The notes beneath the pieces were generated by a model, which was not told the origin of the DNA, did no database searches, and worked only from the letters and a program-made list of their open reading frames with translations. This document shows, in pieces, positions 1 through 64,000 of a stretch of DNA of 64,000 nt. Source of the stretch: Clostridia bacterium (GTDB lineage: Bacteria; Bacillota; Clostridia; Oscillospirales; CAG-272); the NCBI GenBank assembly GCA_017428635.1, contig JAFRQK010000044.1:62001-126000 (forward strand), written 5' to 3'. Within the stretch, counting starts at the first letter, position 1. Each line of letters begins with the position of its first letter. The position numbers and the translations under genes are program-made.

Positions 1-142
1 TCTCTTCTGCGAGATCGGAAAGAGGGCTGTCCGTGTAGTTGTCCGGGTGGTATTTTCGCGCCAGAGCGCGGTACGCTTTCTTTATCTCTTCTTCGGAGGC
101 GCCGCGCGGCACTCCGAGCACCGAATACGGATCTTTATTCAA
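1..142 (-). CDS. DnaJ-like J-domain protein, N-terminal part only
   Basis: This is the start of a J-domain (Hsp40) protein that runs off the left edge. Reading the minus strand from a TTG at 142 gives [18 protein letters not shown], followed by [16 protein letters not shown]. This contains helix II and the HPD tripeptide that stimulates DnaK ATPase. The TTG start is chosen because AAGGAGG lies 9 nt upstream. The frame overlaps the 3' end of the DUF5685 gene by 8 nt, so translation is probably coupled. The rest of the protein is not visible, so classical DnaJ cannot be told from a membrane or orphan J-protein. A J-domain gene next to DUF5685 is a recurring clostridial arrangement. Confidence 0.85.
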
Positions 143-1079
143 CTGCGCCGTCCTCCTTGTCAAGATCTCCGGCGGCGTCCGCGCCGGCGTTTTTGGATAA
201 TATCGAATTCACCGTCTTCGGCATTCCGCTGAAGGCGATGTTTTTTACAATTGCCGAAACAGTCGGATCTCCGCCCTCGCACAACAGCTCGACGGCGGGC
301 GGAAGCCTGCCGAGATCGAGCATCGCGCCTCTGAGGATCGCTTCTGCCGTCGGGAGGGTGAGTTTTCTTTCCTTGCCTTCCCCCTCGAACGCCCCCTCGC
401 CGTATGAGAGAACTATCGGGTTATAGTTCCCGGACAGACTGTCGCGCACCGCGTCGTCCGCGGCGTCGGCGGCGTATATGAACCGCCCGGTCGAGCGGCC
501 TACCTCGTATAGGATACGGCGCTTTGCCCCTTCGAATCCCGCTGCGAATATCGCTCCGAGCAGTTCCCCGAAGCACTCCGCCGTCTCGTCGAGGGACGGA
601 GAGCGCGCCGCTTCGAGTTCCGAGAGGCGGGAAAGGGAAGTACCGACGGCGCGCGCCGCTTCGGCAACGGCGGGACCGCCGCGCTTGAGGGCGCGTTTTG
701 CGGACCCGTGAGCGAACGGCGAGACGATCCTCGCGCGAAGTTTTTTGAGACCGCGCTCGTCGCGCAGGTCGTCCGAGACCTTCGCATACGTCAGGACCGC
801 CGTAACGTACGAGGCGTAACGTATCTCGTCGCCGTCGGCGCAAACGGGCCGTTTCTTGAAAGGATGAGCGGCGCATTTCCCGTCGTCCGTCGACGGGCAG
901 ACGCCCGCGGCGAGCATTCGCGCCGCGGCGAGAAAGACCGCGTCGTAACTCAGCGCGAGGCGTGCGGAGTGGCCGAGGGATCTCCCCGTGCTTTTGCAGA
1001 TACCGCAATAGACTGCGCGGTACGCGTCGTATTCTTTTACTTTCAGTTCCGCGATATCCGGTTTGACGTATCCGAACAC
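135..1079 (-). CDS. DUF5685 family protein
   Basis: A 314-residue protein matching the DUF5685 family from memory: N-terminal [18 protein letters not shown], then [13 protein letters not shown] with the conserved YCGxCK cysteine pair, then [13 protein letters not shown]. The body is mostly helical and has further cysteines near residues 61 and 69. No signal peptide or clear membrane segment is seen. The biochemical role is unknown. The Cys pair could bind metal, which is inference. The start is GTG at 1079 with GGGAGG upstream and an extended -10 promoter before it. The 3' end overlaps the J-domain gene, suggesting a shared function with a chaperone partner. Confidence 0.8.
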
Positions 1080-1101
1080 GGCGCTCCGCCTCCCTTCATT
1101 T

Positions 1102-1107
1102 ATTATA
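1102..1107 (-). promoter_or_regulatory. Extended -10 promoter for DUF5685/J-domain operon
   Basis: On the minus strand TGG precedes TATAAT (TGnTATAAT), the extended -10 signature. It lies 22 nt upstream of the GTG start. No good -35 is present at 17 bp, which fits extended -10 dependence. Confidence 0.5.
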
Positions 1108-1240
1108 CCATTCTACTATACAGTCGTCCCTCTTGCAAGATGCAATTTGTAAAAAATCCGTCTGCCGGCGGAACGGGGGGACCGTTTTTATGAAAATGTC
1201 ACAAAACTGAAAAAAAGGGAAAAAAGTGTTCCTTATCTTA

Positions 1241-1269
1241 TTGACACGTGAGCCCCGTTTTGATATACT
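1241..1269 (+). promoter_or_regulatory. Sigma-A promoter of the uraA-upp leader
   Basis: TTGACA at 1241-1246, a 17-bp spacer, and TATACT at 1264-1269. Transcription would start near 1276, giving a leader of about 225 nt before uraA. Confidence 0.8.
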
Positions 1270-1299
1270 TATAAAAACCGAAAGACGAGGATTTTGAAA

Positions 1300-1413
1300 A
1301 TGCTCAGGACGGTCGTCAAGCCCAAAAAGGAGTTCCCCGAATTGCCCCGCTTGACCTGTCCCTACGTATCGTCTTCCTCGATCGTTCCGTTTTTATCCCC
1401 TTTTCGGATCTGA
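1300..1413 (+). CDS. Putative 37-residue leader peptide before uraA
   Basis: A short ORF lies between the uraA promoter and an intrinsic terminator. GACGAGG at 1284-1290 stands 9 nt before ATG 1300. The peptide begins MLRTVVKPKKEFPELPRL and ends PFLSPFRI. Its stop TGA (1411-1413) lies inside the 5' arm of the terminator hairpin that starts at 1410. The second half of the ORF is rich in T and C, including a TTTTTATCCCCTTTT run just before the hairpin. This geometry is that of the enterobacterial pyrBI leader, where a ribosome close behind a slowed polymerase prevents terminator folding. No similarity to a known peptide is recognised, and translation is unproven. Confidence 0.5.
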   Translation: MLRTVVKPKKEFPELPRLTCPYVSSSSIVPFLSPFRI

Positions 1414-1448
1414 CGCCGGATATTCGTTATCCGTCCGTCAGTTTTTTT
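1410..1448 (+). terminator. Intrinsic terminator (attenuator) between leader ORF and uraA
   Basis: CTGACG (1410-1415) pairs with CGTCAG (1436-1441), and inside it CGGATA pairs with TATCCG around a TTCGT loop. A run of seven T follows at 1442-1448. It lies upstream of uraA and downstream of the promoter, so it must be bypassed for uraA to be expressed, which marks it as an attenuator. A weak competing pairing is possible between TGACGCC in the 5' arm and GGTCGTCA at 1311-1318. Confidence 0.75.
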
Positions 1449-1500
1449 ATGCCGTGAAACGGGGACACGAAACCGTTAAATTTATTTTTTGGAGGTTTAT

Positions 1501-2913
1501 ATGAAACTCATCTACGGCGTCAAAGACAAACCTGCGTTTGGTAAGACGATCGTCTTCGCCATTCAGCAGCTGCTCGCCATCATGGCGGCGACCCTCGTAG
1601 TACCGATCATCGTCGGCCACGACATGCAGCCCGCCGCCGCTCTCTTCGGAGCCGGCGTCGGCACGATCGTTTACCTGCTCTTCACCAAGTTCCGCAGCCC
1701 CGTGTTCCTCGGCTCGTCGTTCGCGTTCCTCGGCTCCATGGCCGCGGCGTTCGCAGGCGGCGTTTCGATGGCTCTCGGATATCTCGGGCTCATCATCGGC
1801 GCGGTCTGCGCCGGTCTCGTCTACGTCGTTCTGGCGATCATAATCAAGATCGCGGGCGTCAGATGGATCAACAAGATCATGCCCGCAGTCGTCATCGGCC
1901 CGACCGTTGCGATCATCGGACTTTCGCTCGCCGGCAACGCGGTCGGCGATCTTCAGACCGCTCCCGCGGGCGGCGACTACAGAGTAGCGATCCTCGTCGG
2001 TCTGGTCACTCTCGCGGTCACCATGATCTGCTCGGTATACGCAAAACGCAAGAGCATGTTCCGCCTGATCCCGTTCATTATCGGTATTCTCGCCGGTTAC
2101 TTCTTCGCCGCGATCCTCACGATCATAGGCAAGTACGCCGGCATCAACGCTCTCAGAGTCATAGACTTTACTCCCATCAAGGCTCTCGTCGCCGACGGCG
2201 TCGGCGTCAAGACGTTCCTCACCTTCCCGTCGTTCACGTTCCTGACCGCTAAGGACGGCTTTGCCGAACTCGCCTCCAACTGGGGCTATCTCGGCACGAT
2301 CGCGGTCGCTTACACTCCCGTTGCGTTCGTCGTCTTCGCGGAGCATATCGCCGACCACAAGAACATCTCCTCCATCATCGAAAAGGATCTGCTTGAGGAT
2401 CCCGGCCTGCACAGAACGCTTCTCGGCGACGGCGTCGGTTCCATCGCGGGCGCGTTCTTCGGAGGCTGCCCGAACACCACGTACGGTGAGTCGATCGCCT
2501 GCGTCGCCATCTCGGGCAACGCTTCCGTCGTTACGATCCTCACGGCGGCTGTCGGCGCGATCCTGATCTCCTTCCTCGCTCCGTTCGTCGCGTTCGTCAA
2601 CTCCATTCCCTCGTGCGTAATGGGCGGCGTCTGCATGGCTCTGTACGGATTCATCGCGGTCTCCGGTCTCAAGATGATCCAGAAGGTCGACCTTGAAAAC
2701 AACAGAAATCTGTTCGTCGTTTCCGTTATCCTCGTCGCAGGTATCGGCGGTCTCGCCATTACCTTCGGTAAGGTCACCATCACCTCCATCGCATGCGCTC
2801 TGATCCTCGGTATCCTCACCAACGTGATGCTCTCCGGCAAGAAAGAAGAAAAAGCGGAAGTCGAGGCTGTCGAAGAAGAGGCTGAAGAAAAAACCGAAGA
2901 GGATAAGGAATAA
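1501..2913 (+). CDS. uraA: Uracil permease, NCS2 family
   Basis: A 470-residue nucleobase:cation symporter that imports uracil across the cytoplasmic membrane. The protein is almost wholly hydrophobic, with about 12-14 membrane segments. Family motifs are [14 protein letters not shown] near residue 60, and the substrate-site loop [19 protein letters not shown] in the C-terminal half, whose Glu is conserved in NCS2. The start is ATG 1501 with GGAGG 5 nt upstream; a TTG 12 nt earlier would swallow the RBS. The last 25 residues are a Glu/Lys-rich, strongly acidic tail, unusual for the family. The downstream upp gene, 19 nt away, fixes uracil as the likely substrate. Expression probably depends on the upstream attenuator. 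Confidence 0.93.
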
Positions 2914-2932
2914 GACCCGAAAGGACACTGAA

Positions 2933-3562
2933 ATGAATAACGTCACGATATTCGACCACCCTCTGATCCAGCATAAGATCTCGATCCTCCGCGACGAGAA
3001 AACGAGCAGCAACCAGTTCCGCGCCCTCGTCGAGGAGATCACGATGCTCATGTGTTTCGAGTCTCTGCGCGACCTTCCCCTCGAGGACGTGGAGGTCACG
3101 ACGCCGATCGCCACGACGACGACGAAAATGCTCGCCGGAGTCAAGCTCGCGATCGTGCCGATCCTGCGCGCCGGTCTCGGAATGGTGAACGGGATGCTCA
3201 ACCTCGTTCCCTCCGCCCGCGTCGGTCACATCGGTATGTACCGCGACGAGGTGACGCTCGAACCGCACGAGTACTACTGCAAACTCCCGAAGAACATAGA
3301 GAACCGTCTCATCATCGTCTGCGACCCGATGCTCGCGACAGGCGGCTCCGCCAAGGACGCGATCAACCTCATCAAGGAGCGCGGCGGCAAGCACATCAAG
3401 TTCATGTGCCTGATCGCGGCTCCCGAGGGGATCAAGGCGCTGACCGAGGCGCACCCCGACGTCGAGGTCTACTGCGCGCACGTCGACGAGAAGCTCAACG
3501 AGAACGGATATATCGTTCCCGGCCTCGGCGACGCGGGAGACAGGATCTTCGGTACGAAATAA
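2933..3562 (+). CDS. upp: Uracil phosphoribosyltransferase
   Basis: Converts uracil and PRPP to UMP, trapping uracil taken up by the permease encoded just upstream. Its 209 residues are the usual length. The PRPP loop is [14 protein letters not shown] near residue 130, and the C-terminal uracil-binding segment is [22 protein letters not shown] precedes the ATG. It is the last gene of the uraA-upp unit and is followed by a strong bidirectional terminator. Nothing odd is seen. Confidence 0.96.
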
Positions 3563-3570
3563 GCGAAACG

Positions 3571-3610
3571 TAAAAAAAAGCGGGCTCCGTGAAAACGGAG
3601 CCCGCTTTTA
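3571..3610. terminator. Bidirectional terminator between upp and lysS
   Basis: AAAAGCGGGCTCCG (3576-3589) pairs perfectly with CGGAGCCCGCTTTT (3596-3609) around a short loop. The plus strand ends in a T run and the minus strand in eight T, so it serves both convergent genes. Confidence 0.9.
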
Positions 3611-3618
3611 TGTTTTCA

Positions 3619-5538
3619 TCAATACAGTTTCGCTCCCGCGGGGATGTGCGGGTCGACCTGAAGCAAGTGGAGTTTTTCCTCCTCGCCGTCCTTGTGGACG
3701 GCGGAGAGAAGCATACCGCATGATTCGACGCCCATCATCGCGCGCGGCGGGAGATTGACGATCGCGATGCACGTCTTGCCGATAAGTTCCTCCGGTTCGT
3801 AGAACGGGTGGATACCGGAGAGGATCGTGCGCGGCGTCCCCGTGCCGTCGTCGAGCGTAAACTTCAGGAGCTTTTTGCTCTTCGGCACGGCTTCGCACTC
3901 AAGCACCTTTACGGCGCGGAAATCGGACTTCGAGAACGTCTCGAAGTCGACGAAGTCCTCGAAGAGCGGCTCAATAACGACGTTCGAGAAGTCGATCTTC
4001 TCCTCTTTTTCCGCCGCCTGCGCCGCATTGTTCGCGGCGTTTTTCGCCTCGCCCTGGGATTTCATCGTGGGGAAGAGCAAAACGTCTCTGATCGCCGCGG
4101 AGTCGGTGAAGAGCATGCACAGACGGTCGATGCCGTAGCCGATACCGCCTGTCGGCGGCATTCCGATCTCAAGCGCGTTTAGGAAGTCCTCGTCGGTGTG
4201 GTTCGCCTCGTCGTCGCCGGCTGCAAACTGTTTTTCCTGCTCCGCGAAACGCTCCCTCTGGTCGATCGGGTCGTTCAGCTCGGAGTAGGCGTTCGCCATC
4301 TCCCAGCCGTTCATGAAGAACTCGAACCGCTCGACGTACTCGGGATCGTCCGGTTTCTTTTTCGTAAGCGGGGATATCTCGATCGGGTGATCCATGACGA
4401 AAGTCGGCTGGATCAGGTGCTCCTCTGCGAACTGCTCGAAGAACAGGTTGAGTATATCGCCCTTCTTGTGACGCTCCTCGTACGCGACGCCGTGCTCTTT
4501 TGCTGCGGCTCTCGCCTCTTCGAGCGTCCCTATCTCTCTCCAGTCTACGCCGGAGTACTTCTTAACGGCGTCGATCATCGTGATCCTCTCGAAAGGTTTC
4601 GAGAGGTCCATCTCGATACCGTTGTACACTATCTTCTCGGTCCCGAGGACGTCCTTCGCCACGTGGCGGAACATCTCCTCGGTCAGATCCATCATTCCGT
4701 GGTAGTCGGTGTACGCCTGATAGAGTTCCATCAGCGTGAATTCCGGGTTGTGACGGGTGTCGAGCCCCTCGTTGCGGAAAACTCTGCCGATCTCGTAGAC
4801 CCTTTCGAGTCCTCCGACGATCAGTCTCTTTAAGTAAAGTTCAAGCGAAATACGGAGTTTGAGATCCTCGTCCAGCGCGTTGATGTGCGTCTCGAACGGA
4901 CGCGCCGCGGCGCCTCCGGCGTTCGCGACGAGCATGGGAGTCTCGACCTCGATGAAATCCTTTTCGTCAAGAAACCGCCTGATCGACGAGATGATCCGCG
5001 AGCGTTTCACGAACGTGTCGCGGACGTCGGGGTTGACGATCAGATCGACGTATCTCTGACGGTATCTCAGATCGGTGTTCGTCAGACCGTGGAATTTCTC
5101 GGGCAGGACCTGCAAACTCTTGGAGAGCAGGGTGATCCCCGACGCGTGGATCGAGATCTCCCCGGTCTTCGTCTGAAAGGCCGTGCCGGTGAGCCCCACG
5201 ATATCGCCGATATCGAGTTTTTTGAACGAGGCGTATTCCTCGTCGCCGAGGCTGTCTCTTGCTACGTACGCCTGAATGAGTCCCGCTTTGTCCTGAACGT
5301 GGCAAAAGGACGCCTTTCCCATGACGCGTTTGCTCATGAGCCTGCCTGCGACGGAAACTTCTTTTCCCTCGAGCGAGGCGTAGTTCGCCTTTATCTCGTC
5401 GGAGTGATGAGTTACGCCGTATTTTGTGATTTTGAAAGGATCACGCCCCTCCGCGGTGAGAGAGGCGAGTTTTTCTCTTCTGATCTTCAATACCTCGGAG
5501 AGCGACTGCTCCGGGGCGTTTTCGCGTTCGTTTGCCAT
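3619..5538 (-). CDS. lysS: Lysyl-tRNA synthetase (class II) with C-terminal EMAP/Trbp111-like tRNA-binding domain
   Basis: Charges tRNA-Lys. Residues 1 to about 505 are a normal class IIb LysRS: an N-terminal OB fold, motif 2 ([20 protein letters not shown]) and motif 3 ([13 protein letters not shown]). After an Ala/Glu linker, residues from about 517 to 639 form a second OB fold of the EMAP-II/Trbp111 type ([20 protein letters not shown], then [18 protein letters not shown]), normally found at the C terminus of MetRS or PheRS-beta. The whole is 639 residues, against about 490-500 for standalone LysRS. Start is ATG 5538 with AAGGAG 7 nt upstream. It follows greA by 14 nt. The extra domain probably raises tRNA affinity, which is inference. 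Confidence 0.95.
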
Positions 5539-5552
5539 TGTGAGTCTCCTTG

Positions 5553-6053
5553 TCAGTTACCGGACTTTGACCTTTCGATCCCGAGGATCTTGAATTTGAG
5601 TGTTCCGGCGGGCGTGTCGACGGAGATAACGTCGCCGACGACGGCGCCGATCATAGCGGAGCCGATGGGCGATCTGTCGGAGATCCGTCCGAGCATCGGG
5701 TTGGCCTCGTTCGTGCTGACGAGGGAGTATTCGATCTCTTCTTTTTCCGCCATATCGAGGACTTTTACGGTCGAACCGAGGTTCACGACGTCCGCTTTCA
5801 TCTCGGATTCGTCGATGACTCTCGCGTGGTTGATGAGTTCTTCAAGTTCGTTGATACGCGCCACGACTTTCGCCTGTTCGTTTTTCGCTTCGTCGTATTC
5901 GCTGTTCTCGGAGAGGTCGCCGAACGATCTCGCCTCGGCAAGGCTCTTTTTGACTTCCTCGATCTTCGTACCCTTGAGATACGTCAGCTCGTCGGTCAGA
6001 GCCTTGAAACCTTCCGCTGTATAAAGAGTGAGTTTTTCATCCTTGTTTTCCAT
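5553..6053 (-). CDS. greA: Transcription elongation factor GreA
   Basis: Binds the RNA polymerase secondary channel and stimulates transcript cleavage in backtracked complexes. It has 166 residues. The N-terminal antiparallel coiled coil carries the acidic tip in [18 protein letters not shown], whose Asp/Glu pair coordinates the catalytic Mg. The C-terminal FKBP-like half contains [19 protein letters not shown]. It lies 14 nt before lysS and 32 nt after the S41 peptidase gene, so it is probably in the long minus-strand operon. greA-lysS order is common in Firmicutes. Confidence 0.95.
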
Positions 6054-6085
6054 TTTGGAAACCGCCTTTCATCTTTTATATTCGA

Positions 6086-7360
6086 TCAGTCGAAACCGAG
6101 CGCTTCAGCCGCCGCTTTCAACTGATTGTCTTCTTCGTCTGTGATCTTATACACGTTTTTATCCGCGAGCGCGGGGTCGAGTTCGACCTCGATATCGGGG
6201 ACGATCCCTATCTTGTGGTAACTCTCCGAGAACGGAGGCTTGAACATTCTGTACGTCACGGAATAAGCTCCTCCGCTCCAGAGCGCTCTGGTCGTCTGCA
6301 TGCACCCCTTGCCGTAAGTCGTCGTGCCGACAACTTTCGCCATATCGTAGTCCCTGAGGGCGGCGGTGAACAGTTCCGCTGCGCTCGCCGTGGAGTGGTT
6401 GACGACCACGACCATCGGAATATCGAGACAGTTCGCGTCCGAATCGTACTGTTCGACGAGATTGTCGTCAGCGTCGAAGATGCGGATGATCGGACCCTCG
6501 GGGAGCAGATAGTCGAGAGTATAGATTATCGAATTCAGCTCGCCGCCGGGGTTGTTTCTCACGTCGAGGATCAGTTTGTCGCAGCCGGACGCCCGCAGTT
6601 CTTCGACAGCGGCGCGGAACTGCTCGGGAGTCTGCCCGTCGAATCCGGTGATCTTGATAACGCCTATCGATTTGTCCGGGCCGTAGACGTGAGAGAAAAC
6701 GTTGACTTCGACGTACGGACCGCGCACGATCCTGAAATCGATCTGTTCGTCTTTTTCGCCTCGCAGGACGGTGAACACCGCTTCCGTTCCCGATTTTCCG
6801 CGCAGGCGGGAGATCGCGACGTAATAACCCATTTCCGAAACGGGTTCTTTGTCCTCTCCGACGCTCACGATGAGGTCGCCGACCATGAGGCCGGATTCAG
6901 AAGCGGGCGAATCGGGGAAAATGTTGAGTATTTCGATACAGTCGCGGTCGGTGTTGTAGATCACGTTTATGCCGATCCCCTCGCCTTCGCCGGAGAGATC
7001 CTCCATAAACGTTTCGTAACTTTCTTCGTCGTAGTATTCGGCGAACTCGTCGCCCGTTCCGTAGATGTATCCGAGCATAACGCCGTCGATCAGCGCGTCC
7101 TCGTCGAGTTCACCGATGTAGAGATTTCTGAACTCGTAGTCGAGCTCGGTAAGCTTTTCCGTTACGCGAGCGATAAAGTCGGAATTGTCCCGACCGCTCT
7201 TCCCGGATTCCGAAGGCGTCTCCGTATCCTCGGCCGGCGCGGCGGTCCCTGAATTCCGGTACATGCTCATCGTCGCCACGGCTGTTATCTGGAACGTTAT
7301 AAGGCACGCGAAAAGGATCGCGGCGATGAATACGGGAAGGGAGATTCTCTTTTTTGCCAT
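6086..7360 (-). CDS. S41 family carboxy-terminal processing protease with PDZ domain
   Basis: A membrane-anchored serine protease of the CtpA/CtpB type, 424 residues. Residues 6-30 form an N-terminal signal anchor, followed by a Ser/Glu linker. A PDZ domain lies around residues 115-200 (DSPASESGLMVGDLIVSVG). The S41 domain contains LDVRNNPGGELNSIIYTLDY, the nucleophile Ser in NHSTASAAELFTAALRD and the general-base Lys in GTTTYGKGCMQ, so it looks active. It lies 28 nt after the M23 gene in the ftsEX operon, pointing to envelope work, perhaps turnover of the peptidase or its regulators. The substrate is unknown. Confidence 0.9.
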   Translation of the reverse strand: MAKKRISLPVFIAAILFACLITFQITAVATMSMYRNSGTAAPAEDTETPSESGKSGRDNSDFIARVTEKLTELDYEFRNLYIGELDEDALIDGVMLGYIYGTGDEFAEYYDEESYETFMEDLSGEGEGIGINVIYNTDRDCIEILNIFPDSPASESGLMVGDLIVSVGEDKEPVSEMGYYVAISRLRGKSGTEAVFTVLRGEKDEQIDFRIVRGPYVEVNVFSHVYGPDKSIGVIKITGFDGQTPEQFRAAVEELRASGCDKLILDVRNNPGGELNSIIYTLDYLLPEGPIIRIFDADDNLVEQYDSDANCLDIPMVVVVNHSTASAAELFTAALRDYDMAKVVGTTTYGKGCMQTTRALWSGGAYSVTYRMFKPPFSESYHKIGIVPDIEVELDPALADKNVYKITDEEDNQLKAAAEALGFD

Positions 7361-7388
7361 ATCTGATTACGTCCGCCTCTTTTCGGTA

Positions 7389-8576
7389 TCAATAGAACAT
7401 CAGGTTCGGGTCGGATACTTCGCCGTTGATCCAGTATTCAAGGTGCAGATGGTTTCCGAACGCGTGACCTGTCTGGCCGACGGTGCCGAGCGTCTCGCCC
7501 TGCGAGACCACCTGTCCGGCGGAGACGGATCTCGTCGTCATGTGCGCGTACAGAGTGCAGTATCCGCCGCCGTGATCGACCAGAACGTAGTTGCCCCAGC
7601 TGTAGTGGAACTCGCTGCGGATGACCGTTCCGGAGCTGCACGCCCTGATCGGAGTTCCGGCCGGCGCCGGAATGTCGATCCCGCGGTGGAATCCGGACAG
7701 CCCGTACTGTTCGATGTATCTGTTGCCGTATCCGGAGGAGATCGTCGTGTAACCGTCGAGCGGCCATATATACGTGCCGTCGCCGTAGTAAACCGGCTGC
7801 TGTTGCTGTTGCTGCTGTTCCTGAAGCTGCTTCACGTACGCCTGGAGTTCAGCGGCGATCTGCTGTTCCTGATTGAGATAATACTGATACGTCTGTTCAA
7901 GTTCCGCCTGATTGTTTGAAAGGGTGTTTATGACGCTGGAACTTTCTTTCGAGAGTTGATTGAAATACGCCTCGGAGTTCTCAAGCTCGGTCAGGGCGTT
8001 TTCCTGCGCGACCTTTGCCGCCTCGAGTTCGTCCTTCGCGGCGACGAGCGCGGTCTTCGCATCGTTGAGCTCGTTCATGACTCTTCTGTCGTACGCGAGG
8101 ATAGAGGAAACGCTGTCGTAGATCGTGAGGAATTCGGTCATGCTTCCGGCGCTCAGCAGGAGCGACAGATTTGAAAACGATCCGTCGTCGGCTATCGAGA
8201 CCATTCTCTTCTTGAACTGTTCGCGTCTCTCGTCGATAATCTCGCTCTGCTTCACGATCTCCGCTTCCTTGTCGGCGATCTTGACGTCGAGTTCTGCGAG
8301 CATATTCTGAGCGAGAGAGACTTTCGAGTACGTTACCTCGAGCGTCTCGTCGATCGCTCTTTTATATTCTACCGCGTTGCTGAGGTCGTTTTTTGTCTGA
8401 TCCAAACGCGCCTGAGCGTCTTCCTGCTTTTTCTGAAGGTCCTGCATCTGTTCCTCGTAGGACTGGACTTTGGCGTCCGATCCCTCAGCGGACGACGGAA
8501 CGATCAGGCAGGAAGCGATCGAGGCTGCGGCGAGCAGAAACGCTATCAGGCACACGCGCAGCTTGAATTTTTTCAT
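7389..8576 (-). CDS. Secreted murein hydrolase: coiled coil plus M23 (LytM) domain, EnvC/PcsB-like partner of FtsEX
   Basis: 395 residues with an N-terminal signal peptide (residues 1-31), a long coiled coil (about 35-240) and a Gln-rich hinge with seven Gln in a row. The C-terminal M23 domain has HRGIDIPAPAGTP, LYAHM and GNHLHLEYWING. These retain the HxxxD and HxH zinc residues, so it may cut peptidoglycan itself. It lies 33 nt downstream of ftsX. In other bacteria FtsEX drives such coiled-coil proteins (EnvC, PcsB) by conformational coupling, so this is the probable FtsX partner for cell separation. The choice between EnvC-like activator and active endopeptidase is inferred from the intact residues. 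Confidence 0.88.
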   Translation of the reverse strand: MKKFKLRVCLIAFLLAAASIASCLIVPSSAEGSDAKVQSYEEQMQDLQKKQEDAQARLDQTKNDLSNAVEYKRAIDETLEVTYSKVSLAQNMLAELDVKIADKEAEIVKQSEIIDERREQFKKRMVSIADDGSFSNLSLLLSAGSMTEFLTIYDSVSSILAYDRRVMNELNDAKTALVAAKDELEAAKVAQENALTELENSEAYFNQLSKESSSVINTLSNNQAELEQTYQYYLNQEQQIAAELQAYVKQLQEQQQQQQQPVYYGDGTYIWPLDGYTTISSGYGNRYIEQYGLSGFHRGIDIPAPAGTPIRACSSGTVIRSEFHYSWGNYVLVDHGGGYCTLYAHMTTRSVSAGQVVSQGETLGTVGQTGHAFGNHLHLEYWINGEVSDPNLMFY

Positions 8577-8609
8577 TGCGGGAAACTCCTTTCGGGAGAC
8601 TGTGGTCCG

Positions 8610-9488
8610 TCAGGTATTGAGATGCTTCGTGATCGAGATGAAGCTTCCGATGATACCCGTCAGGATACCGATGCCGAGGAAGGCGAACACGAGGGGCGTT
8701 CCTATCGTGTTGAATTCGACGACGGTGAGCATCTGCAGAACGTCCGCCATCTGTTTCGTCACGACCGAATAGACGCCTTTGACGATGAAGAACGAGAGCG
8801 CGCCGGAGACCGCGCCGATCAGGATACCTTCAATGATGAAGGGAAGCGTTATGAACCACTTCGACGCGCCGACGTATCTCATTATCTCGATCTCTTTCTT
8901 TCTTGACGAAAGAGCGAGTTTTATCGTATTCACGATGATGAACAGACTGACGACGAAGAGGATCGCGAGGAACCAGATGAATATCATCATCACGGTGTGC
9001 TTGAAGTTCTCTATCTTCTTCGCAAGGTCGTATCTGTTGTTGATCTTTCTGACGCCCTCCAGACTGTTCAGACTGTGGACGAGGTCGGGGACCTTGGAGT
9101 TGTCGGAATACGTGACTTCAAAGGAATCGGAAAGAGGATTCTCCTCATCCGTGATGTCTTCGTACGCCTGATAAGTTTCCTTGATCGCGGCGAGACGCTG
9201 TTCCTTCGTCGTGTGAATGACGTCCGCGACGTTGTCGAGCGCCCGGATATCTGCTTCGAGCTGCTCGATCTCGGCGGGGCTCGCGTCGAATTCGGAGAAT
9301 ACCTCGATCTTGTTCATTACGCCGAAGTTCTCGAGGTTCACGTCGATGTTGTAGACGAGGAGGAAAAATCCTCCGACGACGACGAGGCAGCTCATGAGGA
9401 CGGCGATCGACGCGAACGTCATGACGCCGTTCCGCTTGAGGGATTTCAGGGCCTCGCCGATGAAATAGAAGGGATTGTATCTTCTCAT
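8610..9488 (-). CDS. ftsX: Cell division protein FtsX, ABC transporter-like membrane subunit
   Basis: 292 residues. One membrane segment lies near residues 21-45, followed by a large extracellular loop (about 50-170) with conserved EVFSEFDASPAEIEQLE. Three more segments follow, the last ending near the C terminus (FAFLGIGILTGIIGSFISI). Conserved LSSRKKEIEIMRYVGASKWFI precedes the third segment. Works with FtsE at the septum to control peptidoglycan hydrolysis. The start ATG overlaps the ftsE stop (ATGA). Confidence 0.93.
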   Translation of the reverse strand: MRRYNPFYFIGEALKSLKRNGVMTFASIAVLMSCLVVVGGFFLLVYNIDVNLENFGVMNKIEVFSEFDASPAEIEQLEADIRALDNVADVIHTTKEQRLAAIKETYQAYEDITDEENPLSDSFEVTYSDNSKVPDLVHSLNSLEGVRKINNRYDLAKKIENFKHTVMMIFIWFLAILFVVSLFIIVNTIKLALSSRKKEIEIMRYVGASKWFITLPFIIEGILIGAVSGALSFFIVKGVYSVVTKQMADVLQMLTVVEFNTIGTPLVFAFLGIGILTGIIGSFISITKHLNT

Positions 9489-10162
9489 TCGTACGTCCCC
9501 CCCAACTTGTCTTCGACGATGACGCCGTCTTTTATCATAATGACTCTCTGCTTATAGTAGTTCACGAGTTCTCTTTCGTGAGTGACGACGATGACCGTCT
9601 TGCCGAGCTTGTTGATCTTCATAAGAAGATTCATTATCTCCAGGGACATCTGCGGGTCGATGTTTCCCGTCGGCTCGTCGGCGATAATGACGTTCGGGTT
9701 GTTCGCCAGAGCGCGCGCGAGCGCGACGCGCTGCTGCTCGCCGCCGGAGATCTCGTCGGGGAACGAGTTGTTCTTGTCCGCGAGGTTGACGGTGTTCAGG
9801 ATCGCGGGTACGCGCCGTCTGATCTTGCCGGGCGCGGTCCCTACGACGCGCATGGCGAACGCCACGTTTTCGTAGACCGTCTTGTTCGGAAGAAGGCGGA
9901 AGTCCTGAAAAACGACTCCGAGTTCCCGTCTGTAATGCGGGATCTTGTAGTTCGGGATACGGGCAAGATCGTAATCTCCGACGATCAGGTGGCCGCTCGT
10001 CGGCTTCTCCTCGCAGAGAAGCAGTTTCGTGAGCGTCGTCTTTCCGGCTCCGGAATGGCCGACGATAAAGACGAATTCTCCGTCGTCGATGTGGACGGAG
10101 ATACCTTTAAGCGCGACCGTACCGTTCGGATACGTTTTGACCACGTTTTTGAAATCTATCAT
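9485..10162 (-). CDS. ftsE: Cell division ATP-binding protein FtsE
   Basis: 225-residue ABC ATPase. Walker A is [14 protein letters not shown], the signature is [17 protein letters not shown], Walker B is [12 protein letters not shown], and the H-loop is VVTHERELV. It powers FtsX, and the genes overlap by 4 nt. It heads the division operon ftsE-ftsX-M23-S41-greA-lysS and is separated from the upstream regulator by 115 nt holding a -10-like box and a small hairpin. Confidence 0.94.
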
Positions 10163-10211
10163 CTGTTGATCCTCTTCTAAAGCATAGCAGGGAGTGAAAA
10201 AACGTTTTTCT

Positions 10212-10269
10212 CCCCGTTTCCGGGGTGTGATTCCGTCGTTTCATCCCTGCGTTTTATACGGATATTATA
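10212..10269 (-). promoter_or_regulatory. Possible ftsE promoter and leader hairpin
   Basis: Minus-strand TATAAT at 10264-10269 lies 95 nt upstream of ftsE, just after the regulator's stop codon. No convincing -35 stands 17 bp away. A small hairpin, CCCCG paired with CGGGG (10212-10225), follows in the leader. The operon may instead be read from the regulator promoter. Confidence 0.3.
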
Positions 10270-10277
10270 CGCCCGGA

Positions 10278-11363
10278 TCAGAATTTCACGGGCTTGGTGG
10301 TGAGGTACCTCTTGACCATGAGCGCGACCTTGAAAGTGATCGCGTGATCGAATTCGCGAAGATCGAGACCGGTGAGTTTGCGGATCTTCTCGAGACGGTA
10401 CACGAGAGTGTTTCTGTGAACGAAGAGCTTTCTCGACGTCTCGGAGACGTTGAGGTTGTTCTCGAAGAAGCACTGGATCGTCTGAAGCGTCTCGTTGTCG
10501 AGCGCGTCGAGCGAACCGTTCTTGAAAACTTCCTGCAAGAACATCTCGCACAGGGTGGTGGGCAGCTGATAGATCAGTCTGCCGATACCGAGGTTCTCGT
10601 AACTGACGATCGTCTTCTCGGTGTCGAACACCTTGCCGACCTCGAGGGAGACCTGAGCCTCTTTGTACGAACGGGCGAGATCCTTGATGTTGTTGACGGC
10701 GGTGCCGATACCGATCGAGACTTTAACGAACGACTCGGAGGACAGCGTATCTGAAAGCGCGCGCGCGGTCTTTTCGATCTCCTTGATGTCCGTTCCGGGT
10801 CTGATCTCTTTGATGAGAACGATATCCTGCTCGCCGACGCTGATGACGTAGTCCTTGTTCTTGTCGGGGAATATCGTCCCGACGAGGTCGAACGGGAGCG
10901 GATCGGTCTTCGCGTGGAACTTGATCAGGAATACGACCCTCGTCTCCTCCGCGTTGAGATGAAGCTCCTTCGACTTTATATATATGTCGCTCGGGAGGAT
11001 ATTGTCGAGGATGATGTTCTTGATGAACGAACTCTTGTCGTATTTCTCGTCGTAGAGATTCTTGATGTTCGACAGAGTAACGGAGAGAATGGTCGCGATC
11101 TTTTCGGCGAGTTTGTCCTCTCCCTCTACGAAAACGATGTATTCCCACTTGGAACCGGAACCTATGGGACGGTAGGTGTAACCGGCGGACGTGACGGTGT
11201 CCGAAGTATAGGCGAGCTCGTCGCGGACGTCCTGCCTCGTCTCGCCGATCTTGACGAGTTCCGAGCAGGCGATGACCGATCCGTTTTCGTCGAGGACGCC
11301 GATAACGCGGTCCACGGTATCCCTCATCTGATGGATGATACCCTGAAATAGACGGTTAGACAT
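10278..11363 (-). CDS. PucR/CdaR-type transcriptional regulator with sugar-diacid-recognition-like N-terminal domain
   Basis: 361 residues. Residues 1-130 resemble the diacid-recognition sensor of CdaR (RLFQGIIHQMRDTVDRVIGV). The middle resembles the GGDEF-like segment of this family (SIGIGTAVNNIKDLARSYKEA). The C terminus is the PucR helix-turn-helix: FFENNLNVSETSRKLFVHRN, then TLVYRLEKIRKLTGLDLREF. The ligand is unknown; regulating sugar acid use is only a family generality. It stands alone behind its own good promoter, directly before ftsE. Start is ATG 11363 with GAAAGGAG upstream. Confidence 0.85.
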   Translation of the reverse strand: MSNRLFQGIIHQMRDTVDRVIGVLDENGSVIACSELVKIGETRQDVRDELAYTSDTVTSAGYTYRPIGSGSKWEYIVFVEGEDKLAEKIATILSVTLSNIKNLYDEKYDKSSFIKNIILDNILPSDIYIKSKELHLNAEETRVVFLIKFHAKTDPLPFDLVGTIFPDKNKDYVISVGEQDIVLIKEIRPGTDIKEIEKTARALSDTLSSESFVKVSIGIGTAVNNIKDLARSYKEAQVSLEVGKVFDTEKTIVSYENLGIGRLIYQLPTTLCEMFLQEVFKNGSLDALDNETLQTIQCFFENNLNVSETSRKLFVHRNTLVYRLEKIRKLTGLDLREFDHAITFKVALMVKRYLTTKPVKF

Positions 11364-11408
11364 ATTTTTCTCCTTTCGGGGAAAGAAAATTCTATGGGAT
11401 CAAATACC

Positions 11409-11437
11409 ATTTTACATTATTTTTTGTGATTTTTCAA
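11409..11437 (-). promoter_or_regulatory. Sigma-A promoter of the PucR/CdaR-type regulator
   Basis: Minus strand TTGAAA (11432-11437), 17-bp spacer, TAAAAT (11409-11414), in a very AT-rich patch 46 nt before the start codon. Confidence 0.7.
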
Positions 11438-11491
11438 TAGGTTTCGGTGTAATTTTTTATGGAATATGCAAAAAAACCGATCGTTTCGTAC

Positions 11492-11520
11492 AAAAAAAGG
11501 CGGGGAAATACCCCCGCCTT
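11492..11520 (-). terminator. rsmE terminator
   Basis: Minus strand GGCGGGG pairs with CCCCGCC around a short loop, followed by seven T. It starts right after the rsmE stop codon. Confidence 0.88.
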
Positions 11521-11521
11521 A

Positions 11522-12250
11522 TCAGTCGTCAAACTCGTATGACAGGACCGAAAGCGCCGCGCCGGACGCCGTTTCCGTTCTCAGTATCCGCCGCCCGAGC
11601 GAGACGGGAACGAGGCCCGCCTCCTCCGCCGCTTTTGCCTCTTCTTCGGAAAAACCGCCCTCGGGACCGATCACGACGGACACCGTCGACGGGTCCCTGC
11701 CGCGCAGAACGTCTTTGAGCGGCGTCGTCGCCTGCTCCCAGCAGAAGAGCGGAAGATCGGCTCCCGCCGCTTCCTCGACGGCTTTTTCAAACGGGACCGT
11801 CGCGCCTACGGACGGCACGGTCCCTCTGCCGCACTGTTTCGCCGCTTCGAGCGCGATCCGCTCGCGCCTTTTTCTCTTTTTATCCGCGTCGCGCGCGTCC
11901 GGACGGCTGACGCAGTGCGATGAAACGAACGGCACGATACGGGCGGCGCCCAGTTCGACCGCCTTCTGTATCACCGTGTCGAACTTGTCGCCCTTTACCT
12001 CCGCCTGAAAGACGGTCGCCCCGTACGGCGGTTCCGACGCCGAAGGCGATACCGATACCACCTCGACCGTGACGGCCCCCGCAAAATCGACGGCGACGCA
12101 CTCGCAGTCGGTCCCGCGCCCGTCGCACAGCGTGAGCGCGTCTCCGCGCTTCATCCTCAGGGACAGGGAGACGTGGCGCGAATCCTCCTCGGAAAGCGTG
12201 ATCCTGTCGCCCGGTTCGGGCGCGATCCCTTCGACGAAAAATCTCGGCAT
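11522..12250 (-). CDS. rsmE: 16S rRNA (uracil1498-N3)-methyltransferase RsmE
   Basis: SPOUT-class methyltransferase that modifies U1498 of 16S rRNA using SAM. It has 242 residues. The N-terminal PUA-like part has SRHVSLSLRMKRGDALTLCD, and the knotted C-terminal part has VIGPEGGFSEEEAKAAEE, then VSLGRRILRTETASGAALSV, which form the SAM pocket. The start is ATG 12250 because GAGGAGG stands 6 nt upstream; a longer reading from 12265 would include that RBS. It is a single gene between the element at 12274 and its own terminator. Confidence 0.94.
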   Translation of the reverse strand: MPRFFVEGIAPEPGDRITLSEEDSRHVSLSLRMKRGDALTLCDGRGTDCECVAVDFAGAVTVEVVSVSPSASEPPYGATVFQAEVKGDKFDTVIQKAVELGAARIVPFVSSHCVSRPDARDADKKRKRRERIALEAAKQCGRGTVPSVGATVPFEKAVEEAAGADLPLFCWEQATTPLKDVLRGRDPSTVSVVIGPEGGFSEEEAKAAEEAGLVPVSLGRRILRTETASGAALSVLSYEFDD

Positions 12251-12273
12251 GGTTTTCCTCCTCATTCAGAAAA

Positions 12274-12417
12274 GGGCTGCTGCAATCGGATGCAGAATCG
12301 CCGTTCTTGCTCCGTGAGGCGTATTCAAATACGTCGAGGAGCAAAACGACGATAGAAAAAGCACATAAAATGGGAAAATCTGAAAGATTTTCACCTTAAA
12401 GAGAAAACCACAGATTA
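12274..12417. repeat. Dispersed two-stem repeat element, copy 1
   Basis: About 145 bp that recurs, diverged, at 54984-55135 in the same orientation. The main imperfect hairpin spans 12297-12353: ATCGCCGTT/AACGACGAT outside, TTGCTCC/GGAGCAA in the middle, GCGTA/TACGT near the tip. A second stem pairs AATCTG (12377-12382) with CAGATT (12411-12416) around a loop containing ATTTTCACCTT. In the other copy the pairs are TTGCCCC/GGGGCAA and AATCCGTAGG/CCTACGGGTT, so bases change together. On the minus strand this lies just after rnpB, and the AT-rich second hairpin may end that transcript. No ORF is present. Confidence 0.75.
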
Positions 12418-12488
12418 CAGTTCGCCAAAACGATTTTTGACAGTGCTTTTTCGATCTGCGCCGAATGAAGCGGCCCAGCGGTTAGCAA

Positions 12489-12945
12489 GTGAGCGGGCTT
12501 GTAAGCCGGGTTCTGTACGCGAATGGTGATACCGAAGAGGCCTCGGCAGCTGTGTGCCTGCGCATTCGGTAAGCGATCCGCGTGACTGCCATCTATCTGC
12601 GGCGCGCGTTGCCGCGCGTCTTCGGGCTGAAAAGCCCGCGCCACCTGCGGATATGCCGGACCGGCATCGCGCCTGCCGATTGGCGGCGCGACTCCGCATA
12701 CGGTGTTGCTCCGGATAGGGTTTACATTTGCACGCAGTCGCCTGCCGTGCCGGTGAGCTTTTACCTCGCCTTTCCATCTGTACCGTCCGGCGGCAGAGCC
12801 GCCGTCTTGGGTAGGCTATTTCTGTTGCACTTTCCCGGGAGTCGCCTCCGGCGGACGTTATCCGTTATCCTGTCCTGTGGAGCCCGGACTTTCCTCACGC
12901 CGGCGCCTTTCGGCGTCCGGCACGCGGCAGTCCCACCCGCTCGGG
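12489..12945 (-). ncRNA. rnpB: RNase P RNA, bacterial class A
   Basis: The catalytic RNA that trims tRNA 5' ends. On the minus strand the universally conserved blocks appear in order: GAGGAAAGTCCGGGCTCC near the 5' end, then GTGCAACAGA, GATGGAAAGGCGAGG, and ACAGAACCCGGCTTACA near the 3' end. P1 pairs GAGCGGG (5', 12936-12942) with CCCGCTC (3', 12491-12497). Extra helices around 12560-12680 fit class A rather than the Bacillus class B. The promoter is consensus, with the -10 about 7 nt from the predicted 5' end. End points are approximate to a few nt. Confidence 0.95.
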
Positions 12946-12948
12946 TAA

Positions 12949-12977
12949 ATTATATATTGAAGAGGCGTATTTGTCAA
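12949..12977 (-). promoter_or_regulatory. Consensus sigma-A promoter of rnpB
   Basis: Minus strand TTGACA (12972-12977), 17-bp spacer, TATAAT (12949-12954); a perfect match to both boxes, as expected for a highly expressed stable RNA. Confidence 0.92.
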
Positions 12978-13002
12978 GCAACGCGGAATTCACACAAAGT
13001 TG

Positions 13003-13031
13003 TTGTTTATTTCCGGGCGGTGAGTTATAAT
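13003..13031 (+). promoter_or_regulatory. Probable promoter of the sortase operon
   Basis: TATAAT at 13026-13031 with TTGTTT 17 bp upstream at 13003-13008. The -35 is weak. It sits back to back with the rnpB promoter and 38 nt before the sortase start. Confidence 0.5.
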
Positions 13032-13068
13032 AAAAGATGCAAATACGAAGGAACCCCGGAGACGGCCG

Positions 13069-14190
13069 ATGAGCAGCAGGAAAAAGAAAAAGAAGAACGT
13101 AAAAAAGAATATCGCCGCCGCAGCGGGATCCGTCCCCGAGAAGATCGCGGAGGAGAATTCGGGCGATCCGTCCGGACCCGAGGCTGAGCCCTCGGCGGAA
13201 GAGACCGTCTCGGAGCCTTCCGCGACCGATCCCGAACCGGAAACGGATAACGGACCCGAAACAGAACCGGAACCGGAACCCGAAGACGACGGCTACGACG
13301 CGGTCCTCTCGCGCCTCACCTCGGCGGATATCAAAGACGGCGGATTCACGTCTTCTCCCCGGAAAAGGGGAGGGGTCTTTTCGCTGATCCTTTATTTCGT
13401 TTTCATCGGCGTTTTCGCCGTTTCCGCGTTCCTTCTCGCGAAGAACATTTACGCAAAATACAGGGGCGGTCAGATCTACGACGAGATCGCGGATTTCTTT
13501 GAGGACGGAGGGGAAGAACGCACGGCGTACAGGATCCCCGGGACGACCCTTACCCTCGAGGAACTGATCAAAAAAGGCGGGCAGTCTTCCGCGGGCGGAG
13601 GAGAGGAACTCGCCAGGATACGCGCGTCACTCGCATCTCTTTCCCAGACCAATCCCGACACTTACGGATGGATCACGATACCGGGAACGGTCGTCAACTA
13701 TCCCGTCGTCCGCGGGGCGGACAACGACTGGTATCTCGATCACGCCTATACGGGCGACTCTCTGCCCGTCGGCTCGATCTTCGCCGATTTCAGAACGGCG
13801 GATTCAGTATTCGACAATGCGAATCTCGTGATCTACGGTCACAACGTGAACGACGGTTCGATGTTCGGCTCGCTCTCCGACCTGTTCGTCGATCAGGAGT
13901 TCTTCGACGCGTGCCGCATCTATCTTTACACCCCCGAGGGGATATTCGTTTACCGTCCGTTTTCGGTCCACGAGCCCGCCGAGGACTCGGATTTCATAAA
14001 AACGTGGTTTTCCGACACGGACGATTATCTCGCGTTTCTGAAATGGCTGACCGACGATTCGTTCCTCAAGGCGACCGACTTCGCCCCGGACGAAACGTCG
14101 CGGATAATAACTCTCTCTACCTGCACGGGCAGAGGACACGAACAGCGATTCGCGGTCCACGCGGCGCTCGAGTCCTTCGTGACCGACTGA
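13069..14190 (+). CDS. srtB: Class B sortase
   Basis: Membrane-bound transpeptidase that attaches sorted proteins to peptidoglycan. 373 residues: a Lys-rich N terminus, a Glu/Pro/Ser-rich cytosolic stretch (about 20-80), one membrane segment (about 104-125), then the sortase barrel. It has the SrtB pattern TYGWITIPGTVVNYPVVRG, catalytic His in LVIYGHNVNDGSMFG, catalytic Cys in ITLSTCTGRGHEQRFAVHA, and the following Arg. The long charged tail before the membrane helix is unusual for SrtB. No obvious sorted substrate is encoded in the window. A GGAG lies upstream of ATG 13069. The methyltransferase gene follows after 7 nt. Confidence 0.9.
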   Translation: MSSRKKKKKNVKKNIAAAAGSVPEKIAEENSGDPSGPEAEPSAEETVSEPSATDPEPETDNGPETEPEPEPEDDGYDAVLSRLTSADIKDGGFTSSPRKRGGVFSLILYFVFIGVFAVSAFLLAKNIYAKYRGGQIYDEIADFFEDGGEERTAYRIPGTTLTLEELIKKGGQSSAGGGEELARIRASLASLSQTNPDTYGWITIPGTVVNYPVVRGADNDWYLDHAYTGDSLPVGSIFADFRTADSVFDNANLVIYGHNVNDGSMFGSLSDLFVDQEFFDACRIYLYTPEGIFVYRPFSVHEPAEDSDFIKTWFSDTDDYLAFLKWLTDDSFLKATDFAPDETSRIITLSTCTGRGHEQRFAVHAALESFVTD

Positions 14191-14197
14191 GGCGCCT

Positions 14198-15070
14198 ATG
14201 AGTACCGTTTACGACGTTATCGCCTGTCCCGTCTGTTCGGGGCGTCTGTTCCCGAGAGGTAAAAGCCTCGTCTGCGACGCTGGACACACTTACGATATTT
14301 CGTCCTCCGGATACGTCAATCTTCTGCCCCCGGGCAGAAAAAACAACGCGGTGACCGGAGACCGCCGCGATCTTGTCAGGGCGAGATCGCGATTCCTCGA
14401 AACGGGCCTTTACGACGCCGTCTCCGACGTTGCGTCGGGGCTCGTTCTGCACGCGCTGAACGGCAAACGACCGGTCTTCGCCGATTTCGGATGCGGAGAG
14501 GGATATCACACCTGCCGGATAGCGTCGGCGGTCAGGGATAAACTCGGCGCCGTCACCGGCGTCGGGATCGACGCGTCGAAATACGCCGCCGAGGCGGGAG
14601 CCCGCCGCGCGGCGAAAAACTCGTTTTCATCCTTTTCGGAGAGCGGAGGGGATCTCGGCTTCGTCGCCGGAAACTTTTTCGACCCGCCGGTCAGGGACGG
14701 GTCGCTCTCGTGCGTCGTTTCGATGTTCGCGCCCGTCGCGTACGACGCGTGTCTGCGCGCGCTCGGCAAAGGCGGCGCTCTCGTCGTCCTTTTCCCGGGT
14801 CCGGATCACCTGATAGAGCTGAGAGAGGCGCTCTACCCCGAGGTAAAAAGATCGGAGCGGTCGCTCGATCCTCCGAAGGGCTTCCGGGGATCGGAAAAGA
14901 CCGAAAAGAAATACAAAGCGCCGCTTGAGGACGAGGAGGTCCTCGGCGATCTTCTGGGCATGACGCCGTTCGGGTGCCGCGCGCCGGAGTCGGCGAAAGA
15001 AAGAGCGTTTGATTCGGGGCTCGGAGACGTCACCGTCGACGTTTCCGCCGTCCTTTTGATACGCGAATGA
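14198..15070 (+). CDS. rlmA: RlmA-type 23S rRNA (guanine-N1)-methyltransferase
   Basis: 290 residues. The N-terminal zinc finger CPVCSGRL...CDAGHTYD and the following GYVNLLPPG are hallmarks of RlmA/RrmA (TlrB in Gram-positives), which methylate helix 35 of 23S rRNA at G745 or G748. The Rossmann SAM site is VFADFGCGEGYHTCRIA, and motif IV corresponds to SMFAPVAYDACLRALGKGG. It lies 7 nt after the sortase and 12 nt before the glycosyltransferase. Base specificity cannot be read from sequence. Members of this family can affect macrolide and tylosin sensitivity. Confidence 0.82.
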   Translation: MSTVYDVIACPVCSGRLFPRGKSLVCDAGHTYDISSSGYVNLLPPGRKNNAVTGDRRDLVRARSRFLETGLYDAVSDVASGLVLHALNGKRPVFADFGCGEGYHTCRIASAVRDKLGAVTGVGIDASKYAAEAGARRAAKNSFSSFSESGGDLGFVAGNFFDPPVRDGSLSCVVSMFAPVAYDACLRALGKGGALVVLFPGPDHLIELREALYPEVKRSERSLDPPKGFRGSEKTEKKYKAPLEDEEVLGDLLGMTPFGCRAPESAKERAFDSGLGDVTVDVSAVLLIRE

Positions 15071-15082
15071 TCGGGAGACTTT

Positions 15083-15829
15083 ATGAAACTGTCCGTCGTA
15101 ATACCAACGTATAATGAGGAATCCGCCGTGAAAAACACGGCGGACGAGCTCGTCGACGCCCTCGACGGATATCTCGGCGAGACGATCGACGGATACGAGA
15201 TCGTTTTTTCAAACGACGGTTCGACCGACTCAACGGCGCGGATCGTCGGCGGGATCGCGGGCAGGGACAAATACCGTTTCGTCCGTCTCGTCGGAGACGA
15301 GGTCAACCGCGGAAAGGGAGCCGCCGTCAGACGCGGCGTCCTCGCGTCGGACGGAGATATCGTCCTTTACACCGACTGCGATCTGGCGTACGGCACGGAC
15401 GTGATCGGCGAGGCGCTCGCCCTGTTCCGGAAGACCGGAGCGGACGCCGTTATCGGCTCGCGCGCGATCCACCCGCGCGGATACGAGGGATACACGAAGA
15501 TCCGCAAGGCGGCGTCGAAGATCTATCTCGGGATGCTCGCCCGATACGCCGGGTTTTCGCTCAGCGATTCACAGTGCGGATTCAAGGCGTTCCGCGGAGA
15601 TCTCTGCCGCCGGATCTTTTCATCGTGTACGACGGACGGCTGGTCGTTCGATTTCGAGCTTCTGATGAGAGCGGAAAAGGCGGGCGCCGTGATCGAGGAG
15701 ATGCCGGTGACCGTGCTCCGCCACGGCAATTCGCGTATCCGCCTCGTCGGCGACAGCCTAAAAATGCTCCGCGACGTCCGCCGCCTCAAAAAGGCGCTGG
15801 CGGAGGAGGAAAAAGCGGCTCAGGCGTAA
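15083..15829 (+). CDS. Family 2 glycosyltransferase, polyprenyl/dolichyl-phosphate sugar transferase type
   Basis: 248 residues, GT-A fold. It has SVVIPTYNEES at the N terminus, the nucleotide-sugar loop SNDGSTDSTA, and the metal motif LYTDCDLAYGTD. The C-terminal signature SDSQCGFKAFRGDLCRR plus WSFDFELLMRAEKAG resembles ALG5/DPM1-like enzymes that load glucose or mannose on a lipid phosphate. There is no C-terminal membrane segment. Sugar and acceptor are unknown. The last 10 nt overlap the convergent SleB-like gene. Confidence 0.85.
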   Translation: MKLSVVIPTYNEESAVKNTADELVDALDGYLGETIDGYEIVFSNDGSTDSTARIVGGIAGRDKYRFVRLVGDEVNRGKGAAVRRGVLASDGDIVLYTDCDLAYGTDVIGEALALFRKTGADAVIGSRAIHPRGYEGYTKIRKAASKIYLGMLARYAGFSLSDSQCGFKAFRGDLCRRIFSSCTTDGWSFDFELLMRAEKAGAVIEEMPVTVLRHGNSRIRLVGDSLKMLRDVRRLKKALAEEEKAAQA

Positions 15830-16644
15830 AAATCGTGTTTTCCGATCGACACGGCGAACGTGCAGTTGTTCTTGATCCATAAGCTCTCGGCTATGCTTTC
15901 GTTCATGAAAAACAGTATGTCGTCCCGCGTTCTGTACCCTTCGAGGCACATCTTTGCAGCGCGGACGCTGTCTTCTCCCGGCTCGCAGTAAATCGAGCCG
16001 TTTCCCGCCGGGGTGAACTGCACCCCGTTCGTCCGGTCGAAGATCACCGAATAGATCGTATCCGGATAATCGGGAGAGGCGACCCTGTTCATTATGACCG
16101 TTCCGACGGCGAGTTTTCCCTCGAGGGGTTCTCCCTCGGCTTCAGCGGAAATTATGCGCGACAGCCAGTATACCTCGTCGTCCGAATACCCCGCGTCTTC
16201 GCTCCCGGACGGCTCGCCCCGCGTGAGCAGGGCGACGCGCGCGCCCTTTACCCACCGCACCGAGTAACCGAAAAAGGCGGCGAGAGGGCGGACGGGCACG
16301 AATATTCTTCCTCCCGACGAGAATACGCCCTGCGGACACGGAACGACCCTGCCTCCCGCTTCGATAAAGCTGTCTCCGCAGCGCGCGGTAACGGTCGCCC
16401 CGCGCCATTCGACGCTCGCCGTTCCGGCGGAGGCGTCCCATCCGACGCGGGCTCCGGGGATACTCTCGGAGAACTGCCTGAGCGATACGTACGTCGTTCC
16501 CGGCAAGAGTACGGTCTCGCCGAGCCAGAGCGATCCGTCGAGGAAAAGATGGACCTCGTTTCCCTCCGCTACGGAGGGCAGGGCGGCGGGCGCCGCCGTC
16601 ATAAGGACCGCGATCGCCGCGCACAGCGCTTTCTTGACTTTCAT
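15820..16644 (-). CDS. Secreted cell wall hydrolase, SleB (Hydrolase_2) domain with copper-amine-oxidase-N-like domain
   Basis: 274 residues. It has a signal peptide (1-27). Residues 30-135 are a copper amine oxidase N-terminal-like wall-binding domain (GTTYVSLRQFSESIPGARV, IFVPVRPLAAFFGYSVRW). From about 150 to the end is the SleB/CwlJ catalytic domain (ISAEAEGEPLEGKLAVGTVI, MNRVASPDYPDTIYSVIF). SleB enzymes are lytic transglycosylases that digest spore cortex, but many non-sporulation homologues exist, and the added domain favours a vegetative wall role. AAGGAG precedes ATG 16644. Confidence 0.85.
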   Translation of the reverse strand: MKVKKALCAAIAVLMTAAPAALPSVAEGNEVHLFLDGSLWLGETVLLPGTTYVSLRQFSESIPGARVGWDASAGTASVEWRGATVTARCGDSFIEAGGRVVPCPQGVFSSGGRIFVPVRPLAAFFGYSVRWVKGARVALLTRGEPSGSEDAGYSDDEVYWLSRIISAEAEGEPLEGKLAVGTVIMNRVASPDYPDTIYSVIFDRTNGVQFTPAGNGSIYCEPGEDSVRAAKMCLEGYRTRDDILFFMNESIAESLWIKNNCTFAVSIGKHDFYA

Positions 16645-16701
16645 TTTCGTATCTCCTTATCAATTGCGGGACGGTCCTTCCGCCGCCGCGTTTGATAGAT
16701 T

Positions 16702-16730
16702 ATTCTGACATACGACACTGCCTTATTCAA
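16702..16730 (-). promoter_or_regulatory. Possible promoter of the SleB-like gene
   Basis: Minus strand TTGAAT (16725-16730), 17-bp spacer ending TGT, then CAGAAT (16702-16707). The match is moderate. Confidence 0.4.
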
Positions 16731-16767
16731 CTGACGATCATTTTCGTCCCCAAGGAGGACGCCGCCG

Positions 16768-18186
16768 ATGAAGATCATACCGAAGATCGCCGCGCTTGTA
16801 CTGACGATGCTTTTCGCGTCGTCGGTCCTCGGCTCATGCTCATACGAAAGACCCGAAGGACCCGATACGGAGCAGACGGCGGACGTCCCGACTGAGACGG
16901 ACGCCCCCGCCGATCCCGTGAAGGTGCACGCGTACGATCCGGACAACGTCGTCCGCTCGAAGGCGTATCTCGAAGAGGCGCCGGGCGGAGATCTCGGAGG
17001 AATGGATATTTTCATTTCCGGTCCGTCCGCCCCCATGCTCTCGCCCGACGGCGCGTCGTATATATCAAAGGAAATTTCGGAACGCAACCGCGCTGTCGAA
17101 CAGAAACTGAACGTGAAGCTCGATTTCTCCGAGGTCGCGGCGGCGGATCTGTACGCCGACGCGGCGGCGTCCGTCGCGTCGGGGATGTACTATACCGACG
17201 TGATGACGGTACCGATCGGGAGCGTCGGCTCGTTCTTCACGGCCGGATGCCTCACGAATCTCGAATCGCTGCCGTATCTCGATCTGTCCGCGCCTTATTT
17301 CAACGAAAGGTCCGTAACGGCTCTTTCGCCCGGGAAATACTGTCTCGGATTCGCCTCCGACGCGTACCCCTTGCTCCGCGAGACCCCCGCGCTCTTTTAC
17401 AACCGCGCGATCGAGGGAGACGACCCGGGTATGCTCGAGAGAGCGGCGAAGGACGGGACCCTGACGTGGGACTTCGTCCTGACGGCGGCGCAGACGAATC
17501 TTTCGGCCCTCGGCGAGGGCTCGTTTGCGGTCAGCGTCGGGAATCCCGCGGCGACCTTGCCTCAAACCGTTTTCCTCAGCGGGACGGGAAGGGTCCTCAC
17601 GACGACTCCCTCCGTTCCGACCGTGGCGTTCGCCGCAGAGTGGCTCGCAGTTCCGTCGTCCGTGGTCAACGCGATCTCTGCGTCGTCTCCGGGGAAGGAC
17701 GAGGGCGCCGATCTGTTCAAGGGCGGGAAAGTCGCCTATAGGATAGAATACGTGAAAAACGCCGCTTCTCTCAACGGGGAGGCGACGGAATTCGGCGTCG
17801 TTCCGCTGCCGAAGATCACGGCGGAGGGCGAGTACCGCGCTCTCGTGTCGCCGTACTGCCCCGTCTTTACCGTGATAGCGGGAACGAAGAACAGCGCGGA
17901 GATCTCGCTCGTTCTGTCGTCCCTTTCCGCAGCGTCGTACGGCGTGATACCGGAACACTGCGTCGACGAGGTGATAGTGACCGCGATGAGAGACGACAAG
18001 TCGGGAGATATGCTCGAACTGATCTCGAAAACGGCGGAATTCGACCTCTCCTCGGCGATATCGGGCGCGTCTTCTGCCGTCGCCGCGGCAGTGAACTATA
18101 TAGGTCAGGCAGCAGCCGGCTCGGGCGGCGACTTCGCCTTGATCGCAGCCTCGGCAAATGCGGCGCTGGCGGAACTCTTCGGATAA
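16768..18186 (+). CDS. Solute-binding-like lipoprotein without a neighbouring transporter
   Basis: 472 residues. The signal peptide ends in a lipobox (SSVLGSC, Cys near residue 26), followed by a Thr/Glu/Pro linker, so it is a lipoprotein on the outer face of the membrane. The body has the look of a family 1 extracellular solute-binding protein: VMTVPIGSVGSFFTAGCLTN, a later LFKGGKVAYRIEYVKNA, and GVVPLPKITAEGEYRALVSP. The ligand is probably a sugar or oligosaccharide by family. No permease or ATPase gene lies nearby, so it may serve a distant transporter or act as a surface binder. AAGGAGG stands 9 nt before ATG 16768, and a terminator follows. Confidence 0.7.
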   Translation: MKIIPKIAALVLTMLFASSVLGSCSYERPEGPDTEQTADVPTETDAPADPVKVHAYDPDNVVRSKAYLEEAPGGDLGGMDIFISGPSAPMLSPDGASYISKEISERNRAVEQKLNVKLDFSEVAAADLYADAAASVASGMYYTDVMTVPIGSVGSFFTAGCLTNLESLPYLDLSAPYFNERSVTALSPGKYCLGFASDAYPLLRETPALFYNRAIEGDDPGMLERAAKDGTLTWDFVLTAAQTNLSALGEGSFAVSVGNPAATLPQTVFLSGTGRVLTTTPSVPTVAFAAEWLAVPSSVVNAISASSPGKDEGADLFKGGKVAYRIEYVKNAASLNGEATEFGVVPLPKITAEGEYRALVSPYCPVFTVIAGTKNSAEISLVLSSLSAASYGVIPEHCVDEVIVTAMRDDKSGDMLELISKTAEFDLSSAISGASSAVAAAVNYIGQAAAGSGGDFALIAASANAALAELFG

Positions 18187-18187
18187 G

Positions 18188-18215
18188 AAAAAAGGGCTCT
18201 CACGAGCCCTTTTTT
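18188..18215 (+). terminator. Terminator after the solute-binding lipoprotein
   Basis: GGGCTC (18194-18199) pairs with GAGCCC (18204-18209), preceded by an A run and followed by six T. It can also serve the convergent thioesterase gene. Confidence 0.85.
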
Positions 18216-18231
18216 AATGCGCAAAAGTCAA

Positions 18232-18951
18232 TTAAACCTCTTCAAAAACTATCTCCGCTTCAGCGTTGACCTCGCCGGACCCTTTCACCGATCTGACGTA
18301 ATGGACCCCGTCGAGTTCTCCGTGATAGATCTTGAGCGTGCAGCCGAGCGGCGCTTCCGAGCGGAAACTGATCCCCATCGACACCGCGCGGCGGCCCTTC
18401 ATCGGAGCCGCCCATCCGCAGAGGAAATCGGGATACTTCGTATTGTTCATGTGGCCGTTCACGTCGACGTCCGCGTACTCGACCGTCCTCTCGCCCGCGA
18501 GGCGCAGGGACACGTCGTCCGGTATACGGATGCGAGCGGGCGCGTCGAGCTCGAGCGGTTCGTCTTCGCCGTACGAGAAATCGACCTCGCTGACCCGGTA
18601 GATCCTGCGGTCCCCGACGCCGATCAGAGCCCAGCACGTCGCGGCCTCCGCCATGATCATACCGTCTCTTTTGATCCTGAAACATCTGTTGAAGATCGCG
18701 CCCTTCGAGGGCGTCGTCCACGTTTCCGACTCGATCTCGTCGTGAGCGCGGAGCGGATCGTAGAGGGAAAGGCGCAGACGCGACACGACGAACGCCAGCC
18801 CCCGGTCGAGCAGTTCGCGGTAAGAGGGACCCTCCCCCTCCATCTGGCAGTTCACGGTGTCCTGCATATAGCGCAGGACGCCCGACGCGCTCACCGTATC
18901 ATTCAGGTCGGCGTCGTTCGCGTTGATCTTGTATTTCTCAACCCATTTCAT
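18232..18951 (-). CDS. Acyl-ACP thioesterase (FatA/FatB family)
   Basis: 239 residues with two hotdog folds. It releases fatty acids from acyl carrier protein. The N-terminal half has the NDADLNDTVSASGVLRYMQD start of the family, and the second half has the catalytic-region signature VEYADVDVNGHMNNTKYPDF (Asn, His). Chain-length preference cannot be read. It follows the aldolase gene on the same strand with a hairpin between them. Confidence 0.88.
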   Translation of the reverse strand: MKWVEKYKINANDADLNDTVSASGVLRYMQDTVNCQMEGEGPSYRELLDRGLAFVVSRLRLSLYDPLRAHDEIESETWTTPSKGAIFNRCFRIKRDGMIMAEAATCWALIGVGDRRIYRVSEVDFSYGEDEPLELDAPARIRIPDDVSLRLAGERTVEYADVDVNGHMNNTKYPDFLCGWAAPMKGRRAVSMGISFRSEAPLGCTLKIYHGELDGVHYVRSVKGSGEVNAEAEIVFEEV

Positions 18952-18963
18952 ATTGCATTCTCC

Positions 18964-19004
18964 AAAACTCCGAGGAACGCGAGCCGCGTCCCCCGGAGTC
19001 CGTT
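18964..19004. terminator. Hairpin between fba and the thioesterase gene
   Basis: ACTCCG and ACGCG pair with CGCGT and CGGAGT around a GAG/GCT centre, with short T runs on both strands. It is a likely intrinsic terminator after fba (minus), possibly partial. Confidence 0.55.
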
Positions 19005-19019
19005 TTTATCCGGTATTTA

Positions 19020-19955
19020 TCAGAGAGAATTTGCGGAGCCGAGCACGCAGTCGATCTTGTGAAGGACCATCTTCTTGACCTCTTCGCGAGCGACGGTGAG
19101 GTATCCTCTCGGGTCGAAGATCTCCGGGGACGCCTTGAGGACGCGGCGGATGCCGGCGGTCATCGCGAGGCGGATGTCGGAGTCGATGTTGATCTTGCAG
19201 ACCGCGAGTTTCGCGGCGTGGCGGAGCATATCCTCCGGAACGCCGAGAGCGCCGTCGAGTTTGCCGCCGCACTCGTTGATCTCGTCGACGAGTTCGGGGA
19301 TGACGGACGAAGCGCCGTGCAGAACGATCGGGAATCCGGGGAGGATCTCCATGATCCTCTCAAGGATGTCGAAGCGCAGTTTCGGCTCGGTGCCGGGCTT
19401 GAACTTGTATGCGCCGTGGCTCGTGCCGATGGCGATCGCGAGGGAGTCTACGCCGGTGCGGGAGACGAATTCCTCGACCTCCTCGGGACGGGTGTAGGAA
19501 GAATCCTCGGCTTTGACCTTGACCTCGTCCTCGACGCCCGCGAGCCTTCCGAGCTCGCCTTCGACGACGACGCCCTTATCGTGAGCGTACTCGACGACTT
19601 TCTTCGTCAGGGCGACGTTCTCCTCGAACGGATGATGCGAACCGTCGATCATGACGGAGGTGAATCCGGAGTCGATGCACGACTTGCAGATCTCGAAATC
19701 AGCGCCGTGGTCGAGATGAAGAGCCAGATCGATGCCGGTGTCCTCGACCGCCGCGTTCGCGAGCGCGCGCAGATAAACGGGTTTGGCGTACTTTCTCGCG
19801 CCTGCGGATACCTGAAGAACGACGGGGGTCTTTCTCTCGGCCGCCGCCTCGGTTATCGCCTGAATGATCTCCATATTGTTGATGTTGAAAGCGCCTATGG
19901 CGTAGCCGCCTTCATAGGCTTTGCGGAACATTTCTTTCGTCGTAACGAGTGCCAT
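19020..19955 (-). CDS. fba: Class II fructose-bisphosphate aldolase
   Basis: Zinc-dependent cleavage of fructose-1,6-bisphosphate into DHAP and glyceraldehyde-3-phosphate. 311 residues. It has AIGAFNINNMEIIQAI, catalytic Asp and zinc His in LALHLDHGADFE, VEGELGRLAGVED, the zinc and phosphate-loop segment AIGTSHGAYKFKPG, IVLHGASSVIPEL and KINIDSDIRLAMT. The start is placed at ATG 19955 (MALVTTKEMF), with AAAGGA 9 nt upstream; an in-frame ATG 18 nt earlier would put that RBS inside the gene. It has its own promoter. Tagatose-bisphosphate specificity is possible but less likely. Confidence 0.95.
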   Translation of the reverse strand: MALVTTKEMFRKAYEGGYAIGAFNINNMEIIQAITEAAAERKTPVVLQVSAGARKYAKPVYLRALANAAVEDTGIDLALHLDHGADFEICKSCIDSGFTSVMIDGSHHPFEENVALTKKVVEYAHDKGVVVEGELGRLAGVEDEVKVKAEDSSYTRPEEVEEFVSRTGVDSLAIAIGTSHGAYKFKPGTEPKLRFDILERIMEILPGFPIVLHGASSVIPELVDEINECGGKLDGALGVPEDMLRHAAKLAVCKINIDSDIRLAMTAGIRRVLKASPEIFDPRGYLTVAREEVKKMVLHKIDCVLGSANSL

Positions 19956-20012
19956 TTTATTCGGTCCTTTCATATTCGTGAGCCGATCTCCGGCTTTTAT
20001 TTTTACGACTCT

Positions 20013-20041
20013 ATTTTATCCCACATCGGGGGAAAAATCAA
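20013..20041 (-). promoter_or_regulatory. Sigma-A promoter of fba
   Basis: Minus strand TTGATT (20036-20041), 17-bp spacer, TAAAAT (20013-20018), 58 nt before the chosen start. Confidence 0.75.
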
Positions 20042-20120
20042 CCGTTTCCGCCAATTTTTTCGAGGTGTCGGGCCGCCTTTTCAAGGCATCGGTAAAACTG
20101 CATAAAAGCGAAAGAAAATC

Positions 20121-20149
20121 TTGCCTTGATTACTATATTATGCTATAAT
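20121..20149 (+). promoter_or_regulatory. Sigma-A promoter of fucI
   Basis: TTGCCT (20121-20126), 17-bp spacer ending in TGC, TATAAT (20144-20149); an extended -10. Transcription starts near 20156, about 57 nt before the ATG. Confidence 0.8.
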
Positions 20150-20212
20150 GAAAAATGAAAACAAACGCCTCCCGCGGGGAGACGGATTAAAAGACCGAAA
20201 GGAAAAAACGAT

Positions 20213-22015
20213 ATGGCAAAGAGCAGACTGATTGGCGACTACCCCGTGATCGGTATCCGTCCGACTATCGACGGACGCCGCGGAGCCCTCAGAGTAAGAG
20301 AATCGCTCGAAGACCAGACCATGAACATGGCAAAAGCGGCGGCGAAACTTTTTGAGGAGAACATAAAATACTCGAACGGCGAGCCGGTCAAGGTCATCAT
20401 CGCCGACACGACGATAGGACGCGTCGCGGAGAGCGCGGCGTGCGCCGACAAGTTCAAGAAGGCGGGCGTCGACATCACGCTTACCGTCACACCGTGCTGG
20501 TGCTACGGCTCCGAGACGATGGACATGGACCCCAACACGATCAAAGGCGTATGGGGATTCAACGGCACGGAGAGACCGGGCGCCGTCTACCTCGCGTCCG
20601 TTCTCGCGACCCACGCTCAGAAGGGTCTTCCCGCGTTCGGTATCTACGGTCACGACGTTCAGGATATGGACGACGCGTCGATCCCCGCCGACGTTGAGGA
20701 AAAACTCCTCCGTTTTGCGCGCGCGGCGGTCGCCTGCGCGACGATGAGAGGCAAATCGTACCTGCAGATAGGCTCGATCACCATGGGTATCGGCGGCTCC
20801 ATCATCGACTCCAAGTTCATCGAGGACTACCTCGGCATGAGAGTCGAGTCCGTCGACGAGGTCGAGATCATCCGCCGCATGAGCGAAGGCATCTACGACG
20901 AGGCCGAGTATCAGAAGGCGCTCGCGTGGACGAAGGCGAAATGCAAAGAGGGCTTCGACAAGAACCCGCCGGAGCTCCAGAACACCAGAGAAGTCAAGGA
21001 CGAGCAGTGGGAGTTCGTCGTCAAGATGATGGTCATCATCAAGGACCTCATGAACGGCAACCCGAACCTGCCGAAGGGAAGAGAAGAGGAGATGGTCGGT
21101 CACAACGCCATCGCCGCAGGCTTCCAGGGTCAGAGACAGTGGACCGACTTCTACCCGAACTGCGACTTCGCCGAATCGCTCCTCAACACGTCGTTCGACT
21201 GGGACGGCGTCAGAGAGCCGTATATCCTCGCTACCGAGAACGACGTGCTCAACGGCCTCGGCATGCTCTTCATGAAACTGCTCACGAACCGCGCTCAGAT
21301 CTTCGCGGACGTCCGCACCTACTGGTCGCCCGAGGCGGTCAAGCGCGCTACCGGCTACGATATCGAAGGCAAGGCTAAGGAAGCGGGCGGATTCATCCAC
21401 CTCATCAACTCCGGCGCGGCCTGTCTCGACGCCTGCGGCGAGGTCACGGACGAGAACGGCGACCCCGTCATGAAGCCGTGGTACGAGATGACCGACGCGG
21501 ACTGCGACAAGATCCTCGAGGCTACGACGTGGAATCCCGCCGACCTCGGCTACTTCCGCGGCGGCGGATATTCCTCGCGTTTCGCAACGAGAGCGGAAAT
21601 GCCCGCCACCATGATCCGTCTGAATCTGGTCGACGGTCTCGGACCGATGCTCCAGATCGCGGAGGGCTGGACCGTCCGGCTGCCCGAGGAAGTCAACGAT
21701 ATCCTCTGGAAGAGGACCGACTACACGTGGCCCTGCACCTGGTTCGCGCCGCGCACCACGGGCGAGGGAGCGTTCAAGACCGCTTACGACGTGATGAACA
21801 ACTGGGGCGCGAACCACGGCGCGATCAGCTACGGTCACATCGGCGCGGACCTCATCACGATGTGCTCGATGCTCCGCATCCCCGTCGCGATGCACAACGT
21901 CCCCGAGGACAAGATCTTCCGTCCCGCGGCTTGGGGTGCGTTCGGTATGTGCAAGGAAGGCGCCGATTTCCGCGCCTGCGCGAACTACGGCCCGCAGTTC
22001 AAAAAGACCAGATAA
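20213..22015 (+). CDS. fucI: L-fucose isomerase
   Basis: Mn-dependent interconversion of L-fucose and L-fuculose (also D-arabinose/D-ribulose). 600 residues, the normal length. It has the N-terminal [20 protein letters not shown], the nucleophile region [16 protein letters not shown] with the Glu ligand, [18 protein letters not shown] with the Asp ligand, and [18 protein letters not shown] with the His ligand. AAAGGA precedes the ATG. No fuculokinase, fuculose-phosphate aldolase or fucose transporter is in the window, so the rest of the pathway must lie elsewhere. The gene is strongly G+C-biased at third positions, as expected of a highly expressed gene. Confidence 0.95.
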
Positions 22016-22028
22016 ACGTTATCCGAAA

Positions 22029-22047
22029 GGGGGCGCGCCGCGCCCCC
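22029..22047 (+). terminator. GC hairpin after fucI
   Basis: GGGGGCGC pairs with GCGCCCCC around a 3-nt loop. There is no real T run (TTATGC follows), so it may stabilise the fucI mRNA end or only partly terminate. Confidence 0.45.
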
Positions 22048-22081
22048 TTATGCTTTCATACGGCGTGAAAGGAGAACTGAA

Positions 22082-23170
22082 ATGAAAAAACTCGCTTTTG
22101 TTCTTGCCGTTCTGATGATCCTGCTTTGCTCGTGTACGTTCATACCGGGACAGCCCGAGACCGAAACGCAGAGCGCGCCCGTCGAGACGGAACCGGCAAC
22201 GGAACCCGCAACGGAACCCGCGACCGAGCCGGCGACCGAGCCCGCGGATACGGGTATCGTCATAACGCCCGATCCCGACGGCGACGCCGCGGCGTACGCC
22301 GCGATCTCGGCAAAGGCCGAGGGCGACGTCCGCTTCCGTTTCGTCAAGGCGTATATCGACGGCGACGGGAACGAAATGATAAATACGCTCGTCGAGACCG
22401 GATATTACTCGTGGGACGGCGCTTTCGACGAGTGGATCGAGGCGTTCGAAAAGTTCAGAGAGTCCTTCAAGATCACCCGTTATTCCGCGACCGAGGGGAC
22501 GGCGGTAAACGAGTACGGTTCGGAAGAGGAGAGGGTAACGTTTGCTTTCTCCGTTTACGAGAGCCGCAACGACAAAGTTCCCGCGGGCGAAAAAGAGATG
22601 GTGATCACCAACAGTTATATGGACGCGACCGTCTGGGTGACGGACTCCGCAATATCGGAAAAGAACGGCGAACTTCACGCCGCGCTTCCGAAGGACGCAG
22701 AGCTTCTCTGGTGGGCTGTCCCGTGTTACGGCATGATCGCCGACGGGTATACCGACGAATGGGGCCGCGACGTCGTAATGATGGATACGATCTTTCTTAC
22801 GATACCGGGCGTCGATTACTCGGACGGCGCGCCGGGAATGAGCGCGGATCAGCTCTCCGCCGCGGCGAAGGAACTGTTCGGGACCGACGTCTTCAACGTG
22901 ATCGACCCGCCCCTTTACGTGGGCGACGACGGACTGTATCACGTAGCGGGTCACGGCGGCATCTCGAGCTTTTACGAGCTGCTCTCGACGGAGGCTGACG
23001 GCGACGGATATATAATGAGGATGAGGATGTACGCGGACAAGGCGTATCTCGTTCCGTCCGACGAGTACGAGGTCAGGATCAAACGGTCGGACGGCCTTTA
23101 CGACTGGGTCTTCGATTACGTGAAGATCCTCGAGCGCGGAGAGGTTTCTCCCTACCTGTTCGAAAACTGA
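22082..23170 (+). CDS. Lipoprotein of unknown function with TEPA repeats
   Basis: 362 residues. The lipobox is LLCSC (Cys near residue 18). A linker follows in which the four-residue unit Ala-Thr-Glu-Pro is repeated about four times (residues 39-55). The globular remainder is rich in Asp, Gly and Tyr (KAYIDGDGNEMINTLVETGY, then several beta-rich segments) with no domain recognised. AAAGGAG precedes the ATG. It follows fucI by 66 nt across a hairpin and is closed by terminators. A surface role is inferred from the lipobox only. Confidence 0.75.
   Translation: MKKLAFVLAVLMILLCSCTFIPGQPETETQSAPVETEPATEPATEPATEPATEPADTGIVITPDPDGDAAAYAAISAKAEGDVRFRFVKAYIDGDGNEMINTLVETGYYSWDGAFDEWIEAFEKFRESFKITRYSATEGTAVNEYGSEEERVTFAFSVYESRNDKVPAGEKEMVITNSYMDATVWVTDSAISEKNGELHAALPKDAELLWWAVPCYGMIADGYTDEWGRDVVMMDTIFLTIPGVDYSDGAPGMSADQLSAAAKELFGTDVFNVIDPPLYVGDDGLYHVAGHGGISSFYELLSTEADGDGYIMRMRMYADKAYLVPSDEYEVRIKRSDGLYDWVFDYVKILERGEVSPYLFEN
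22189..22247 (+). repeat. 12-nt tandem coding repeats (Glu-Pro-Ala-Thr)
   Basis: Imperfect 12-nt units of the form GAACCCGCAACG/GAGCCGGCGACC encode the repeat linker after the lipobox. The copy number may vary between strains. Confidence 0.6.
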
Positions 23171-23176
23171 AAAACG

Positions 23177-23205
23177 GGGCTGCCGCACCGGCGCGGCAGC
23201 CCTTT
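23177..23205 (+). terminator. Terminator after the TEPA lipoprotein
   Basis: GGGCTGCCGC pairs perfectly with GCGGCAGCCC around a 6-nt loop and ends in TTT. A second, stronger hairpin follows at 23222. Confidence 0.7.
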
Positions 23206-23221
23206 CCGTATCCTTCGCGGC

Positions 23222-23254
23222 GGCGTCGAAAAATGCGTTTTTCGACGCCTTTTT
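23222..23254 (+). terminator. Second, strong terminator before the esterase operon
   Basis: GGCGTCGAAAAA pairs perfectly with TTTTTCGACGCC around a TGCG loop, and the T run continues to 23254. It directly abuts the next promoter. Confidence 0.85.
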
Positions 23255-23255
23255 C

Positions 23256-23285
23256 TTGACTGTTTATATAATTATGTGGTATTAT
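23256..23285 (+). promoter_or_regulatory. Promoter of the esterase-nag-uxa cluster
   Basis: TTGACT (23256-23261), 18-bp spacer, TATTAT (23280-23285), with an overlapping TATAAT 3 nt on. About 35 nt separate it from the start codon. Confidence 0.65.
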
Positions 23286-23320
23286 AATATTTTAGAAAAG
23301 AAAGAGAAGAGGACGCAGTT

Positions 23321-24340
23321 ATGAGCTCGTTTTTTCTCGGCGATATGTGGAATGAAATGGCTGCGGGGCACACGCCGGAGCTGTCTTTTTCGCACTCGGG
23401 CATGAGTTTTTCCGAGTGGCGTGAGACGGCGCTCGCGAAGCTGACCGAACTGCTCGGACCCGAGCCGGAGCCGGTCGACCTCTCCCCCTCCGTCGAGAGC
23501 GAAGAGGATCTCGGCGACGTAGTGAGGAGAAGGGTGATCCTTCACACCGACGCCTGCACGCTCATGCCGTGCTGGGTCACCGTTCCGAAAAACAGAGACG
23601 GGAAAGTTCCCGCCATCCTCTGCTCCCACGGTCACGGTCCGTTCGGGAAGAACTCCGTCGCCGGTATCCGCAATTCTCCCGAGGCGGAAGCGGATATCGA
23701 AGGATCGAATTACGATTTCGGTCTTCAGATGGCGCGCGAGGGATTCGTGACGGTCGCCCCCGACCTGCGCGGTTTCGGAGAACGGCGCGATCCCTTCGAC
23801 CCGATCCCGAACCGCGATCCCTGCAACGTCAATTTCATAAAAGGTGCGCTGTTCGGAATATATCCGATGACGCTCAATATATTTGATTTCAGACGGTGTA
23901 TCGACTACGTCGAAACGCTTCCCGAAGCCGACGCCGACAGGATCGGCATGATGGGTCTGTCGCAGGGCGGCACGATGACGACGTTCACGACTGCGGTCGA
24001 GCCCCGGATCAAGGCGTGCGATATAATAGGCTACGTCAACCCGTTCTCGGGATTCGCCGTCCGCGACGGCAATTTCTGCGGCTCGCAGATCGTCCCGGGG
24101 ATATACAGATATTTCGACACGTTCGATATCGCCGGTCTGATCGCGCCCCGCCCGTGCCTTATGGAGATGGGGCGGAACGACGACTGCTTCCGCTTCGACG
24201 AACTCTACCGCGGATACGAGGAGACGAGGGCGATATACGAGGCGGCGGGAGTTCCCGATCTGATCGAGGCGGACGTCCATCCGGGAGGTCACGCCTATTC
24301 CGGGGTCAAAGCGCCCGGATTCTTCAAAAAGCATCTGTAA
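23321..24340 (+). CDS. Alpha/beta hydrolase, dienelactone hydrolase / acetyl-xylan-esterase-like
   Basis: 339 residues, cytoplasmic (no signal). It has the strand-turn HGHGPFGKNSVAG with oxyanion-forming residues, DLRGFGERRDPFDP, the nucleophile elbow MMGLSQGGTMTTF, an acid in MEMGRNDDCFRFDE and catalytic His in HPGGHAYSG. It resembles the Abhydrolase_7 group, which includes intracellular carbohydrate deacetylases. It heads a cluster with nagB, uxaB, uxaA and nagA, which suggests removing acetyl groups from imported oligosaccharides; that substrate is inferred. Confidence 0.8.
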   Translation: MSSFFLGDMWNEMAAGHTPELSFSHSGMSFSEWRETALAKLTELLGPEPEPVDLSPSVESEEDLGDVVRRRVILHTDACTLMPCWVTVPKNRDGKVPAILCSHGHGPFGKNSVAGIRNSPEAEADIEGSNYDFGLQMAREGFVTVAPDLRGFGERRDPFDPIPNRDPCNVNFIKGALFGIYPMTLNIFDFRRCIDYVETLPEADADRIGMMGLSQGGTMTTFTTAVEPRIKACDIIGYVNPFSGFAVRDGNFCGSQIVPGIYRYFDTFDIAGLIAPRPCLMEMGRNDDCFRFDELYRGYEETRAIYEAAGVPDLIEADVHPGGHAYSGVKAPGFFKKHL

Positions 24341-24354
24341 AAAGGAGACCGAAT

Positions 24355-25125
24355 ATGAAGATCATCGTCAGCCGCGACGCGAAAGAACTCGGCGCGAACG
24401 CCGCCGATCTCGTCGCGGAGAAGATAAACGCGGCCATCGCCGATCACGGCGCCGCGCGTATCGTCCTTTCCACGGGAGCCTCCCAGCTCACCGCGCTTGA
24501 GGAACTCATCAAAAGAGACGTCGACTGGTCGCGCGTGGAGATGTATCATCTCGACGAGTACGTCGACCTTCCCGAGACCCATATAGCGAGTTTCCGCAAA
24601 TACCTCAAGGAGAGATTTATCTCAAAGGTAGATCTCAAGGACGCCCACCTTGTCGACGGCACCCGCGAGGGGATCGCGGCTCTGACGGAGTCGCTCCGCT
24701 GTGCGCCGATCGACGTCGGACTTATCGGCATCGGGGAGAACGCGCACATCGCGTTCAACGATCCGCCCGCCGACTTCGACACGAAAGAGGCGTATATAGT
24801 CGTTAACCTCAACGACGCCTGCAAGCGTCAGCAGGTCAGGGAGGGCTGGTTCGCCACCGTCGACGACGTACCGAAGCAGGCGGTCTCGATGACCGTCTAC
24901 CAGATCCTCAAGTGCCGCGCGATCGTCTCGATCGTTCCGTACGCCGTCAAGGCGGACGCGGTGAAAAAGACGCTGGAAAGCGACGCGACGAGGGATATCC
25001 CCGCGACGGTCATGAAAGCGCATCCGGACTTTACTCTCTTCGTAGACGAAGACTCTTTTGCCTCCGTCGACGAGGCGCGGATCCGTCCCGCCGAGGGATG
25101 CGACTGCCTGATAGAACACAGATGA
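24355..25125 (+). CDS. nagB: Glucosamine-6-phosphate deaminase
   Basis: Turns glucosamine-6-phosphate into fructose-6-phosphate and ammonia. 256 residues. Family landmarks are the phosphate loop LSTGASQLTALEELI, YHLDEYVDLPETHIASFRKY with the catalytic Asp, and GLIGIGENAHIAFNDPPADF with the catalytic His (the usual Gly before His is Ala here). It closes with MTVYQILKCRAIVSIVP. The start is ATG 24355 with AAAGGAG 8 nt upstream; the open frame extends further upstream without an RBS. nagA lies three genes downstream, so the pair is complete but split by uxaB-uxaA. Confidence 0.9.
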   Translation: MKIIVSRDAKELGANAADLVAEKINAAIADHGAARIVLSTGASQLTALEELIKRDVDWSRVEMYHLDEYVDLPETHIASFRKYLKERFISKVDLKDAHLVDGTREGIAALTESLRCAPIDVGLIGIGENAHIAFNDPPADFDTKEAYIVVNLNDACKRQQVREGWFATVDDVPKQAVSMTVYQILKCRAIVSIVPYAVKADAVKKTLESDATRDIPATVMKAHPDFTLFVDEDSFASVDEARIRPAEGCDCLIEHR

Positions 25126-25130
25126 TTATT

Positions 25131-25176
25131 ACGGGACGTTCCCCCGGGCGAGCCGCCCGGGGCGGCGTCCCGTTTT
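25131..25176 (+). terminator. Large GC hairpin between nagB and uxaB
   Basis: GGGACG pairs with CGTCCC, and inside it CCCCGGGCG pairs with CGCCCGGGG around AGC. Only TTTT follows. It can partly terminate, or protect the 3' end of the upstream message and set different levels for nagB and the uxa genes. Confidence 0.6.
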
Positions 25177-25188
25177 GCGGAGTAATAT

Positions 25189-26670
25189 ATGAAAAACGTA
25201 AAAGAGATCGCGTCGCGCAAACAGCGCCCCGTAAAAGTCGTTCAGTTCGGAGAGGGGAATTTTCTGCGGGCATTCGCCGACAGGATGATCGACGAGGCGA
25301 ACGAAAAGGGCGCGTTCTGCGGCAATATCGTCCTCGTCAAGCCGATAGAGTACGGATCGCTCGACCCGTTCCGCGAACAGGACTGCTTTTACACCGTCCT
25401 TGCGCGCGGGCGGGAGAACGGCGAGGTCGTGAACTCTCCCCGCGTCGTCACGTCCGTCTGCCGGGCGGTCGGCGCCGTCGAGGATTATCGCGACTTCATG
25501 GACCTTGCGGGAGAGCGGGAACTCTCCGTTATCATCTCGAACACCACCGAGGCGGGGATCGTATTCGACGGGGGGGACAGATTCGACGCCGAGCCGCCCC
25601 GCTCGTATCCCGGAAAACTGACGAAATTTCTGTTCGGGAGATATACCCGTTTCGGGGGCGACCCGTCGCGCGGCGTTATGATCCTTCCGGTCGAGCTGAT
25701 CGAGGACAACGGAAAGAAACTCAAAGAGTGCGTTTTCGGGCTCGCCGACCTCTGGGGTCTTCCCGAAGATTTCAAAAACTGGCTTTCCTCCGCCTGCCTT
25801 TTCACGTCGACGCTCGTCGACAGGATCGTCACCGGATATCCGAAGGGCGAGGGAGAGGCGGAAAAGATCCGGGAAGAGCTCGGTTACGAGGACCGTCTGC
25901 TCGATATCTGCGAGCCGTTCGGTCTCTGGGTCATCGAGACGGACGATATTCCCCGCGCGAAGTCGTTCCTCGACCTCGAGGCGGCGGGGATGCCGGTCGT
26001 ATATACCGATAATATGAAGCCGTATCGGAACAGAAAAGTTCGGATACTGAACGGGGCGCACACCTCGTTCGTTCCCGCCGCGTTCCTCGCCGGCCACGAA
26101 ATCGTCAGGGAGTGCATGAGCGATCCCGTCGTCCGCCCGTTCATCGACGCGGCGGTGTACCGCGAGATCGTCCCGTTCGTGAAACTTCCGCCCGACGAGG
26201 TGAAAAAGTTCGCGGACAGCGTGTGCGAACGGTTCGACAACCCGTTCATCGACCACGCCCTGATCTCGATCTCCCTCAATTCGGTCTCGAAATGGCGCGC
26301 GAGGGTACTGCCCAGCCTCAAGGATTTCGTTGCCGACCGCGGGATCGCGCCTCCGTGTCTCACCCTTTCTTTCGCCGCGCTCTGTGATTTCTACGCCCGC
26401 GGCGAGAAGACGGACGACGGGTTTTTCGGCACGCGCGGCGCGGGGAAATACGAGATAAGGGACGACCCCGCGGTGATCGATTTCTTCGCCCGATACGGAA
26501 AAGAGGAGGATATCGTTCTGCGCTTCGCCCGGAATGCCGATTTCTGGGGCGAGGACCTCACTCGGATCGGAAATTTCGGACAGGGAGTTTATCTCTGGCA
26601 CAAGGTCTTCACCGTCGACGGACCGGAGGCGGCGCTGAAATACGCCGTAAAAATGAACTCCGATTTTTGA
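25189..26670 (+). CDS. uxaB: Tagaturonate reductase
   Basis: NADH-dependent reduction of D-tagaturonate to D-altronate in galacturonate breakdown. 493 residues of the mannitol dehydrogenase superfamily. The N-terminal VVQFGEGNFLRAFADRMIDE is the UxaB version of the nucleotide fold. Other landmarks are ISNTTEAGIVFDGGDRFD, CLFTSTLVDRIVTGYP, and the catalytic Lys/Asn/His block DNMKPYRNRKVRILNGAHTS. It is adjacent to uxaA (9 nt), which supports tagaturonate rather than fructuronate. GGAG stands 6 nt before the ATG. Confidence 0.92.
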   Translation: MKNVKEIASRKQRPVKVVQFGEGNFLRAFADRMIDEANEKGAFCGNIVLVKPIEYGSLDPFREQDCFYTVLARGRENGEVVNSPRVVTSVCRAVGAVEDYRDFMDLAGERELSVIISNTTEAGIVFDGGDRFDAEPPRSYPGKLTKFLFGRYTRFGGDPSRGVMILPVELIEDNGKKLKECVFGLADLWGLPEDFKNWLSSACLFTSTLVDRIVTGYPKGEGEAEKIREELGYEDRLLDICEPFGLWVIETDDIPRAKSFLDLEAAGMPVVYTDNMKPYRNRKVRILNGAHTSFVPAAFLAGHEIVRECMSDPVVRPFIDAAVYREIVPFVKLPPDEVKKFADSVCERFDNPFIDHALISISLNSVSKWRARVLPSLKDFVADRGIAPPCLTLSFAALCDFYARGEKTDDGFFGTRGAGKYEIRDDPAVIDFFARYGKEEDIVLRFARNADFWGEDLTRIGNFGQGVYLWHKVFTVDGPEAALKYAVKMNSDF

Positions 26671-26679
26671 GGAGCGCTT

Positions 26680-28149
26680 ATGGATCATCTGAAAATTAAC
26701 GAAAAGGACAACGTCGCGGTCGCGCTGTCGCCGCTGAGGGCGGGCGAGGAGCGTCTCGACGTCGTACTGCGGGAAGATATAAAACGCGGACACAAGTTCG
26801 CGCTCTCCGCGATCGCGGAGGGTGAGAACGTCATAAAATACGGCTCGCCGATCGGCCGCGCGACGGCTCCGATCGCGCCCGGGGCGTGGGTACATACTCA
26901 CAACGTGAAGACGAACCTTTGCGGCGTGCTCGAATACGAATACGAACCGTCACCGCTCCCGCACGTCGAGGGCAGAAAAGCGACTTTCCGCGGCTTTCGC
27001 AGACGTGACGGCAAAGTCGGTATCAGAAACGAGATCCGGATCGTCCCGACCGTCGGATGCGTGAACGAAGTCGCCGAGGCCGTCGCCGCGAAGGCGCAGG
27101 GATTTGCCGCAGGGTCGGTGAGCGCCGTTTGCGCGTTTACCCATCCTTTCGGCTGCTCGCAGCTCGGCGACGATCACCTGAGAACGCAGAAAGCGCTCGC
27201 GGGTCTCGTCCGCCATCCGAACGCGGGCGGGGTGCTCGTCCTCGGCCTCGGATGCGAGAACAACAATATAGAGAGATTCCGCGCGGTGCTCGGAGAGACG
27301 GATCCCGAGAGAGTCCGTTTCCTCAACTGTCAGGACGCCCCTGACGAAGAGGCTGAAGCGCTCGCGATCGTCAGGGAGCTGTGCGGTATCGCCTCGCGCG
27401 ACGAGAGGGAAGAGGCGGGTACTGACGAACTCGTCGTCGGGCTCAAATGCGGAGGCTCGGACGGTCTTTCGGGCGTCACCGCGAATCCGTGCGTCGGCGC
27501 GTTTTCCGATCTTCTCATCGGCGGCGGAGGCTCGGCGATCCTCACGGAGGTCCCCGAGATGTTCGGCGCGGAGCGGCTTTTGATGAACAGATGCGAAAGC
27601 AGAGAGGTATTCGACCGCACGGTCGGGATGATAAACGGATTCAAGGAGTATTTTATCCGCTGCGGTCAGCCGGTGTACGAGAACCCGTCGCCCGGAAATA
27701 TCGAGGGCGGCATCACGACGCTCGAGGACAAATCGCTCGGATGCACGGAAAAATCCGGCTCGACGGCGGTTCGGGACGTGCTGGATTACGGAGATCCCGT
27801 AAGGGTACGCGGCCTGTCGCTCCTCTGCGCGCCGGGCAACGACCTCGTAGCCGCGACGGCTCTCGCCGTTTCGGGCGCGCAGCTCGTCCTGTTCACGACG
27901 GGGCGGGGAACGCCGTTCGGTTCTCCCGTTCCGACGGTCAAGATATCGTCAAATTCGGCGCTTGCCGAAAAGAAAAAGAACTGGATCGATTTCGACGCCG
28001 GGATCATCACCGGGACCGGCGACGTTAAGGGTTGCGCGGAGGCGCTTTTCGAGTACGTCGTGAAACTCGCGTCCGGCGAGATACTGACGAAAAACGAGGA
28101 GAGCGGAAAGCGCGGCATTTCGATATTCAAAGACGGAGTAACGCTGTAG
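26680..28149 (+). CDS. uxaA: Altronate dehydratase
   Basis: Iron-dependent dehydration of D-altronate to 2-keto-3-deoxygluconate. 489 residues, with both parts fused: an N-terminal SAF-like domain (about 1-95, WVHTHNVKTNLCGVL) and the main domain (RGFRRRDGKVGIRNEIRIVP, FTHPFGCSQLGDDHLRTQKA, LGLGCENNNIERF, LKCGGSDGLSGVTANP). It could be mistaken for the related galactarate dehydratase, but adjacency to uxaB favours UxaA. No kdgK or kdgA is present nearby. Confidence 0.92.
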   Translation: MDHLKINEKDNVAVALSPLRAGEERLDVVLREDIKRGHKFALSAIAEGENVIKYGSPIGRATAPIAPGAWVHTHNVKTNLCGVLEYEYEPSPLPHVEGRKATFRGFRRRDGKVGIRNEIRIVPTVGCVNEVAEAVAAKAQGFAAGSVSAVCAFTHPFGCSQLGDDHLRTQKALAGLVRHPNAGGVLVLGLGCENNNIERFRAVLGETDPERVRFLNCQDAPDEEAEALAIVRELCGIASRDEREEAGTDELVVGLKCGGSDGLSGVTANPCVGAFSDLLIGGGGSAILTEVPEMFGAERLLMNRCESREVFDRTVGMINGFKEYFIRCGQPVYENPSPGNIEGGITTLEDKSLGCTEKSGSTAVRDVLDYGDPVRVRGLSLLCAPGNDLVAATALAVSGAQLVLFTTGRGTPFGSPVPTVKISSNSALAEKKKNWIDFDAGIITGTGDVKGCAEALFEYVVKLASGEILTKNEESGKRGISIFKDGVTL

Positions 28150-28162
28150 AAAGGTTTTTCCA

Positions 28163-29344
28163 ATGAGCACGTTCGTAATCGACAACGTAAACCTGGTACT
28201 TGAAGACGGTATCAGACACGGCGCGGCAGTCCGTGTCGCGGACGGCAGGATCGCCGCGATCGGCGACGCGGGTTCGTTCAAAGAGGACCGTACCGCCGAC
28301 GGGGAGGGACTTTTCCTGTCCCCCGGCTTTATCGACGTTCACGTTCACGGAGGCGGAGGCGCGGACTTCATGGACGCCGACCCCGCGGCGTGCAGGACCG
28401 CGATCGGGTTTCATATGCTCCACGGAACGACGACGGTCGTCCCGACGACGCTCTGCGCGGAGGATGAGGAGCTCGCCCGGGTGTTCGACGCGTTGATCGC
28501 CGTAAAGCGATCGGAAGAAGCGAAGTGGTTCCCGCGTATCGCGGGCGTCCACCTCGAGGGACCGTTCATCAACCCGGTTCAGGCGGGAGCTCAGCCTCCG
28601 GAGTATTTCAAAAATCCGTCTCCTGATGAGTGGAACAGGATCGTCGACGCCGCGAAGGGCGAACTGCTGATCTGGACGGTCGCTCCCGAACTCGAGGACG
28701 CCGACCGTATGTGCCGCGAACTGAGGGGGAGCGGGATCGTATTCTCCGCGGGCCACAGCGAGGCGACCTTTGAAGAATCCGTCAGAGCGTTCGACGCCGG
28801 TTTTACGATGGCGACGCACGTATACAGCAGTATGTCGACCATAACCCGCGTTCGGGGAGAAAGGGTCCCCGGCCTTCTTGAAGCGTCCCTCCTGCGCGAC
28901 GACGTCACGTGCGAGATGATCGCGGACGGCAGACATCTGCCGGAGCCTCTTCTGAAGACGGTCGTGAGGATGAAAGGGACTGACAGGATCGTCCTCGTCA
29001 CCGACGCCATGAGAGGCGCGGGAATGCCCGACGGAGAATATCTGCTCGGGAGCATAGGGCGGGGCAGACGCGTCCTCGTTTACGACGGGATCGCGCACAC
29101 GCCCGACGGGGCCTCGTTCGCGGGGAGCGTCGCGACGGCGGACCGCCTCGTCCGCGTGATGACGAAGGTCGCGGGAGTGCCGCTTTTCGAGGCGGTCAAA
29201 ATGATAACGAAAAATCCCGCCCGCGAAATCGGGCTTTCCGACAGGCGCGGCGTCATAAAAGAAGGATACGACGCCGATCTTGTTCTCTTCGACGGGGATA
29301 TCAACGTAAGATCGGTATTCATCGGAGGAGAAAAAACGGTATAG
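28163..29344 (+). CDS. nagA: N-acetylglucosamine-6-phosphate deacetylase
   Basis: Removes acetate from GlcNAc-6-P, giving the NagB substrate. 393 residues, amidohydrolase superfamily. Metal and substrate residues are GFIDVHVHGGGGADFMD, GVHLEGPFINP (Glu), VFSAGHSEATFEE (His) and VLVTDAMRGAG (catalytic Asp). The usual HLxNAM segment reads THVYSSM here: His is kept and Asn-Ala replaced, which may shift the acyl or sugar specificity. It starts 13 nt after uxaA, and its stop is 9 nt before the SLH gene. Confidence 0.9.
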   Translation: MSTFVIDNVNLVLEDGIRHGAAVRVADGRIAAIGDAGSFKEDRTADGEGLFLSPGFIDVHVHGGGGADFMDADPAACRTAIGFHMLHGTTTVVPTTLCAEDEELARVFDALIAVKRSEEAKWFPRIAGVHLEGPFINPVQAGAQPPEYFKNPSPDEWNRIVDAAKGELLIWTVAPELEDADRMCRELRGSGIVFSAGHSEATFEESVRAFDAGFTMATHVYSSMSTITRVRGERVPGLLEASLLRDDVTCEMIADGRHLPEPLLKTVVRMKGTDRIVLVTDAMRGAGMPDGEYLLGSIGRGRRVLVYDGIAHTPDGASFAGSVATADRLVRVMTKVAGVPLFEAVKMITKNPAREIGLSDRRGVIKEGYDADLVLFDGDINVRSVFIGGEKTV

Positions 29345-29353
29345 GAGGACAGT

Positions 29354-32308
29354 ATGAAAAAGTTTCTTTGTTTGATCCTGACGGTACTCACCGTCGCCGC
29401 GATGATCCCGCTCGCTCTGTCCGTAAGTTCGGCAGGCGACGTTTTCCCCTTCACCGACGTCCCGGCGGACAAATGGTACCGCCCCGAGGTCGAGTTCGCG
29501 TGGGAGAACGGTCTCATGCAGGGTGTCTCGGCGACGAAATTCGCGCCGGGATCCCCGATGACCCGCGCGATGTTCGTCACGATCCTCTGCCGGCTGTCGG
29601 GAGAGGAAACGGAGATCACCGACCGATTCTCCGACGTCCCGGCGAACAAATGGTACGCCCCTTACGTAGGATGGGCGGCGAGGTCGGGTCTCGTCCTCGG
29701 TTATACCGACGGCACGTTCAGACCCGAAAAGAACATCACCCGTCAGGAAGTCGCCGCGACGATCGTAAGATACGCGGAATACGTGAATATGCGTCTCCCC
29801 GGCCACTCGGCGACGTCGCCCGAAAAATTCGCGGATAAAGGCAGTATTTCGGCATGGGCGGCGGATTACGTCGATACGCTCCGCAAAGCCGGCGTCTTCA
29901 ACGGCGACAAAGCGGGAAGGTTCAACCCGAAGGCGGACATCACCCGCGCCGAGGCTGCGACGCTTCTGCACAACATACTGAAGGTCACGGAGAACCTCTG
30001 GGACGGCTACGTTCCCGACCCCGACGCGGACGGGATGGCGGTCTACGGCGCGAGGTACCTTTACTGGGGCGGTTTCGCTCTGCAGGGCAAACTCGGCGAG
30101 GATCTCTGTCTTGACGCCGAATATCCTTACCTCTCGGTTTACCCCGACGAAACGTATAAAGACGCCGAACACGTGAGCAACCTCGGCGAGACGTCGGTCT
30201 CGCTCAAGTCGTACGAGCCGCTCGGCACGTTCGGCTTTTCCCCGACGTCCGTCGCCGCGGATCTGACGAGGACCCCGTACGTCAGGATCTGCTACGAGTA
30301 TACGGACGGCGAGCCGGAAGAACTCTTCTCAGGCTATCTCTCGAACAGATACGCGATGGCCAAAGGATATAAAGACGCGCCGCTGTCGTTCGAGCGGGGC
30401 CCCGAGGACGAGGGGTATAAGACGGCGATCTGCTCTGCGGCCGATGCCGTCGCCGCGCTCGGAGCGGGATTCGGCGAGGACGCGGGCGACAACGTCCACG
30501 TGATGATCCGCCCGTTCGAGGGCGCGCCCGAGGGCGCGGGCTTCCGCGTCCGCTATATCGCGCTCTTCGCGACGAAGGAAGACGCCGAAGCGTATAAATG
30601 CAGAGAGCACGAAGACTATCTCAAAAACTATCATCCCGACGAAGAAGTGACGGCTGAGAAGATAACGGACGCGGAGGTGGACGGATATCTCGCGCTCCTT
30701 CGCGACAGGATAAAGGAAATAAAGGAAAGCCCGTCCTCGTTCACGCCGAAGGACGCTCCGAAGGGCGCGACCGTCTGGTACGTCTCGTCCATACACGGCG
30801 ACAACTCCAACGACGGGCTGTCCCCCGAAACGCCGCTTGCGGACTGCAACGGTCTTTTCCGTCTGGTCGGCAGCGAGGAGAGCGGAACGTATCTTCCCAA
30901 GGTCAAAAAAGGCGACTTCGTTTTCTTCGAGAGAGGAAGCGTCTTCTACCCGGTGAGATACTTTAACCACACGATCGGAACGTTTCTGACGAGATCGGGA
31001 GTGACGTACAGCGCCTACGGCGACCCGTCCGCCCCGAAGCCGGTCTTCAAGGGCTCGTTCGATTTCGGCGGGGGATGCGGTAACTGGCAGGCGACCGAAT
31101 GGGACGACGTCTACGTTCTCGACCTGAACGAATACGTGCCCGAGGGCAAGGAGAACTTCGCCCGTGAGGACGGAGACGTCGGAAAGATCATATTCAACGA
31201 CGGGCAGTATATGGGCGTTCACGTAATACCGAACGATACGGCGGACCCGTTCGGCGAGGGCAAGACGACGCGGGCACTTTACGAGCAGGGCAACTGCGAC
31301 GAGTACTTCATGTCAGGCGGCACGACGTGTCTCGACCCGGGCGACGCGCTGAGGAACAACCTCGAATATATCCACGATTTCAGCACCGGCAAACTCTATC
31401 TGCGCTGCAAGTGGGGCAATCCGTCGGACTTTTTCGATACCGTCGACGTCTGCCGCAACTCCGTCATCGGCTGGCTGTCCGACAACTCCCGCTACGACAA
31501 CCTGTGCTTCCTTTATTCCGCGTACTGCTGCGCCGACCTCGGAAGAGAGTCGGTAGTGACGTGGTGCGAGGCGGGATACGGCGGCGGGTGCATCGGTTCC
31601 GTCGGCACGGGCATCGGCGGATACGGACCGTGCGAGAGTCTGACCGTCGACCACTGCTATATCCACGATATCGAGGACGGTCCGATGGGCACGCAGGAGA
31701 CGGGCGACGTCGAAGGAGTCGAACTCAACAACGTCGTCCTGACGAACAACGTCGTCACGACGGCCCAGAACCTCGTCGAGCTGTTCAGCACGAACCGCGT
31801 CGAGGGCGAGGACGGCCTCGGCAAAAACAAGATCAGAAACGCCAGAGTGGAAGGCAATATCGGCGCGTATATCGGCTACGGCTATCCGCGCACGGTCGAC
31901 GCCGCGGCGGAGGGTCTCGCCGTCCACAACTGGTATTACGGCGAGATGGTCGACTGCGTTTACACGAACAATCTGCTGATCTGCTGCGAGGGCTCGGTCA
32001 TGGGCGCGCACGTGGGGTCGGACGGCAACCCGCGCGGTTGGCTCGCCTACGGCAACACGTACGTCCTCAACCCGAGGATCTGCTATATCCTGCGCGGAAC
32101 GGACGGAACGCTCTTCACGAATCTGCACAAGTCGTTCTACGCGTCTTACAAGATGCCGTACACAGACAGATATCTGTCCTATCTCGTATCGCACGGGATA
32201 GAATACGGATCGAAATTCTACGCGTACGACACGGTATCCGAGGGCGAGGCGAACAGGTTCTTCGTAACGGACGCGTACTATATCGAGCGGGGAATAAGAC
32301 CGAACTGA
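29354..32308 (+). CDS. S-layer-homology surface protein with a large right-handed beta-helix region
   Basis: 984 residues. It has a signal peptide (1-27) and three SLH domains at about 29-85 (FTDVPADKWYRPEVEFAWEN), 90-146 (FSDVPANKWYAPYVGWAARS) and 157-212 (ADYVDTLRKAGVFNGDKA), which bind pyruvylated wall polymer. A beta-sandwich-like middle follows. From about residue 475, WYVSSIHGDNSNDGLSPETP opens a parallel beta-helix of the type seen in polysaccharide lyases and glycoside hydrolases, ending at the C terminus. Its catalytic class cannot be assigned. An AGGAGG 8 nt before ATG and a place at the end of the nag/uxa cluster suggest a surface enzyme or binder for the glycan whose sugars the cluster degrades. 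Confidence 0.85.
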   Translation: MKKFLCLILTVLTVAAMIPLALSVSSAGDVFPFTDVPADKWYRPEVEFAWENGLMQGVSATKFAPGSPMTRAMFVTILCRLSGEETEITDRFSDVPANKWYAPYVGWAARSGLVLGYTDGTFRPEKNITRQEVAATIVRYAEYVNMRLPGHSATSPEKFADKGSISAWAADYVDTLRKAGVFNGDKAGRFNPKADITRAEAATLLHNILKVTENLWDGYVPDPDADGMAVYGARYLYWGGFALQGKLGEDLCLDAEYPYLSVYPDETYKDAEHVSNLGETSVSLKSYEPLGTFGFSPTSVAADLTRTPYVRICYEYTDGEPEELFSGYLSNRYAMAKGYKDAPLSFERGPEDEGYKTAICSAADAVAALGAGFGEDAGDNVHVMIRPFEGAPEGAGFRVRYIALFATKEDAEAYKCREHEDYLKNYHPDEEVTAEKITDAEVDGYLALLRDRIKEIKESPSSFTPKDAPKGATVWYVSSIHGDNSNDGLSPETPLADCNGLFRLVGSEESGTYLPKVKKGDFVFFERGSVFYPVRYFNHTIGTFLTRSGVTYSAYGDPSAPKPVFKGSFDFGGGCGNWQATEWDDVYVLDLNEYVPEGKENFAREDGDVGKIIFNDGQYMGVHVIPNDTADPFGEGKTTRALYEQGNCDEYFMSGGTTCLDPGDALRNNLEYIHDFSTGKLYLRCKWGNPSDFFDTVDVCRNSVIGWLSDNSRYDNLCFLYSAYCCADLGRESVVTWCEAGYGGGCIGSVGTGIGGYGPCESLTVDHCYIHDIEDGPMGTQETGDVEGVELNNVVLTNNVVTTAQNLVELFSTNRVEGEDGLGKNKIRNARVEGNIGAYIGYGYPRTVDAAAEGLAVHNWYYGEMVDCVYTNNLLICCEGSVMGAHVGSDGNPRGWLAYGNTYVLNPRICYILRGTDGTLFTNLHKSFYASYKMPYTDRYLSYLVSHGIEYGSKFYAYDTVSEGEANRFFVTDAYYIERGIRPN

Positions 32309-32327
32309 CATGGGAGGACGTAAGATA

Positions 32328-33569
32328 ATGACAAACGAAACGAACGTGACAAAAGAAAGAAAGAAGGGCGGGGCGGCAGTCGTTCTGTCCGCGGTGATCT
32401 GCGTCCTTCTCGTCTGCTCGATCGGTGCGACGTGCGCTTTCGCCGCGCTCTCCAAACGGGCGGACGACCGGATGATCGAGTCTATCGAAAAGATAGGGGA
32501 GAAACTCGAAAAAGTATCCGAGACGGTCGGAGTATTCGGCGAAGAGGCGGAAGACGGCATCGCCATTATGGGGATATACCGGATCGAATCGACTCTTCCG
32601 ATCTCCGACGCGTACATATCGGGCGATACAAGCGCTCTCGGCGACAGAGAAAAAGAGACTCTCTCGATGGCGTCCGACGTGCTTGACGGGATCATTGAAG
32701 ACGGTATGACCGACTACGAGAAAGAGGTCGCGGTCTACAAGTGGCTCACCTCGGAGATGACGAACGAGGAAGGCCACCTGACCGTCATCCCGACGGCGGG
32801 AGACGAAAGCGACAACCCGTACGGCGTGCTCAAATACAGGAGCGCGGTCTGTGTCGGCTACGCGACCACGTTCCGCCTCTTCATGCAGATGATGGGGATC
32901 GAGTGCCGCGTCGTTCATTCGCTCGACCGGATCCACTCCTGGGATCTCGTGAACCTCGAAGGCGACTGGTATCACGTCGACTGCTATATGGATTCGGGTT
33001 CGTCTGATTTCAGAAACTTCAATATGAGGGATTCCGAGGCGGCGAACAGTCACGAATGGAACCGTGAGTTTTTCCCCGCGGCGAACGGAGAGAAGTATTC
33101 GTACGTCGCGATGAACTCCGTTGAGATCGACTCGTTCCGGTCCGTACCCGAGTGGGTCAAGGGACTGATCGACGGGGAGTCGACGTTCGGCTCCTGCCGG
33201 TTCGCGGAAAAGATCGACGGGGACAGCGAGGCGGAGGCGGCGATCCTTGTGTCAACGCTTTTCGACACTCTCTGCTCGTCCGCGCTTTACGAAGGATACT
33301 GGTTTGAATACAACTGGACCGACGGCGGCGAAAACGGATACGTCCTCACCGTATATATCTCATATCCCGGCGGGGACGAGCCGTACGATCCGGGCGAAGA
33401 CGACCCCGAACTGTACGATAAGGCGAACGAACTGATAAAAGAGGTCTTCGGCGAGGAAGTGTTCGAGATGCCGGATTATTACGACGACTACGAAGATTAC
33501 GATTTCGAGACCGGGACCGTTGACGAATGGGACGGCGCATTTGTTCCCGCCGACGGAGATCTCGGCTGA
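32328..33569 (+). CDS. Membrane-anchored transglutaminase-like protein
   Basis: 413 residues. The N-terminal cytosolic Lys-rich stretch is followed by one membrane segment (about 15-37) and an extracytoplasmic transglutaminase core with all three catalytic residues: Cys in SAVCVGYATTFRLFMQMMG, His in RIHSWDLVNLEGDW and Asp in HVDCYMDSGSSDF. The C terminus is very acidic and Tyr-rich. Such proteins act as proteases or crosslinkers, and which applies here is unknown. The start is ATG 32328 with GGGAGG upstream, 19 nt after the SLH gene; an ATG 18 nt earlier overlaps the RBS. It is probably co-transcribed with the SLH gene and those following. Confidence 0.85.
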   Translation: MTNETNVTKERKKGGAAVVLSAVICVLLVCSIGATCAFAALSKRADDRMIESIEKIGEKLEKVSETVGVFGEEAEDGIAIMGIYRIESTLPISDAYISGDTSALGDREKETLSMASDVLDGIIEDGMTDYEKEVAVYKWLTSEMTNEEGHLTVIPTAGDESDNPYGVLKYRSAVCVGYATTFRLFMQMMGIECRVVHSLDRIHSWDLVNLEGDWYHVDCYMDSGSSDFRNFNMRDSEAANSHEWNREFFPAANGEKYSYVAMNSVEIDSFRSVPEWVKGLIDGESTFGSCRFAEKIDGDSEAEAAILVSTLFDTLCSSALYEGYWFEYNWTDGGENGYVLTVYISYPGGDEPYDPGEDDPELYDKANELIKEVFGEEVFEMPDYYDDYEDYDFETGTVDEWDGAFVPADGDLG

Positions 33570-33581
33570 TCGGAGGGCAAA

Positions 33582-34082
33582 ATGAAAAAAGTTCTGTCAC
33601 TTCTCGCGGCCGTCTTAGCGGTCCTCTTCGCCGTCGGATGCGGCGGCGGGACGAAAGTCCGCGACGTCAGCATGTTCGATCTGTCGCGCGCGATGCTCGG
33701 CGCGGCGGAATTCGGGGAAATGTCCTACGTTTCCTCCGCCGACGATAACGCGGAGGACCTGCTCTCCAACGTTTCGGATATCGAGTGGGGCAAAGTCAGG
33801 TCGTTCTTTATCGCATACGCGACGGAGGGGATGGGCAACGCCGACGAGATCGTCGTCATAGCCGTGAGCGATCCCGCAGACGTCGCCGAGGCGGAGGCGT
33901 CTCTCAGAGCGCATCTTGAGAGCCGCCGCGCGATATACGCGACGTACGACCCGACGCAGAGCGGCAAACTCGAAGAGGGGACCGTCTTTACGGTCGACAA
34001 TCTCGCCGTCCTTACCGTGACGGGCGACAACGGCGCGGTAAAGGACGCGCTTGACAAGTTCATTTCCGATTCGGAGAGATAG
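33582..34082 (+). CDS. DUF4358-type lipoprotein
   Basis: 166 residues with lipobox AVGC (Cys near residue 20). The mature part matches the DUF4358 pattern: a helix, then a substrate-like strand block DEIVVIAVSDPADVAEAEAS, LRAHLESRRAIYATYDPTQ, and a final VLTVTGDNGAVKDALDKFI. The function is unknown. In clostridia it typically sits beside MBOAT and DHHW genes, as here (3 nt before the MBOAT gene), so a part in polymer O-acylation is inferred. Confidence 0.78.
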   Translation: MKKVLSLLAAVLAVLFAVGCGGGTKVRDVSMFDLSRAMLGAAEFGEMSYVSSADDNAEDLLSNVSDIEWGKVRSFFIAYATEGMGNADEIVVIAVSDPADVAEAEASLRAHLESRRAIYATYDPTQSGKLEEGTVFTVDNLAVLTVTGDNGAVKDALDKFISDSER

Positions 34083-34085
34083 TTT

Positions 34086-35489
34086 ATGGTATTCAGCTCC
34101 GGGGTGTTTCTGTTCCTCTTTTTGCCGACGGCTGTCGCGGCGTACCATATCCTTCCGGCTCGCGCAAGGAATCTTTTCCTGTTCGCCGCGAGCCTTGTGT
34201 TCTATGCCTGGGAGGAGCCGGTCTACGTCGCGATCATGCTTTTTTCGACCGTTTTCGACTATGTGAACGGCCGTCTGCTCGAAAAAGAGGGAATGAAGCA
34301 GAGGACGAGAAAACTCATCCTCGTCCTCTCCGTGACGGTCAATATCGGGCTTCTCGCGTTTTTCAAATACACGAATTTCATCATCGATACCGCGAACGGG
34401 ATTTTCGGCGTATCGGTATCGCTGATCCGTCTGTCGCTTCCGGTCGGGATCTCGTTTTATACTTTCCAGACGCTCTCGTACACGGTCGACGTCTATCGCG
34501 GAAAAGTCAGAGCGCAGAGGAATATCATCGATTTCGGAATGTATATCTGCATGTTCCCGCAGCTCATAGCCGGTCCGATCGTCCGATACGCCGATATCGA
34601 GGATCGGATAAAGGACAGACCCCGCGATCCCGAGGACGCCGCGGCGGGGATATTCCGCTTCGTGTGCGGCCTTTCCAAAAAAGTGCTGATCGCCAACCAG
34701 TTCGGCGCGCTCTGGGACGATATCAGCGCCCGCGCGGGGACGCTTCCCGCAGCAGCGGCGTGGATCGGCGCGCTCGCGTTCGCGTTTCAGATATACTTTG
34801 ATTTTTCGGGATATTCCGATATGGCTGTCGGGATCGGGCGGGTGCTCGGCTTCCGTCTGCCGGAGAATTTCAGATATCCGTACGAGGCGACGTCCGTCAC
34901 CGATTTCTGGCGCCGCTGGCATATCACGCTCGGCGTGTGGTTCCGCGAGTACGTCTACATACCGCTCGGCGGAAACAAAAAGGGACTCCCGAGGCAGATA
35001 TTCAATATGCTCGTCGTGTGGGCGCTGACCGGCATCTGGCACGGCGCGGGATGGAATTTCCTCCTTTGGGGACTCTTTTTCTTCGTTCTGCTCGTGATCG
35101 AAAAGACGTTCCTTCTGAAACTGCTGAAACGCGCGCCTGCCGCGGTCGGCCGCCTCTGGACGCTTCTCGCCGTACTGTTCTCGTGGACGCTTTTCGCGTG
35201 CGACGACACGGGACTGCTTTTGCGGTACCTTTCCGATCTGTTCGGAGCGAACGGGTTTTTCTCCCCGTCGGTCCTTTATTATCTGTCGTCATACGGCGCA
35301 GTGTTCGCCGTCGCGGCGCTCTTCTCGACTCATTTCCCGAAGGCGGTCGCCGAGCGGGCGGTCGGAAGGATCAAAAACCGTCCCGCGGCGTTCGTGATCA
35401 AAGCGGCGGCGGCGCTGATCGCCCTCGCGCTCTCGATCGTTTTCGTCGTCGGAGACGCCTACGACCCGTTCTTATACTTCAGATTTTAG
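34086..35489 (+). CDS. MBOAT family O-acyltransferase (AlgI/PatA-like)
   Basis: 467-residue polytopic membrane protein that passes acyl groups, usually acetyl, to an extracytoplasmic acceptor. It has LPVGISFYTFQTLSYTVDVY, the family block FWRRWHITLGVWFREYVYIP, the catalytic His in VWALTGIWHGAGWNFLLWG, and about 10-12 membrane segments. The closest known models are AlgI and PatA/PatB; no alginate genes are present, so the acceptor is an unidentified wall polymer or secreted glycan. It is followed 15 nt later by its DHHW partner. Confidence 0.92.
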   Translation: MVFSSGVFLFLFLPTAVAAYHILPARARNLFLFAASLVFYAWEEPVYVAIMLFSTVFDYVNGRLLEKEGMKQRTRKLILVLSVTVNIGLLAFFKYTNFIIDTANGIFGVSVSLIRLSLPVGISFYTFQTLSYTVDVYRGKVRAQRNIIDFGMYICMFPQLIAGPIVRYADIEDRIKDRPRDPEDAAAGIFRFVCGLSKKVLIANQFGALWDDISARAGTLPAAAAWIGALAFAFQIYFDFSGYSDMAVGIGRVLGFRLPENFRYPYEATSVTDFWRRWHITLGVWFREYVYIPLGGNKKGLPRQIFNMLVVWALTGIWHGAGWNFLLWGLFFFVLLVIEKTFLLKLLKRAPAAVGRLWTLLAVLFSWTLFACDDTGLLLRYLSDLFGANGFFSPSVLYYLSSYGAVFAVAALFSTHFPKAVAERAVGRIKNRPAAFVIKAAAALIALALSIVFVVGDAYDPFLYFRF

Positions 35490-35504
35490 GAGGAGAAAAG
35501 AAAA

Positions 35505-36569
35505 ATGAAAAAACTGAGTTTCTCGTTCTGCGTCCTTTTCTTCTCCGCGCTCCTCGCGCTCGGGATCGCGTCGCTCGCCCTGCCGGGGAACACGTTTTCA
35601 GAACTTGAGAACAGGACGCTGAAGACGGCGTCCGCCGTGTCCTCAGACGTGTTAGGAGGCAGATTCCAGTCCGATCTCGAGGACGCCGTGAGCGATCAGT
35701 TCCTCCTCCGGTACGGATGCGTCACGCTCGGAACGGAGATCAAGTATCTGTCCGGGAGGCGCGATATCTGCGGCGCGTACGTCTGCCGGGGCAGACTGAT
35801 CCGCAAAGTCGCCGAATCCGACGTATCGTACGGCGAGATCTCGGCTCACGCGGAAAAATACGCCCGCGCGGCGGACCGCGCGGGGATACCGCTCGCCGCT
35901 GTCGTCGTGCCGTCCGCATCCGTCGTTCTGCGCGGAGAGCTGCCCTACGGCGCGGAAGTATTCGACTCGGATCGGGCGACGGCTCTGATCTCAGAGGCGA
36001 TACCGGATACGCTCGACCTGAGGACGGCCGTCGCGTGGGACACGGACTGCTTTTACCGCACCGACCACCACTGGACCGCGCGCGGCGCGTATCTGGCGTA
36101 CCGGGCGTGGCGCGAATATCGAGGCGAGACGCCGCGAGAGATCGAAGAGTTTTCGCTCGAGACCGTGACAGGGGATTTCTACGGCTCGCTTTACTCTAAG
36201 GCGCCGCTCGGAGGGATCGCCCCCGATACGATAGAGATCCCCGAGATCCCCGACGGCGTGACCGTCACGGCGGACGGAAAAGAGATCGGCGTATACGACC
36301 GCGGGGCGCTTTCCGAGAAGGACAAATACAAGATCTTCTTCGGCGGCAACCACGGAGTGCTCACGATAGAAAATCCCGCCGCGGCGGGGAAGGGGACGCT
36401 GCTCGTCGTCAAGGACTCGTTTGCCAATTCGCTCGTCCCGTTCCTGATCGGAGATCACGAAAAGATCGTCATGATCGACGAACGGTACGCGACGGTCGAC
36501 ATCGCCTCGCTCGCCACAGAAACAGGCGCCGGCGAGATAGTAATAATAAAAGAAGGAGCGTTTTTCTAA
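35505..36569 (+). CDS. DHHW (AlgJ-like) SGNH-fold protein, partner of the MBOAT acyltransferase
   Basis: 354 residues. The N-terminal signal anchor (1-28) is followed by an extracytoplasmic domain with the eponymous motif CFYRTDHHWTARGAYLAYRA (Asp-His-His-Trp) and a late LLVVKDSFANSLVPFLIGDH holding the Ser of the SGNH fold. These proteins receive acetyl groups from the MBOAT partner and pass them to the polysaccharide. AGGAG precedes the ATG. Its 3' end overlaps the convergent GME-fold gene by 4 nt, inside a shared terminator hairpin. Confidence 0.88.
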   Translation: MKKLSFSFCVLFFSALLALGIASLALPGNTFSELENRTLKTASAVSSDVLGGRFQSDLEDAVSDQFLLRYGCVTLGTEIKYLSGRRDICGAYVCRGRLIRKVAESDVSYGEISAHAEKYARAADRAGIPLAAVVVPSASVVLRGELPYGAEVFDSDRATALISEAIPDTLDLRTAVAWDTDCFYRTDHHWTARGAYLAYRAWREYRGETPREIEEFSLETVTGDFYGSLYSKAPLGGIAPDTIEIPEIPDGVTVTADGKEIGVYDRGALSEKDKYKIFFGGNHGVLTIENPAAAGKGTLLVVKDSFANSLVPFLIGDHEKIVMIDERYATVDIASLATETGAGEIVIIKEGAFF

Positions 36570-36578
36570 ACGCTCCTT
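36553..36578. terminator. Bidirectional terminator spanning both convergent stop codons
   Basis: AAGGAGCGTTT pairs perfectly with AAACGCTCCTT around TTCT. The stop of the DHHW gene and the stop of the minus-strand GME-fold gene both lie in the loop and 3' arm. Downstream of it the plus strand has ATCGTTTT and the minus strand CTTTTATTATT. Confidence 0.75.
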
Positions 36579-37294
36579 ATCGTTTTCAATCCTCCGAGAT
36601 CGATCAGCGGGTCATCACCGAGGCATACGAATTTATATCCCGCGTCCGCGATCCGTTTTGCGATCGCTTCGCCGTCCGGATGGGAAAACAGATCGCCGAA
36701 GAAGAAAACGCGGTCGCCTACGACGCCCGACGCGCCGCCGATGAAGCCCGTCCCGTAACCGGGGAGGGATATGCCTCCCGCCGATATCACGAGCGGGTCG
36801 AGACCCTCCGCGTCCGCCGCCGCGGCGAGCGACGGGTCCGCGGTGATGAAGAATCCGGCCGCGGCGAGGCACGAGCACGCGGCGTACCCCTGCCTGACGT
36901 TGACAAGGCGAAGCCCCCGGCGTCCGGCGAGCTTTACGACCTCCGGCGCGGCGTGCGCCTCAAGGCAGAATAAAGTGTCTCCCGCGACGGCGCAGTTCAG
37001 CGCGATATCGTCGGGGTAATCCTTTCCTCTCTTCGCACGTGATGCGACCGGTTCGATCCCGGTCTTTTCTTTTATCCCGGCGGCGATCTCGGGATACGTT
37101 TCGAGATATTCCGCGGGCATCACGACGGAGTCCCCGAGGACGAAGGCGATCATATCGGGATGAGCCGCGACGGGTTCGGGCAGGGCGGGGTCCGGCGGCA
37201 GATAAAGGACGTCGTACCCGCCGCCGAGTTCCGTCTCAAACCGACGCTTCATCACCTCGGGCATCCCGTCCGACGCGAGGATCAGATGAGCCAT
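36566..37294 (-). CDS. DUF6873-like GME-fold protein
   Basis: 242 residues, apparently cytosolic. By memory it matches the clostridial family annotated as DUF6873 GME fold (the guanidino-group-modifying fold of arginine deiminase and dimethylargininase). It has NVRQGYAACSCLAAAGFFIT with a Cys pair, FITADPSLAAAADAEG, and ISLPGYGTGFIGGASGVVG followed by DRVFFFGDLFSHPDG. The reaction is unknown, and whether the catalytic Cys/His of the fold is intact cannot be decided by eye. The start is ATG 37294, with GGAGG 6 nt upstream; the upstream reading of 52 extra codons runs through a repeat element. Confidence 0.65.
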   Translation of the reverse strand: MAHLILASDGMPEVMKRRFETELGGGYDVLYLPPDPALPEPVAAHPDMIAFVLGDSVVMPAEYLETYPEIAAGIKEKTGIEPVASRAKRGKDYPDDIALNCAVAGDTLFCLEAHAAPEVVKLAGRRGLRLVNVRQGYAACSCLAAAGFFITADPSLAAAADAEGLDPLVISAGGISLPGYGTGFIGGASGVVGDRVFFFGDLFSHPDGEAIAKRIADAGYKFVCLGDDPLIDLGGLKTIRSV

Positions 37295-37349
37295 TATAAA
37301 CCTCCGAATTATCCGAAATGAATGCGCCTGCGGGCGAGATCTGAGGTAC

Positions 37350-37452
37350 GGACGGCAGAGTGCCGTCCCTACAGGGTATAATGACGGTTTTCGGTATGAT
37401 CCGGACAAGCGCAAATGCGTAAAATGTCCGTAGGGATGCCTCGCAGGCATCC
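37350..37452. repeat. CCCTAC-ended inverted hairpin element, copy 1
   Basis: The left arm is a hairpin, GGACGGCA/TGCCGTCC, followed by CTACAG. The right arm is GTAGGG running into the hairpin GGATGCCT/AGGCATCC. The arms face each other across about 55 nt. The same plan with different stems occurs at 47783-47859. No coding capacity is seen. It resembles a miniature inverted-repeat or REP-like element. Confidence 0.6.
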
Positions 37453-37459
37453 GCGCCGA

Positions 37460-37492
37460 AAAAGAAAACTCCCTTTCGTAGAAAGGGAGTTT
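37460..37492 (-). terminator. rpmB terminator
   Basis: Minus strand AAACTCCCTTTC pairs with GAAAGGGAGTTT around TAC and is followed by a T-rich run. Confidence 0.85.
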
Positions 37493-37505
37493 AATCGGTC
37501 AATTC

Positions 37506-37691
37506 TTATGCGCGGGAGACTTTTCCCGAACGCAGACATCTGGAACAAACGTTAACGGTTTTGTGAGTTCCGTCGACGACGACTCTTACCCGTCTGATAT
37601 TCGGCTTCCACATTCTGTTGGTCTTGCGGTGTGAGTGGGAGTCGTTGTGACCGAAGGAGACTCCTTTTCCGCAGACAGAGCATTTTGCCAT
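37506..37691 (-). CDS. rpmB: 50S ribosomal protein L28
   Basis: 61 residues. It begins MAKCSVCGKGVSFGHNDSHS, and has RKTNRMWKPNIRRVRVVVDG in the middle. The CxxC near residue 4 and CSRC near residue 53 make this the zinc-binding (C+) form. GGAGG lies 11 nt upstream of the ATG. It is a single-gene unit with its own promoter and terminator. Confidence 0.97.
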   Translation of the reverse strand: MAKCSVCGKGVSFGHNDSHSHRKTNRMWKPNIRRVRVVVDGTHKTVNVCSRCLRSGKVSRA

Positions 37692-37748
37692 GATTTACAC
37701 CTCCGTCTATGTTAAATGAATATCGTACTTCAAAAATCGGCAAGGGAT

Positions 37749-37777
37749 ATTATAACATATTGAAAATATAAATGCAA
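37749..37777 (-). promoter_or_regulatory. Sigma-A promoter of rpmB
   Basis: Minus strand TTGCAT (37772-37777), 17-bp spacer, TATAAT (37749-37754) preceded by TGT. Confidence 0.85.
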
Positions 37778-37840
37778 GAGAAATTTTTATTTTTTTTATT
37801 CTTCTCCCCGAAGCGCCCGAAACGGTAACTTTTGACTTTT

Positions 37841-38132
37841 ATGAATTGACGGCAAATCCGTCGTGAATTGCGCTTCGCGCATGAATTCTCGCGTTTTGCC
37901 GTCGGCAAAACGCTCCGTGAATTGAATTGCGCCCTTAGCAATTCAATTTATGGAAACCGCAGTAAAGTTCTCGTCCCGGTGAAGCCGGGTGAAATGGGTT
38001 GGGTCCCATTTCAAGAGAACTTTATCCTGCTTGCGGAGCAAGCAGACGTGACCGAAGGTCAATTCATGCCCGGAACGGGCAATTCATGCGCCGCAAGGCG
38101 CAATTCATTTCCTGCGCGGATTATACCGCGCA
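37841..38132. repeat. Array of short hairpins with GAATT/AATTC linkers, array 1
   Basis: No gene. Successive perfect stems are GACGG/CCGTC, GCGC/GCGC, GCGTTTTGCCG/CGGCAAAACGC, AATTGC/GCAATT, CTGCTTGC/GCAAGCAG, GCCCG/CGGGC and GCGCC/GGCGC. The outer stems are joined by TGAATTG, ATGAATTC or CAATTCATG linkers. In the middle TAAAGTTCTC (37963-37972) pairs with GAGAACTTTA (38015-38024) and encloses two hairpins, a three-way-junction shape. The final CCTGCGCGG/CCGCGCAGG hairpin (38111-38133) probably terminates the minus-strand GH172 gene. A second array of the same style is at 50611-50916. Confidence 0.7.
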
Positions 38133-38137
38133 GGATC

Positions 38138-39232
38138 TCACATATACGTCGCCAGACGTCTGCCCGTTTTTGACGGCGGACGGGGAAGACGCTCGTCCGG
38201 CGGGGGCAGAGGATCGAAGCTCTTGTCCGAGTGCGGCTCGGACTGATACCAGTACGCCGTCACGGCGAAATCGTCCGATCTGTCGTTCGCGTGGCCGTGC
38301 TCGATGGAAACTCTGATCTTCTCGCGAAAAGGTATCGGGTCGGCGACGTGGAACCGGTACACGGCGACTTTTCCGTTGCAGTTGTGCGCGCGCAGGAAGA
38401 ATTTGTCCTCGCACCACGACTCGCCGCTGAACGGCGCGGTCGTCGACTGCATACCCCACGCGTGGCAGAAATAGTCCTCGCTTCCGGTGCCGTGCAGATC
38501 GGGCGGCCAGTCGCCGCCGCGCTCGCGCGTGCCTTCCGGGCGGTCGATGAAGATCATGTCGTCGCCCTCGCCCCACCATTCGCCGACGATATTGTCGATC
38601 GACATATTGACGCCGAGATAATTCCCCGCGCCCTCCGCGTAGAGGATGCGGAAATTGTATTCGTCGGTCAGGTTGTGCTCAGTGTCCGCGCCGGGAGGCG
38701 TCACGACGGGGTTCTCGCGCCGCCACGCGGCGTGGAACGTGAACGTGTCCTCGGGCAGGGAGTCGTACTCCCGCCAGTCGACGTAAAAGTAGAGCAGAAC
38801 CTCGGCGTCCGTCCCGTTCTCAAACTCGATCCGCGCGGACCGTCTGAACGGCATCGGGACCCAGCAGTTGAGCGCGACGCCCTCGCCCTGCCTCGTCTCG
38901 TCGTTCACAGAGGTCGAGAAGCAGACGTTCGACATCGTATAGGACTGGCTGTGGCCGAGGCAGAAAAAGTCGCCCAGCGGGCACTCGACGGAGGGAGAAT
39001 CCTCGCCGTCCCACCACATGCGGACCGTGCATCTGCGCAGATAATAAGGGTCGTCCGTAATGACCGCCATCCAGATGTGGCGCACCTCTCCCGCCGCCGT
39101 GATATCCGCTATCGCGTGCGACGAATGAGCCGGAATATGAACTCTGTCGTCGTTGCCTCCCGTTCTGTCGTAACTGCTCTGCCGTCTCGCGCGGTAGGGA
39201 AGCGGACGGGTAAGATCGCTCAATACGTTCAT
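38138..39232 (-). CDS. DUF2961 / GH172-like protein
   Basis: 364 residues, no signal peptide. The DUF2961 family is now classed as GH172, whose members include difructose-anhydride and D-arabinofuranoside-active enzymes. The conserved block here is DLHGTGSEDYFCHAWGMQST, with DNIVGEWWGEGDDMIF before it and VAVYRFHVADPIPFREKIRV after it. It is probably an intracellular furanosidase; the substrate is unknown. The start is ATG 39232 with GGAGG 8 nt upstream; an in-frame ATG 6 nt earlier is too close to the RBS. It is a single gene under a consensus promoter. Confidence 0.82.
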   Translation of the reverse strand: MNVLSDLTRPLPYRARRQSSYDRTGGNDDRVHIPAHSSHAIADITAAGEVRHIWMAVITDDPYYLRRCTVRMWWDGEDSPSVECPLGDFFCLGHSQSYTMSNVCFSTSVNDETRQGEGVALNCWVPMPFRRSARIEFENGTDAEVLLYFYVDWREYDSLPEDTFTFHAAWRRENPVVTPPGADTEHNLTDEYNFRILYAEGAGNYLGVNMSIDNIVGEWWGEGDDMIFIDRPEGTRERGGDWPPDLHGTGSEDYFCHAWGMQSTTAPFSGESWCEDKFFLRAHNCNGKVAVYRFHVADPIPFREKIRVSIEHGHANDRSDDFAVTAYWYQSEPHSDKSFDPLPPPDERLPRPPSKTGRRLATYM

Positions 39233-39263
39233 TATCATAACCTCCGTCGGTTTTTCCGAATCA

Positions 39264-39292
39264 ATGATACAACAAAAGCCGAGGCGTGTCAA
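39264..39292 (-). promoter_or_regulatory. Sigma-A promoter of the GH172-like gene
   Basis: Minus strand TTGACA (39287-39292), 17-bp spacer, TATCAT (39264-39269). Confidence 0.8.
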
Positions 39293-39318
39293 CCGCTTGA
39301 AATTTCGCGATTTTACTA

Positions 39319-39347
39319 TTGACATCCCTTTTATAATGTGATAGAAT
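39319..39347 (+). promoter_or_regulatory. Sigma-A promoter of the tRNA-Pro unit
   Basis: TTGACA (39319-39324), 17-bp spacer, TAGAAT (39342-39347). Initiation near 39354 falls just before the tRNA-like remnant, about 185 nt before the intact tRNA. Confidence 0.8.
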
Positions 39348-39356
39348 ACCATAGTC

Positions 39357-39525
39357 CGGGGTGTGGCTCAGTTCGATAGCTCGGAGGGCGAGCGCCGCCG
39401 GGGGCGGGGTAAGCGAGCCCGACCGAGGCGCAGAAACAAGGAGCGATGCGACCGGCAGGGAGAAGCGCGACTATGTTTCAAGAGTAAGCCCGGGTTCGGG
39501 ACCTTGGTCCGGAATACAAAAAAAG
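39357..39525 (+). pseudogene. Interrupted tRNA-Pro-like sequence upstream of the real tRNA
   Basis: The first 19 nt (CGGGGTGTGGCTCAGTTCG) are identical to the 5' end of the tRNA-Pro at 39539. The match then breaks and about 110 nt of very GC-rich unrelated sequence follow. A block GGTTCGGGACC identical to the anticodon arm then reappears near 39494-39504, before GGTCCGG and ATACAAA, which recall the tRNA 3' end. It cannot fold as a tRNA without removing the insert. It is either a duplicated tRNA broken by insertion, or a leader shared with the tRNA transcript. Confidence 0.55.
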
Positions 39526-39538
39526 AACAAAATAATAT

Positions 39539-39612
39539 CGGGGTGTGGCTCAGTTCGGTAGAGCGCTTGGTTCGGGACCAAGAGGCCGCTGGTTCAAATC
39601 CAGTCACTCCGA
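39539..39612 (+). tRNA. tRNA-Pro (anticodon CGG)
   Basis: 74 nt. The acceptor stem CGGGGTG/CACTCCG has one G-T pair and discriminator A. The D arm contains GGCTCAGTTCGGTAGAGC. The anticodon arm CTTGG-TTCGGGA-CCAAG gives anticodon CGG followed by G37. The T arm is CTGG-TTCAAAT-CCAG. CCA is not encoded. It reads CCG codons, which are frequent in this GC-rich genome. A terminator follows at once. Confidence 0.95.
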
Positions 39613-39619
39613 TACAAAA

Positions 39620-39644
39620 GGCGAGGCAGATGCCTCGCCTTTTT
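39620..39644 (+). terminator. Terminator of the tRNA-Pro unit
   Basis: GGCGAGGCA pairs with TGCCTCGCC around GA, followed by five T. Confidence 0.9.
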
Positions 39645-39701
39645 CGTATCTGTTCATTTAACGTAACTCGTAAACAAAAGATTTGCCTCGATCCCGTGAT
39701 A

Positions 39702-40256
39702 TCACGCTTTTGCCTTGATATCCTCAGCGCACTTTTTCAGGTCCGCGTCAAAACCGTATTCGTTGCCCACAACGAAATCGGCTTTTCCCTTTTGCGGCAG
39801 GCAGTATTCCTTTTCTCTGTATCTTGCGCACTTGAGATAATACTCCCCGATCTCCTCGACGGAGAACCCCATTAGTTTCACGTTCCGGGCGATCCGTCTG
39901 AAAAGGCACGTCTCGGTCGAAGCGTCCGTGTAAACGACGTAATCGAGCAGTTCGCAGAGCTCCGGACAGGTCAGAATAATGCACCCCTCGACGATGAGAA
40001 ACCCCGGCTCTTTCTTCTTTTCTTCGACCGTTCTCACGAGAGCGGCGTAGTCGACTGAATCCGGACTGTTCCAGTCCGGGTATTCCTTCCCGTCCGCGGG
40101 CGATATCATCGTCGGCAGCTCGCTTTTGAAAAAGCGGTCCGAAGAGAGAACCTCGCATCCGAGCATTCCGGCGAGCTTACCTGCAATTGTCGATTTACCC
40201 GACCCGGACGGTCCGCAAATACCTATAACAAACGGTTTCATAACGTCTTCGGTCAT
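39702..40256 (-). CDS. Uridine-kinase-like P-loop NTPase, second of a tandem pair
   Basis: 184 residues. Walker A is GICGPSGSGKSTIAGKLAG; the following SSDRFFKSELPT and FLIVEGCIILTCPELCELLD resemble the uridine kinase/nicotinamide riboside kinase fold. The late segment CARYREKEYCLPQKGKADFV corresponds to the lid region. The substrate (nucleoside or other alcohol) is not determined. The start is ATG 40256, overlapping the upstream gene's stop (ATGA), which implies coupling; an internal Met (MKPFVIG) lacks an RBS. It is clearly diverged from its neighbour. Confidence 0.75.
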   Translation of the reverse strand: MTEDVMKPFVIGICGPSGSGKSTIAGKLAGMLGCEVLSSDRFFKSELPTMISPADGKEYPDWNSPDSVDYAALVRTVEEKKKEPGFLIVEGCIILTCPELCELLDYVVYTDASTETCLFRRIARNVKLMGFSVEEIGEYYLKCARYREKEYCLPQKGKADFVVGNEYGFDADLKKCAEDIKAKA

Positions 40257-40810
40257 TCTTTCCCGACCCATCCTGCAATCATCTCTGCCGCTTTTGTCGT
40301 GTCGCCCGCGCCGTTCACGATAATATCCGCCGCCCATTTCGTCGGCTCGACGTACTGTTCGTGGCGGAAGCGGACCATATCGAGATAGACCGCCGAAATC
40401 TTGTCGAAGGAGAGTCCCCACTCCATGTTTCGGCGCAGCCGCCGGACGATCCTCTCGTCGGCGGCGCAGTCGACGAAGACGCGCAGGCCGAGGCGGTCCT
40501 TTATCTTCTCGTCCCACAGGACAAGAAGCCCTTCGGCGATCACGACGTCGGTTTTTTCGTCCGCCGCGGCGGCGTCGAACTCCGCGCGGAACGCGTCGAG
40601 GTCGACGGTGTCCGGACAGTTGTCGTCGACGTAGATTTTTCCGCTTATATGAGATGCGACGTGCGGGCGGTCCTCCTCGGGACGGAAGAACTGATCCATA
40701 TGGATCGTTCTTACGGAAAACCCGTCGCTCTCGAGTTTTTCAGCCAATTTATCGGTAAATGTTGTTTTTCCGCTCGCCGTTCCACCGGCGATACCGATTA
40801 TTTTTTTCAT
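40253..40810 (-). CDS. Uridine kinase-like protein
   Basis: 185 residues. Walker A is GIAGGTASGKTTFTDKLAEK. Other segments are TIHMDQFFRPEEDRPHVASH, NCPDTVDLDAFRAEFDAA, VVIAEGLLVLWDEKIKDRLG and the arginine-rich lid DERIVRRLRRNMEWGLSFDK. This is the uridine/cytidine kinase superfamily, slightly shorter than E. coli Udk (213). It probably phosphorylates a nucleoside; uridine is the default inference. It lies first in a two-gene unit with a paralogue that overlaps by 4 nt. GGAGG stands 10 nt before ATG. Confidence 0.78.
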   Translation of the reverse strand: MKKIIGIAGGTASGKTTFTDKLAEKLESDGFSVRTIHMDQFFRPEEDRPHVASHISGKIYVDDNCPDTVDLDAFRAEFDAAAADEKTDVVIAEGLLVLWDEKIKDRLGLRVFVDCAADERIVRRLRRNMEWGLSFDKISAVYLDMVRFRHEQYVEPTKWAADIIVNGAGDTTKAAEMIAGWVGKE

Positions 40811-40843
40811 GATAATTTGCCCTCCGGCTGTGATTCCAAGCGC

Positions 40844-40872
40844 ATTTTAACATAAAAGCCCGCGTTTTTCAA
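40844..40872 (-). promoter_or_regulatory. Sigma-A promoter of the kinase pair
   Basis: Minus strand TTGAAA (40867-40872), 17-bp spacer ending TGT, TAAAAT (40844-40849). Confidence 0.75.
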
Positions 40873-40902
40873 TAAAGAGTCAGTTGAAATTTTTCATACA
40901 AG

Positions 40903-40945
40903 AAAAAAACCGGTGAAAACGGCATCGGGATGCTGTTTTCACCGG
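40903..40945 (-). terminator. Terminator of the tig-clpP-clpX operon
   Basis: Minus strand CCGGTGAAAAC...GCAT pairs with GATGC...GTTTTCACCGG, a stem of about 15 bp with one bulge, followed by seven T. Confidence 0.9.
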
Positions 40946-40955
40946 GTCTTTGTAC

Positions 40956-42230
40956 TTATTTCTTTATTATTCTCGGTTCTTTTTCTTCATTGATGCACTC
41001 GGCGGTGACGACCACTTCCGCGACGTCGTCGCGGGAGGGGACGGAGTACATGATCTCCGTCACGGTCTCCTCGATGATCGATCGCAGACCGCGCGCTCCG
41101 GTTCCGCGCTCTATCGCCTTTTCGGCGACGGCGCGCAGAGCGTCGTCCTCGAACGTGAGTTTCACGCCGTCCATCTCGAGGAGTTTCCGATACTGCTTCG
41201 TCAGGGAGTTTCTCGGCTCCTTGAGGATGCGAACGAGCGCGTCCGCGTCGAGCGCCTCGAGGCCGACGATGACGGGAAGACGGCCGACGAGCTCGGGAAT
41301 GAGACCGAACTTGACGATATCGTGGCTCGTCACGTCCTCAAAGATCTTGCGGGAGAGCTTCTCCTTCTTCGTCTTGACCTCTCCGCCGAATCCGATCGAC
41401 GCCGCGCCTCGCCGCGCCTCGATGATCTGATCGAGGTTGTCGAAAGCGCCACCGCAGATGAAGAGGATGTTCTCCGTATTGATCTGTATGAAATCCTGGT
41501 TCGGGTGCTTCCGTCCGCCCTGCGGAGGAACGTTCGAGACGGTCCCCTCGAGGATCTTCAGAAGCGCCTGCTGAACGCCCTCGCCCGACACGTCGCGCGT
41601 GATCGAGCGGTTTTCGCTGCGCCTGCTTATCTTGTCGATCTCGTCGATATAGATGATGCCGCGCTCCGCCGCCTCGATATCCCAGTCCGCCGCCTGGATC
41701 AGGCGCAGAAGGATATTTTCGACGTCCTCTCCGACGTAACCCGCCTCGGTCAGCGTCGTGGCGTCGGCGATCGCGAACGGCACGTCAAGCGTCTTCGCAA
41801 GCGTCTCGGCAAGGAACGTCTTGCCCACGCCGGTCGGACCGATCAGAAGCACGTTGCTCTTTTTGATCTCGACGTCGTCCGCGGGAGCGTCCTCTTTTTT
41901 CTTCGCCTTGCTCTGCGCGTCGGCGTATATGAGCCGCTTGTAGTGGTTGTAGACCGCGACGGACAGGGCGATCTTCGCCTTGTCCTGACCGATGACGTAC
42001 TCGTCGAGCGTCCTTTTGATCTCTTCGGGTTTCGGGAGGTTCTCCCTCGTGAGATCCTTTTTCTCAGACTGCGCGTGAACGTGATCGTAGATGATGTCGT
42101 TGCACGCGTCTATGCAGTTGTCGCAGATATAAAGACCGGTCGGGGACGGGATCAGGAACATCACCTGTCCCTCGCCCCTTCCGCAGAAGGAGCACGTCCG
42201 CTTTGGGGTCCCGCTGTTGTTTTCAGCCAT
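40956..42230 (-). CDS. clpX: ATP-dependent Clp protease ATP-binding subunit ClpX
   Basis: Unfoldase that feeds substrates to ClpP. 424 residues: N-terminal zinc-binding domain (CSFCGRGEG and [10 protein letters not shown]), Walker [20 protein letters not shown], pore loop [18 protein letters not shown], Walker [17 protein letters not shown], and [15 protein letters not shown] in the sensor domain. The ClpP-contact IGF loop is seen in [15 protein letters not shown]. The start is ATG 42230 with AAGGA upstream, placed because the Zn-finger begins 12 residues later. It starts 11 nt after clpP. Confidence 0.96.
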
Positions 42231-42241
42231 TGTTCGTTTCC

Positions 42242-42826
42242 TTACGCGTGATGAACGATAACGCGGTCGACGAGGCCGTATTCCTTCGCCGCCTCCGCGC
42301 TCATGAAGTTGTCTCTTTCCGTATCGGCGGCGATGACCTCGATCGGCTTGCCGGTGTTCTCGGCGAGGATGCGGTTCAGGGTCTCGCGCGTCTTGAGGAT
42401 GTGCTCGGCGTGGATCTTGATGTCGGACGCCTGACCCTGCGCTCCGCCGAGGGGCTGATGGATCATGATCTCGCTGTTCGGAAGGGCGTATCTCTTGCCC
42501 TTTGCGCCCGAGGACAGCAGGAACGCGCCCATGCTCGCCGCCATGCCGATGCACGTCGTCGAAACGTCGCACTTTACGAAATTCATCGTGTCGTAGATAG
42601 CCATGCCCGCGGTGACGGAGCCGCCGGGGCTGTTGATGTAAAGACTGATGTCCTTATCGGGGTCCTGCGCCTCGAGATAGAGGAGCTGCGCCACGACGAG
42701 CGACGCGGTGACGTCGTTCACCTCGTCCGCGAGAAATACGATCCTGTCGTTGAGAAGACGGGAGTAAATGTCGTAAGACCGCTCCCCTCTGTTTGTCTGT
42801 TCTACTACCATCGGAACAAGCGCCAT
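42242..42826 (-). CDS. clpP: ATP-dependent Clp protease proteolytic subunit
   Basis: Serine protease forming tetradecameric barrels. 194 residues. The catalytic Ser is in [20 protein letters not shown], His in [16 protein letters not shown], and Asp in [16 protein letters not shown]. It has the substrate loop [19 protein letters not shown]. The N-terminal [20 protein letters not shown] is the usual processed start. It is the second gene of tig-clpP-clpX, with GAAAGGA upstream. Confidence 0.97.
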
Positions 42827-42910
42827 ATCAGTACCTTCCTTTCTCGTTTTACCGTTATACTCGTACCGCTGCCCCGCGAAACACGAGACAGCGGTAGATT
42901 ATATGCCTGA

Positions 42911-43204
42911 TTATTTATCTTCTTTCGGGGCCGCGGGCTTCTTTGCAGCGGGCTTCTTCGCCGGGGCTTTCTTCGGGGCGGGTTTTGCCTCCGCTTCTTC
43001 CTTCGGCTCGGCCGCTTTCTTTGCCGGAGCCTTCTTTGCCGGAGCCTTCGCCGCCGGTTTCGCCTCGCCGTCTTCCTTCTTTGCGGCGGGCTTCTTGGCG
43101 GGCGCTTTCTTCGGGGCGGGTTTATCCGCGGGCTCTTCCTTCGCCTCGGCGGCTTTCTTCGCGGGCGCTTTCTTTGCCGGAGCCTTCTTCGCTCCCTTTG
43201 CCGC
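42911..43204. repeat. Tandem coding repeat in the trigger factor tail
   Basis: Low-complexity GC-rich DNA encoding two near copies of APAKKAPAKKAAE-x-KEE ... KPAPKKAPAKKPAAKK. It is likely prone to length change between strains. Confidence 0.7.
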
Positions 43205-44476
43205 GATCTTCGCTTTTTCCTTTACGAAGTCGGACGCCTTCTTGACCTTAAGGTCCTCGGCGAGCGCTTCGGCGGTGACGGCGTCTTTGACCTTTTCGAC
43301 TTCCATTCCGTACGCTTCGGCAAGACGCGCGTACTCGGCGTCGATCTCCCCGTCGTCGGCGGTGAAGCCTTCGAGCTCGGCGATCTTCTCAAGCGCGAGA
43401 CGCGACTTTACCTGACGCTCGGCGTCCGGTCTCATCTGCTCGCGGAGAGCGTCGATATTGAGTCCGGTATATTTGAAATAGGTTTCAAGATCGAGTCCCT
43501 GCATTCTCAGGCGGGTGTCGTAGTCGCGGACGAAATTCTCCGTCTCGGTCTCGAACATCGCCTCGGGGATCTCGCCCTCGAGTTTACCGATCAGAGCGTC
43601 GAGGATCTCCTCTTCGACCTTTCTGTCGGCGGTCTTTTCGTTTCTCTCTTTGAGTTTCGCCTCGATATCGTTCCTGTATTCAGCGAACGTATCGAATTCG
43701 GACACGTCGCGCGCGAAATCGTCGTCAAGCTCGGGAAGCTCGTTGAACTTGACCGAGTTCAGGCGGCATTTGAAGACGGCCGCTTTTCCGGCGAGTTCCT
43801 TCGCGTGATATTCTTCCGGGAACGTGACGTTGACGTCGAACTCGTCGCCGACGCTGTGACCCGCTACCTGATCCTCGAATCCGGGGATGAACGTGCCGGA
43901 ACCGAGCTTCAGGTCGTGGCCCTTCGCCGCGCCGCCGTCAAACGGCACGCCGTCGACGGAGCCCTCGTAGTCGATATTCGCGATATCGCCGTCCGCTGCG
44001 GGGCGGTCGGTGATCTCGATCATTCTCGCGTTGCGGTTTCTGACTCTCTCGATCTCCGCGTCTACCTCGGAGGAATTCACTTCCTCGACCTCGCGGGTCA
44101 CGGGGATGCCGACGTAATCCTTGATTTCCACGTCGGGCTTCGTGTAGAACGTCGCGGTGAAAGTCACGCCGTTTTCATCTATCGTTTCGACGTCGAACGC
44201 GGGGCGGCTGACGATCGTCTTCTCGAATCCCTCGACCGCTTTCTCGTAAGCGTCGGGAAGGATCTCGTTAACGGCGTCCTCGTGGAAGATCTCGCGGCCG
44301 TACATCTTTTCGATGATGGCGCGGGGAGCCTTGCCCTTGCGGAAGCCGGGGACGGTGATGTTGCGGGACGCTTTTCTGAATACTTTCGTCACCGCTTCGT
44401 CGAACGTCGCTCTGTCGGCGTCAAAGGTTATCTTGTACTGATTGGTTCCGAGCTGTTCTGTCTTGATCAAACTCAT
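42911..44476 (-). CDS. tig: Trigger factor with a 97-residue Lys/Ala/Pro-rich C-terminal tail
   Basis: Ribosome-bound chaperone and prolyl isomerase. Residues 1-424 are standard: the ribosome-docking signature NITVPGFRKGKAPRAIIEKM, an FKBP-like domain (VDGVPFDGGAAKGHDLKLGS, GTFIPGFEDQVAGHSVGDEF), then the helical C-terminal arms. Residues 425-521 are an added tail made of KKAPAKKAPAKKAAE-like units, a histone-H1-like composition in which one 40-residue unit occurs twice. Typical trigger factors end near 430-450. The tail is probably disordered and basic, and could bind RNA, the ribosome or nucleoid. It has a consensus promoter and a GGAGG RBS. Confidence 0.95.
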   Translation of the reverse strand: MSLIKTEQLGTNQYKITFDADRATFDEAVTKVFRKASRNITVPGFRKGKAPRAIIEKMYGREIFHEDAVNEILPDAYEKAVEGFEKTIVSRPAFDVETIDENGVTFTATFYTKPDVEIKDYVGIPVTREVEEVNSSEVDAEIERVRNRNARMIEITDRPAADGDIANIDYEGSVDGVPFDGGAAKGHDLKLGSGTFIPGFEDQVAGHSVGDEFDVNVTFPEEYHAKELAGKAAVFKCRLNSVKFNELPELDDDFARDVSEFDTFAEYRNDIEAKLKERNEKTADRKVEEEILDALIGKLEGEIPEAMFETETENFVRDYDTRLRMQGLDLETYFKYTGLNIDALREQMRPDAERQVKSRLALEKIAELEGFTADDGEIDAEYARLAEAYGMEVEKVKDAVTAEALAEDLKVKKASDFVKEKAKIAAKGAKKAPAKKAPAKKAAEAKEEPADKPAPKKAPAKKPAAKKEDGEAKPAAKAPAKKAPAKKAAEPKEEAEAKPAPKKAPAKKPAAKKPAAPKEDK

Positions 44477-44518
44477 TCTTTGTTTCCTCCGGATATGTAC
44501 TTTTGTGCAATCGTAGTT

Positions 44519-44547
44519 ATTTTATCTTCTTTTTGAAGAAATGTCAA
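44519..44547 (-). promoter_or_regulatory. Sigma-A promoter of tig-clpP-clpX
   Basis: Minus strand TTGACA (44542-44547), 17-bp spacer, TAAAAT (44519-44524). Another TTGACA at 44591-44596 has no matching -10. No CtsR- or HrcA-type operator is evident. Confidence 0.85.
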
Positions 44548-44615
44548 TAATATAATATTGAAAACAAAAGCGTCTAAAACCGTCGCTCTATGTCAATAAA
44601 CACCAAACGGGGCCG

Positions 44616-45350
44616 TCATTTCACGTCGAGATGCGGCGTGAAGTTCAGGAAGTCCGACGATACGAGCGAGAGGGAGATCCCGCCCTCTTCGACCGTAGGG
44701 GTGACCGAATAGTTCCCGTGGATATGGCCGAAAAAGCATTTTTTAACGCCGAACTCGAAGAGAAGGTCCATCATCCCGTCGACCCTGAATCCCTCGAAAA
44801 GAGGAGGGAAGTGCAGATAAACGAAGATCGGCGCGTCGGGAAGTCCCGCCTCGCGACGGAGATTGTCGCCCGCCTCGAGGCTCGCGCGCAGCCTGATCTG
44901 TTCTCTTTCGACGAGTTTTTTGAAGTCCGCGTCGGCGAGCGCGCTCGAAGTCATCAGCCGCTCCTCGGGGAACCATCCCCTCGTCCCGGCGATCACGGCG
45001 CCGTCCCTGAGATACGCGTTGTTGTAGAGGAACTTTATCGAGCGGATGCCCGCGTCGGAAAGAAAACTTTCCATCTTCGACACGGTCGTCCACCAGAGGT
45101 CGTGGTTTCCCTTGCCTACGATCTTCTCGCCGGGGAGCGAATCGATGAAACGGAAGTCCGCCTCCGCTTCGGGCAGGCGCATCGCCCACGAGACGTCGCC
45201 CGGTATCACGACGGTGTCGCCGTCCTTCACGACGGCGCGCCAGTTTTTCCCGATCTTCTCCGTATACCCCTGCCACCTGTTTCCGAAAACGTCCATCGGC
45301 TTCGGGGTACAGAGAGAGAGGTGAAGATCTGCGATCGACCAGACCGACAT
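44616..45350 (-). CDS. Metallophosphoesterase
   Basis: 244 residues, calcineurin-like fold. Metal motifs in order are SIADLHLS (the usual DxH reads DLH), VIPGDVSWAM (GDxxW), GKGNHDLWW (GNHD), YLHFPPLFEG and FFGHIHGNYS (GHxH). All dinuclear metal ligands are present, so it is probably active; the substrate is unknown. The ATG at 45350 is only 1 nt past the thrC stop and has no clear RBS, so it depends on coupling. It is last in the dipeptidase-thrC unit. Confidence 0.85.
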   Translation of the reverse strand: MSVWSIADLHLSLCTPKPMDVFGNRWQGYTEKIGKNWRAVVKDGDTVVIPGDVSWAMRLPEAEADFRFIDSLPGEKIVGKGNHDLWWTTVSKMESFLSDAGIRSIKFLYNNAYLRDGAVIAGTRGWFPEERLMTSSALADADFKKLVEREQIRLRASLEAGDNLRREAGLPDAPIFVYLHFPPLFEGFRVDGMMDLLFEFGVKKCFFGHIHGNYSVTPTVEEGGISLSLVSSDFLNFTPHLDVK

Positions 45351-45351
45351 A

Positions 45352-46833
45352 TTATCTGAAAACGAACGCGTCCATGCCGCAGGGCTCTGCCGAATCGGTG
45401 AACCTGACGGGGAGCGTCGCGGTGCGCAGAAGCGGTTTCGGCGGCGTCGTGCCGGTGCGCGCGGACAGCGCGCCGAAGAGCGCGTCGGGGGTGTCTCCAT
45501 TCGGCTCCTCGCCCAGCGCCCTCAGCACGTCGGCGGGGAACTTGTACGGGCTGGCGGTCGAAACGACGATCATCGGCGCCTTGTCGCCCGTCTCTTCGAT
45601 ATATCTTTTCGCGCAGCCGAACGCGACCGCGGAGTGCGGGTCGCAGAGGTAGCCGTCGCGCTCGAACAGATCTTTTATCGCAGCGAAAGTTTCCGCCTCG
45701 TCGGACGAGTAGCCGGAGAAGACGGAGCGTACCTCGGCGAGGAGTTTTTCGGGTACCTCGTATCTGCCGGCCGCCGAAAGATCGGCCATGAATCCCGCCG
45801 TCGCCTCGGGTCCGCCGAGGACGAACAGAAGCCGCTCGAGATTGCTCGATATCAGGATATCCATCGACGGCGACGCGGTGCGGAAGAATTCTCTGTTCCT
45901 GTCGTAAACGCCCGTTTCGATGAAGTCGGTCAGCACGCGGTTGGAGTTCGACGCGCAGACGAATCTCTTTATCGGCACGCCCATACTCCGGGCGATATAT
46001 CCCGCGAAAATGTTGCCGAAGTTGCCCGTCGGGACGGTGACGTTGACGGGATCGCCGTAGCCTATCGCGCCGGTTTTGAGAAGGTCGCAGTAAGCCGAGA
46101 CGTAGTAGACGATCTGAGGCGCGAGACGGCCCCAGTTGATCGAGTTCGCGCTCGAGAAGAAGGAGTTTCGCTCTTCCGCCTTTCTTGCCGCTTCGGGATC
46201 GGAGAAGATGCGCTTGACGCCGGTCTGCGCGTCGTCGAAATTGCCCTTCACGGCGCAGACGGACACGTTTTCGCCCTCCTGCGTCGTCATCTGCAGTTTC
46301 TGCATGGCGGACACGCCGTCCTCCGGATAGAAGACGGTGATACGGACGCCGTCGACGTCGCGGAAGCCCTCGAGAGCGGCCTTTCCGGTGTCGCCCGACG
46401 TTGCGACGAGGATATGCGCGACGCGGCGCTCTCCCGTCATTTTCAGCGCGCCGGAGAGCAGGCGCGGCATGATCTGAAGCGCCATGTCCTTGAACGCGCA
46501 CGTCGGACCGTGCCACAGCTCGAGCGAGTATATGTCTTTTTCGACCTTGCGCAGCGGCGCCGCGCCGCCGGGGAACCGCTCCTCGGAATACGCCTCTTTC
46601 GCGTAGCCTGCGAGCGTTTCGGGGTCGTAGTCGTCTAGAAATCTCGAGAGGATAAAGGGCGCGCGCTCCTCGTACTTCATTTCCGAAAGAGCGAGGATAT
46701 CCTCTTTTGAGAGCGTCGGGATGCGCTCCGGCATGAAGAGTCCTCCGTCCGGCGCGAGTCCCTTTTTTATCGCTTCCGCGGAGCGGATCCCCGAGGCGCC
46801 CTCGCGGTCTCTGGTGCTTACGTAGTTCATCAT
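45352..46833 (-). CDS. thrC: Threonine synthase
   Basis: PLP enzyme converting O-phosphohomoserine to threonine. 493 residues. The N-terminal STRDREGASGIRSAEAIKKG, PLP Lys in LWHGPTCAFKDMALQIMPRL, VATSGDTGKAALEG and VPTGNFGNIFAGYIARSMGV are the longer ThrC type (E. coli/yeast-like, not the short Bacillus type). It overlaps the dipeptidase stop (ATGATG). Two adjacent ATG codons could serve as start. No other threonine genes lie nearby. Confidence 0.95.
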   Translation of the reverse strand: MMNYVSTRDREGASGIRSAEAIKKGLAPDGGLFMPERIPTLSKEDILALSEMKYEERAPFILSRFLDDYDPETLAGYAKEAYSEERFPGGAAPLRKVEKDIYSLELWHGPTCAFKDMALQIMPRLLSGALKMTGERRVAHILVATSGDTGKAALEGFRDVDGVRITVFYPEDGVSAMQKLQMTTQEGENVSVCAVKGNFDDAQTGVKRIFSDPEAARKAEERNSFFSSANSINWGRLAPQIVYYVSAYCDLLKTGAIGYGDPVNVTVPTGNFGNIFAGYIARSMGVPIKRFVCASNSNRVLTDFIETGVYDRNREFFRTASPSMDILISSNLERLLFVLGGPEATAGFMADLSAAGRYEVPEKLLAEVRSVFSGYSSDEAETFAAIKDLFERDGYLCDPHSAVAFGCAKRYIEETGDKAPMIVVSTASPYKFPADVLRALGEEPNGDTPDALFGALSARTGTTPPKPLLRTATLPVRFTDSAEPCGMDAFVFR

Positions 46834-47759
46834 CTGCTTACGCTTCCTTTCAGTTTGCGGACTTTCGCAAAATACTCAGCCGCGTTCTCAAAAAACACGG
46901 CGTTTACGGTTTTATCATCGACGCCGAGCCGCGCCAGCGTATCCCTGAGATTTCCGATTTCGGACACGTTTCTGATATCGGTCGGAGTCGAGCCGATCCC
47001 GTCGAAGTCGCACCCGAGCGCGACGGCGCGGGGACCGAGGTTTTCAAGATAATAAAGTATATGGCGCGCGGCGTCTTCCGAAGTCGTTTCTCCGCTCTCG
47101 CAGAGGTGGTGAGGGCAGAGCGACACGCCGACGAGCCCGCCCGCCTCGCGGATGATCTTTATCTGTCCGTCGCGCAGGTTGCGCGAGTGACGGCAGAGGG
47201 AATACGCGTTCGAGTGCGTCGCGATCGGAGGTACGCCTTCGTCCGCGAGGACCCCGAAGATCTCGTCGGCGGACTTCACCGACGCGTGCGAAACGTCGAC
47301 CGGGATCCCGCGCCTCGCGAGCTCTCTGACAATTTCTTTTCCGAATGGCGTCAGCCCTTCGTCCGTATCGTGCGCTCCGCCGATGCACGTCGTCCCGCCC
47401 CACAGAGGGGTGACGAGGCCGACGCCTGCGTCGAGCAGCGCGTCGAGACGACGAATATCGCCGTCGAGTATCCGCGCGTCCTCCACGGTCAGCGTGAAGT
47501 TACCGCCCCCGGGATCGCCGTCCGCGCTCACCGTGTATCCGGCTTTCGCCGCGGCTTCGCGGAAAGTCCCCGCTATGCGGAAGAAGAGTTCGAACCCCTC
47601 CGCGTCGCCGAGGTCGTGCGGGCAGCAGAACGCCGCCAGCTGACGGTATCGCCCGACTCTCGACAGTTTTTCTTTCGTGATATGGGGATATCCCGCGATA
47701 AAATCGCCTCCGCGGTATATCTCGATCGGAGTATCGCAGTGCAGATCGAAAAGGTTCAT
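46830..47759 (-). CDS. Membrane dipeptidase-like protein (M19)
   Basis: 309 residues, no signal peptide, so it is cytosolic despite the family name. Zinc residues are LFDLHCDTP (HxD), the bridging Glu replaced in the segment around TLTVEDARILDGD, VDVSHASVKSADE, PIATHSNAYSL and ALGCDFDGIGS. M19 enzymes cut dipeptides, including those with D-residues. It is first in the unit with thrC and the phosphoesterase. Confidence 0.88.
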   Translation of the reverse strand: MNLFDLHCDTPIEIYRGGDFIAGYPHITKEKLSRVGRYRQLAAFCCPHDLGDAEGFELFFRIAGTFREAAAKAGYTVSADGDPGGGNFTLTVEDARILDGDIRRLDALLDAGVGLVTPLWGGTTCIGGAHDTDEGLTPFGKEIVRELARRGIPVDVSHASVKSADEIFGVLADEGVPPIATHSNAYSLCRHSRNLRDGQIKIIREAGGLVGVSLCPHHLCESGETTSEDAARHILYYLENLGPRAVALGCDFDGIGSTPTDIRNVSEIGNLRDTLARLGVDDKTVNAVFFENAAEYFAKVRKLKGSVSR

Positions 47760-47782
47760 GTGGATTCAGCCTTTCAATGAAC

Positions 47783-47859
47783 GGACGCCTGAGAGGCGTC
47801 CCTACAGACGTTATTTTTTCTTCATCCTTGTCTGTAGGGAGGGCACTTTGCCCTCCGCA
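47783..47859. repeat. CCCTACAG-ended inverted hairpin element, copy 2
   Basis: The left arm is the hairpin GACGCCT/AGGCGTC followed by CCTACAGAC. The right arm is GTCTGTAGGG running into the hairpin GGAGGGCA/TGCCCTCC. GTCTGTAGGG is the reverse complement of the left CCCTACAGAC, so ends of 10 bp are perfect. It has the same plan as 37350-37452 with unrelated stem sequences. Confidence 0.65.
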
Positions 47860-47863
47860 CCTT

Positions 47864-47890
47864 AGATTCCGCTTGCGCATCAAGCGGATC
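47864..47890 (-). terminator. Hairpin at the end of yraN
   Basis: Minus strand GATCCGCTTG pairs with CAAGCGGAATC around ATGCG, beginning at the yraN stop. No T run follows, so termination would be weak. Confidence 0.45.
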
Positions 47891-48305
47891 ATTTTCGCGC
47901 GGTGACCGCGTTCGGGAAGTGTCTTATCTCGAGTACTTTGTTTTTTGCGGCCGACGGGTCGGCGTAGACCTCGATCACGTCGATGCGCGGCTGAAGTCCT
48001 TCGCACGCTTCGCGGTGGGAGAACATATATCCCCTGACCGCGTAAAGGAGATTTTCTTTCTTTTTCGCGTTCACCGCCGTCGCGGGACGGCCGTACGGAG
48101 AGTCCGCGTCCGGGATCTGCCTTCTCGTCTTGACCTCGACGAAAAGGATCATACCGCGGCCCCGGGCGATGATATCGATCTCTTTTTTGCCGACGTATAC
48201 GTTTCGCGCGACCGTCCGGAAGCCCTGCTTTTCAAGGTGCTTCGCCGCCTGATCCTCGCCCCACGAGCCGAACTCGCGGTCGTTTTTCTCTTCCCGGGTC
48301 TTCAC
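47889..48305 (-). CDS. yraN: YraN family (UPF0102) nuclease-fold protein
   Basis: 138 residues. The PD-(D/E)xK-like core is in REFGSWGEDQAAKHLEKQGF, VGKKEIDIIARGRG (Glu-Ile-Asp) and ILFVEVKTRRQIP (Glu-Val-Lys). Predicted endonuclease; its cell role is unproven. The start is GTG 48305, overlapping the rnhB stop (GTGA). It is last in lepB-rbgA-rnhB-yraN, a common Firmicute order. Confidence 0.9.
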   Translation of the reverse strand: MKTREEKNDREFGSWGEDQAAKHLEKQGFRTVARNVYVGKKEIDIIARGRGMILFVEVKTRRQIPDADSPYGRPATAVNAKKKENLLYAVRGYMFSHREACEGLQPRIDVIEVYADPSAAKNKVLEIRHFPNAVTARK

Positions 48306-48946
48306 TTTATCAGCCCCGCTTCTCTGGCATCACGCTCGAGCTTTTCGCGGTCGCGCTCGAGAAACGACAGAAACGACTTTCTGTGAACGGGCGAGGGTCC
48401 GAGGGTGAAGACGGCGAGCTTGTGCTCTTTCGTCGGATAGCCCATGTGGCGGGCGAATCCGTAACCCGGGTACTCCGCGTCGAGTTTTTTCATAATCCGG
48501 TCACGCGTGACTTTCGCGAGCACCGACGCCGCGGCGATCGACTGCGAGATGCCGTCGCCCTTGACGACGGTCTCGGCGGGGATATCGAAACCGCGCTTCT
48601 GATTTCCGTCTATAAGAAGAAAATCGGGGCGCACCCCGGTCTCCTCTATCGCGCGTCTCATTGCGAGCAGAGCCGCGTTCAGTATATTGATCCGGTCGAT
48701 CTCGCCCTCGTCGGCGAGGCCGACGCCCCACGCGACGCAGGAATTTATTATCACGTCGTAGAGCGCTTCGCGCTTTTTTTCGGTGAGTTTCTTGCTGTCG
48801 TCGAGCCCTTCGATGACGGTGCCGGGGCGGAGGATGCACGCGCCCGCCGCGACGGGACCCGCGAGCGGACCTCGGCCCGCCTCGTCGACGCCGCAGACGA
48901 GTCCGTATTCGTTCTGATATTTAAGGTCAAAGTTCAGGTCAAGCAT
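48302..48946 (-). CDS. rnhB: Ribonuclease HII
   Basis: Removes ribonucleotides and RNA from RNA:DNA hybrids. 214 residues. Catalytic acids are in CGVDEAGRGPLAGPVAAGAC (Asp-Glu), LLIDGNQKRGFDIPAE, and the Asp in VTRDRIMKKLDAEYPGYGF. GLDDSKKLTEKKREALYD is the conserved Lys-rich loop. The start is ATG 48946, with GGAGA upstream inside rbgA; the overlap with rbgA is 8 nt. The longer upstream reading lacks an RBS. Confidence 0.95.
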   Translation of the reverse strand: MLDLNFDLKYQNEYGLVCGVDEAGRGPLAGPVAAGACILRPGTVIEGLDDSKKLTEKKREALYDVIINSCVAWGVGLADEGEIDRINILNAALLAMRRAIEETGVRPDFLLIDGNQKRGFDIPAETVVKGDGISQSIAAASVLAKVTRDRIMKKLDAEYPGYGFARHMGYPTKEHKLAVFTLGPSPVHRKSFLSFLERDREKLERDAREAGLIK

Positions 48947-49844
48947 CTTGATTCTCCGTATTATCCTGTGCGCATTCCGGACTTTCAAGCGTTATCCGCC
49001 CTATCTTTCCGCCCCTGAATTCGTCGAGGACGATATTCGCCGCGCGCTCCGTATCCGGCTCGCCGCCGGAAACGAGAAAGCCGCGCTTTTTGGCGACCGT
49101 CTCGAGCAGTTCCCACGCGCCTTTGCCCTCGGTCGCCTCCGCGGTGAGCTTGTACCGCGTCAGGAACAGGTCGGGGTAACGGGCGAGAAGGCGCAGACAG
49201 AGTTCTCCCGCCAGCGTCTCGGTGTCGAGGATAGAGTCCTTTATCGCGCCGGTGAAGGCGAGGTTTTTGCCCGTCTCGGGGTCCTCGAACTTCGGCCACA
49301 GCACGCCGGGCATATCGAGCAGATCGAGATCCTTTCCCGCCGAGACCCACTGTTTCGAGAGGGTGACGCCGGGGCGGTCTTCCACGCGGGCTTTTTTCGT
49401 TCCGCACAGTCTGTTGACGAGCGACGATTTGCCCACGTTCGGGATACCGAGGATCATCGCGCGGATCTTCCGTCCGCTCATCCCCTTGTCGCTCCATCCC
49501 GCGATTTTGTCCCTGAGGATCGACGCGCATGCGGCGGGGATCCTGCCGAGACCGTCGCCTGTGATGCAGTCGACGGCGAGCGCGTATCTGCCGCGCGCGC
49601 GGTATTCGGCTATCCATTTTTTCGTCGCTTCCGGGTCGGAAAGCGACGATTTGTTGAGCAGCGTCAGCGTCGGGCGCGTGCTCGTCAGCCCGTCGATCTC
49701 GGGGTTTTTGGAGCTGTTCGGGATACGCGCGTCGAGAAGTTCGATCACGATATCGCAGAACGAGATATTTTCCGAGATCAGGCGGCGCGTTTTCGCCATG
49801 TGGCCCGGGAACCAGTTTATGTTTTGAGAGATATTTTCGTTCAT
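48939..49844 (-). CDS. rbgA: Ribosome biogenesis GTPase RbgA/YlqF
   Basis: Circularly permuted GTPase for late 50S assembly. 301 residues. The N-terminal INWFPGHMAKTRRLISENIS is diagnostic. G motifs run in permuted order: G4-like LLNKSSL, then G1 ILGIPNVGKSSLVNRLCGTK, then G3 LLDMPGVLWPKFEDPETG. G4 reads NKSS rather than the usual NKxD, so base specificity may be relaxed. The start ATG 49844 has a weak GGAAAA and lies 4 nt after the lepB stop; a TTG in frame 18 nt earlier is an alternative. Confidence 0.94.
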   Translation of the reverse strand: MNENISQNINWFPGHMAKTRRLISENISFCDIVIELLDARIPNSSKNPEIDGLTSTRPTLTLLNKSSLSDPEATKKWIAEYRARGRYALAVDCITGDGLGRIPAACASILRDKIAGWSDKGMSGRKIRAMILGIPNVGKSSLVNRLCGTKKARVEDRPGVTLSKQWVSAGKDLDLLDMPGVLWPKFEDPETGKNLAFTGAIKDSILDTETLAGELCLRLLARYPDLFLTRYKLTAEATEGKGAWELLETVAKKRGFLVSGGEPDTERAANIVLDEFRGGKIGRITLESPECAQDNTENQDA

Positions 49845-49848
49845 CGTA

Positions 49849-50508
49849 TCATTTTCCGTCAAACGGATTGCTGAATGCGGTTATCTTGTTGAACGGGAAG
49901 ATCCGGAGCAGGACTTTTCCGACGATGCAGCGCTCGTCGATCAGGCCGATGCCCGAGAGGCGGCTGTCCGCGGAGTTGTTTCTGTTGTCGCCCATCACGA
50001 ACACGTGGCCCTCGGTCACCGTGATCACGGCGTGACCGCCTCCGACCGTCATATGTTCGCCGTACATTTTCGAAGGCGCTCCGGGGAGGTTAACGTACGT
50101 TTCGTCGAGCGTGATCCCGTCGACGGCGACCTCGCCGGTCTCCGTGTCGATGTCGACCGTCTGTCCCTCCGTCGCGATGACGCGCTTGACGAGCGGCTTT
50201 CTGTACGATTCGGCGGCCTCGGGCGACTGGAGGACGACGATATCGCCCTGCGTCGGCTTGTAGCAGAGGTCTGAAACGACGAGATATTCGCCCGTGTGCA
50301 GCGTGTTCTCCATCGACGGCCCGTCGACCACGTTGAGGCGGACGACGAAAGAGAAGCAGAGGATGATAACGACCGTTATCGTCCCGATCATCTCCACGAA
50401 ATCGTAAAGGGAGGACGCCGCGCGGCGCCCGATCGGCGGTTTCTTTTCGGCTTTCACGGACGCCTCGCCCGCTTCGTTTTCAAATACGTTTTTTTCTTCT
50501 TCGTTCAT
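49849..50508 (-). CDS. lepB: Type I signal peptidase
   Basis: Cleaves Sec signal peptides at the outer face of the membrane. 219 residues: a Glu/Lys-rich cytosolic N terminus (1-35), one membrane helix (about 37-59), then the catalytic domain with Ser in VVDGPSMENTLHTGEYL, Lys in PLVKRVIATEGQTVDID, and box E VFVMGDNRNNSADSR. It is first gene of lepB-rbgA-rnhB-yraN with its own promoter. Confidence 0.95.
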   Translation of the reverse strand: MNEEEKNVFENEAGEASVKAEKKPPIGRRAASSLYDFVEMIGTITVVIILCFSFVVRLNVVDGPSMENTLHTGEYLVVSDLCYKPTQGDIVVLQSPEAAESYRKPLVKRVIATEGQTVDIDTETGEVAVDGITLDETYVNLPGAPSKMYGEHMTVGGGHAVITVTEGHVFVMGDNRNNSADSRLSGIGLIDERCIVGKVLLRIFPFNKITAFSNPFDGK

Positions 50509-50569
50509 ATCTGTCTCCGGTAGATCCGTATTTTTTTATTTTCTTCCGGGCATACTCCCGGATTATATT

Positions 50570-50598
50570 ATTATAGCATAAAAAAGAAATACTAACAA
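50570..50598 (-). promoter_or_regulatory. Sigma-A promoter of lepB operon
   Basis: Minus strand TTGTTA (50593-50598), 17-bp spacer ending TGC, TATAAT (50570-50575). A small TCCGGG/CCCGGA hairpin lies in the 60-nt leader. Confidence 0.75.
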
Positions 50599-50610
50599 CA
50601 CATTTTATTT

Positions 50611-50916
50611 AACGCGCCACAGGCGCAATTCACGGAGCGACCGGCCTCGTGAATAATCTATCCGGCGAATTCGTCAGTCTCCGATTCACGGACCGAAGAC
50701 ACTTTATCGGTAAGAGCGCCGAGCCGCGAGAATTCATGATCGCGAAGCGATCAATTCATGCCTGCGGAGCAGGCAATTCATTCGTTCCCTTGCGATTTGT
50801 TTACAATGTATATGCCTCATTGATGAATTGACGGCTGCGCCGTCGTGAATTGCGTCCTTCGGACGCATGAATCGATTTCCCTTGCGTGAAATCATGAATT
50901 GCGCCTTGCGGCGCAT
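50611..50916. repeat. Array of short hairpins with AATTCAT/ATGAATT linkers, array 2
   Basis: No gene. Perfect stems with 3-4 nt loops are GCGCC/GGCGC, GATCGC/GCGATC, CCTGC/GCAGG, GACGGC/GCCGTC, GCGTCC/GGACGC and GCGCC/GGCGC. Most are separated by AATTCATG or GTGAATT linkers. The linker orientation reverses across an AT-rich centre near 50780-50820 (TTGTTTACAATG). The stem sequences all differ but each is self-complementary. The plan matches array 1 at 37841. It fills the space between the lepB and rpsT promoters. Confidence 0.7.
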
Positions 50917-50960
50917 TGACCCCCGCGCAATTATATTGTAAAATTTTTCCCGCAAAGGGG

Positions 50961-50989
50961 TTGCAAAGGCGGGGGAAGTGTGTTATACT
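50961..50989 (+). promoter_or_regulatory. Sigma-A promoter of rpsT
   Basis: TTGCAA (50961-50966), 17-bp spacer, TATACT (50984-50989). Confidence 0.85.
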
Positions 50990-50995
50990 TTACAT

Positions 50996-51144
50996 CCGTA
51001 CGAAGTTTTCGCCCCGCGCACCCTCTCAGGCGCGGAGGCGGGGAACCGTTGCGCACGGCGCGCCCCACGCGTCGGGGTGACGGTATATAGAGCGGTCGTT
51101 CCGCTCCGCGAATCATTTCGGAATTTTTCAGAAAGGGAAAAAAG
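50996..51144 (+). promoter_or_regulatory. Long structured rpsT leader
   Basis: About 150 nt between the promoter and rpsT carry GC-rich self-complementary segments: GCCCCGC with GGCGGGG, GCGCCCC with GGGGTG, and GAGCGG with CCGCTC. S20 is known to control its own mRNA in E. coli, so a leader of this length may serve autoregulation, but no known motif is recognised. Confidence 0.4.
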
Positions 51145-51405
51145 ATGCCTAACATCAAATCTGCGAAGAAGCGCGTAAAAGTCACCGAAGCGAAGACTCT
51201 TCAGAACAAGATGTTCAAGAACCGCATGCGTACGACGATCAAAAAGTTCAACGCTGCAGTTGAATCGGGCAACAAGGAAGATGCGGCCGCCGCTTACCGC
51301 GCAGTCGTCAAGATCCTTGACCAGGCTGCCGCACGCGGAACGATCCACAAGAACAACGCCGCGCACAAGAAGAGCCAGTTCACGCTCAAACTCAACAGAA
51401 TGTAA
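51145..51405 (+). CDS. rpsT: 30S ribosomal protein S20
   Basis: 86 residues, Lys/Ala-rich and helical, starting MPNIKSAKKRVKVTEAKTLQ and containing NRMRTTIKKFNAAVESGNKE, with the C-terminal GTIHKNNAAHKKSQFTLKLN typical of S20. AAAGGGA precedes the ATG. Codon use is strongly biased, as for ribosomal genes. It is a single gene with a long leader and a strong terminator. Confidence 0.97.
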   Translation: MPNIKSAKKRVKVTEAKTLQNKMFKNRMRTTIKKFNAAVESGNKEDAAAAYRAVVKILDQAAARGTIHKNNAAHKKSQFTLKLNRM

Positions 51406-51415
51406 TTAAAAAAAG

Positions 51416-51448
51416 ATGCCGGGGTCATGGCGACCCCGGCGTTTTTTT
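51416..51448. terminator. Bidirectional rpsT/comEC terminator
   Basis: GCCGGGGTC pairs with GACCCCGGC around a short loop, with seven T after it on the plus strand and seven on the minus strand. The comEC stop codon lies at the hairpin loop. Confidence 0.9.
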
Positions 51449-53686
51449 ATTTCCGGACGGTATTTTGTAAGTCGCGTACCCGTCCCTGTCCCGCGTCGGG
51501 AACGTGACGCCGGAGAGGCCCTCGCCGTTCGCTTCCGGCGCCGTTATCACGACCGCGTTTTCGGGGACGTCCGACGGCGTCCTCGCCCTCGGATGCGCGC
51601 CGAAAATAACGCAGTCCGCGGTCGCCTCCGCGTCGAGTTCGCGCTTCGAGCGGTCAGCCGACGACGGCGATAGGTAAAGAACGGAGATATCCTTTCCCGT
51701 TACCGAAAACGAAGTGACAAGATGGGTCATCCGCGCCGGAGTATACCCGCCGAGCGGCGTAAAGACGGCGCTCCCGAGCGGGACGGTCCCGCCGTCCGGG
51801 GCGGAGTATTCGATGAGCGTCACGCCGTGCTCCCCGCATATCTCGCCGATCGCCGCGACCGCGTTCTTTTCGTCGTCGGTCTTCGGCTCGGGGACGGCGA
51901 CGCATCTGACCGTCGCGATACCCGTGAGTTTCCGGACGGCGGACGCGTGTCTTGCGTGGGTATGGGTCAGGACGTACGTCTCGATCTCGCACGCGCCCTC
52001 CTCCCGCGCCTCGTGAAGCATCCGCCTTGCAAACGAAACGGACCCGGACGAGTCGTCGATGAGAAAATACGTGTTCCCGTCGCGCAGAACGATGCCGTCC
52101 GAACTTTTGCCGAGAACGTAAAGAGCGTCTGACGTCCCGGATCCGAGGATCACGCCCGTTCCGACGATCGCCGCGAGCGCGAGTACGGCTGCGTATAAAG
52201 CGAAGCGCGCTCTTTTCGCTTTGCCCGACAAAAGGGGCAGGGCGAGAGCGAGGACGAAGATAACGAAGACGACGGCTTCCGCCGCAACGCCCCTCGAAGA
52301 CCGGACGATCCCCTTCACGCCGGAGAACGTTCCCGCCGCGCGCGAGATCAGACTCTCAAACCCGTCGATGAACCGGGCGATCCCTGCCGCGGGGATCCCC
52401 GCCGACGCGGCGAGCGCGAAGATCAGCGAGGCCCAGAGATAGACCGTTATCGCGGGGATGAAGACAAGATTAGAGAGCGGCGACACGACGGACACTTCTC
52501 CGAACGTGAGCCACGTTACGGGAAGCGTGCAGACCGTGATATACGCCGTGAGTTTGATCGAGGACCAGATTTTTCTTCCCGCTCTTACGGGGAAACTCCG
52601 CCTCTTCTCCTGCAGGGCGGGCGCTTTTTCTCTCACCGTCCCCGCCACGCACGCGTAAGCGGACAGAAGCGACAGCCACAGGGCGGTGTCGAGTACGGCG
52701 AACGGGTTGAGCGCGACGATCACCGCTCCCGCGACGCCGAGAGCGGTCAGCGGGTCGCTCTTCTTTCCGAACAGACCCGCGCCGATCGCGACGATATGCA
52801 TAAAGGACGCTCTGAGCACCGAGACCGAAAAGCCGGTGAGCGCCGCGAAAAATACGATGAAGACGATCGAGACGATACCCCTCGATACCCTTCCCGCGCC
52901 GGCGGCGTCGAGGATCTTCACGAGGATGAAGAGCAGAACGGACAGATGCAGACCGCTGATCGCCAGAAGGTGAGAGACGCCGAGCCGCGAGAAATCGCGT
53001 TTGAGCGTGTCCGTCACGCCGTTCCTCTCGCCGGTCAGAAGCGCAGCCGACAGACCCGCCGCCGACCGCGACAGGGAGCCCGCGAAGCGCGAGTTGATCG
53101 TCCTTCTCATCGAGTGAAGGAGTTTTGAGAGGGAGAACGAGTTGTCGTGACGGGAATATTCCGCTTCCGCTTCCTCGGCCTCCATGAAGATCCCGTCGGG
53201 CAGATACGAAGAACGCTCATTATATGCGCCGCCGTCTTCGAGCTTCGAGAAGGTGAAGGACCCCTCGAGAACGTCGCCCGGAACGAGCCCGCCGTCGCTT
53301 GATGTGAGAACGACGTCGAATCCGGCGTCCGCGCCGGTAAAACTCGCTCTGTAAACGCCGTAGTTCTCGGAGGAATAACGCGTGTCCGTGACCGTTACCG
53401 TCCCGTTCTCCGTTTTGCCGTCGAACTTTTCCGCTCCGCCGAGCCGAACGCCGAACGCGAAGAACGAAAGAGCGCACGCCAAAGAAGCCGCGATCGAAAA
53501 GAGCGCGGCGAAGCGTAAGAGCGTTTTCTTTTTGACGAGGGCAAGAACGGCAGCGGGTACGGCGAGGATACCGAGCGCGATCGCGCCGACGCCCGCCGCG
53601 GCGGACGGTACGGCGGCCGCTCCCGCCGAAATCAGGAGAAAAACGGCGCAAAAGAAAAAGAGAGGGCGGCTCAGAACGGCTTTCAT
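51425..53686 (-). CDS. comEC: ComEC/Rec2-type DNA uptake channel with degenerate metallo-beta-lactamase domain
   Basis: 753 residues. It has N-terminal membrane segments and a DUF4131-like OB domain (about 1-190). The Competence domain follows (LSRSAAGLSAALLTGERNGV, LGVSHLLAISGLHLSVLLFI), with about 8-9 membrane segments. The C-terminal beta-lactamase-like domain (about 525-753) has THTHARHASAV where active homologues have HxHxDH, so the key Asp is Arg. The later GAHPRART replaces the usual HHGS, so nuclease activity is doubtful. No comEA is next to it. Whether the cell is transformable cannot be told. It follows the DUF6514-like gene by 79 nt. Confidence 0.88.
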   Translation of the reverse strand: MKAVLSRPLFFFCAVFLLISAGAAAVPSAAAGVGAIALGILAVPAAVLALVKKKTLLRFAALFSIAASLACALSFFAFGVRLGGAEKFDGKTENGTVTVTDTRYSSENYGVYRASFTGADAGFDVVLTSSDGGLVPGDVLEGSFTFSKLEDGGAYNERSSYLPDGIFMEAEEAEAEYSRHDNSFSLSKLLHSMRRTINSRFAGSLSRSAAGLSAALLTGERNGVTDTLKRDFSRLGVSHLLAISGLHLSVLLFILVKILDAAGAGRVSRGIVSIVFIVFFAALTGFSVSVLRASFMHIVAIGAGLFGKKSDPLTALGVAGAVIVALNPFAVLDTALWLSLLSAYACVAGTVREKAPALQEKRRSFPVRAGRKIWSSIKLTAYITVCTLPVTWLTFGEVSVVSPLSNLVFIPAITVYLWASLIFALAASAGIPAAGIARFIDGFESLISRAAGTFSGVKGIVRSSRGVAAEAVVFVIFVLALALPLLSGKAKRARFALYAAVLALAAIVGTGVILGSGTSDALYVLGKSSDGIVLRDGNTYFLIDDSSGSVSFARRMLHEAREEGACEIETYVLTHTHARHASAVRKLTGIATVRCVAVPEPKTDDEKNAVAAIGEICGEHGVTLIEYSAPDGGTVPLGSAVFTPLGGYTPARMTHLVTSFSVTGKDISVLYLSPSSADRSKRELDAEATADCVIFGAHPRARTPSDVPENAVVITAPEANGEGLSGVTFPTRDRDGYATYKIPSGNKKTPGSP

Positions 53687-53765
53687 ATCACGGTCTCCGT
53701 CAAAAGATTCGACTGTAACCGCTATGATTTTACCATTCCTATGCCGCCCGGGTCAACACCCCGGA

Positions 53766-54074
53766 TCACATTTTGTCCGGATCGGACAGAATATCCGAGA
53801 TCACGCCCGAGAGCGCGACCGGCGTCACTCCGCCGTTCACGACGAGAGAAAAGACGCGCTCGGCAAAGGCGCGGTCTCTCGTCACGTCGAGGATCGTACC
53901 GACGTCCGTCAGCCCGGTCCGCAGATCGGTGACGGACGCTCGAACGGAATACGATCGCCCCGACCCGTCGGCGCCGTGGTCGCCGACTGCCGAAAGCGTG
54001 TATTCCGCGTCGAGAAATCCGCCTACGTTTCTGATCTCTTTCTTTATTACTTTTCCGTCAGTATGCTTGTCCAT
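53766..54074 (-). CDS. Small protein resembling DUF6514
   Basis: 102 residues. The pattern of a beta-rich N-terminal half (LDAEYTLSAVGDHGADGSGR, SYSVRASVTDLRTG) and a helical end (TILDVTRDRAFAERVFSLVV, TPVALSGVISDILSDPDKM) fits the small clostridial DUF6514 family from memory. The function is unknown. The start is ATG 54074 because GGAGAC lies 7 nt upstream; two in-frame upstream Met codons lack a site. A minus-strand TATAAT at 54115-54120 may be its -10. It is probably read on into comEC. Confidence 0.6.
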   Translation of the reverse strand: MDKHTDGKVIKKEIRNVGGFLDAEYTLSAVGDHGADGSGRSYSVRASVTDLRTGLTDVGTILDVTRDRAFAERVFSLVVNGGVTPVALSGVISDILSDPDKM

Positions 54075-54247
54075 CAAAAAAGTCTCCGCATTCCGTCGTT
54101 CAAAGGGGAAAGCCATTATACACCCGCCGCGGCGCGAGATCCGTCGTATCAGGAAATTCACATTTTTTCGAGCGGTTTTTTGCCGTTTTTTTGCGGCGCG
54201 ACGTCTTCTTTATTCCGTTCCGAAGCGGGAAAACGCCTGGAGAAGGG

Positions 54248-54287
54248 GGACTTATTAAACTTTGAAAAAGAAAACTTTAATAAGTCC
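54248..54287. repeat. 12-bp perfect inverted repeat upstream of the CBM9-like gene
   Basis: GGACTTATTAAA (54248-54259) and its reverse complement TTTAATAAGTCC (54276-54287), separated by 16 nt. It lies in a 303-nt gap (54075-54377) otherwise without a gene, upstream of the promoter at 54316. Either a terminator for upstream transcription or an operator. Confidence 0.5.
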
Positions 54288-54315
54288 GCTCGCCGCCGGC
54301 CGCTGAAGCGGCGCG

Positions 54316-54344
54316 TTGACAACGCGCCGCCGTCCGTATATAAT
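54316..54344 (+). promoter_or_regulatory. Consensus sigma-A promoter of the CBM9-like gene
   Basis: TTGACA (54316-54321), 17-bp spacer, TATAAT (54339-54344); a perfect match to both boxes. Confidence 0.9.
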
Positions 54345-54377
54345 TATCTGCGAAAAAACCTGAAACGGAGAATGAAA

Positions 54378-54980
54378 ATGAAAAAATATACCGTAAAGCT
54401 GACCGACGATTTCGGAAAGGCGGAGGTCGGGCGGATCACGGAATCCCCGTGGGATTACGCCCTGCCGCCTAGGACCGAATTCCGCGCGATCCGCGGCGAG
54501 GGCGCTCTCAGCATTCAGTTGAAGTGCTATGAAGAGGATCCCGTCGCGAGGATCGACCGCCGCCACGGTCCCGTCTGCAACGATTCGTGCATGGAGTTCT
54601 TCTTCTCGCCGTGCGCCGACTGCTCGCTCGGATATTTCAACTTCGAGGTCAACTCGAATCCGACGTATCTGTTCGACTACGGCCTCGATTCCGGCGACGG
54701 AAGGTTCCATATCGACGCGGACGAAGAACTGAACGTCAAAGCGGAACGCGGGGAGGATGAAACGGGGAAATACTGGCAGATCACGGCTTCGTTCCCGTTC
54801 GATCTCATCAAAAGATACGCGCCGGACGCGGACTTCTCGGAGGGCGCGGCGATCCGCGCGAACGTGTACAAATGCGGAAAGACGGATCAGGAAGAACATT
54901 ACGCCTCCTGGTCGCCCGTCGGCACCCCCGGTCCGAATTTCCACAAGCCGGAGTTCTTCGGGGAATTCGTATTCGACTGA
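54378..54980 (+). CDS. Carbohydrate-binding family 9-like protein
   Basis: 200 residues without a signal peptide. It resembles the CBM9-like domain of cytosolic or attached proteins: ALSIQLKCYEEDPVARIDRR, NDSCMEFFFSPCADCSLGYF, NFEVNSNPTYLFDYG, then ITASFPFDLIKRYAPDADFS and RANVYKCGKTDQEEHYASWS. This is a beta-sandwich binding module alone, with no catalytic part. A role in sensing or binding sugar end groups is inferred. The start is ATG 54378 with GGAG 7 nt upstream; another ATG 6 nt earlier is too close to it. It is followed by repeat element copy 2. Confidence 0.8.
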   Translation: MKKYTVKLTDDFGKAEVGRITESPWDYALPPRTEFRAIRGEGALSIQLKCYEEDPVARIDRRHGPVCNDSCMEFFFSPCADCSLGYFNFEVNSNPTYLFDYGLDSGDGRFHIDADEELNVKAERGEDETGKYWQITASFPFDLIKRYAPDADFSEGAAIRANVYKCGKTDQEEHYASWSPVGTPGPNFHKPEFFGEFVFD

Positions 54981-54983
54981 TTT

Positions 54984-55135
54984 GGGCTGTCGCATTCAGA
55001 TGCAGAATCGCCGTTCTTGCCCCGTGAGGCGTACTGGCGTACGTCGAGGGGCAAAACGGCGATAGAAAAAAAGCACATTAAATGAAAAAATCCGTAGGAT
55101 TTTCACCTTGAAGAAGATGAAACCTACGGGTTTTT
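54984..55135. repeat. Dispersed two-stem repeat element, copy 2
   Basis: Same order of parts as 12274-12417. The main hairpin at 55007-55063 has ATCGCCGTT/AACGGCGAT, TTGCCCC/GGGGCAA and GCGTAC/GTACGT. The second stem AATCCGTAGG (55089-55098) pairs with CCTACGGGTT (55123-55132) and ends in T runs on both strands, so it can terminate both the CBM9-like gene (plus) and metH (minus). Conserved unpaired text includes GATGCAGAATCG, GATAGAAAAA, AGCACAT and ATTTTCACCTT. Confidence 0.75.
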
Positions 55136-55177
55136 CGTTTCTTAATCAATGATTAAACCGTGTTTTTTCGTTCTGCG

Positions 55178-57574
55178 CTAAATGCGGCGGCCCTCGTAAA
55201 CTTCCTTCGCGTAGTCTACCGTTTGCATCGCGTCCTTACAGTACTTGTCCGCGCCGATCGCGTCCGCGTACTCCCGGGTCAGCACCGCGCCGCCCACGAC
55301 GACCCTGACGCCGGGCGCTTTTTCGTGGATGAGCCTGATCGTTTCCTCCATCGCGGGGACGGTCGTCGTCATCAGGGCGCTCAGCCCGACAAGGTCGACC
55401 TTGTGGCGTATCGCCGCCTCGAGCACTCTCTCCGGCGGCACGTCGCGGCCGAGATCGTAAACGGTGAATCCGAAATTCTCAAGCAGCGTCCTTACGATGT
55501 TCTTTCCTATATCGTGGATGTCGCCCTTGACCGTCGCCAGAACGATCCCGCCCTTCGACGCCCCCGCGTCGCGGGGCATTTTCTTCTTGACCGCGTCGAA
55601 CGACGCGCCCGCCGCTTCCGCGCTCATGAGCAGCTGCGGCAGGTACAGTTTCTTCTCCTCGAACGCTTTTCCCACGCGGTCGAGCGCGGGGATGATATAT
55701 TTGTCGATGACCTCGAGCGGCGGCGTCGTCTCGAGCAGCGCAGCGGTCAGTTCCGCCGCGCGCGAAGAGAGGCCCGTCTCGATCGCCGCGGGGAGCGTCA
55801 TTTCGGCGGCGGGGGCCGCCTTCTTTTCTTCTTTTCCGTCTTCCGCGGCGATGTACCGCGCGAATCCGGGGTCCGCGCCCGTCAGCGCGGCGTGCGAGGT
55901 GAAGACTCCCATCATCGTATCCGAGAGCGGATTAGCGATTGCGGCGTCGAGACCGCGCGACAGAGCCTCGGCGAGAAATACCGAGTTGAGTCTGTCCCTG
56001 CCGGGCAGTCCGAACGACACGTTCGAAACTCCGAGGGAGACGGCGACGCCGAGTTCTTTTTTGATGAGCGAGACCGAATCGAGCGTTCTTTTCGCGGCGA
56101 GCGGATCGGCGCTGACCGTCAGAACGAGCGGGTCGATCACGATATTTCGCTTTTCTATCCCGTATTCCGCGGCGCGCTCTACGATTTTTTTCGCGATCGC
56201 GAGGCGGCCCTCCGGCTCGTCGGGGATGCCGTCTTCGTCGAGCGTCAGACCGATCACGACTCCGCCGTATTTCGCGGCGAGGGGAAGGGTGGCGTCGAGT
56301 ATTTCGTCTTTTCCGTTTACGGAATTTATCAGCGCTTTACCGGAGTAGACCCTCAGCGCGCGCTCCATGGCGACGGGGTCGGAGGTGTCGATGCACAGCG
56401 GCAGGGAAGTGATCCCCTGCAGCCCCGTCACGAGCGTCTCGAGGACGGCGGGCTCGTCGATCTCGGGCAGACCGGCGTTCACGTCGAGGATATCCGCGCC
56501 GCGCTCCTCCTGCTTCACCGCCTCGTCGAATATCTCGCCGTAATTCTCGGCGCGAAGCGCCCCTTTTATCTTTTTCTTTCCGGTCGGGTTGATCCTCTCG
56601 CCGATGACGGCGGGACGCGACCCGATGATGAACGACCGCACGCCCGAGCAGACCGCGGCGTATTCTTTTTTCGGGGGCTCGACCGGTTTGATACCGGCGA
56701 CCGCGGAGGCGAGTTTCCTTATATACTCGGGCGTCGTGCCGCAGCATCCGCCGACGGCGCGCGCCCCTTTTTTCACCATTTCGGAGAGCAGTTCCGCGAA
56801 CGTGTCCGCGGGAACGTCGTACTCCGTTTTTCCGTTCTTGACGGCGGGAAGACCCGCGTTCGGCTTGACGATCACGGGGACCGACGAGTACTTCAGAAGA
56901 TCGTCGACCACGCCGCCGAGCTTGTCCGGTCCGAACCCGCAGTTTACGCCGAGCGCGTCGACTCCGAGCCCTTCGAGCAGAGAGACGACCGTTAGCGGAT
57001 CGGCTCCCGTCAGAAGGCGCCCCGTCTCGTCGAAAACGCACGTTGCGAAGACGGGAAGGGAGGTCGATTCTTTCGCAGCCAGGACCGCCGCTTTCAGTTC
57101 GTAGCTGTCGTTCAGCGTCTCGATCAGTATGCAGTCGACGCCGTATTTCTCGCCGAGTTTCGCGACCTCGGAAAAGACCGATACCGCCCCCTCGAAATCG
57201 AGGTCTCCGAGCGGTTTGAGGAGCCGTCCGGTCGGTCCCATATCGAGCGCGACGTACGGCTTTTTGCCCGTTCTCGCCGAGAACGCGTCCGCTTCCTCAC
57301 GGGCGAGGGCTACCGCGGCGCGGACGATCCCTTCAAGAGGGAACTCCCCGCCCTCGGGGAATTTCAGCCTGTTCGCGCCGAACGTGTCCGTCGCGATCAG
57401 GTCCGATCCCGCCTCGAGATACGAGCGATGGACCTCTCTGATCGCGTCGGGGCGCGTCAGCGCCCACGTCTCCGGCAGCTCGCCGGGGCGAAGGCCCGCC
57501 GCCTGCAGAAGCGTGCCGGTCGCGCCGTCGAACACGACCGTTCTGTCGGTTATTTCAAAAAACGGGTTTCTCAT
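55178..57574 (-). CDS. metH: Cobalamin-dependent methionine synthase lacking the reactivation domain
   Basis: Transfers methyl from methyl-THF to homocysteine through B12. 798 residues in order: the homocysteine domain (1-290; zinc Cys in GVNCGFGPDKL and AVGGCCGTTPEYIRK), the pterin domain (about 310-560; VIGERINPTGKKKIKGALRA, ILDVNAGLPEIDEPAV), the cap (about 590-665), and the B12 domain (KGDIHDIGKNIVRTLLENFG with the cobalt-ligating His). The SAM-dependent reactivation domain found in E. coli MetH is absent and supplied by the preceding gene. Start is ATG 57574, overlapping that gene by ATGA. Confidence 0.96.
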   Translation of the reverse strand: MRNPFFEITDRTVVFDGATGTLLQAAGLRPGELPETWALTRPDAIREVHRSYLEAGSDLIATDTFGANRLKFPEGGEFPLEGIVRAAVALAREEADAFSARTGKKPYVALDMGPTGRLLKPLGDLDFEGAVSVFSEVAKLGEKYGVDCILIETLNDSYELKAAVLAAKESTSLPVFATCVFDETGRLLTGADPLTVVSLLEGLGVDALGVNCGFGPDKLGGVVDDLLKYSSVPVIVKPNAGLPAVKNGKTEYDVPADTFAELLSEMVKKGARAVGGCCGTTPEYIRKLASAVAGIKPVEPPKKEYAAVCSGVRSFIIGSRPAVIGERINPTGKKKIKGALRAENYGEIFDEAVKQEERGADILDVNAGLPEIDEPAVLETLVTGLQGITSLPLCIDTSDPVAMERALRVYSGKALINSVNGKDEILDATLPLAAKYGGVVIGLTLDEDGIPDEPEGRLAIAKKIVERAAEYGIEKRNIVIDPLVLTVSADPLAAKRTLDSVSLIKKELGVAVSLGVSNVSFGLPGRDRLNSVFLAEALSRGLDAAIANPLSDTMMGVFTSHAALTGADPGFARYIAAEDGKEEKKAAPAAEMTLPAAIETGLSSRAAELTAALLETTPPLEVIDKYIIPALDRVGKAFEEKKLYLPQLLMSAEAAGASFDAVKKKMPRDAGASKGGIVLATVKGDIHDIGKNIVRTLLENFGFTVYDLGRDVPPERVLEAAIRHKVDLVGLSALMTTTVPAMEETIRLIHEKAPGVRVVVGGAVLTREYADAIGADKYCKDAMQTVDYAKEVYEGRRI

Positions 57575-58182
57575 TTTTGTTCCTCGCAAATCCCGATTAT
57601 CGCCGTCGTCGATTTCATCGGCGTCAGCATCATCGACTCGGTGAGCAGAACGCCCGCGCGCCTGCCCGCGTCGGTGAAAGAGAGCAGATCGCGCTGGAAA
57701 TCGAGCGGAAGATCCCCGAATCCCGGAGAAAACCGCGGTTTAGTCTTCCCGAACCGCTCTTTTACGAGCGCATTCAGCTTGTTCGCCGCGCCCTCGACGG
57801 CGGCGGACGCCACGGCGTCGATCACCAGCGCGCGGGAGGGCGAAACGGCGGAATATTTACTTATCAGTCTGTCGATCCCGGCTCCCGCCGTTATCGCGAA
57901 AAGGACGGCGGAGGAGCACCCCGAAAGGTTCTTCGAAAGCGACCTGCTTTCTATCTCACAAAACGAAAAACGGACCGCCGGCGCACAGGTCTCGACGTCC
58001 GACGTCCTCGTAACGCCCCTTATGCGCAGGGCGTCTTTAACCTCGCCGAGACATTCGTCTATCAACGCCGTCAAAGCGCCGTCGGACTCCGTTCCCGCGC
58101 CCATATAACGCATATACTCCCGGGGGGAGATCACGATCTCGTCCGCGCCGAACGAGAACGGTTCGTACACGCCCGCCGTCAT
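57571..58182 (-). CDS. Stand-alone methionine synthase reactivation-domain protein
   Basis: 203 residues matching the MetH activation domain: the helical N-terminal half, then KPRFSPGFGDLPLDFQRDLL, which corresponds to the RxxPGYP SAM-binding motif, and GVLLTESMMLTPMKSTTAII. It would re-methylate inactive cob(II)alamin using SAM. It lies between metF and metH, overlapping both by 4 nt, so the three proteins are made together. The fused E. coli arrangement is split here, as in many clostridia. Confidence 0.9.
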   Translation of the reverse strand: MTAGVYEPFSFGADEIVISPREYMRYMGAGTESDGALTALIDECLGEVKDALRIRGVTRTSDVETCAPAVRFSFCEIESRSLSKNLSGCSSAVLFAITAGAGIDRLISKYSAVSPSRALVIDAVASAAVEGAANKLNALVKERFGKTKPRFSPGFGDLPLDFQRDLLSFTDAGRRAGVLLTESMMLTPMKSTTAIIGICEEQK

Positions 58183-59051
58183 TCCGGTCTGCCTATTATC
58201 GCGCCGACGTTGCGGACGATCGCCTCCGCGACCTCGGGCTTGTTCATCGAATACACGTGGACCGCGCCGATCCCGTTGGCGTACAGGTCGACGATCTGCT
58301 CCGTCGCGTACGCGATGCCCGCCTGCGCCATGGCGCGCGGATCGGAGGAATATCTGTCAACGATCTGACGGAATCTCTGCGGCAGGGCGGCGCCGCAGAG
58401 CGCGCAGATCCGCTTGATCTGCGACCCGTTCGTCACGGGCATGATCCCCGCTATTATCGGGACTTTTATCCCGGCTTCCCTTATCTTGTAAAGGAAATTG
58501 TAAAGAATATTGTTGTCGAAGAACATCTGCGTCGTGAAGAACTCGCAGCCCGCCTCCGCCTTAATTTTCAGGTTCTCTATGTCTTCCTTCTGCGAGGGCG
58601 ATTCCGGGTGACCCTCGGGGTAGCACGCGCCGCCGACGCAGAACCCGCCGAACGATACGATATCGCGGGCGAGGTCGGACGCGTGGGCGTAATCCCCGCG
58701 GCGCGGCTCCGACCCTGCGGGAACGTCGCCGCGCAGGGCGAGCACGTTCTCGATCCCCTTTTCGCGCAGGGAGGAGAGCTGATCTCTTATTGTGTTTTTA
58801 TCCGATGAAAGGCACGTCAGATGGGCGAGCGCGGTCACGCCGAATCCGTTCTCGACGGCGTCGGCGACCTCGAGCGTCAGTCCCGCCGTCGTGCCTCCCG
58901 CTCCGTACGTCACGCTCATGAACGACGGCGAAAGCGCGGCGATCTTACGCGCCGCTTCCTTTACGTCCTCGAGAGCCGTGTCGACCTTCGGAGGGAAGAT
59001 CTCAAACGAGAGGGAAGGGACCCCGCCTGATATGATTTTTGAAATTTTCAT
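58179..59051 (-). CDS. metF: Methylenetetrahydrofolate reductase
   Basis: FAD-dependent formation of methyl-THF, the MetH methyl donor. 290 residues. It has LSFEIFPPKVDTALEDVKEA, MSVTYGAGGTTAGLT, LAHLTCLSSDKNTIRDQLSS, LALRGDVPAGSEPRRGDYAH and FFTTQMFFDNNILYNF, all standard MetF blocks. The start is ATG 59051 (MKISKIISGG); the 15 codons upstream have no RBS. First gene of metF-activation-metH. No SAM riboswitch or other structured leader lies in the 40 nt after the promoter. Confidence 0.95.
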   Translation of the reverse strand: MKISKIISGGVPSLSFEIFPPKVDTALEDVKEAARKIAALSPSFMSVTYGAGGTTAGLTLEVADAVENGFGVTALAHLTCLSSDKNTIRDQLSSLREKGIENVLALRGDVPAGSEPRRGDYAHASDLARDIVSFGGFCVGGACYPEGHPESPSQKEDIENLKIKAEAGCEFFTTQMFFDNNILYNFLYKIREAGIKVPIIAGIMPVTNGSQIKRICALCGAALPQRFRQIVDRYSSDPRAMAQAGIAYATEQIVDLYANGIGAVHVYSMNKPEVAEAIVRNVGAIIGRPE

Positions 59052-59096
59052 AGCGTACGACTGCCTTTCATGGTTACACTTGACCCGATACCACAT

Positions 59097-59125
59097 ATTT
59101 TATCATCCTTCTTCGTGTAAATCAA
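59097..59125 (-). promoter_or_regulatory. Sigma-A promoter of the metF-metH operon
   Basis: Minus strand TTGATT (59120-59125), 17-bp spacer, TAAAAT (59097-59102). Confidence 0.75.
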
Positions 59126-59164
59126 CGAATTTGTTTTAATTTTTATCTGCGGGGGAAAACGAGG

Positions 59165-59193
59165 TTGATTTGAACGGTAAAAAATGATAAAAT
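59165..59193 (+). promoter_or_regulatory. Sigma-A promoter of degV
   Basis: TTGATT (59165-59170), 17-bp spacer, TAAAAT (59188-59193), divergent from the metF promoter. Confidence 0.75.
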
Positions 59194-59226
59194 ATTATGA
59201 AAGTCCCGTTTAAGGAGATAATAAAG

Positions 59227-60093
59227 ATGAATGATTATATCATATACGCCGATTCGGCATGCGATATCAAGCCTGAGATCCTGAGGGAGTGGGGGATCGA
59301 ATTTCTTCCCCTGACGTTCAGGTTTTCCGATTCCGAAAAGGAATACGTCGACGGAGAGATGGATTCCCGCGATTTTTACGCCAAAATGCGCGCCGGCGCC
59401 GTCGCGAAAACGGCGGCGGTCAACGCCGAGCGGTTCGCCGAGGAATTTGAAAAGATCCTCTCCGCGGGGAAGGATATCCTCTATATCGGATTTTCGAGCG
59501 GCCTTTCCACCACGTACAACTCGGGCCGCCTCGCCGCGGAGCAGCTCCGCGAAAAGTATCCCGACAGAAAGATAATCACGGTCGATTCTCTCTCTGCTTC
59601 CGCCGGCTTCGGCCTTCTTCTCTACCTCACCGTCGGAATGAAGGACGAAGGCGCGACGATCGAGGAAGCGGCGGCGTTCGCCGAGGATACGAAACTCCGT
59701 CTCTGCCACTGGTTCACCGTCGACGACCTCGACTATCTCAAACGCGGAGGCCGCATCAGCCCGACGCTCGCGTTCGTGGGCAACGCGCTCGGCATCAAGC
59801 CGGTCCTGCACATGGACGACGAGGGTCACCTGATCAATATGTCGAAAGTCAGGGGCAGACGCTCCGCCGTCGTCGCACTCGCCGACAAATACGGCGAACT
59901 CGCGCTCGACAAGAAGGGCGGGACGGTGTTCATCTGCCACGGCGATTGCGACGCGGACGTCGAAACGCTCAAAGGCGTCCTCGCCGACAGATACGGCGCG
60001 GAGGTCAAACTCGTGTCTTACACGGGCACCGTCATCGGGGCGCACAGCGGTCCCGGGACGCTCGCTTTATTCTTCGTAGGCGAACACAGATAA
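59227..60093 (+). CDS. DegV family fatty-acid-binding protein (FakB-like)
   Basis: 288 residues. DegV/FakB proteins hold a fatty acid and present it to the kinase FakA. It has IIYADSACDIKPEILREWGI, IEFLPLTFRFSDSEKEYVDG, a TxxVN segment AKTAAVNAERFAEEFEK, YIGFSSGLSTTYNSGRLAA with the Ser contacts, DSLSASAGFGLL, and FTVDDLDYLKRGGRISPT. The C-terminal part has FICHGDCDADVETL. The start is ATG 59227 with AAGGAG 9 nt upstream. fakA lies 155 nt downstream, separated by a structured 107-nt element. Confidence 0.9.
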   Translation: MNDYIIYADSACDIKPEILREWGIEFLPLTFRFSDSEKEYVDGEMDSRDFYAKMRAGAVAKTAAVNAERFAEEFEKILSAGKDILYIGFSSGLSTTYNSGRLAAEQLREKYPDRKIITVDSLSASAGFGLLLYLTVGMKDEGATIEEAAAFAEDTKLRLCHWFTVDDLDYLKRGGRISPTLAFVGNALGIKPVLHMDDEGHLINMSKVRGRRSAVVALADKYGELALDKKGGTVFICHGDCDADVETLKGVLADRYGAEVKLVSYTGTVIGAHSGPGTLALFFVGEHR

Positions 60094-60200
60094 CCCGAAA
60101 GGCGCCTGTACGGCGTATTTCCGTTTCCCGTCCTCGCCTTACGGACCTGTAAGGCGTCGTCCCCGGCGCGGAAATCTGCTCGTATAATCATCCGTTCGGG
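60094..60200 (+). other. 107-nt three-stem element, copy 1 (degV-fakA)
   Basis: It begins directly after the degV stop. Outer stem CCCGAAAGG (60094-60102) pairs with CCGTTCGGG (60192-60200), one mismatch. Middle stem ATTTCCG pairs with CGGAAAT. Inner stem CGCCTTA pairs with TAAGGCG. The unpaired text GCGCCTGTACGGC and TCTGCTCGTATAATCAT is shared with copy 2 at 62067-62173, which is the same length. It contains a TATAAT (60183-60188). It may be a structured RNA, a cis-regulator of fakA, or a repeat. Confidence 0.7.
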
Positions 60201-60248
60201 ACCGGATATTTTCAGTTTTATTCATTTCAGAAAGAAGGAGGCAGCCTT

Positions 60249-62036
60249 ATGTTCAAACCGGGAAAAGGGGAAACTCCGGCTCCGAAGACGAAAATCACGG
60301 TAAAACCGGCGTCTTCCGGGACGAAGAGCAAGACCCGCAAGTCCTCGGGAAAGAAAAAGGACTCCTACGACATCAAGTACCTCACCGGCTGGCTTATGAC
60401 CAAGATGGCGAGGGGCGGCGCGAAGCGCCTTCGCTCCAACGCCGAAAAAGTGAATAAACTCAACGTATTCCCCGTGCCCGACGGCGACACCGGCGACAAT
60501 ATGAGGATGACGATAGAGAGCGGCATCGCCGCTATCGAGAACCTCGACACAGACGACCTCGCAGAGGTCATGCGCGTCTTTTCCCACGGTATGCTGCTCG
60601 GCGCGAGAGGTAACTCGGGCGTCATCCTGTCGCAGTTCTTCGCCGGCACGGCGAAGGGGTTCGAGGGAGCCGTCGAGGCGGATCCTTACACTCTGGGCAG
60701 GGCGCTTCAGATGGGCGTCAAGCAGGCGTACGCTTCCGTCATGACCCCGACCGAGGGGACGATCCTCACCGTCGCGAGAGAGGCGGTCGACTACGCGACC
60801 TCAAAGATAACTCCGTCCTCGACGATCCGCACGTTCTTCGCCGATTTCGTCGGAGAGATGCACGAATCGCTCGAACGCACGCCTGAGGCGCTCGCCGTCC
60901 TCAAGGAGGCGGGAGTCGTCGACAGCGGCGGCGCGGGACTGCTTTACATCATGGAGGGCTTCAACAAAGTCCTCAACGGCGAGGAAGACGCCGACGACGA
61001 TCAGACGTCCGTCCCCGCTCCCGCTCACGCCGCGAAGGCGGCGGCTGTGTCCTCCTCGTTCGGTCCCGACAGCAAGATGGAATACGGCTACTGCACGGAG
61101 CTGCTGATCCAGCTGATGCGCGACAAGACCGATATCGACGCGTTCGACGTCGAGCCGCTCAAGGAGTTCCTGTCCGGGATCGGCAATTCGATCGTCGCGT
61201 TCAGGACCGATTCGATCGTCAAGATCCACGTCCACACGTTCGAGCCCGAGGTCGTTCTCGCTCACTGCCGTGAGTTCGGAGAATTCCTCGCGGTCAAGAT
61301 AGAGAATATGTCGGTCCAGCACACCGAGACCGACGGCGCGGGACCCGCTCCCGAGATCCCGGTCGAAAAGAAGAAATACGGCGTCGTCGCCGTCACGAAC
61401 GGACCCGGCATCAGGGATATGTTCCTTGAGATGGGCGCCGACAGGACGATCGAAGGCGGCCAGACGAACAACCCGTCGACGAACGACTTTATCGAAGCGT
61501 TCGAAAAGATCCCCGCCGAGTGCATCTTCGTATTCCCCAACAACGGCAATATCTTCATGGCGGCGTCTCAGGCGGCGAAGTTCTACACCGACGCGAAAGT
61601 CATCGTGATCCCGAGCAAGGACGTCGGGACCGGCTACGTCGCGCTCACCGCGGCGGATCTCTCGGGGGACGATCCGGACGCGATCGCCGAGGAGATGAAA
61701 GCGGCGATGCAGAACGTGACCTCCGGCTATATCTCGCCCGCGGTCCGCGACGCCGAGATGGACGGCGTAAAGATCCACAAGGGCGACACGATCGGCATCA
61801 TGGGCAAGAAGATCGTTCTCTCCGACCCGGATATGAGATGCGCCGCGTACCGTCTCGCCGTCAAACTCCTCGAGGAGCCGGGCAAGTTCATGCTCACCGT
61901 CTTCAGAGGGGCCGGCACGACGGAGGAAGACCAGGAAGACCTGCGCAGATGCCTTGAAGAGAACTGCCCGTCCGCAGAGGTCTACTTCGTCGACGGCGGT
62001 CAGGAGATCTATCCTTACATTTTCACCGCGGAATGA
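60249..62036 (+). CDS. fakA: FakA-type fatty acid kinase (DhaL/DAK2 domain plus DegV-like C-terminal region)
   Basis: 595 residues. After a basic, low-complexity N terminus (1-40) comes the DhaL domain that binds ATP-Mg: VNKLNVFPVPDGDTGDNMRM with the three Asp, MLLGARGNSGVILSQFFAG, and AGVVDSGGAGLLYIMEGF. A central region follows (YGYCTELLIQLMRDKTDID), then a DegV-like C-terminal domain. With FakB-bound fatty acid it makes acyl-phosphate for phospholipid synthesis. The N-terminal Lys/Ser/Thr extension is longer than in S. aureus FakA. AAGGAGG precedes the ATG. Confidence 0.92.
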   Translation: MFKPGKGETPAPKTKITVKPASSGTKSKTRKSSGKKKDSYDIKYLTGWLMTKMARGGAKRLRSNAEKVNKLNVFPVPDGDTGDNMRMTIESGIAAIENLDTDDLAEVMRVFSHGMLLGARGNSGVILSQFFAGTAKGFEGAVEADPYTLGRALQMGVKQAYASVMTPTEGTILTVAREAVDYATSKITPSSTIRTFFADFVGEMHESLERTPEALAVLKEAGVVDSGGAGLLYIMEGFNKVLNGEEDADDDQTSVPAPAHAAKAAAVSSSFGPDSKMEYGYCTELLIQLMRDKTDIDAFDVEPLKEFLSGIGNSIVAFRTDSIVKIHVHTFEPEVVLAHCREFGEFLAVKIENMSVQHTETDGAGPAPEIPVEKKKYGVVAVTNGPGIRDMFLEMGADRTIEGGQTNNPSTNDFIEAFEKIPAECIFVFPNNGNIFMAASQAAKFYTDAKVIVIPSKDVGTGYVALTAADLSGDDPDAIAEEMKAAMQNVTSGYISPAVRDAEMDGVKIHKGDTIGIMGKKIVLSDPDMRCAAYRLAVKLLEEPGKFMLTVFRGAGTTEEDQEDLRRCLEENCPSAEVYFVDGGQEIYPYIFTAE

Positions 62037-62066
62037 CTGTAGGGTAACAGGAGTTACCCGAATCCG

Positions 62067-62173
62067 CCCGGAGCGGCGCCTATACGGCATATTTTCGTTT
62101 CTCGTCCTTGCCTTATGTCTATAAGGCGGCGTCCTCGGCGCGAAAATCTGCTCGTATAATCATCCGCTCCGGG
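62067..62173 (+). other. 107-nt three-stem element, copy 2 (fakA-yitT)
   Basis: Outer stem CCCGGAGCGG (62067-62076) pairs perfectly with CCGCTCCGGG (62164-62173). Middle stem ATTTTCG pairs with CGAAAAT. Inner stem GCCTTAT pairs with ATAAGGC around GTCT. Compared with copy 1, paired bases change together (middle stem C-G to T-A; outer stem GAA/TTC to GGA/TCC with the mismatch repaired). Conserved TCTGCTCGTATAATCAT is present, with TATAAT at 62155-62160. Confidence 0.7.
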
Positions 62174-62283
62174 TCGAAGAGTTTTGCCGGAGATGATTTT
62201 TGTCCCGGCAAGACAGTGCCCGAAGCAGGTAGCGACTCCTACCTGCGAGGGTGATAACGAAGCAGGGGAACCGTTAAACTCCG

Positions 62284-62309
62284 GAAGTTTGCACTGCAGT
62301 GCAAACTTC
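62284..62309. repeat. Perfect 26-bp palindrome
   Basis: GAAGTTTGCACTG followed immediately by its exact reverse complement CAGTGCAAACTTC. It has no loop, so it reads better as a protein-binding site (dimer operator or nuclease/recombinase site) than as an RNA hairpin. Confidence 0.75.
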
Positions 62310-62405
62310 GTGCGAACAGCAGTATCGGGCAATGACAGCCGACTTTATCTGTTCGCGCAAAACCGGGTTCGGATAGCCCCTGTTACCCTAAAAGGACGTT
62401 TGATA

Positions 62406-63278
62406 ATGAAAAAGTTCCTTCTATACGTCAGACAGTATCTTCTCATAATCGTCGGAGCCGCGGCGTACGGCATCGGCACGACGTGCTTCATTCAGGCGGC
62501 GAAGATCGCCACCGGCGGCGTCGTCGGCGTTTTCAACGTCGTCAATATCATTCATCCGATCCCCGTCGGTCTGTGCGTCTTCATCGTCAATATCCCGCTG
62601 ATCGTCATCTCGTTCTTCAAGTTCAAGCCGAGATTCGCGATCAATTCGATGATCGGCATCATCCTCACGTCGGCGGCGATCGACCTTGCCGCATTCCTGC
62701 TCGGCAGATTTCTCCCGTTCACGAACGATATGCTCCTCTCGGCTCTCGCAGGCGCGCTGTTCAACGGCGCGGGGACGGGGCTCATCATGCGCAACGGCTC
62801 GTCGACGGGCGGCTCGGATATAATAACGAAACTCATCCACAGAAAACTGAGGCATCTGAAGGGCGGCGTTATCGCGGCGGCTCTCGGTCTCTTCGTCTGC
62901 GTCTTCTATTTCGCCGTCACCCGCGACGTTCAGGGCACGCTTTACTCCGCCCTGACGATCGTCGTCAGCAACAAGGTCTTCGACCTCGTCCTGTACGGCG
63001 GGAGCGACTCGAAGACGGTATATATCATTACGGACAATTCCGAGAAGATGGCGGAGGCGATCCTCACCGAGACGCACTCCGGCGCGACGATCCTCGACGG
63101 GACGGGCGCGTACACCAAATCGGATCGGAAGGTAATTCTCTGCGTTATCAGAAACAGCGTCTTCCCGACGCTCAAACAGCTCGTGAAGAGCGTCGACGAA
63201 AACGCCTTCATGATCGTCACGACGTCCTCGGAGGTCTTCGGCAAGGGCTACGAGGATTTCAACACAGAAAGACTTTGA
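62406..63278 (+). CDS. YitT family membrane protein (DUF161 plus DUF2179)
   Basis: 290 residues. There are five or six membrane segments in residues 5-180 (IIVGAAAYGIGTTCFIQAAK, GGVVGVFNVVNIIHPIPVG, ALFNGAGTGLIMRNGSSTGG), with the conserved SSTGGSDIITKLIHRK. A C-terminal soluble DUF2179 domain follows (YIITDNSEKMAEAILTE, GATILDGTGAYTKSDRKVI, TTSSEVFGKGYEDF). The transported substrate is unknown. The start is ATG 62406 with AAGGA upstream; the long open frame before it runs through the 351-bp unit and is not a gene. Confidence 0.9.
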   Translation: MKKFLLYVRQYLLIIVGAAAYGIGTTCFIQAAKIATGGVVGVFNVVNIIHPIPVGLCVFIVNIPLIVISFFKFKPRFAINSMIGIILTSAAIDLAAFLLGRFLPFTNDMLLSALAGALFNGAGTGLIMRNGSSTGGSDIITKLIHRKLRHLKGGVIAAALGLFVCVFYFAVTRDVQGTLYSALTIVVSNKVFDLVLYGGSDSKTVYIITDNSEKMAEAILTETHSGATILDGTGAYTKSDRKVILCVIRNSVFPTLKQLVKSVDENAFMIVTTSSEVFGKGYEDFNTERL

Positions 63279-63341
63279 TCCCCGCGGGGGACATTAGATA
63301 AACTATAAACAAAAAGGCACGAAAGGCGGCTTTTATCAAAA

Positions 63342-64000
63342 ATGCTTGACATCAGATTCGTAAGGGAAAACCCGGAAGCGGTAAAGGAGAATATCAGAAA
63401 GAAGTTCCAGGACGACAAGCTTCCGCTCGTCGACGAGGTCATCACGCTGGACGAGGCGAACCGCGCCGTAATGAGAGAAGCGGACGAACTGCGCGCGAAC
63501 CGCAACAAGATCTCGAAGATGATCGGCGGCCTTATGGCGCAGGGCAAGCGCGAGGAGGCCGAGGAGGCGAAGCGTCAGGTGAACGAGGAGTCCGCCGCAC
63601 TCGCCGCTCTCGAGGAGAAAGAAGAAAAACTCGCGGAGCGCATCAAGAAGATAATGATGACGATCCCGAACATAATCGACCCGTCAGTACCCGTGGGGAA
63701 GGACGACAGCGAGAACGTCGAAGTCGAGCGCTTCGGCGAGCCGCTCGTTCCCGATTTCGAGATCCCGTACCACACGGATATCATGGAGGGCTTCGGCGGC
63801 ATCGACCTCGACGGCGCGCGCCGCGTCGCGGGCAACGGCTTTTACTATCTGCTCGGCGATATCGCCAGACTCCACTCCGCCGTCATAACGTACGCGCGCG
63901 ATTTCATGATCGACCGCGGCTTCACTTACTGCGTTCCGCCGTTCATGATCCGCTCCGGCGTCGTCACCGGCGTCATGAGCTTTGCCGAAATGGACGCGAT
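63342..64000 (+). CDS. serS: Seryl-tRNA synthetase, N-terminal part
   Basis: The first 219 codons, cut by the window edge. It begins MLDIRFVRENPEAVKENIRK, followed by the long antiparallel coiled coil (about 30-105, RANRNKISKMIGGLMAQGKR) that grips the tRNA-Ser variable arm, then PNIIDPSVPVGKDDSENVEV and the start of the catalytic core (RVAGNGFYYLLGDIARLHSA, FMIRSGVVTGVMSFAEMDA). Class II motifs 2 and 3 lie beyond the edge. GAAAGG lies about 15 nt upstream. The 63-nt gap after yitT holds no T-box leader. Confidence 0.92.
   Translation, partial: MLDIRFVRENPEAVKENIRKKFQDDKLPLVDEVITLDEANRAVMREADELRANRNKISKMIGGLMAQGKREEAEEAKRQVNEESAALAALEEKEEKLAERIKKIMMTIPNIIDPSVPVGKDDSENVEVERFGEPLVPDFEIPYHTDIMEGFGGIDLDGARRVAGNGFYYLLGDIARLHSAVITYARDFMIDRGFTYCVPPFMIRSGVVTGVMSFAEMDA

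What the first reader, a model, noticed from the sequence alone, without database searches (positions are those of the whole stretch)
60094..62173. Two 107-nt elements with three covarying nested stems, one on each side of fakA
Copies at 60094-60200 and 62067-62173 have identical length and layout. Their three stems differ by paired changes: outer CCCGAAAGG/CCGTTCGGG vs CCCGGAGCGG/CCGCTCCGGG; middle ATTTCCG/CGGAAAT vs ATTTTCG/CGAAAAT; inner CGCCTTA/TAAGGCG vs GCCTTAT/ATAAGGC. The unpaired blocks TCTGCTCGTATAATCAT and GCGCCTnTACGGC are conserved. Compensatory change in stems with fixed loops is the mark of a conserved RNA or of a structured repeat under selection. One copy begins at the degV stop before fakA, the other lies before yitT. 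I recognise no known riboswitch or sRNA class.
Basis: partly seen in the sequence, partly recalled or inferred. Interest (0 to 1): 0.75.

Follow-up and report, generated by a model that had tools for sequence, protein, structure and literature searches.

The report
Folded, two-ended jumping DNA element
The two matching hairpin structures beside the fakA gene are one end of a small, gene-less jumping DNA element that is scattered through gut bacteria of one order and keeps a folded shape at both ends, although what moves it is not known.

Summary
Both 107-nt elements are real, at the stated coordinates, with a well-supported structure. They are not a stand-alone RNA. Copy 2 is the left domain (D1) of a 351-bp mobile element, 62040-62390: TA, 27-bp inverted repeat (TIR), D1, second hairpin domain (D2), TIR, TA. 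Its site is empty in all three relatives where that gap could be read; another copy's empty site shows one TA where the filled site has two. Copy 1 is an older relic without TIRs. Covariance models of D1 match 50 of 395 genomes of the family and 67 of 394 of the order. TIRs were in neither model, yet 104 of 118 copies with enough flank have clear ones (median span 279 bp). D2, read inwards from the right end, looks like a diverged D1, so the element is two folded ends face to face. Covariation is very strong, but G-T and A-C mispairs are about equally common (unlike in tRNAs), and copies show no clear direction relative to genes. Best reading: a miniature, TA-inserting DNA transposon family whose folded ends are kept as DNA; the enzyme is unknown. 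The kind is known; the order-wide symmetric folded ends are unusual.

The parts
62040..62390 (+). Whole mobile element, long (351-bp) form, TA...TA
   Evidence: TIR pair; a second full copy in the own genome; site empty in G001, G002 and G007
62040..62066 (+). Left terminal inverted repeat, including TA
62364..62390 (-). Right terminal inverted repeat, including TA
62067..62173 (+).
   Evidence: covariation
62173..62279 (-). Domain D2, a D1-like hairpin facing inwards from the right end; its outer stem is altered in this long form
   Evidence: D2 model R3, 39.5 bits, E 8e-7
62269..62357 (+). 89-nt segment of the long form, with a perfect 13-bp inverted repeat; the 277-bp form has 15 nt here
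   Evidence: by eye from the sequences; inverted repeat I7
60094..60200 (+). Copy 1: D1 only, no TIRs, a relic; G001 and G002 keep about 40 nt of it
   Evidence: (104.5 bits)
59197..60093 (+). degV (neighbour)
   Evidence: PF02645
60249..62036 (+). fakA (neighbour)
   Evidence: PF02734, PF21645, PF13684
62406..63278 (+). yitT (neighbour)
   Evidence: PF02588, PF10035

Best explanation
It is a family of non-autonomous (gene-less) DNA transposons. Each end is TA, a ~27-bp inverted repeat and a ~107-115-nt domain that folds into a nested hairpin; the two ends face each other, giving a ~277-bp element (351 bp in the long form here). A transposase supplied in trans presumably binds both ends and inserts the element at TA, duplicating TA. 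The hairpin domains appear to be kept as DNA shape (a cruciform, or a folded single strand during transposition), not as an RNA product. Shown: copies, TIRs, dispersal, empty sites, covariation, inverted resemblance of D1 and D2, strand-neutral mispairs. Inferred: the trans-acting transposase, and that the mobility machinery reads the fold as DNA. The degV-fakA copy is a decaying relic.
For: Three copies in the own genome; 11, 14 and 14 matches in three of 11 other genus members. Site empty in G001, G002, G007; joined empty site aligned over 159 query and 159 subject bases with a single TA, 78% identity. CM hits in 50 of 395 family genomes and 67 of 394 order genomes. Clear TIRs in 104 of 118 copies with flank, median span 279 bp. 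87 of 95 pairs of the whole element changed on both sides; covariation 0.639 vs 0.197 shuffled and 0.09-0.14 slid. D1/D2 inverted resemblance in both directions. G-T:A-C mispairs D1 36:48 and 35:39, TIR arms 116:110, D2 21:28, tRNA 12:4. Gene orientations mixed at 97 sites.
Against: No transposase or autonomous copy found: the IS630 domain PF13358 is absent in 5 of 5 carriers, and no TIR pair around a transposase was seen. The TA duplication rests on two sites only. Self-complementary stems give weak hits on the wrong strand too: the reverse complement of D1 up to 25 bits and of D2 up to 42.5 bits, so the model-based D1-D2 homology is suggestive rather than proven. A small set showed G-T over A-C in D2 on the + strand, 41:17, and counts on RNAalifold's own + strand structure favoured RNA, 118:36.
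Confidence: 0.7

Rival explanations
1. A mobile structured RNA: the element is transcribed and its RNA fold does the work (regulation, RNA stability, or an RNA step in mobility).
For: Strong covariation; folds of whole elements far below shuffles, z -7.9 to -9.9; + strand G-T excess in the first counts (118:36; 60:38 on mostly Watson-Crick pairs) and in D2 of the small set (41:17).
Against: On the larger sets G-T is not favoured over A-C in D1 or D2, while 11 tRNAs from the same loci are 12:4 by the same rule. D2 resembles the reverse complement of D1. No clear orientation to genes.
Confidence: 0.14
2. The hairpins are not selected: palindrome-correcting mutation (template switching at hairpins) keeps the arms matched while an ordinary MITE spreads.
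For: Gives paired changes with no G-U preference, as seen. Several truncated copies break at the P4 apex, as if the hairpin were a mutation hot spot.
Against: The same nested layout, motifs and ~277-bp length recur across many genera; unselected hairpins should drift in layout. Recent copies keep uncompensated mismatches.
Confidence: 0.1
3. A host-useful intergenic element (terminator, RNA-processing site or insulator) that was once mobile.
For: Copies sit in short intergenic gaps, median 36 and 42 nt from the neighbouring predicted genes. Regulatory roles are proposed for known bacterial MITEs (PMC2229807 and PMC10969869, passages).
Against: Patchy presence (50 of 395 and 67 of 394 genomes), no site conservation around fakA, all gene configurations used.
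Confidence: 0.06

Closest known systems
RUP, repeat unit of pneumococcus (107 bp; proposed IS630-Spn1 mobilisation)
   Same: Short, gene-less, TIRs, insertion at TA, stem-loop (PMC2229807, passages)
   Different: Here ~277 bp with two folded domains, spread over an order, and no IS630 domain PF13358 in 5 carriers
Correia/NEMIS elements of Neisseria
   Same: TA at the ends, TIRs of about 24 bp, stable fold (PMC2229807, passages)
   Different: Confined to Neisseria in that table; the long stem is formed by the two ends of the element, whereas here two internal hairpin domains also covary
CIR repeats of Caulobacter and relatives
   Same: Two hairpin arms joined by a linker, conserved between species (PMC2229807, passages)
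   Different: ~110 bp there; here ~277 bp with outer 27-bp TIRs and TA ends
REP/BIME and RAYT-related repeats
   Same: Palindromes arranged in alternating orientation (abstract start of PMC2817692); movement through folded single strands is recalled
   Different: REPs are short; RAYT-type movement is recalled to leave no target duplication, whereas one extra TA comes with the insertion here
Stowaway MITEs of plants (recalled)
   Same: TA duplication, TIRs, strong fold, mobilised in trans by mariner transposases (recalled, no call)
   Different: Eukaryotic; no two-fold repeated subterminal domain that I recall

Membership tests
Bacterial MITE | Short, repeated, dispersed copies | tested here: met
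   104 copies with clear TIRs, median span 279 bp; many genomes with several copies
Bacterial MITE | Terminal inverted repeats | tested here: met
   104 of 118 copies with enough flank
Bacterial MITE | Target-site duplication | tested here: met
   TA; one joined empty site and the fakA-yitT site; only two sites examined
Bacterial MITE | No transposase gene inside | tested here: met
   Longest closed ORF in 56 full elements: median 49.5 aa, maximum 94 aa
Bacterial MITE | Autonomous relative with the same TIRs | tested here: inconclusive
   None seen; assemblies are fragmented and the searches were by TIR pattern
IS630/Tc1-type mobilisation | Insertion at TA with TA duplication | tested here: met
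IS630/Tc1-type mobilisation | IS630 transposase (PF13358) in carriers | tested here: not met
   0 of 5 carriers; other families of TA-inserting transposases not searched
Known Rfam RNA family | Covariance-model match | tested here: not met
   No match over the element in the window or in 11 loci of relatives
Structure kept as RNA | G-U tolerated over A-C on one strand | tested here: not met
   D1 36:48 and 35:39, D2 21:28 vs tRNA 12:4; against: D2 on the smaller set 41:17 on the + strand
Structure kept as RNA | Discrete transcript | not testable with these tools
   No RNA data

The most novel reading that the evidence does not exclude
An order-wide transposition system whose enzyme recognises each element end by a ~107-nt folded DNA hairpin behind the TIR, so that fold more than sequence is inherited; both ends carry the same fold facing inwards, and the enzyme is not the IS630 transposase that TA insertion would suggest.
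Probability: 0.3. Interest if true: 0.78.

Novelty: new variant of a known kind. Interest (0 to 1): 0.55.

Why it matters
The bacterial MITEs in the passages I read are mostly simple stem-loops of one genus or group. This family keeps a detailed folded domain at both ends across genomes that carry 16 family labels of one order, which gives a rare covariation data set for a structure that looks like DNA rather than RNA. It is common in uncultured gut genomes and tends to lie where their assemblies break. It could easily be mistaken for a new RNA class; the strand-neutral mispair test and the inverted D1-D2 symmetry are reusable ways to tell the two apart. The mobilising enzyme is an open, testable question.

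Tried and rejected
Known RNA: Rfam at gathering and at low threshold gave nothing credible over the element. Cis-regulation of fakA or yitT: rejected, neither site is conserved in relatives. Phage or plasmid carriage: no match in the phage and plasmid collections; five exact viral-contig scans with TIR patterns found nothing. A 17-base core pattern gave 27 viral contigs, but none had a CM hit, so I take them as chance.

Transposase: PF13358 in 0 of 5 genomes. Autonomous copy: TIR patterns in 12 genus genomes, G059 and 26 family genomes (matches in 15 of 26); interiors of TIRs on fetched loci were listed. One TIR pair about 1.5 kb apart holds ORFs that do not look like a transposase by eye (no domain search was done).

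RNA reading: at first favoured by the + strand wobble counts (36;38). Dropped when the pair set was made strand-neutral (D1 39:44, but D2 41:17) and the sets enlarged. In one search, 10 of 65 rows of A6, the lowest-scoring, antisense D2 matches, were dropped before counting. The idea that TIRs vary more than the interior was tested and not supported: mean pairwise identity 0.62 TIR, 0.59 D1, 0.54 D2. Before the TIR count I left out 8 of the 136 D1-sense matches (contig-end or near-duplicate copies), and 10 more lacked flank.

IS110 bridge RNA, integron attC, retron and group II intron readings were considered from memory only and set aside because of the TIRs and the TA duplication.

Full report
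Observation. The block TCTGCTCGTATAATCAT occurs twice in the window, up to 3 mismatches, against 0.03 expected, and both copies fold better than shuffles (z -3.5 and -6.3).

The own genome. A search with copy 2 found three places in the genome: both window copies and one on contig C46, which is a second full 351-bp element with the same ends. Copy 1 has no clear inverted repeats around it.

Close relatives. One search covered 59 genomes, the own one included; of the 11 others of the genus three carried copies (11, 14 and 14 matches), of 24 others of the family and 23 of the order none at the DNA level. Of 27 loci fetched from the three, 23 lie within about 130 bp of a contig end, as repeats that break assemblies do. 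Forms of 351, 277 and 149 bp occur, and 22-bp minis TAGGGTAACAGGAGTTACCCTA. The minis are what a deletion between the GTTACCC inside the left TIR and the one at the right end would leave (inference). The fakA-yitT gap is empty in G001, G002 and G007; in the degV-fakA gap G001 and G002 keep only about 40 nt of the element, and G007, G006 and G011 show none. For the insertion at G001:C8, the two flanks joined through a single TA align to G000:C16 over 159 query and 159 subject bases at 78% identity, so the element comes with one extra TA.

Names. An exact TIR pattern in the collection of 84,980 named species found 70 stretches, in four MAGs only, all titled 'Clostridia bacterium', from sheep omasum, goat rumen and roe deer colon. 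No call named the order, and I did not establish it.

Wider distribution. A covariance model of D1 from nine copies matched 50 of 395 genomes of the family at E<=0.01, 22 of 71 genera. A model from 81 matches matched 67 of 394 genomes of the order at E<=0.001, 33 of 168 genera, with 16 family labels. Some labels rest on one weak hit (f10 and f25, E about 6e-4 and 8e-4), and E-values of these models are rough. Nine candidates per genome were scored, so copy numbers are lower bounds. An independent check: TIRs were in neither model, yet of 128 D1 matches examined 118 had enough flank and 104 of these have a clear TIR pair; median span 279 bp, 5-95% range 261-300. The 14 without clear TIRs include copy 1. 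TIR sequences differ between lineages while the two arms of one copy match.

Structure. On 29 whole elements that I chose out of 56 for diversity and aligned without structure, RNAalifold gives 95 pairs, 87 with changes on both sides; 93.1% of cells pair, covariation score 0.639 against 0.197 for shuffles and 0.09-0.14 for slid partners. The structure came from the same alignment, which favours it over slid versions. D1 alone scores 0.537 on 80 distinct rows and 0.634 on 63 distinct rows, which include ten weak antisense D2 matches; those two alignments were fitted to the model. D2 alone, 41 rows: 30 of 32 pairs changed on both sides. Within the first 24 copies only 6 of 36 pairs had such changes, and recent copies carry uncompensated mismatches.

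Two ends face to face. The D1 model gives 10 weak hits on D2, opposite strand, at E<=0.001, in 9 of 52 loci. With filters off it hits D2 on the opposite strand in 16 of 18 loci at E<=10 (11 of 18 below E 0.02), and on D1's strand in none. The reverse complement of D1 itself scores up to 25 bits in the same run, so this test alone is weak. The reciprocal D2 model hits D1 on the expected strand in 11 of 18 loci at E<=10 (8 of 18 below 0.07) and never on the other, although the reverse complement of D2 itself reaches 42.5 bits there; in the window it hits D1 with 23.5 bits, E 0.004. Plain alignment agrees: D1 is more like reversed D2 than like D2 in 72 of 100 elements, equal in 14, less in 14. 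Consensus sequences share AAAATC-TGCTC next to the hairpin. I conclude, with these cautions, that the element is two related folded ends facing each other.

RNA or DNA. If the fold acted as RNA, G-U pairs should be tolerated and A-C should not. On pairs that are at least 70% Watson-Crick, D1 shows G-T 36 vs A-C 48 and 35 vs 39, bootstrap ratio ranges 0.32-1.16 and 0.69-1.58; TIR arms, all aligned positions, 116 vs 110. D2 shows 21 vs 28 (0.38-1.36), while 11 tRNAs from the same loci show 12 vs 4 (1.9-5.7) by the same rule. Against this, counts on RNAalifold's own + strand structure gave 118 vs 36, a first Watson-Crick filter 60 vs 38, and D2 in the 29-row set 41 vs 17 on the + strand, range 1.2-5.9. 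I take the larger, strand-neutral sets as the better test. Gene context at 97 sites with simple ORF calling: tandem sense 26, tandem antisense 19, convergent 22, divergent 30: no clear direction.

What moves it. Unknown. No TIR pair around a transposase was seen, and the IS630 domain PF13358 is absent from 5 of 5 carriers. The phage and plasmid collections had no match.

Literature. From passages of PMC2229807 and PMC10969869: known bacterial MITEs with TA ends include Correia and RUP, and CIRs have two conserved arms. Eight searches listed no paper on this element as far as titles and abstract starts tell; other papers were seen as listings only. The library is limited, and ISfinder was not available.

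Verdict. It is a miniature, TA-inserting, gene-less mobile element family with two folded ends; copy 1 is a relic. Its kind is known; an order-wide, two-ended fold that seems kept as DNA is unusual, and its enzyme is the open question.

Noticed in passing
L053, L061, L062, L068; L064-L067, L132, L133: 22-bp palindromes TAGGGTAACAGGAGTTACCCTA (or a close variant), in L133 two in tandem sharing TA: minimal forms fitting a deletion between GTTACCC repeats of the full element.
   Followed up: partly
L063, L108, L134: Three truncated copies of the left end all stop at the apex of the P4 hairpin, as if the hairpin were a breakage or template-switch point.
   Followed up: no
window 62269-62357: The long form carries an 89-nt segment with a perfect inverted repeat where the 277-bp form has 15 nt; origin unknown.
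   Followed up: no
G000:C46:32802-34616: The other full copy in the own genome also lies just after a fakA paralogue (38% identical), at a site shared by G001 and G002 by its flank.
   Followed up: partly
L009-L035: 23 of 27 copies fetched from relatives lie at contig ends: this repeat fragments MAG assemblies.
   Followed up: partly
L197:1380-1482 (-): A THF riboswitch match just over its gathering score lies beside an element in a relative.
   Followed up: no
window 12486-12943 (-) and 39539-39612 (+): RNase P RNA class A and a tRNA, the only Rfam matches at gathering score in the window.
   Followed up: no
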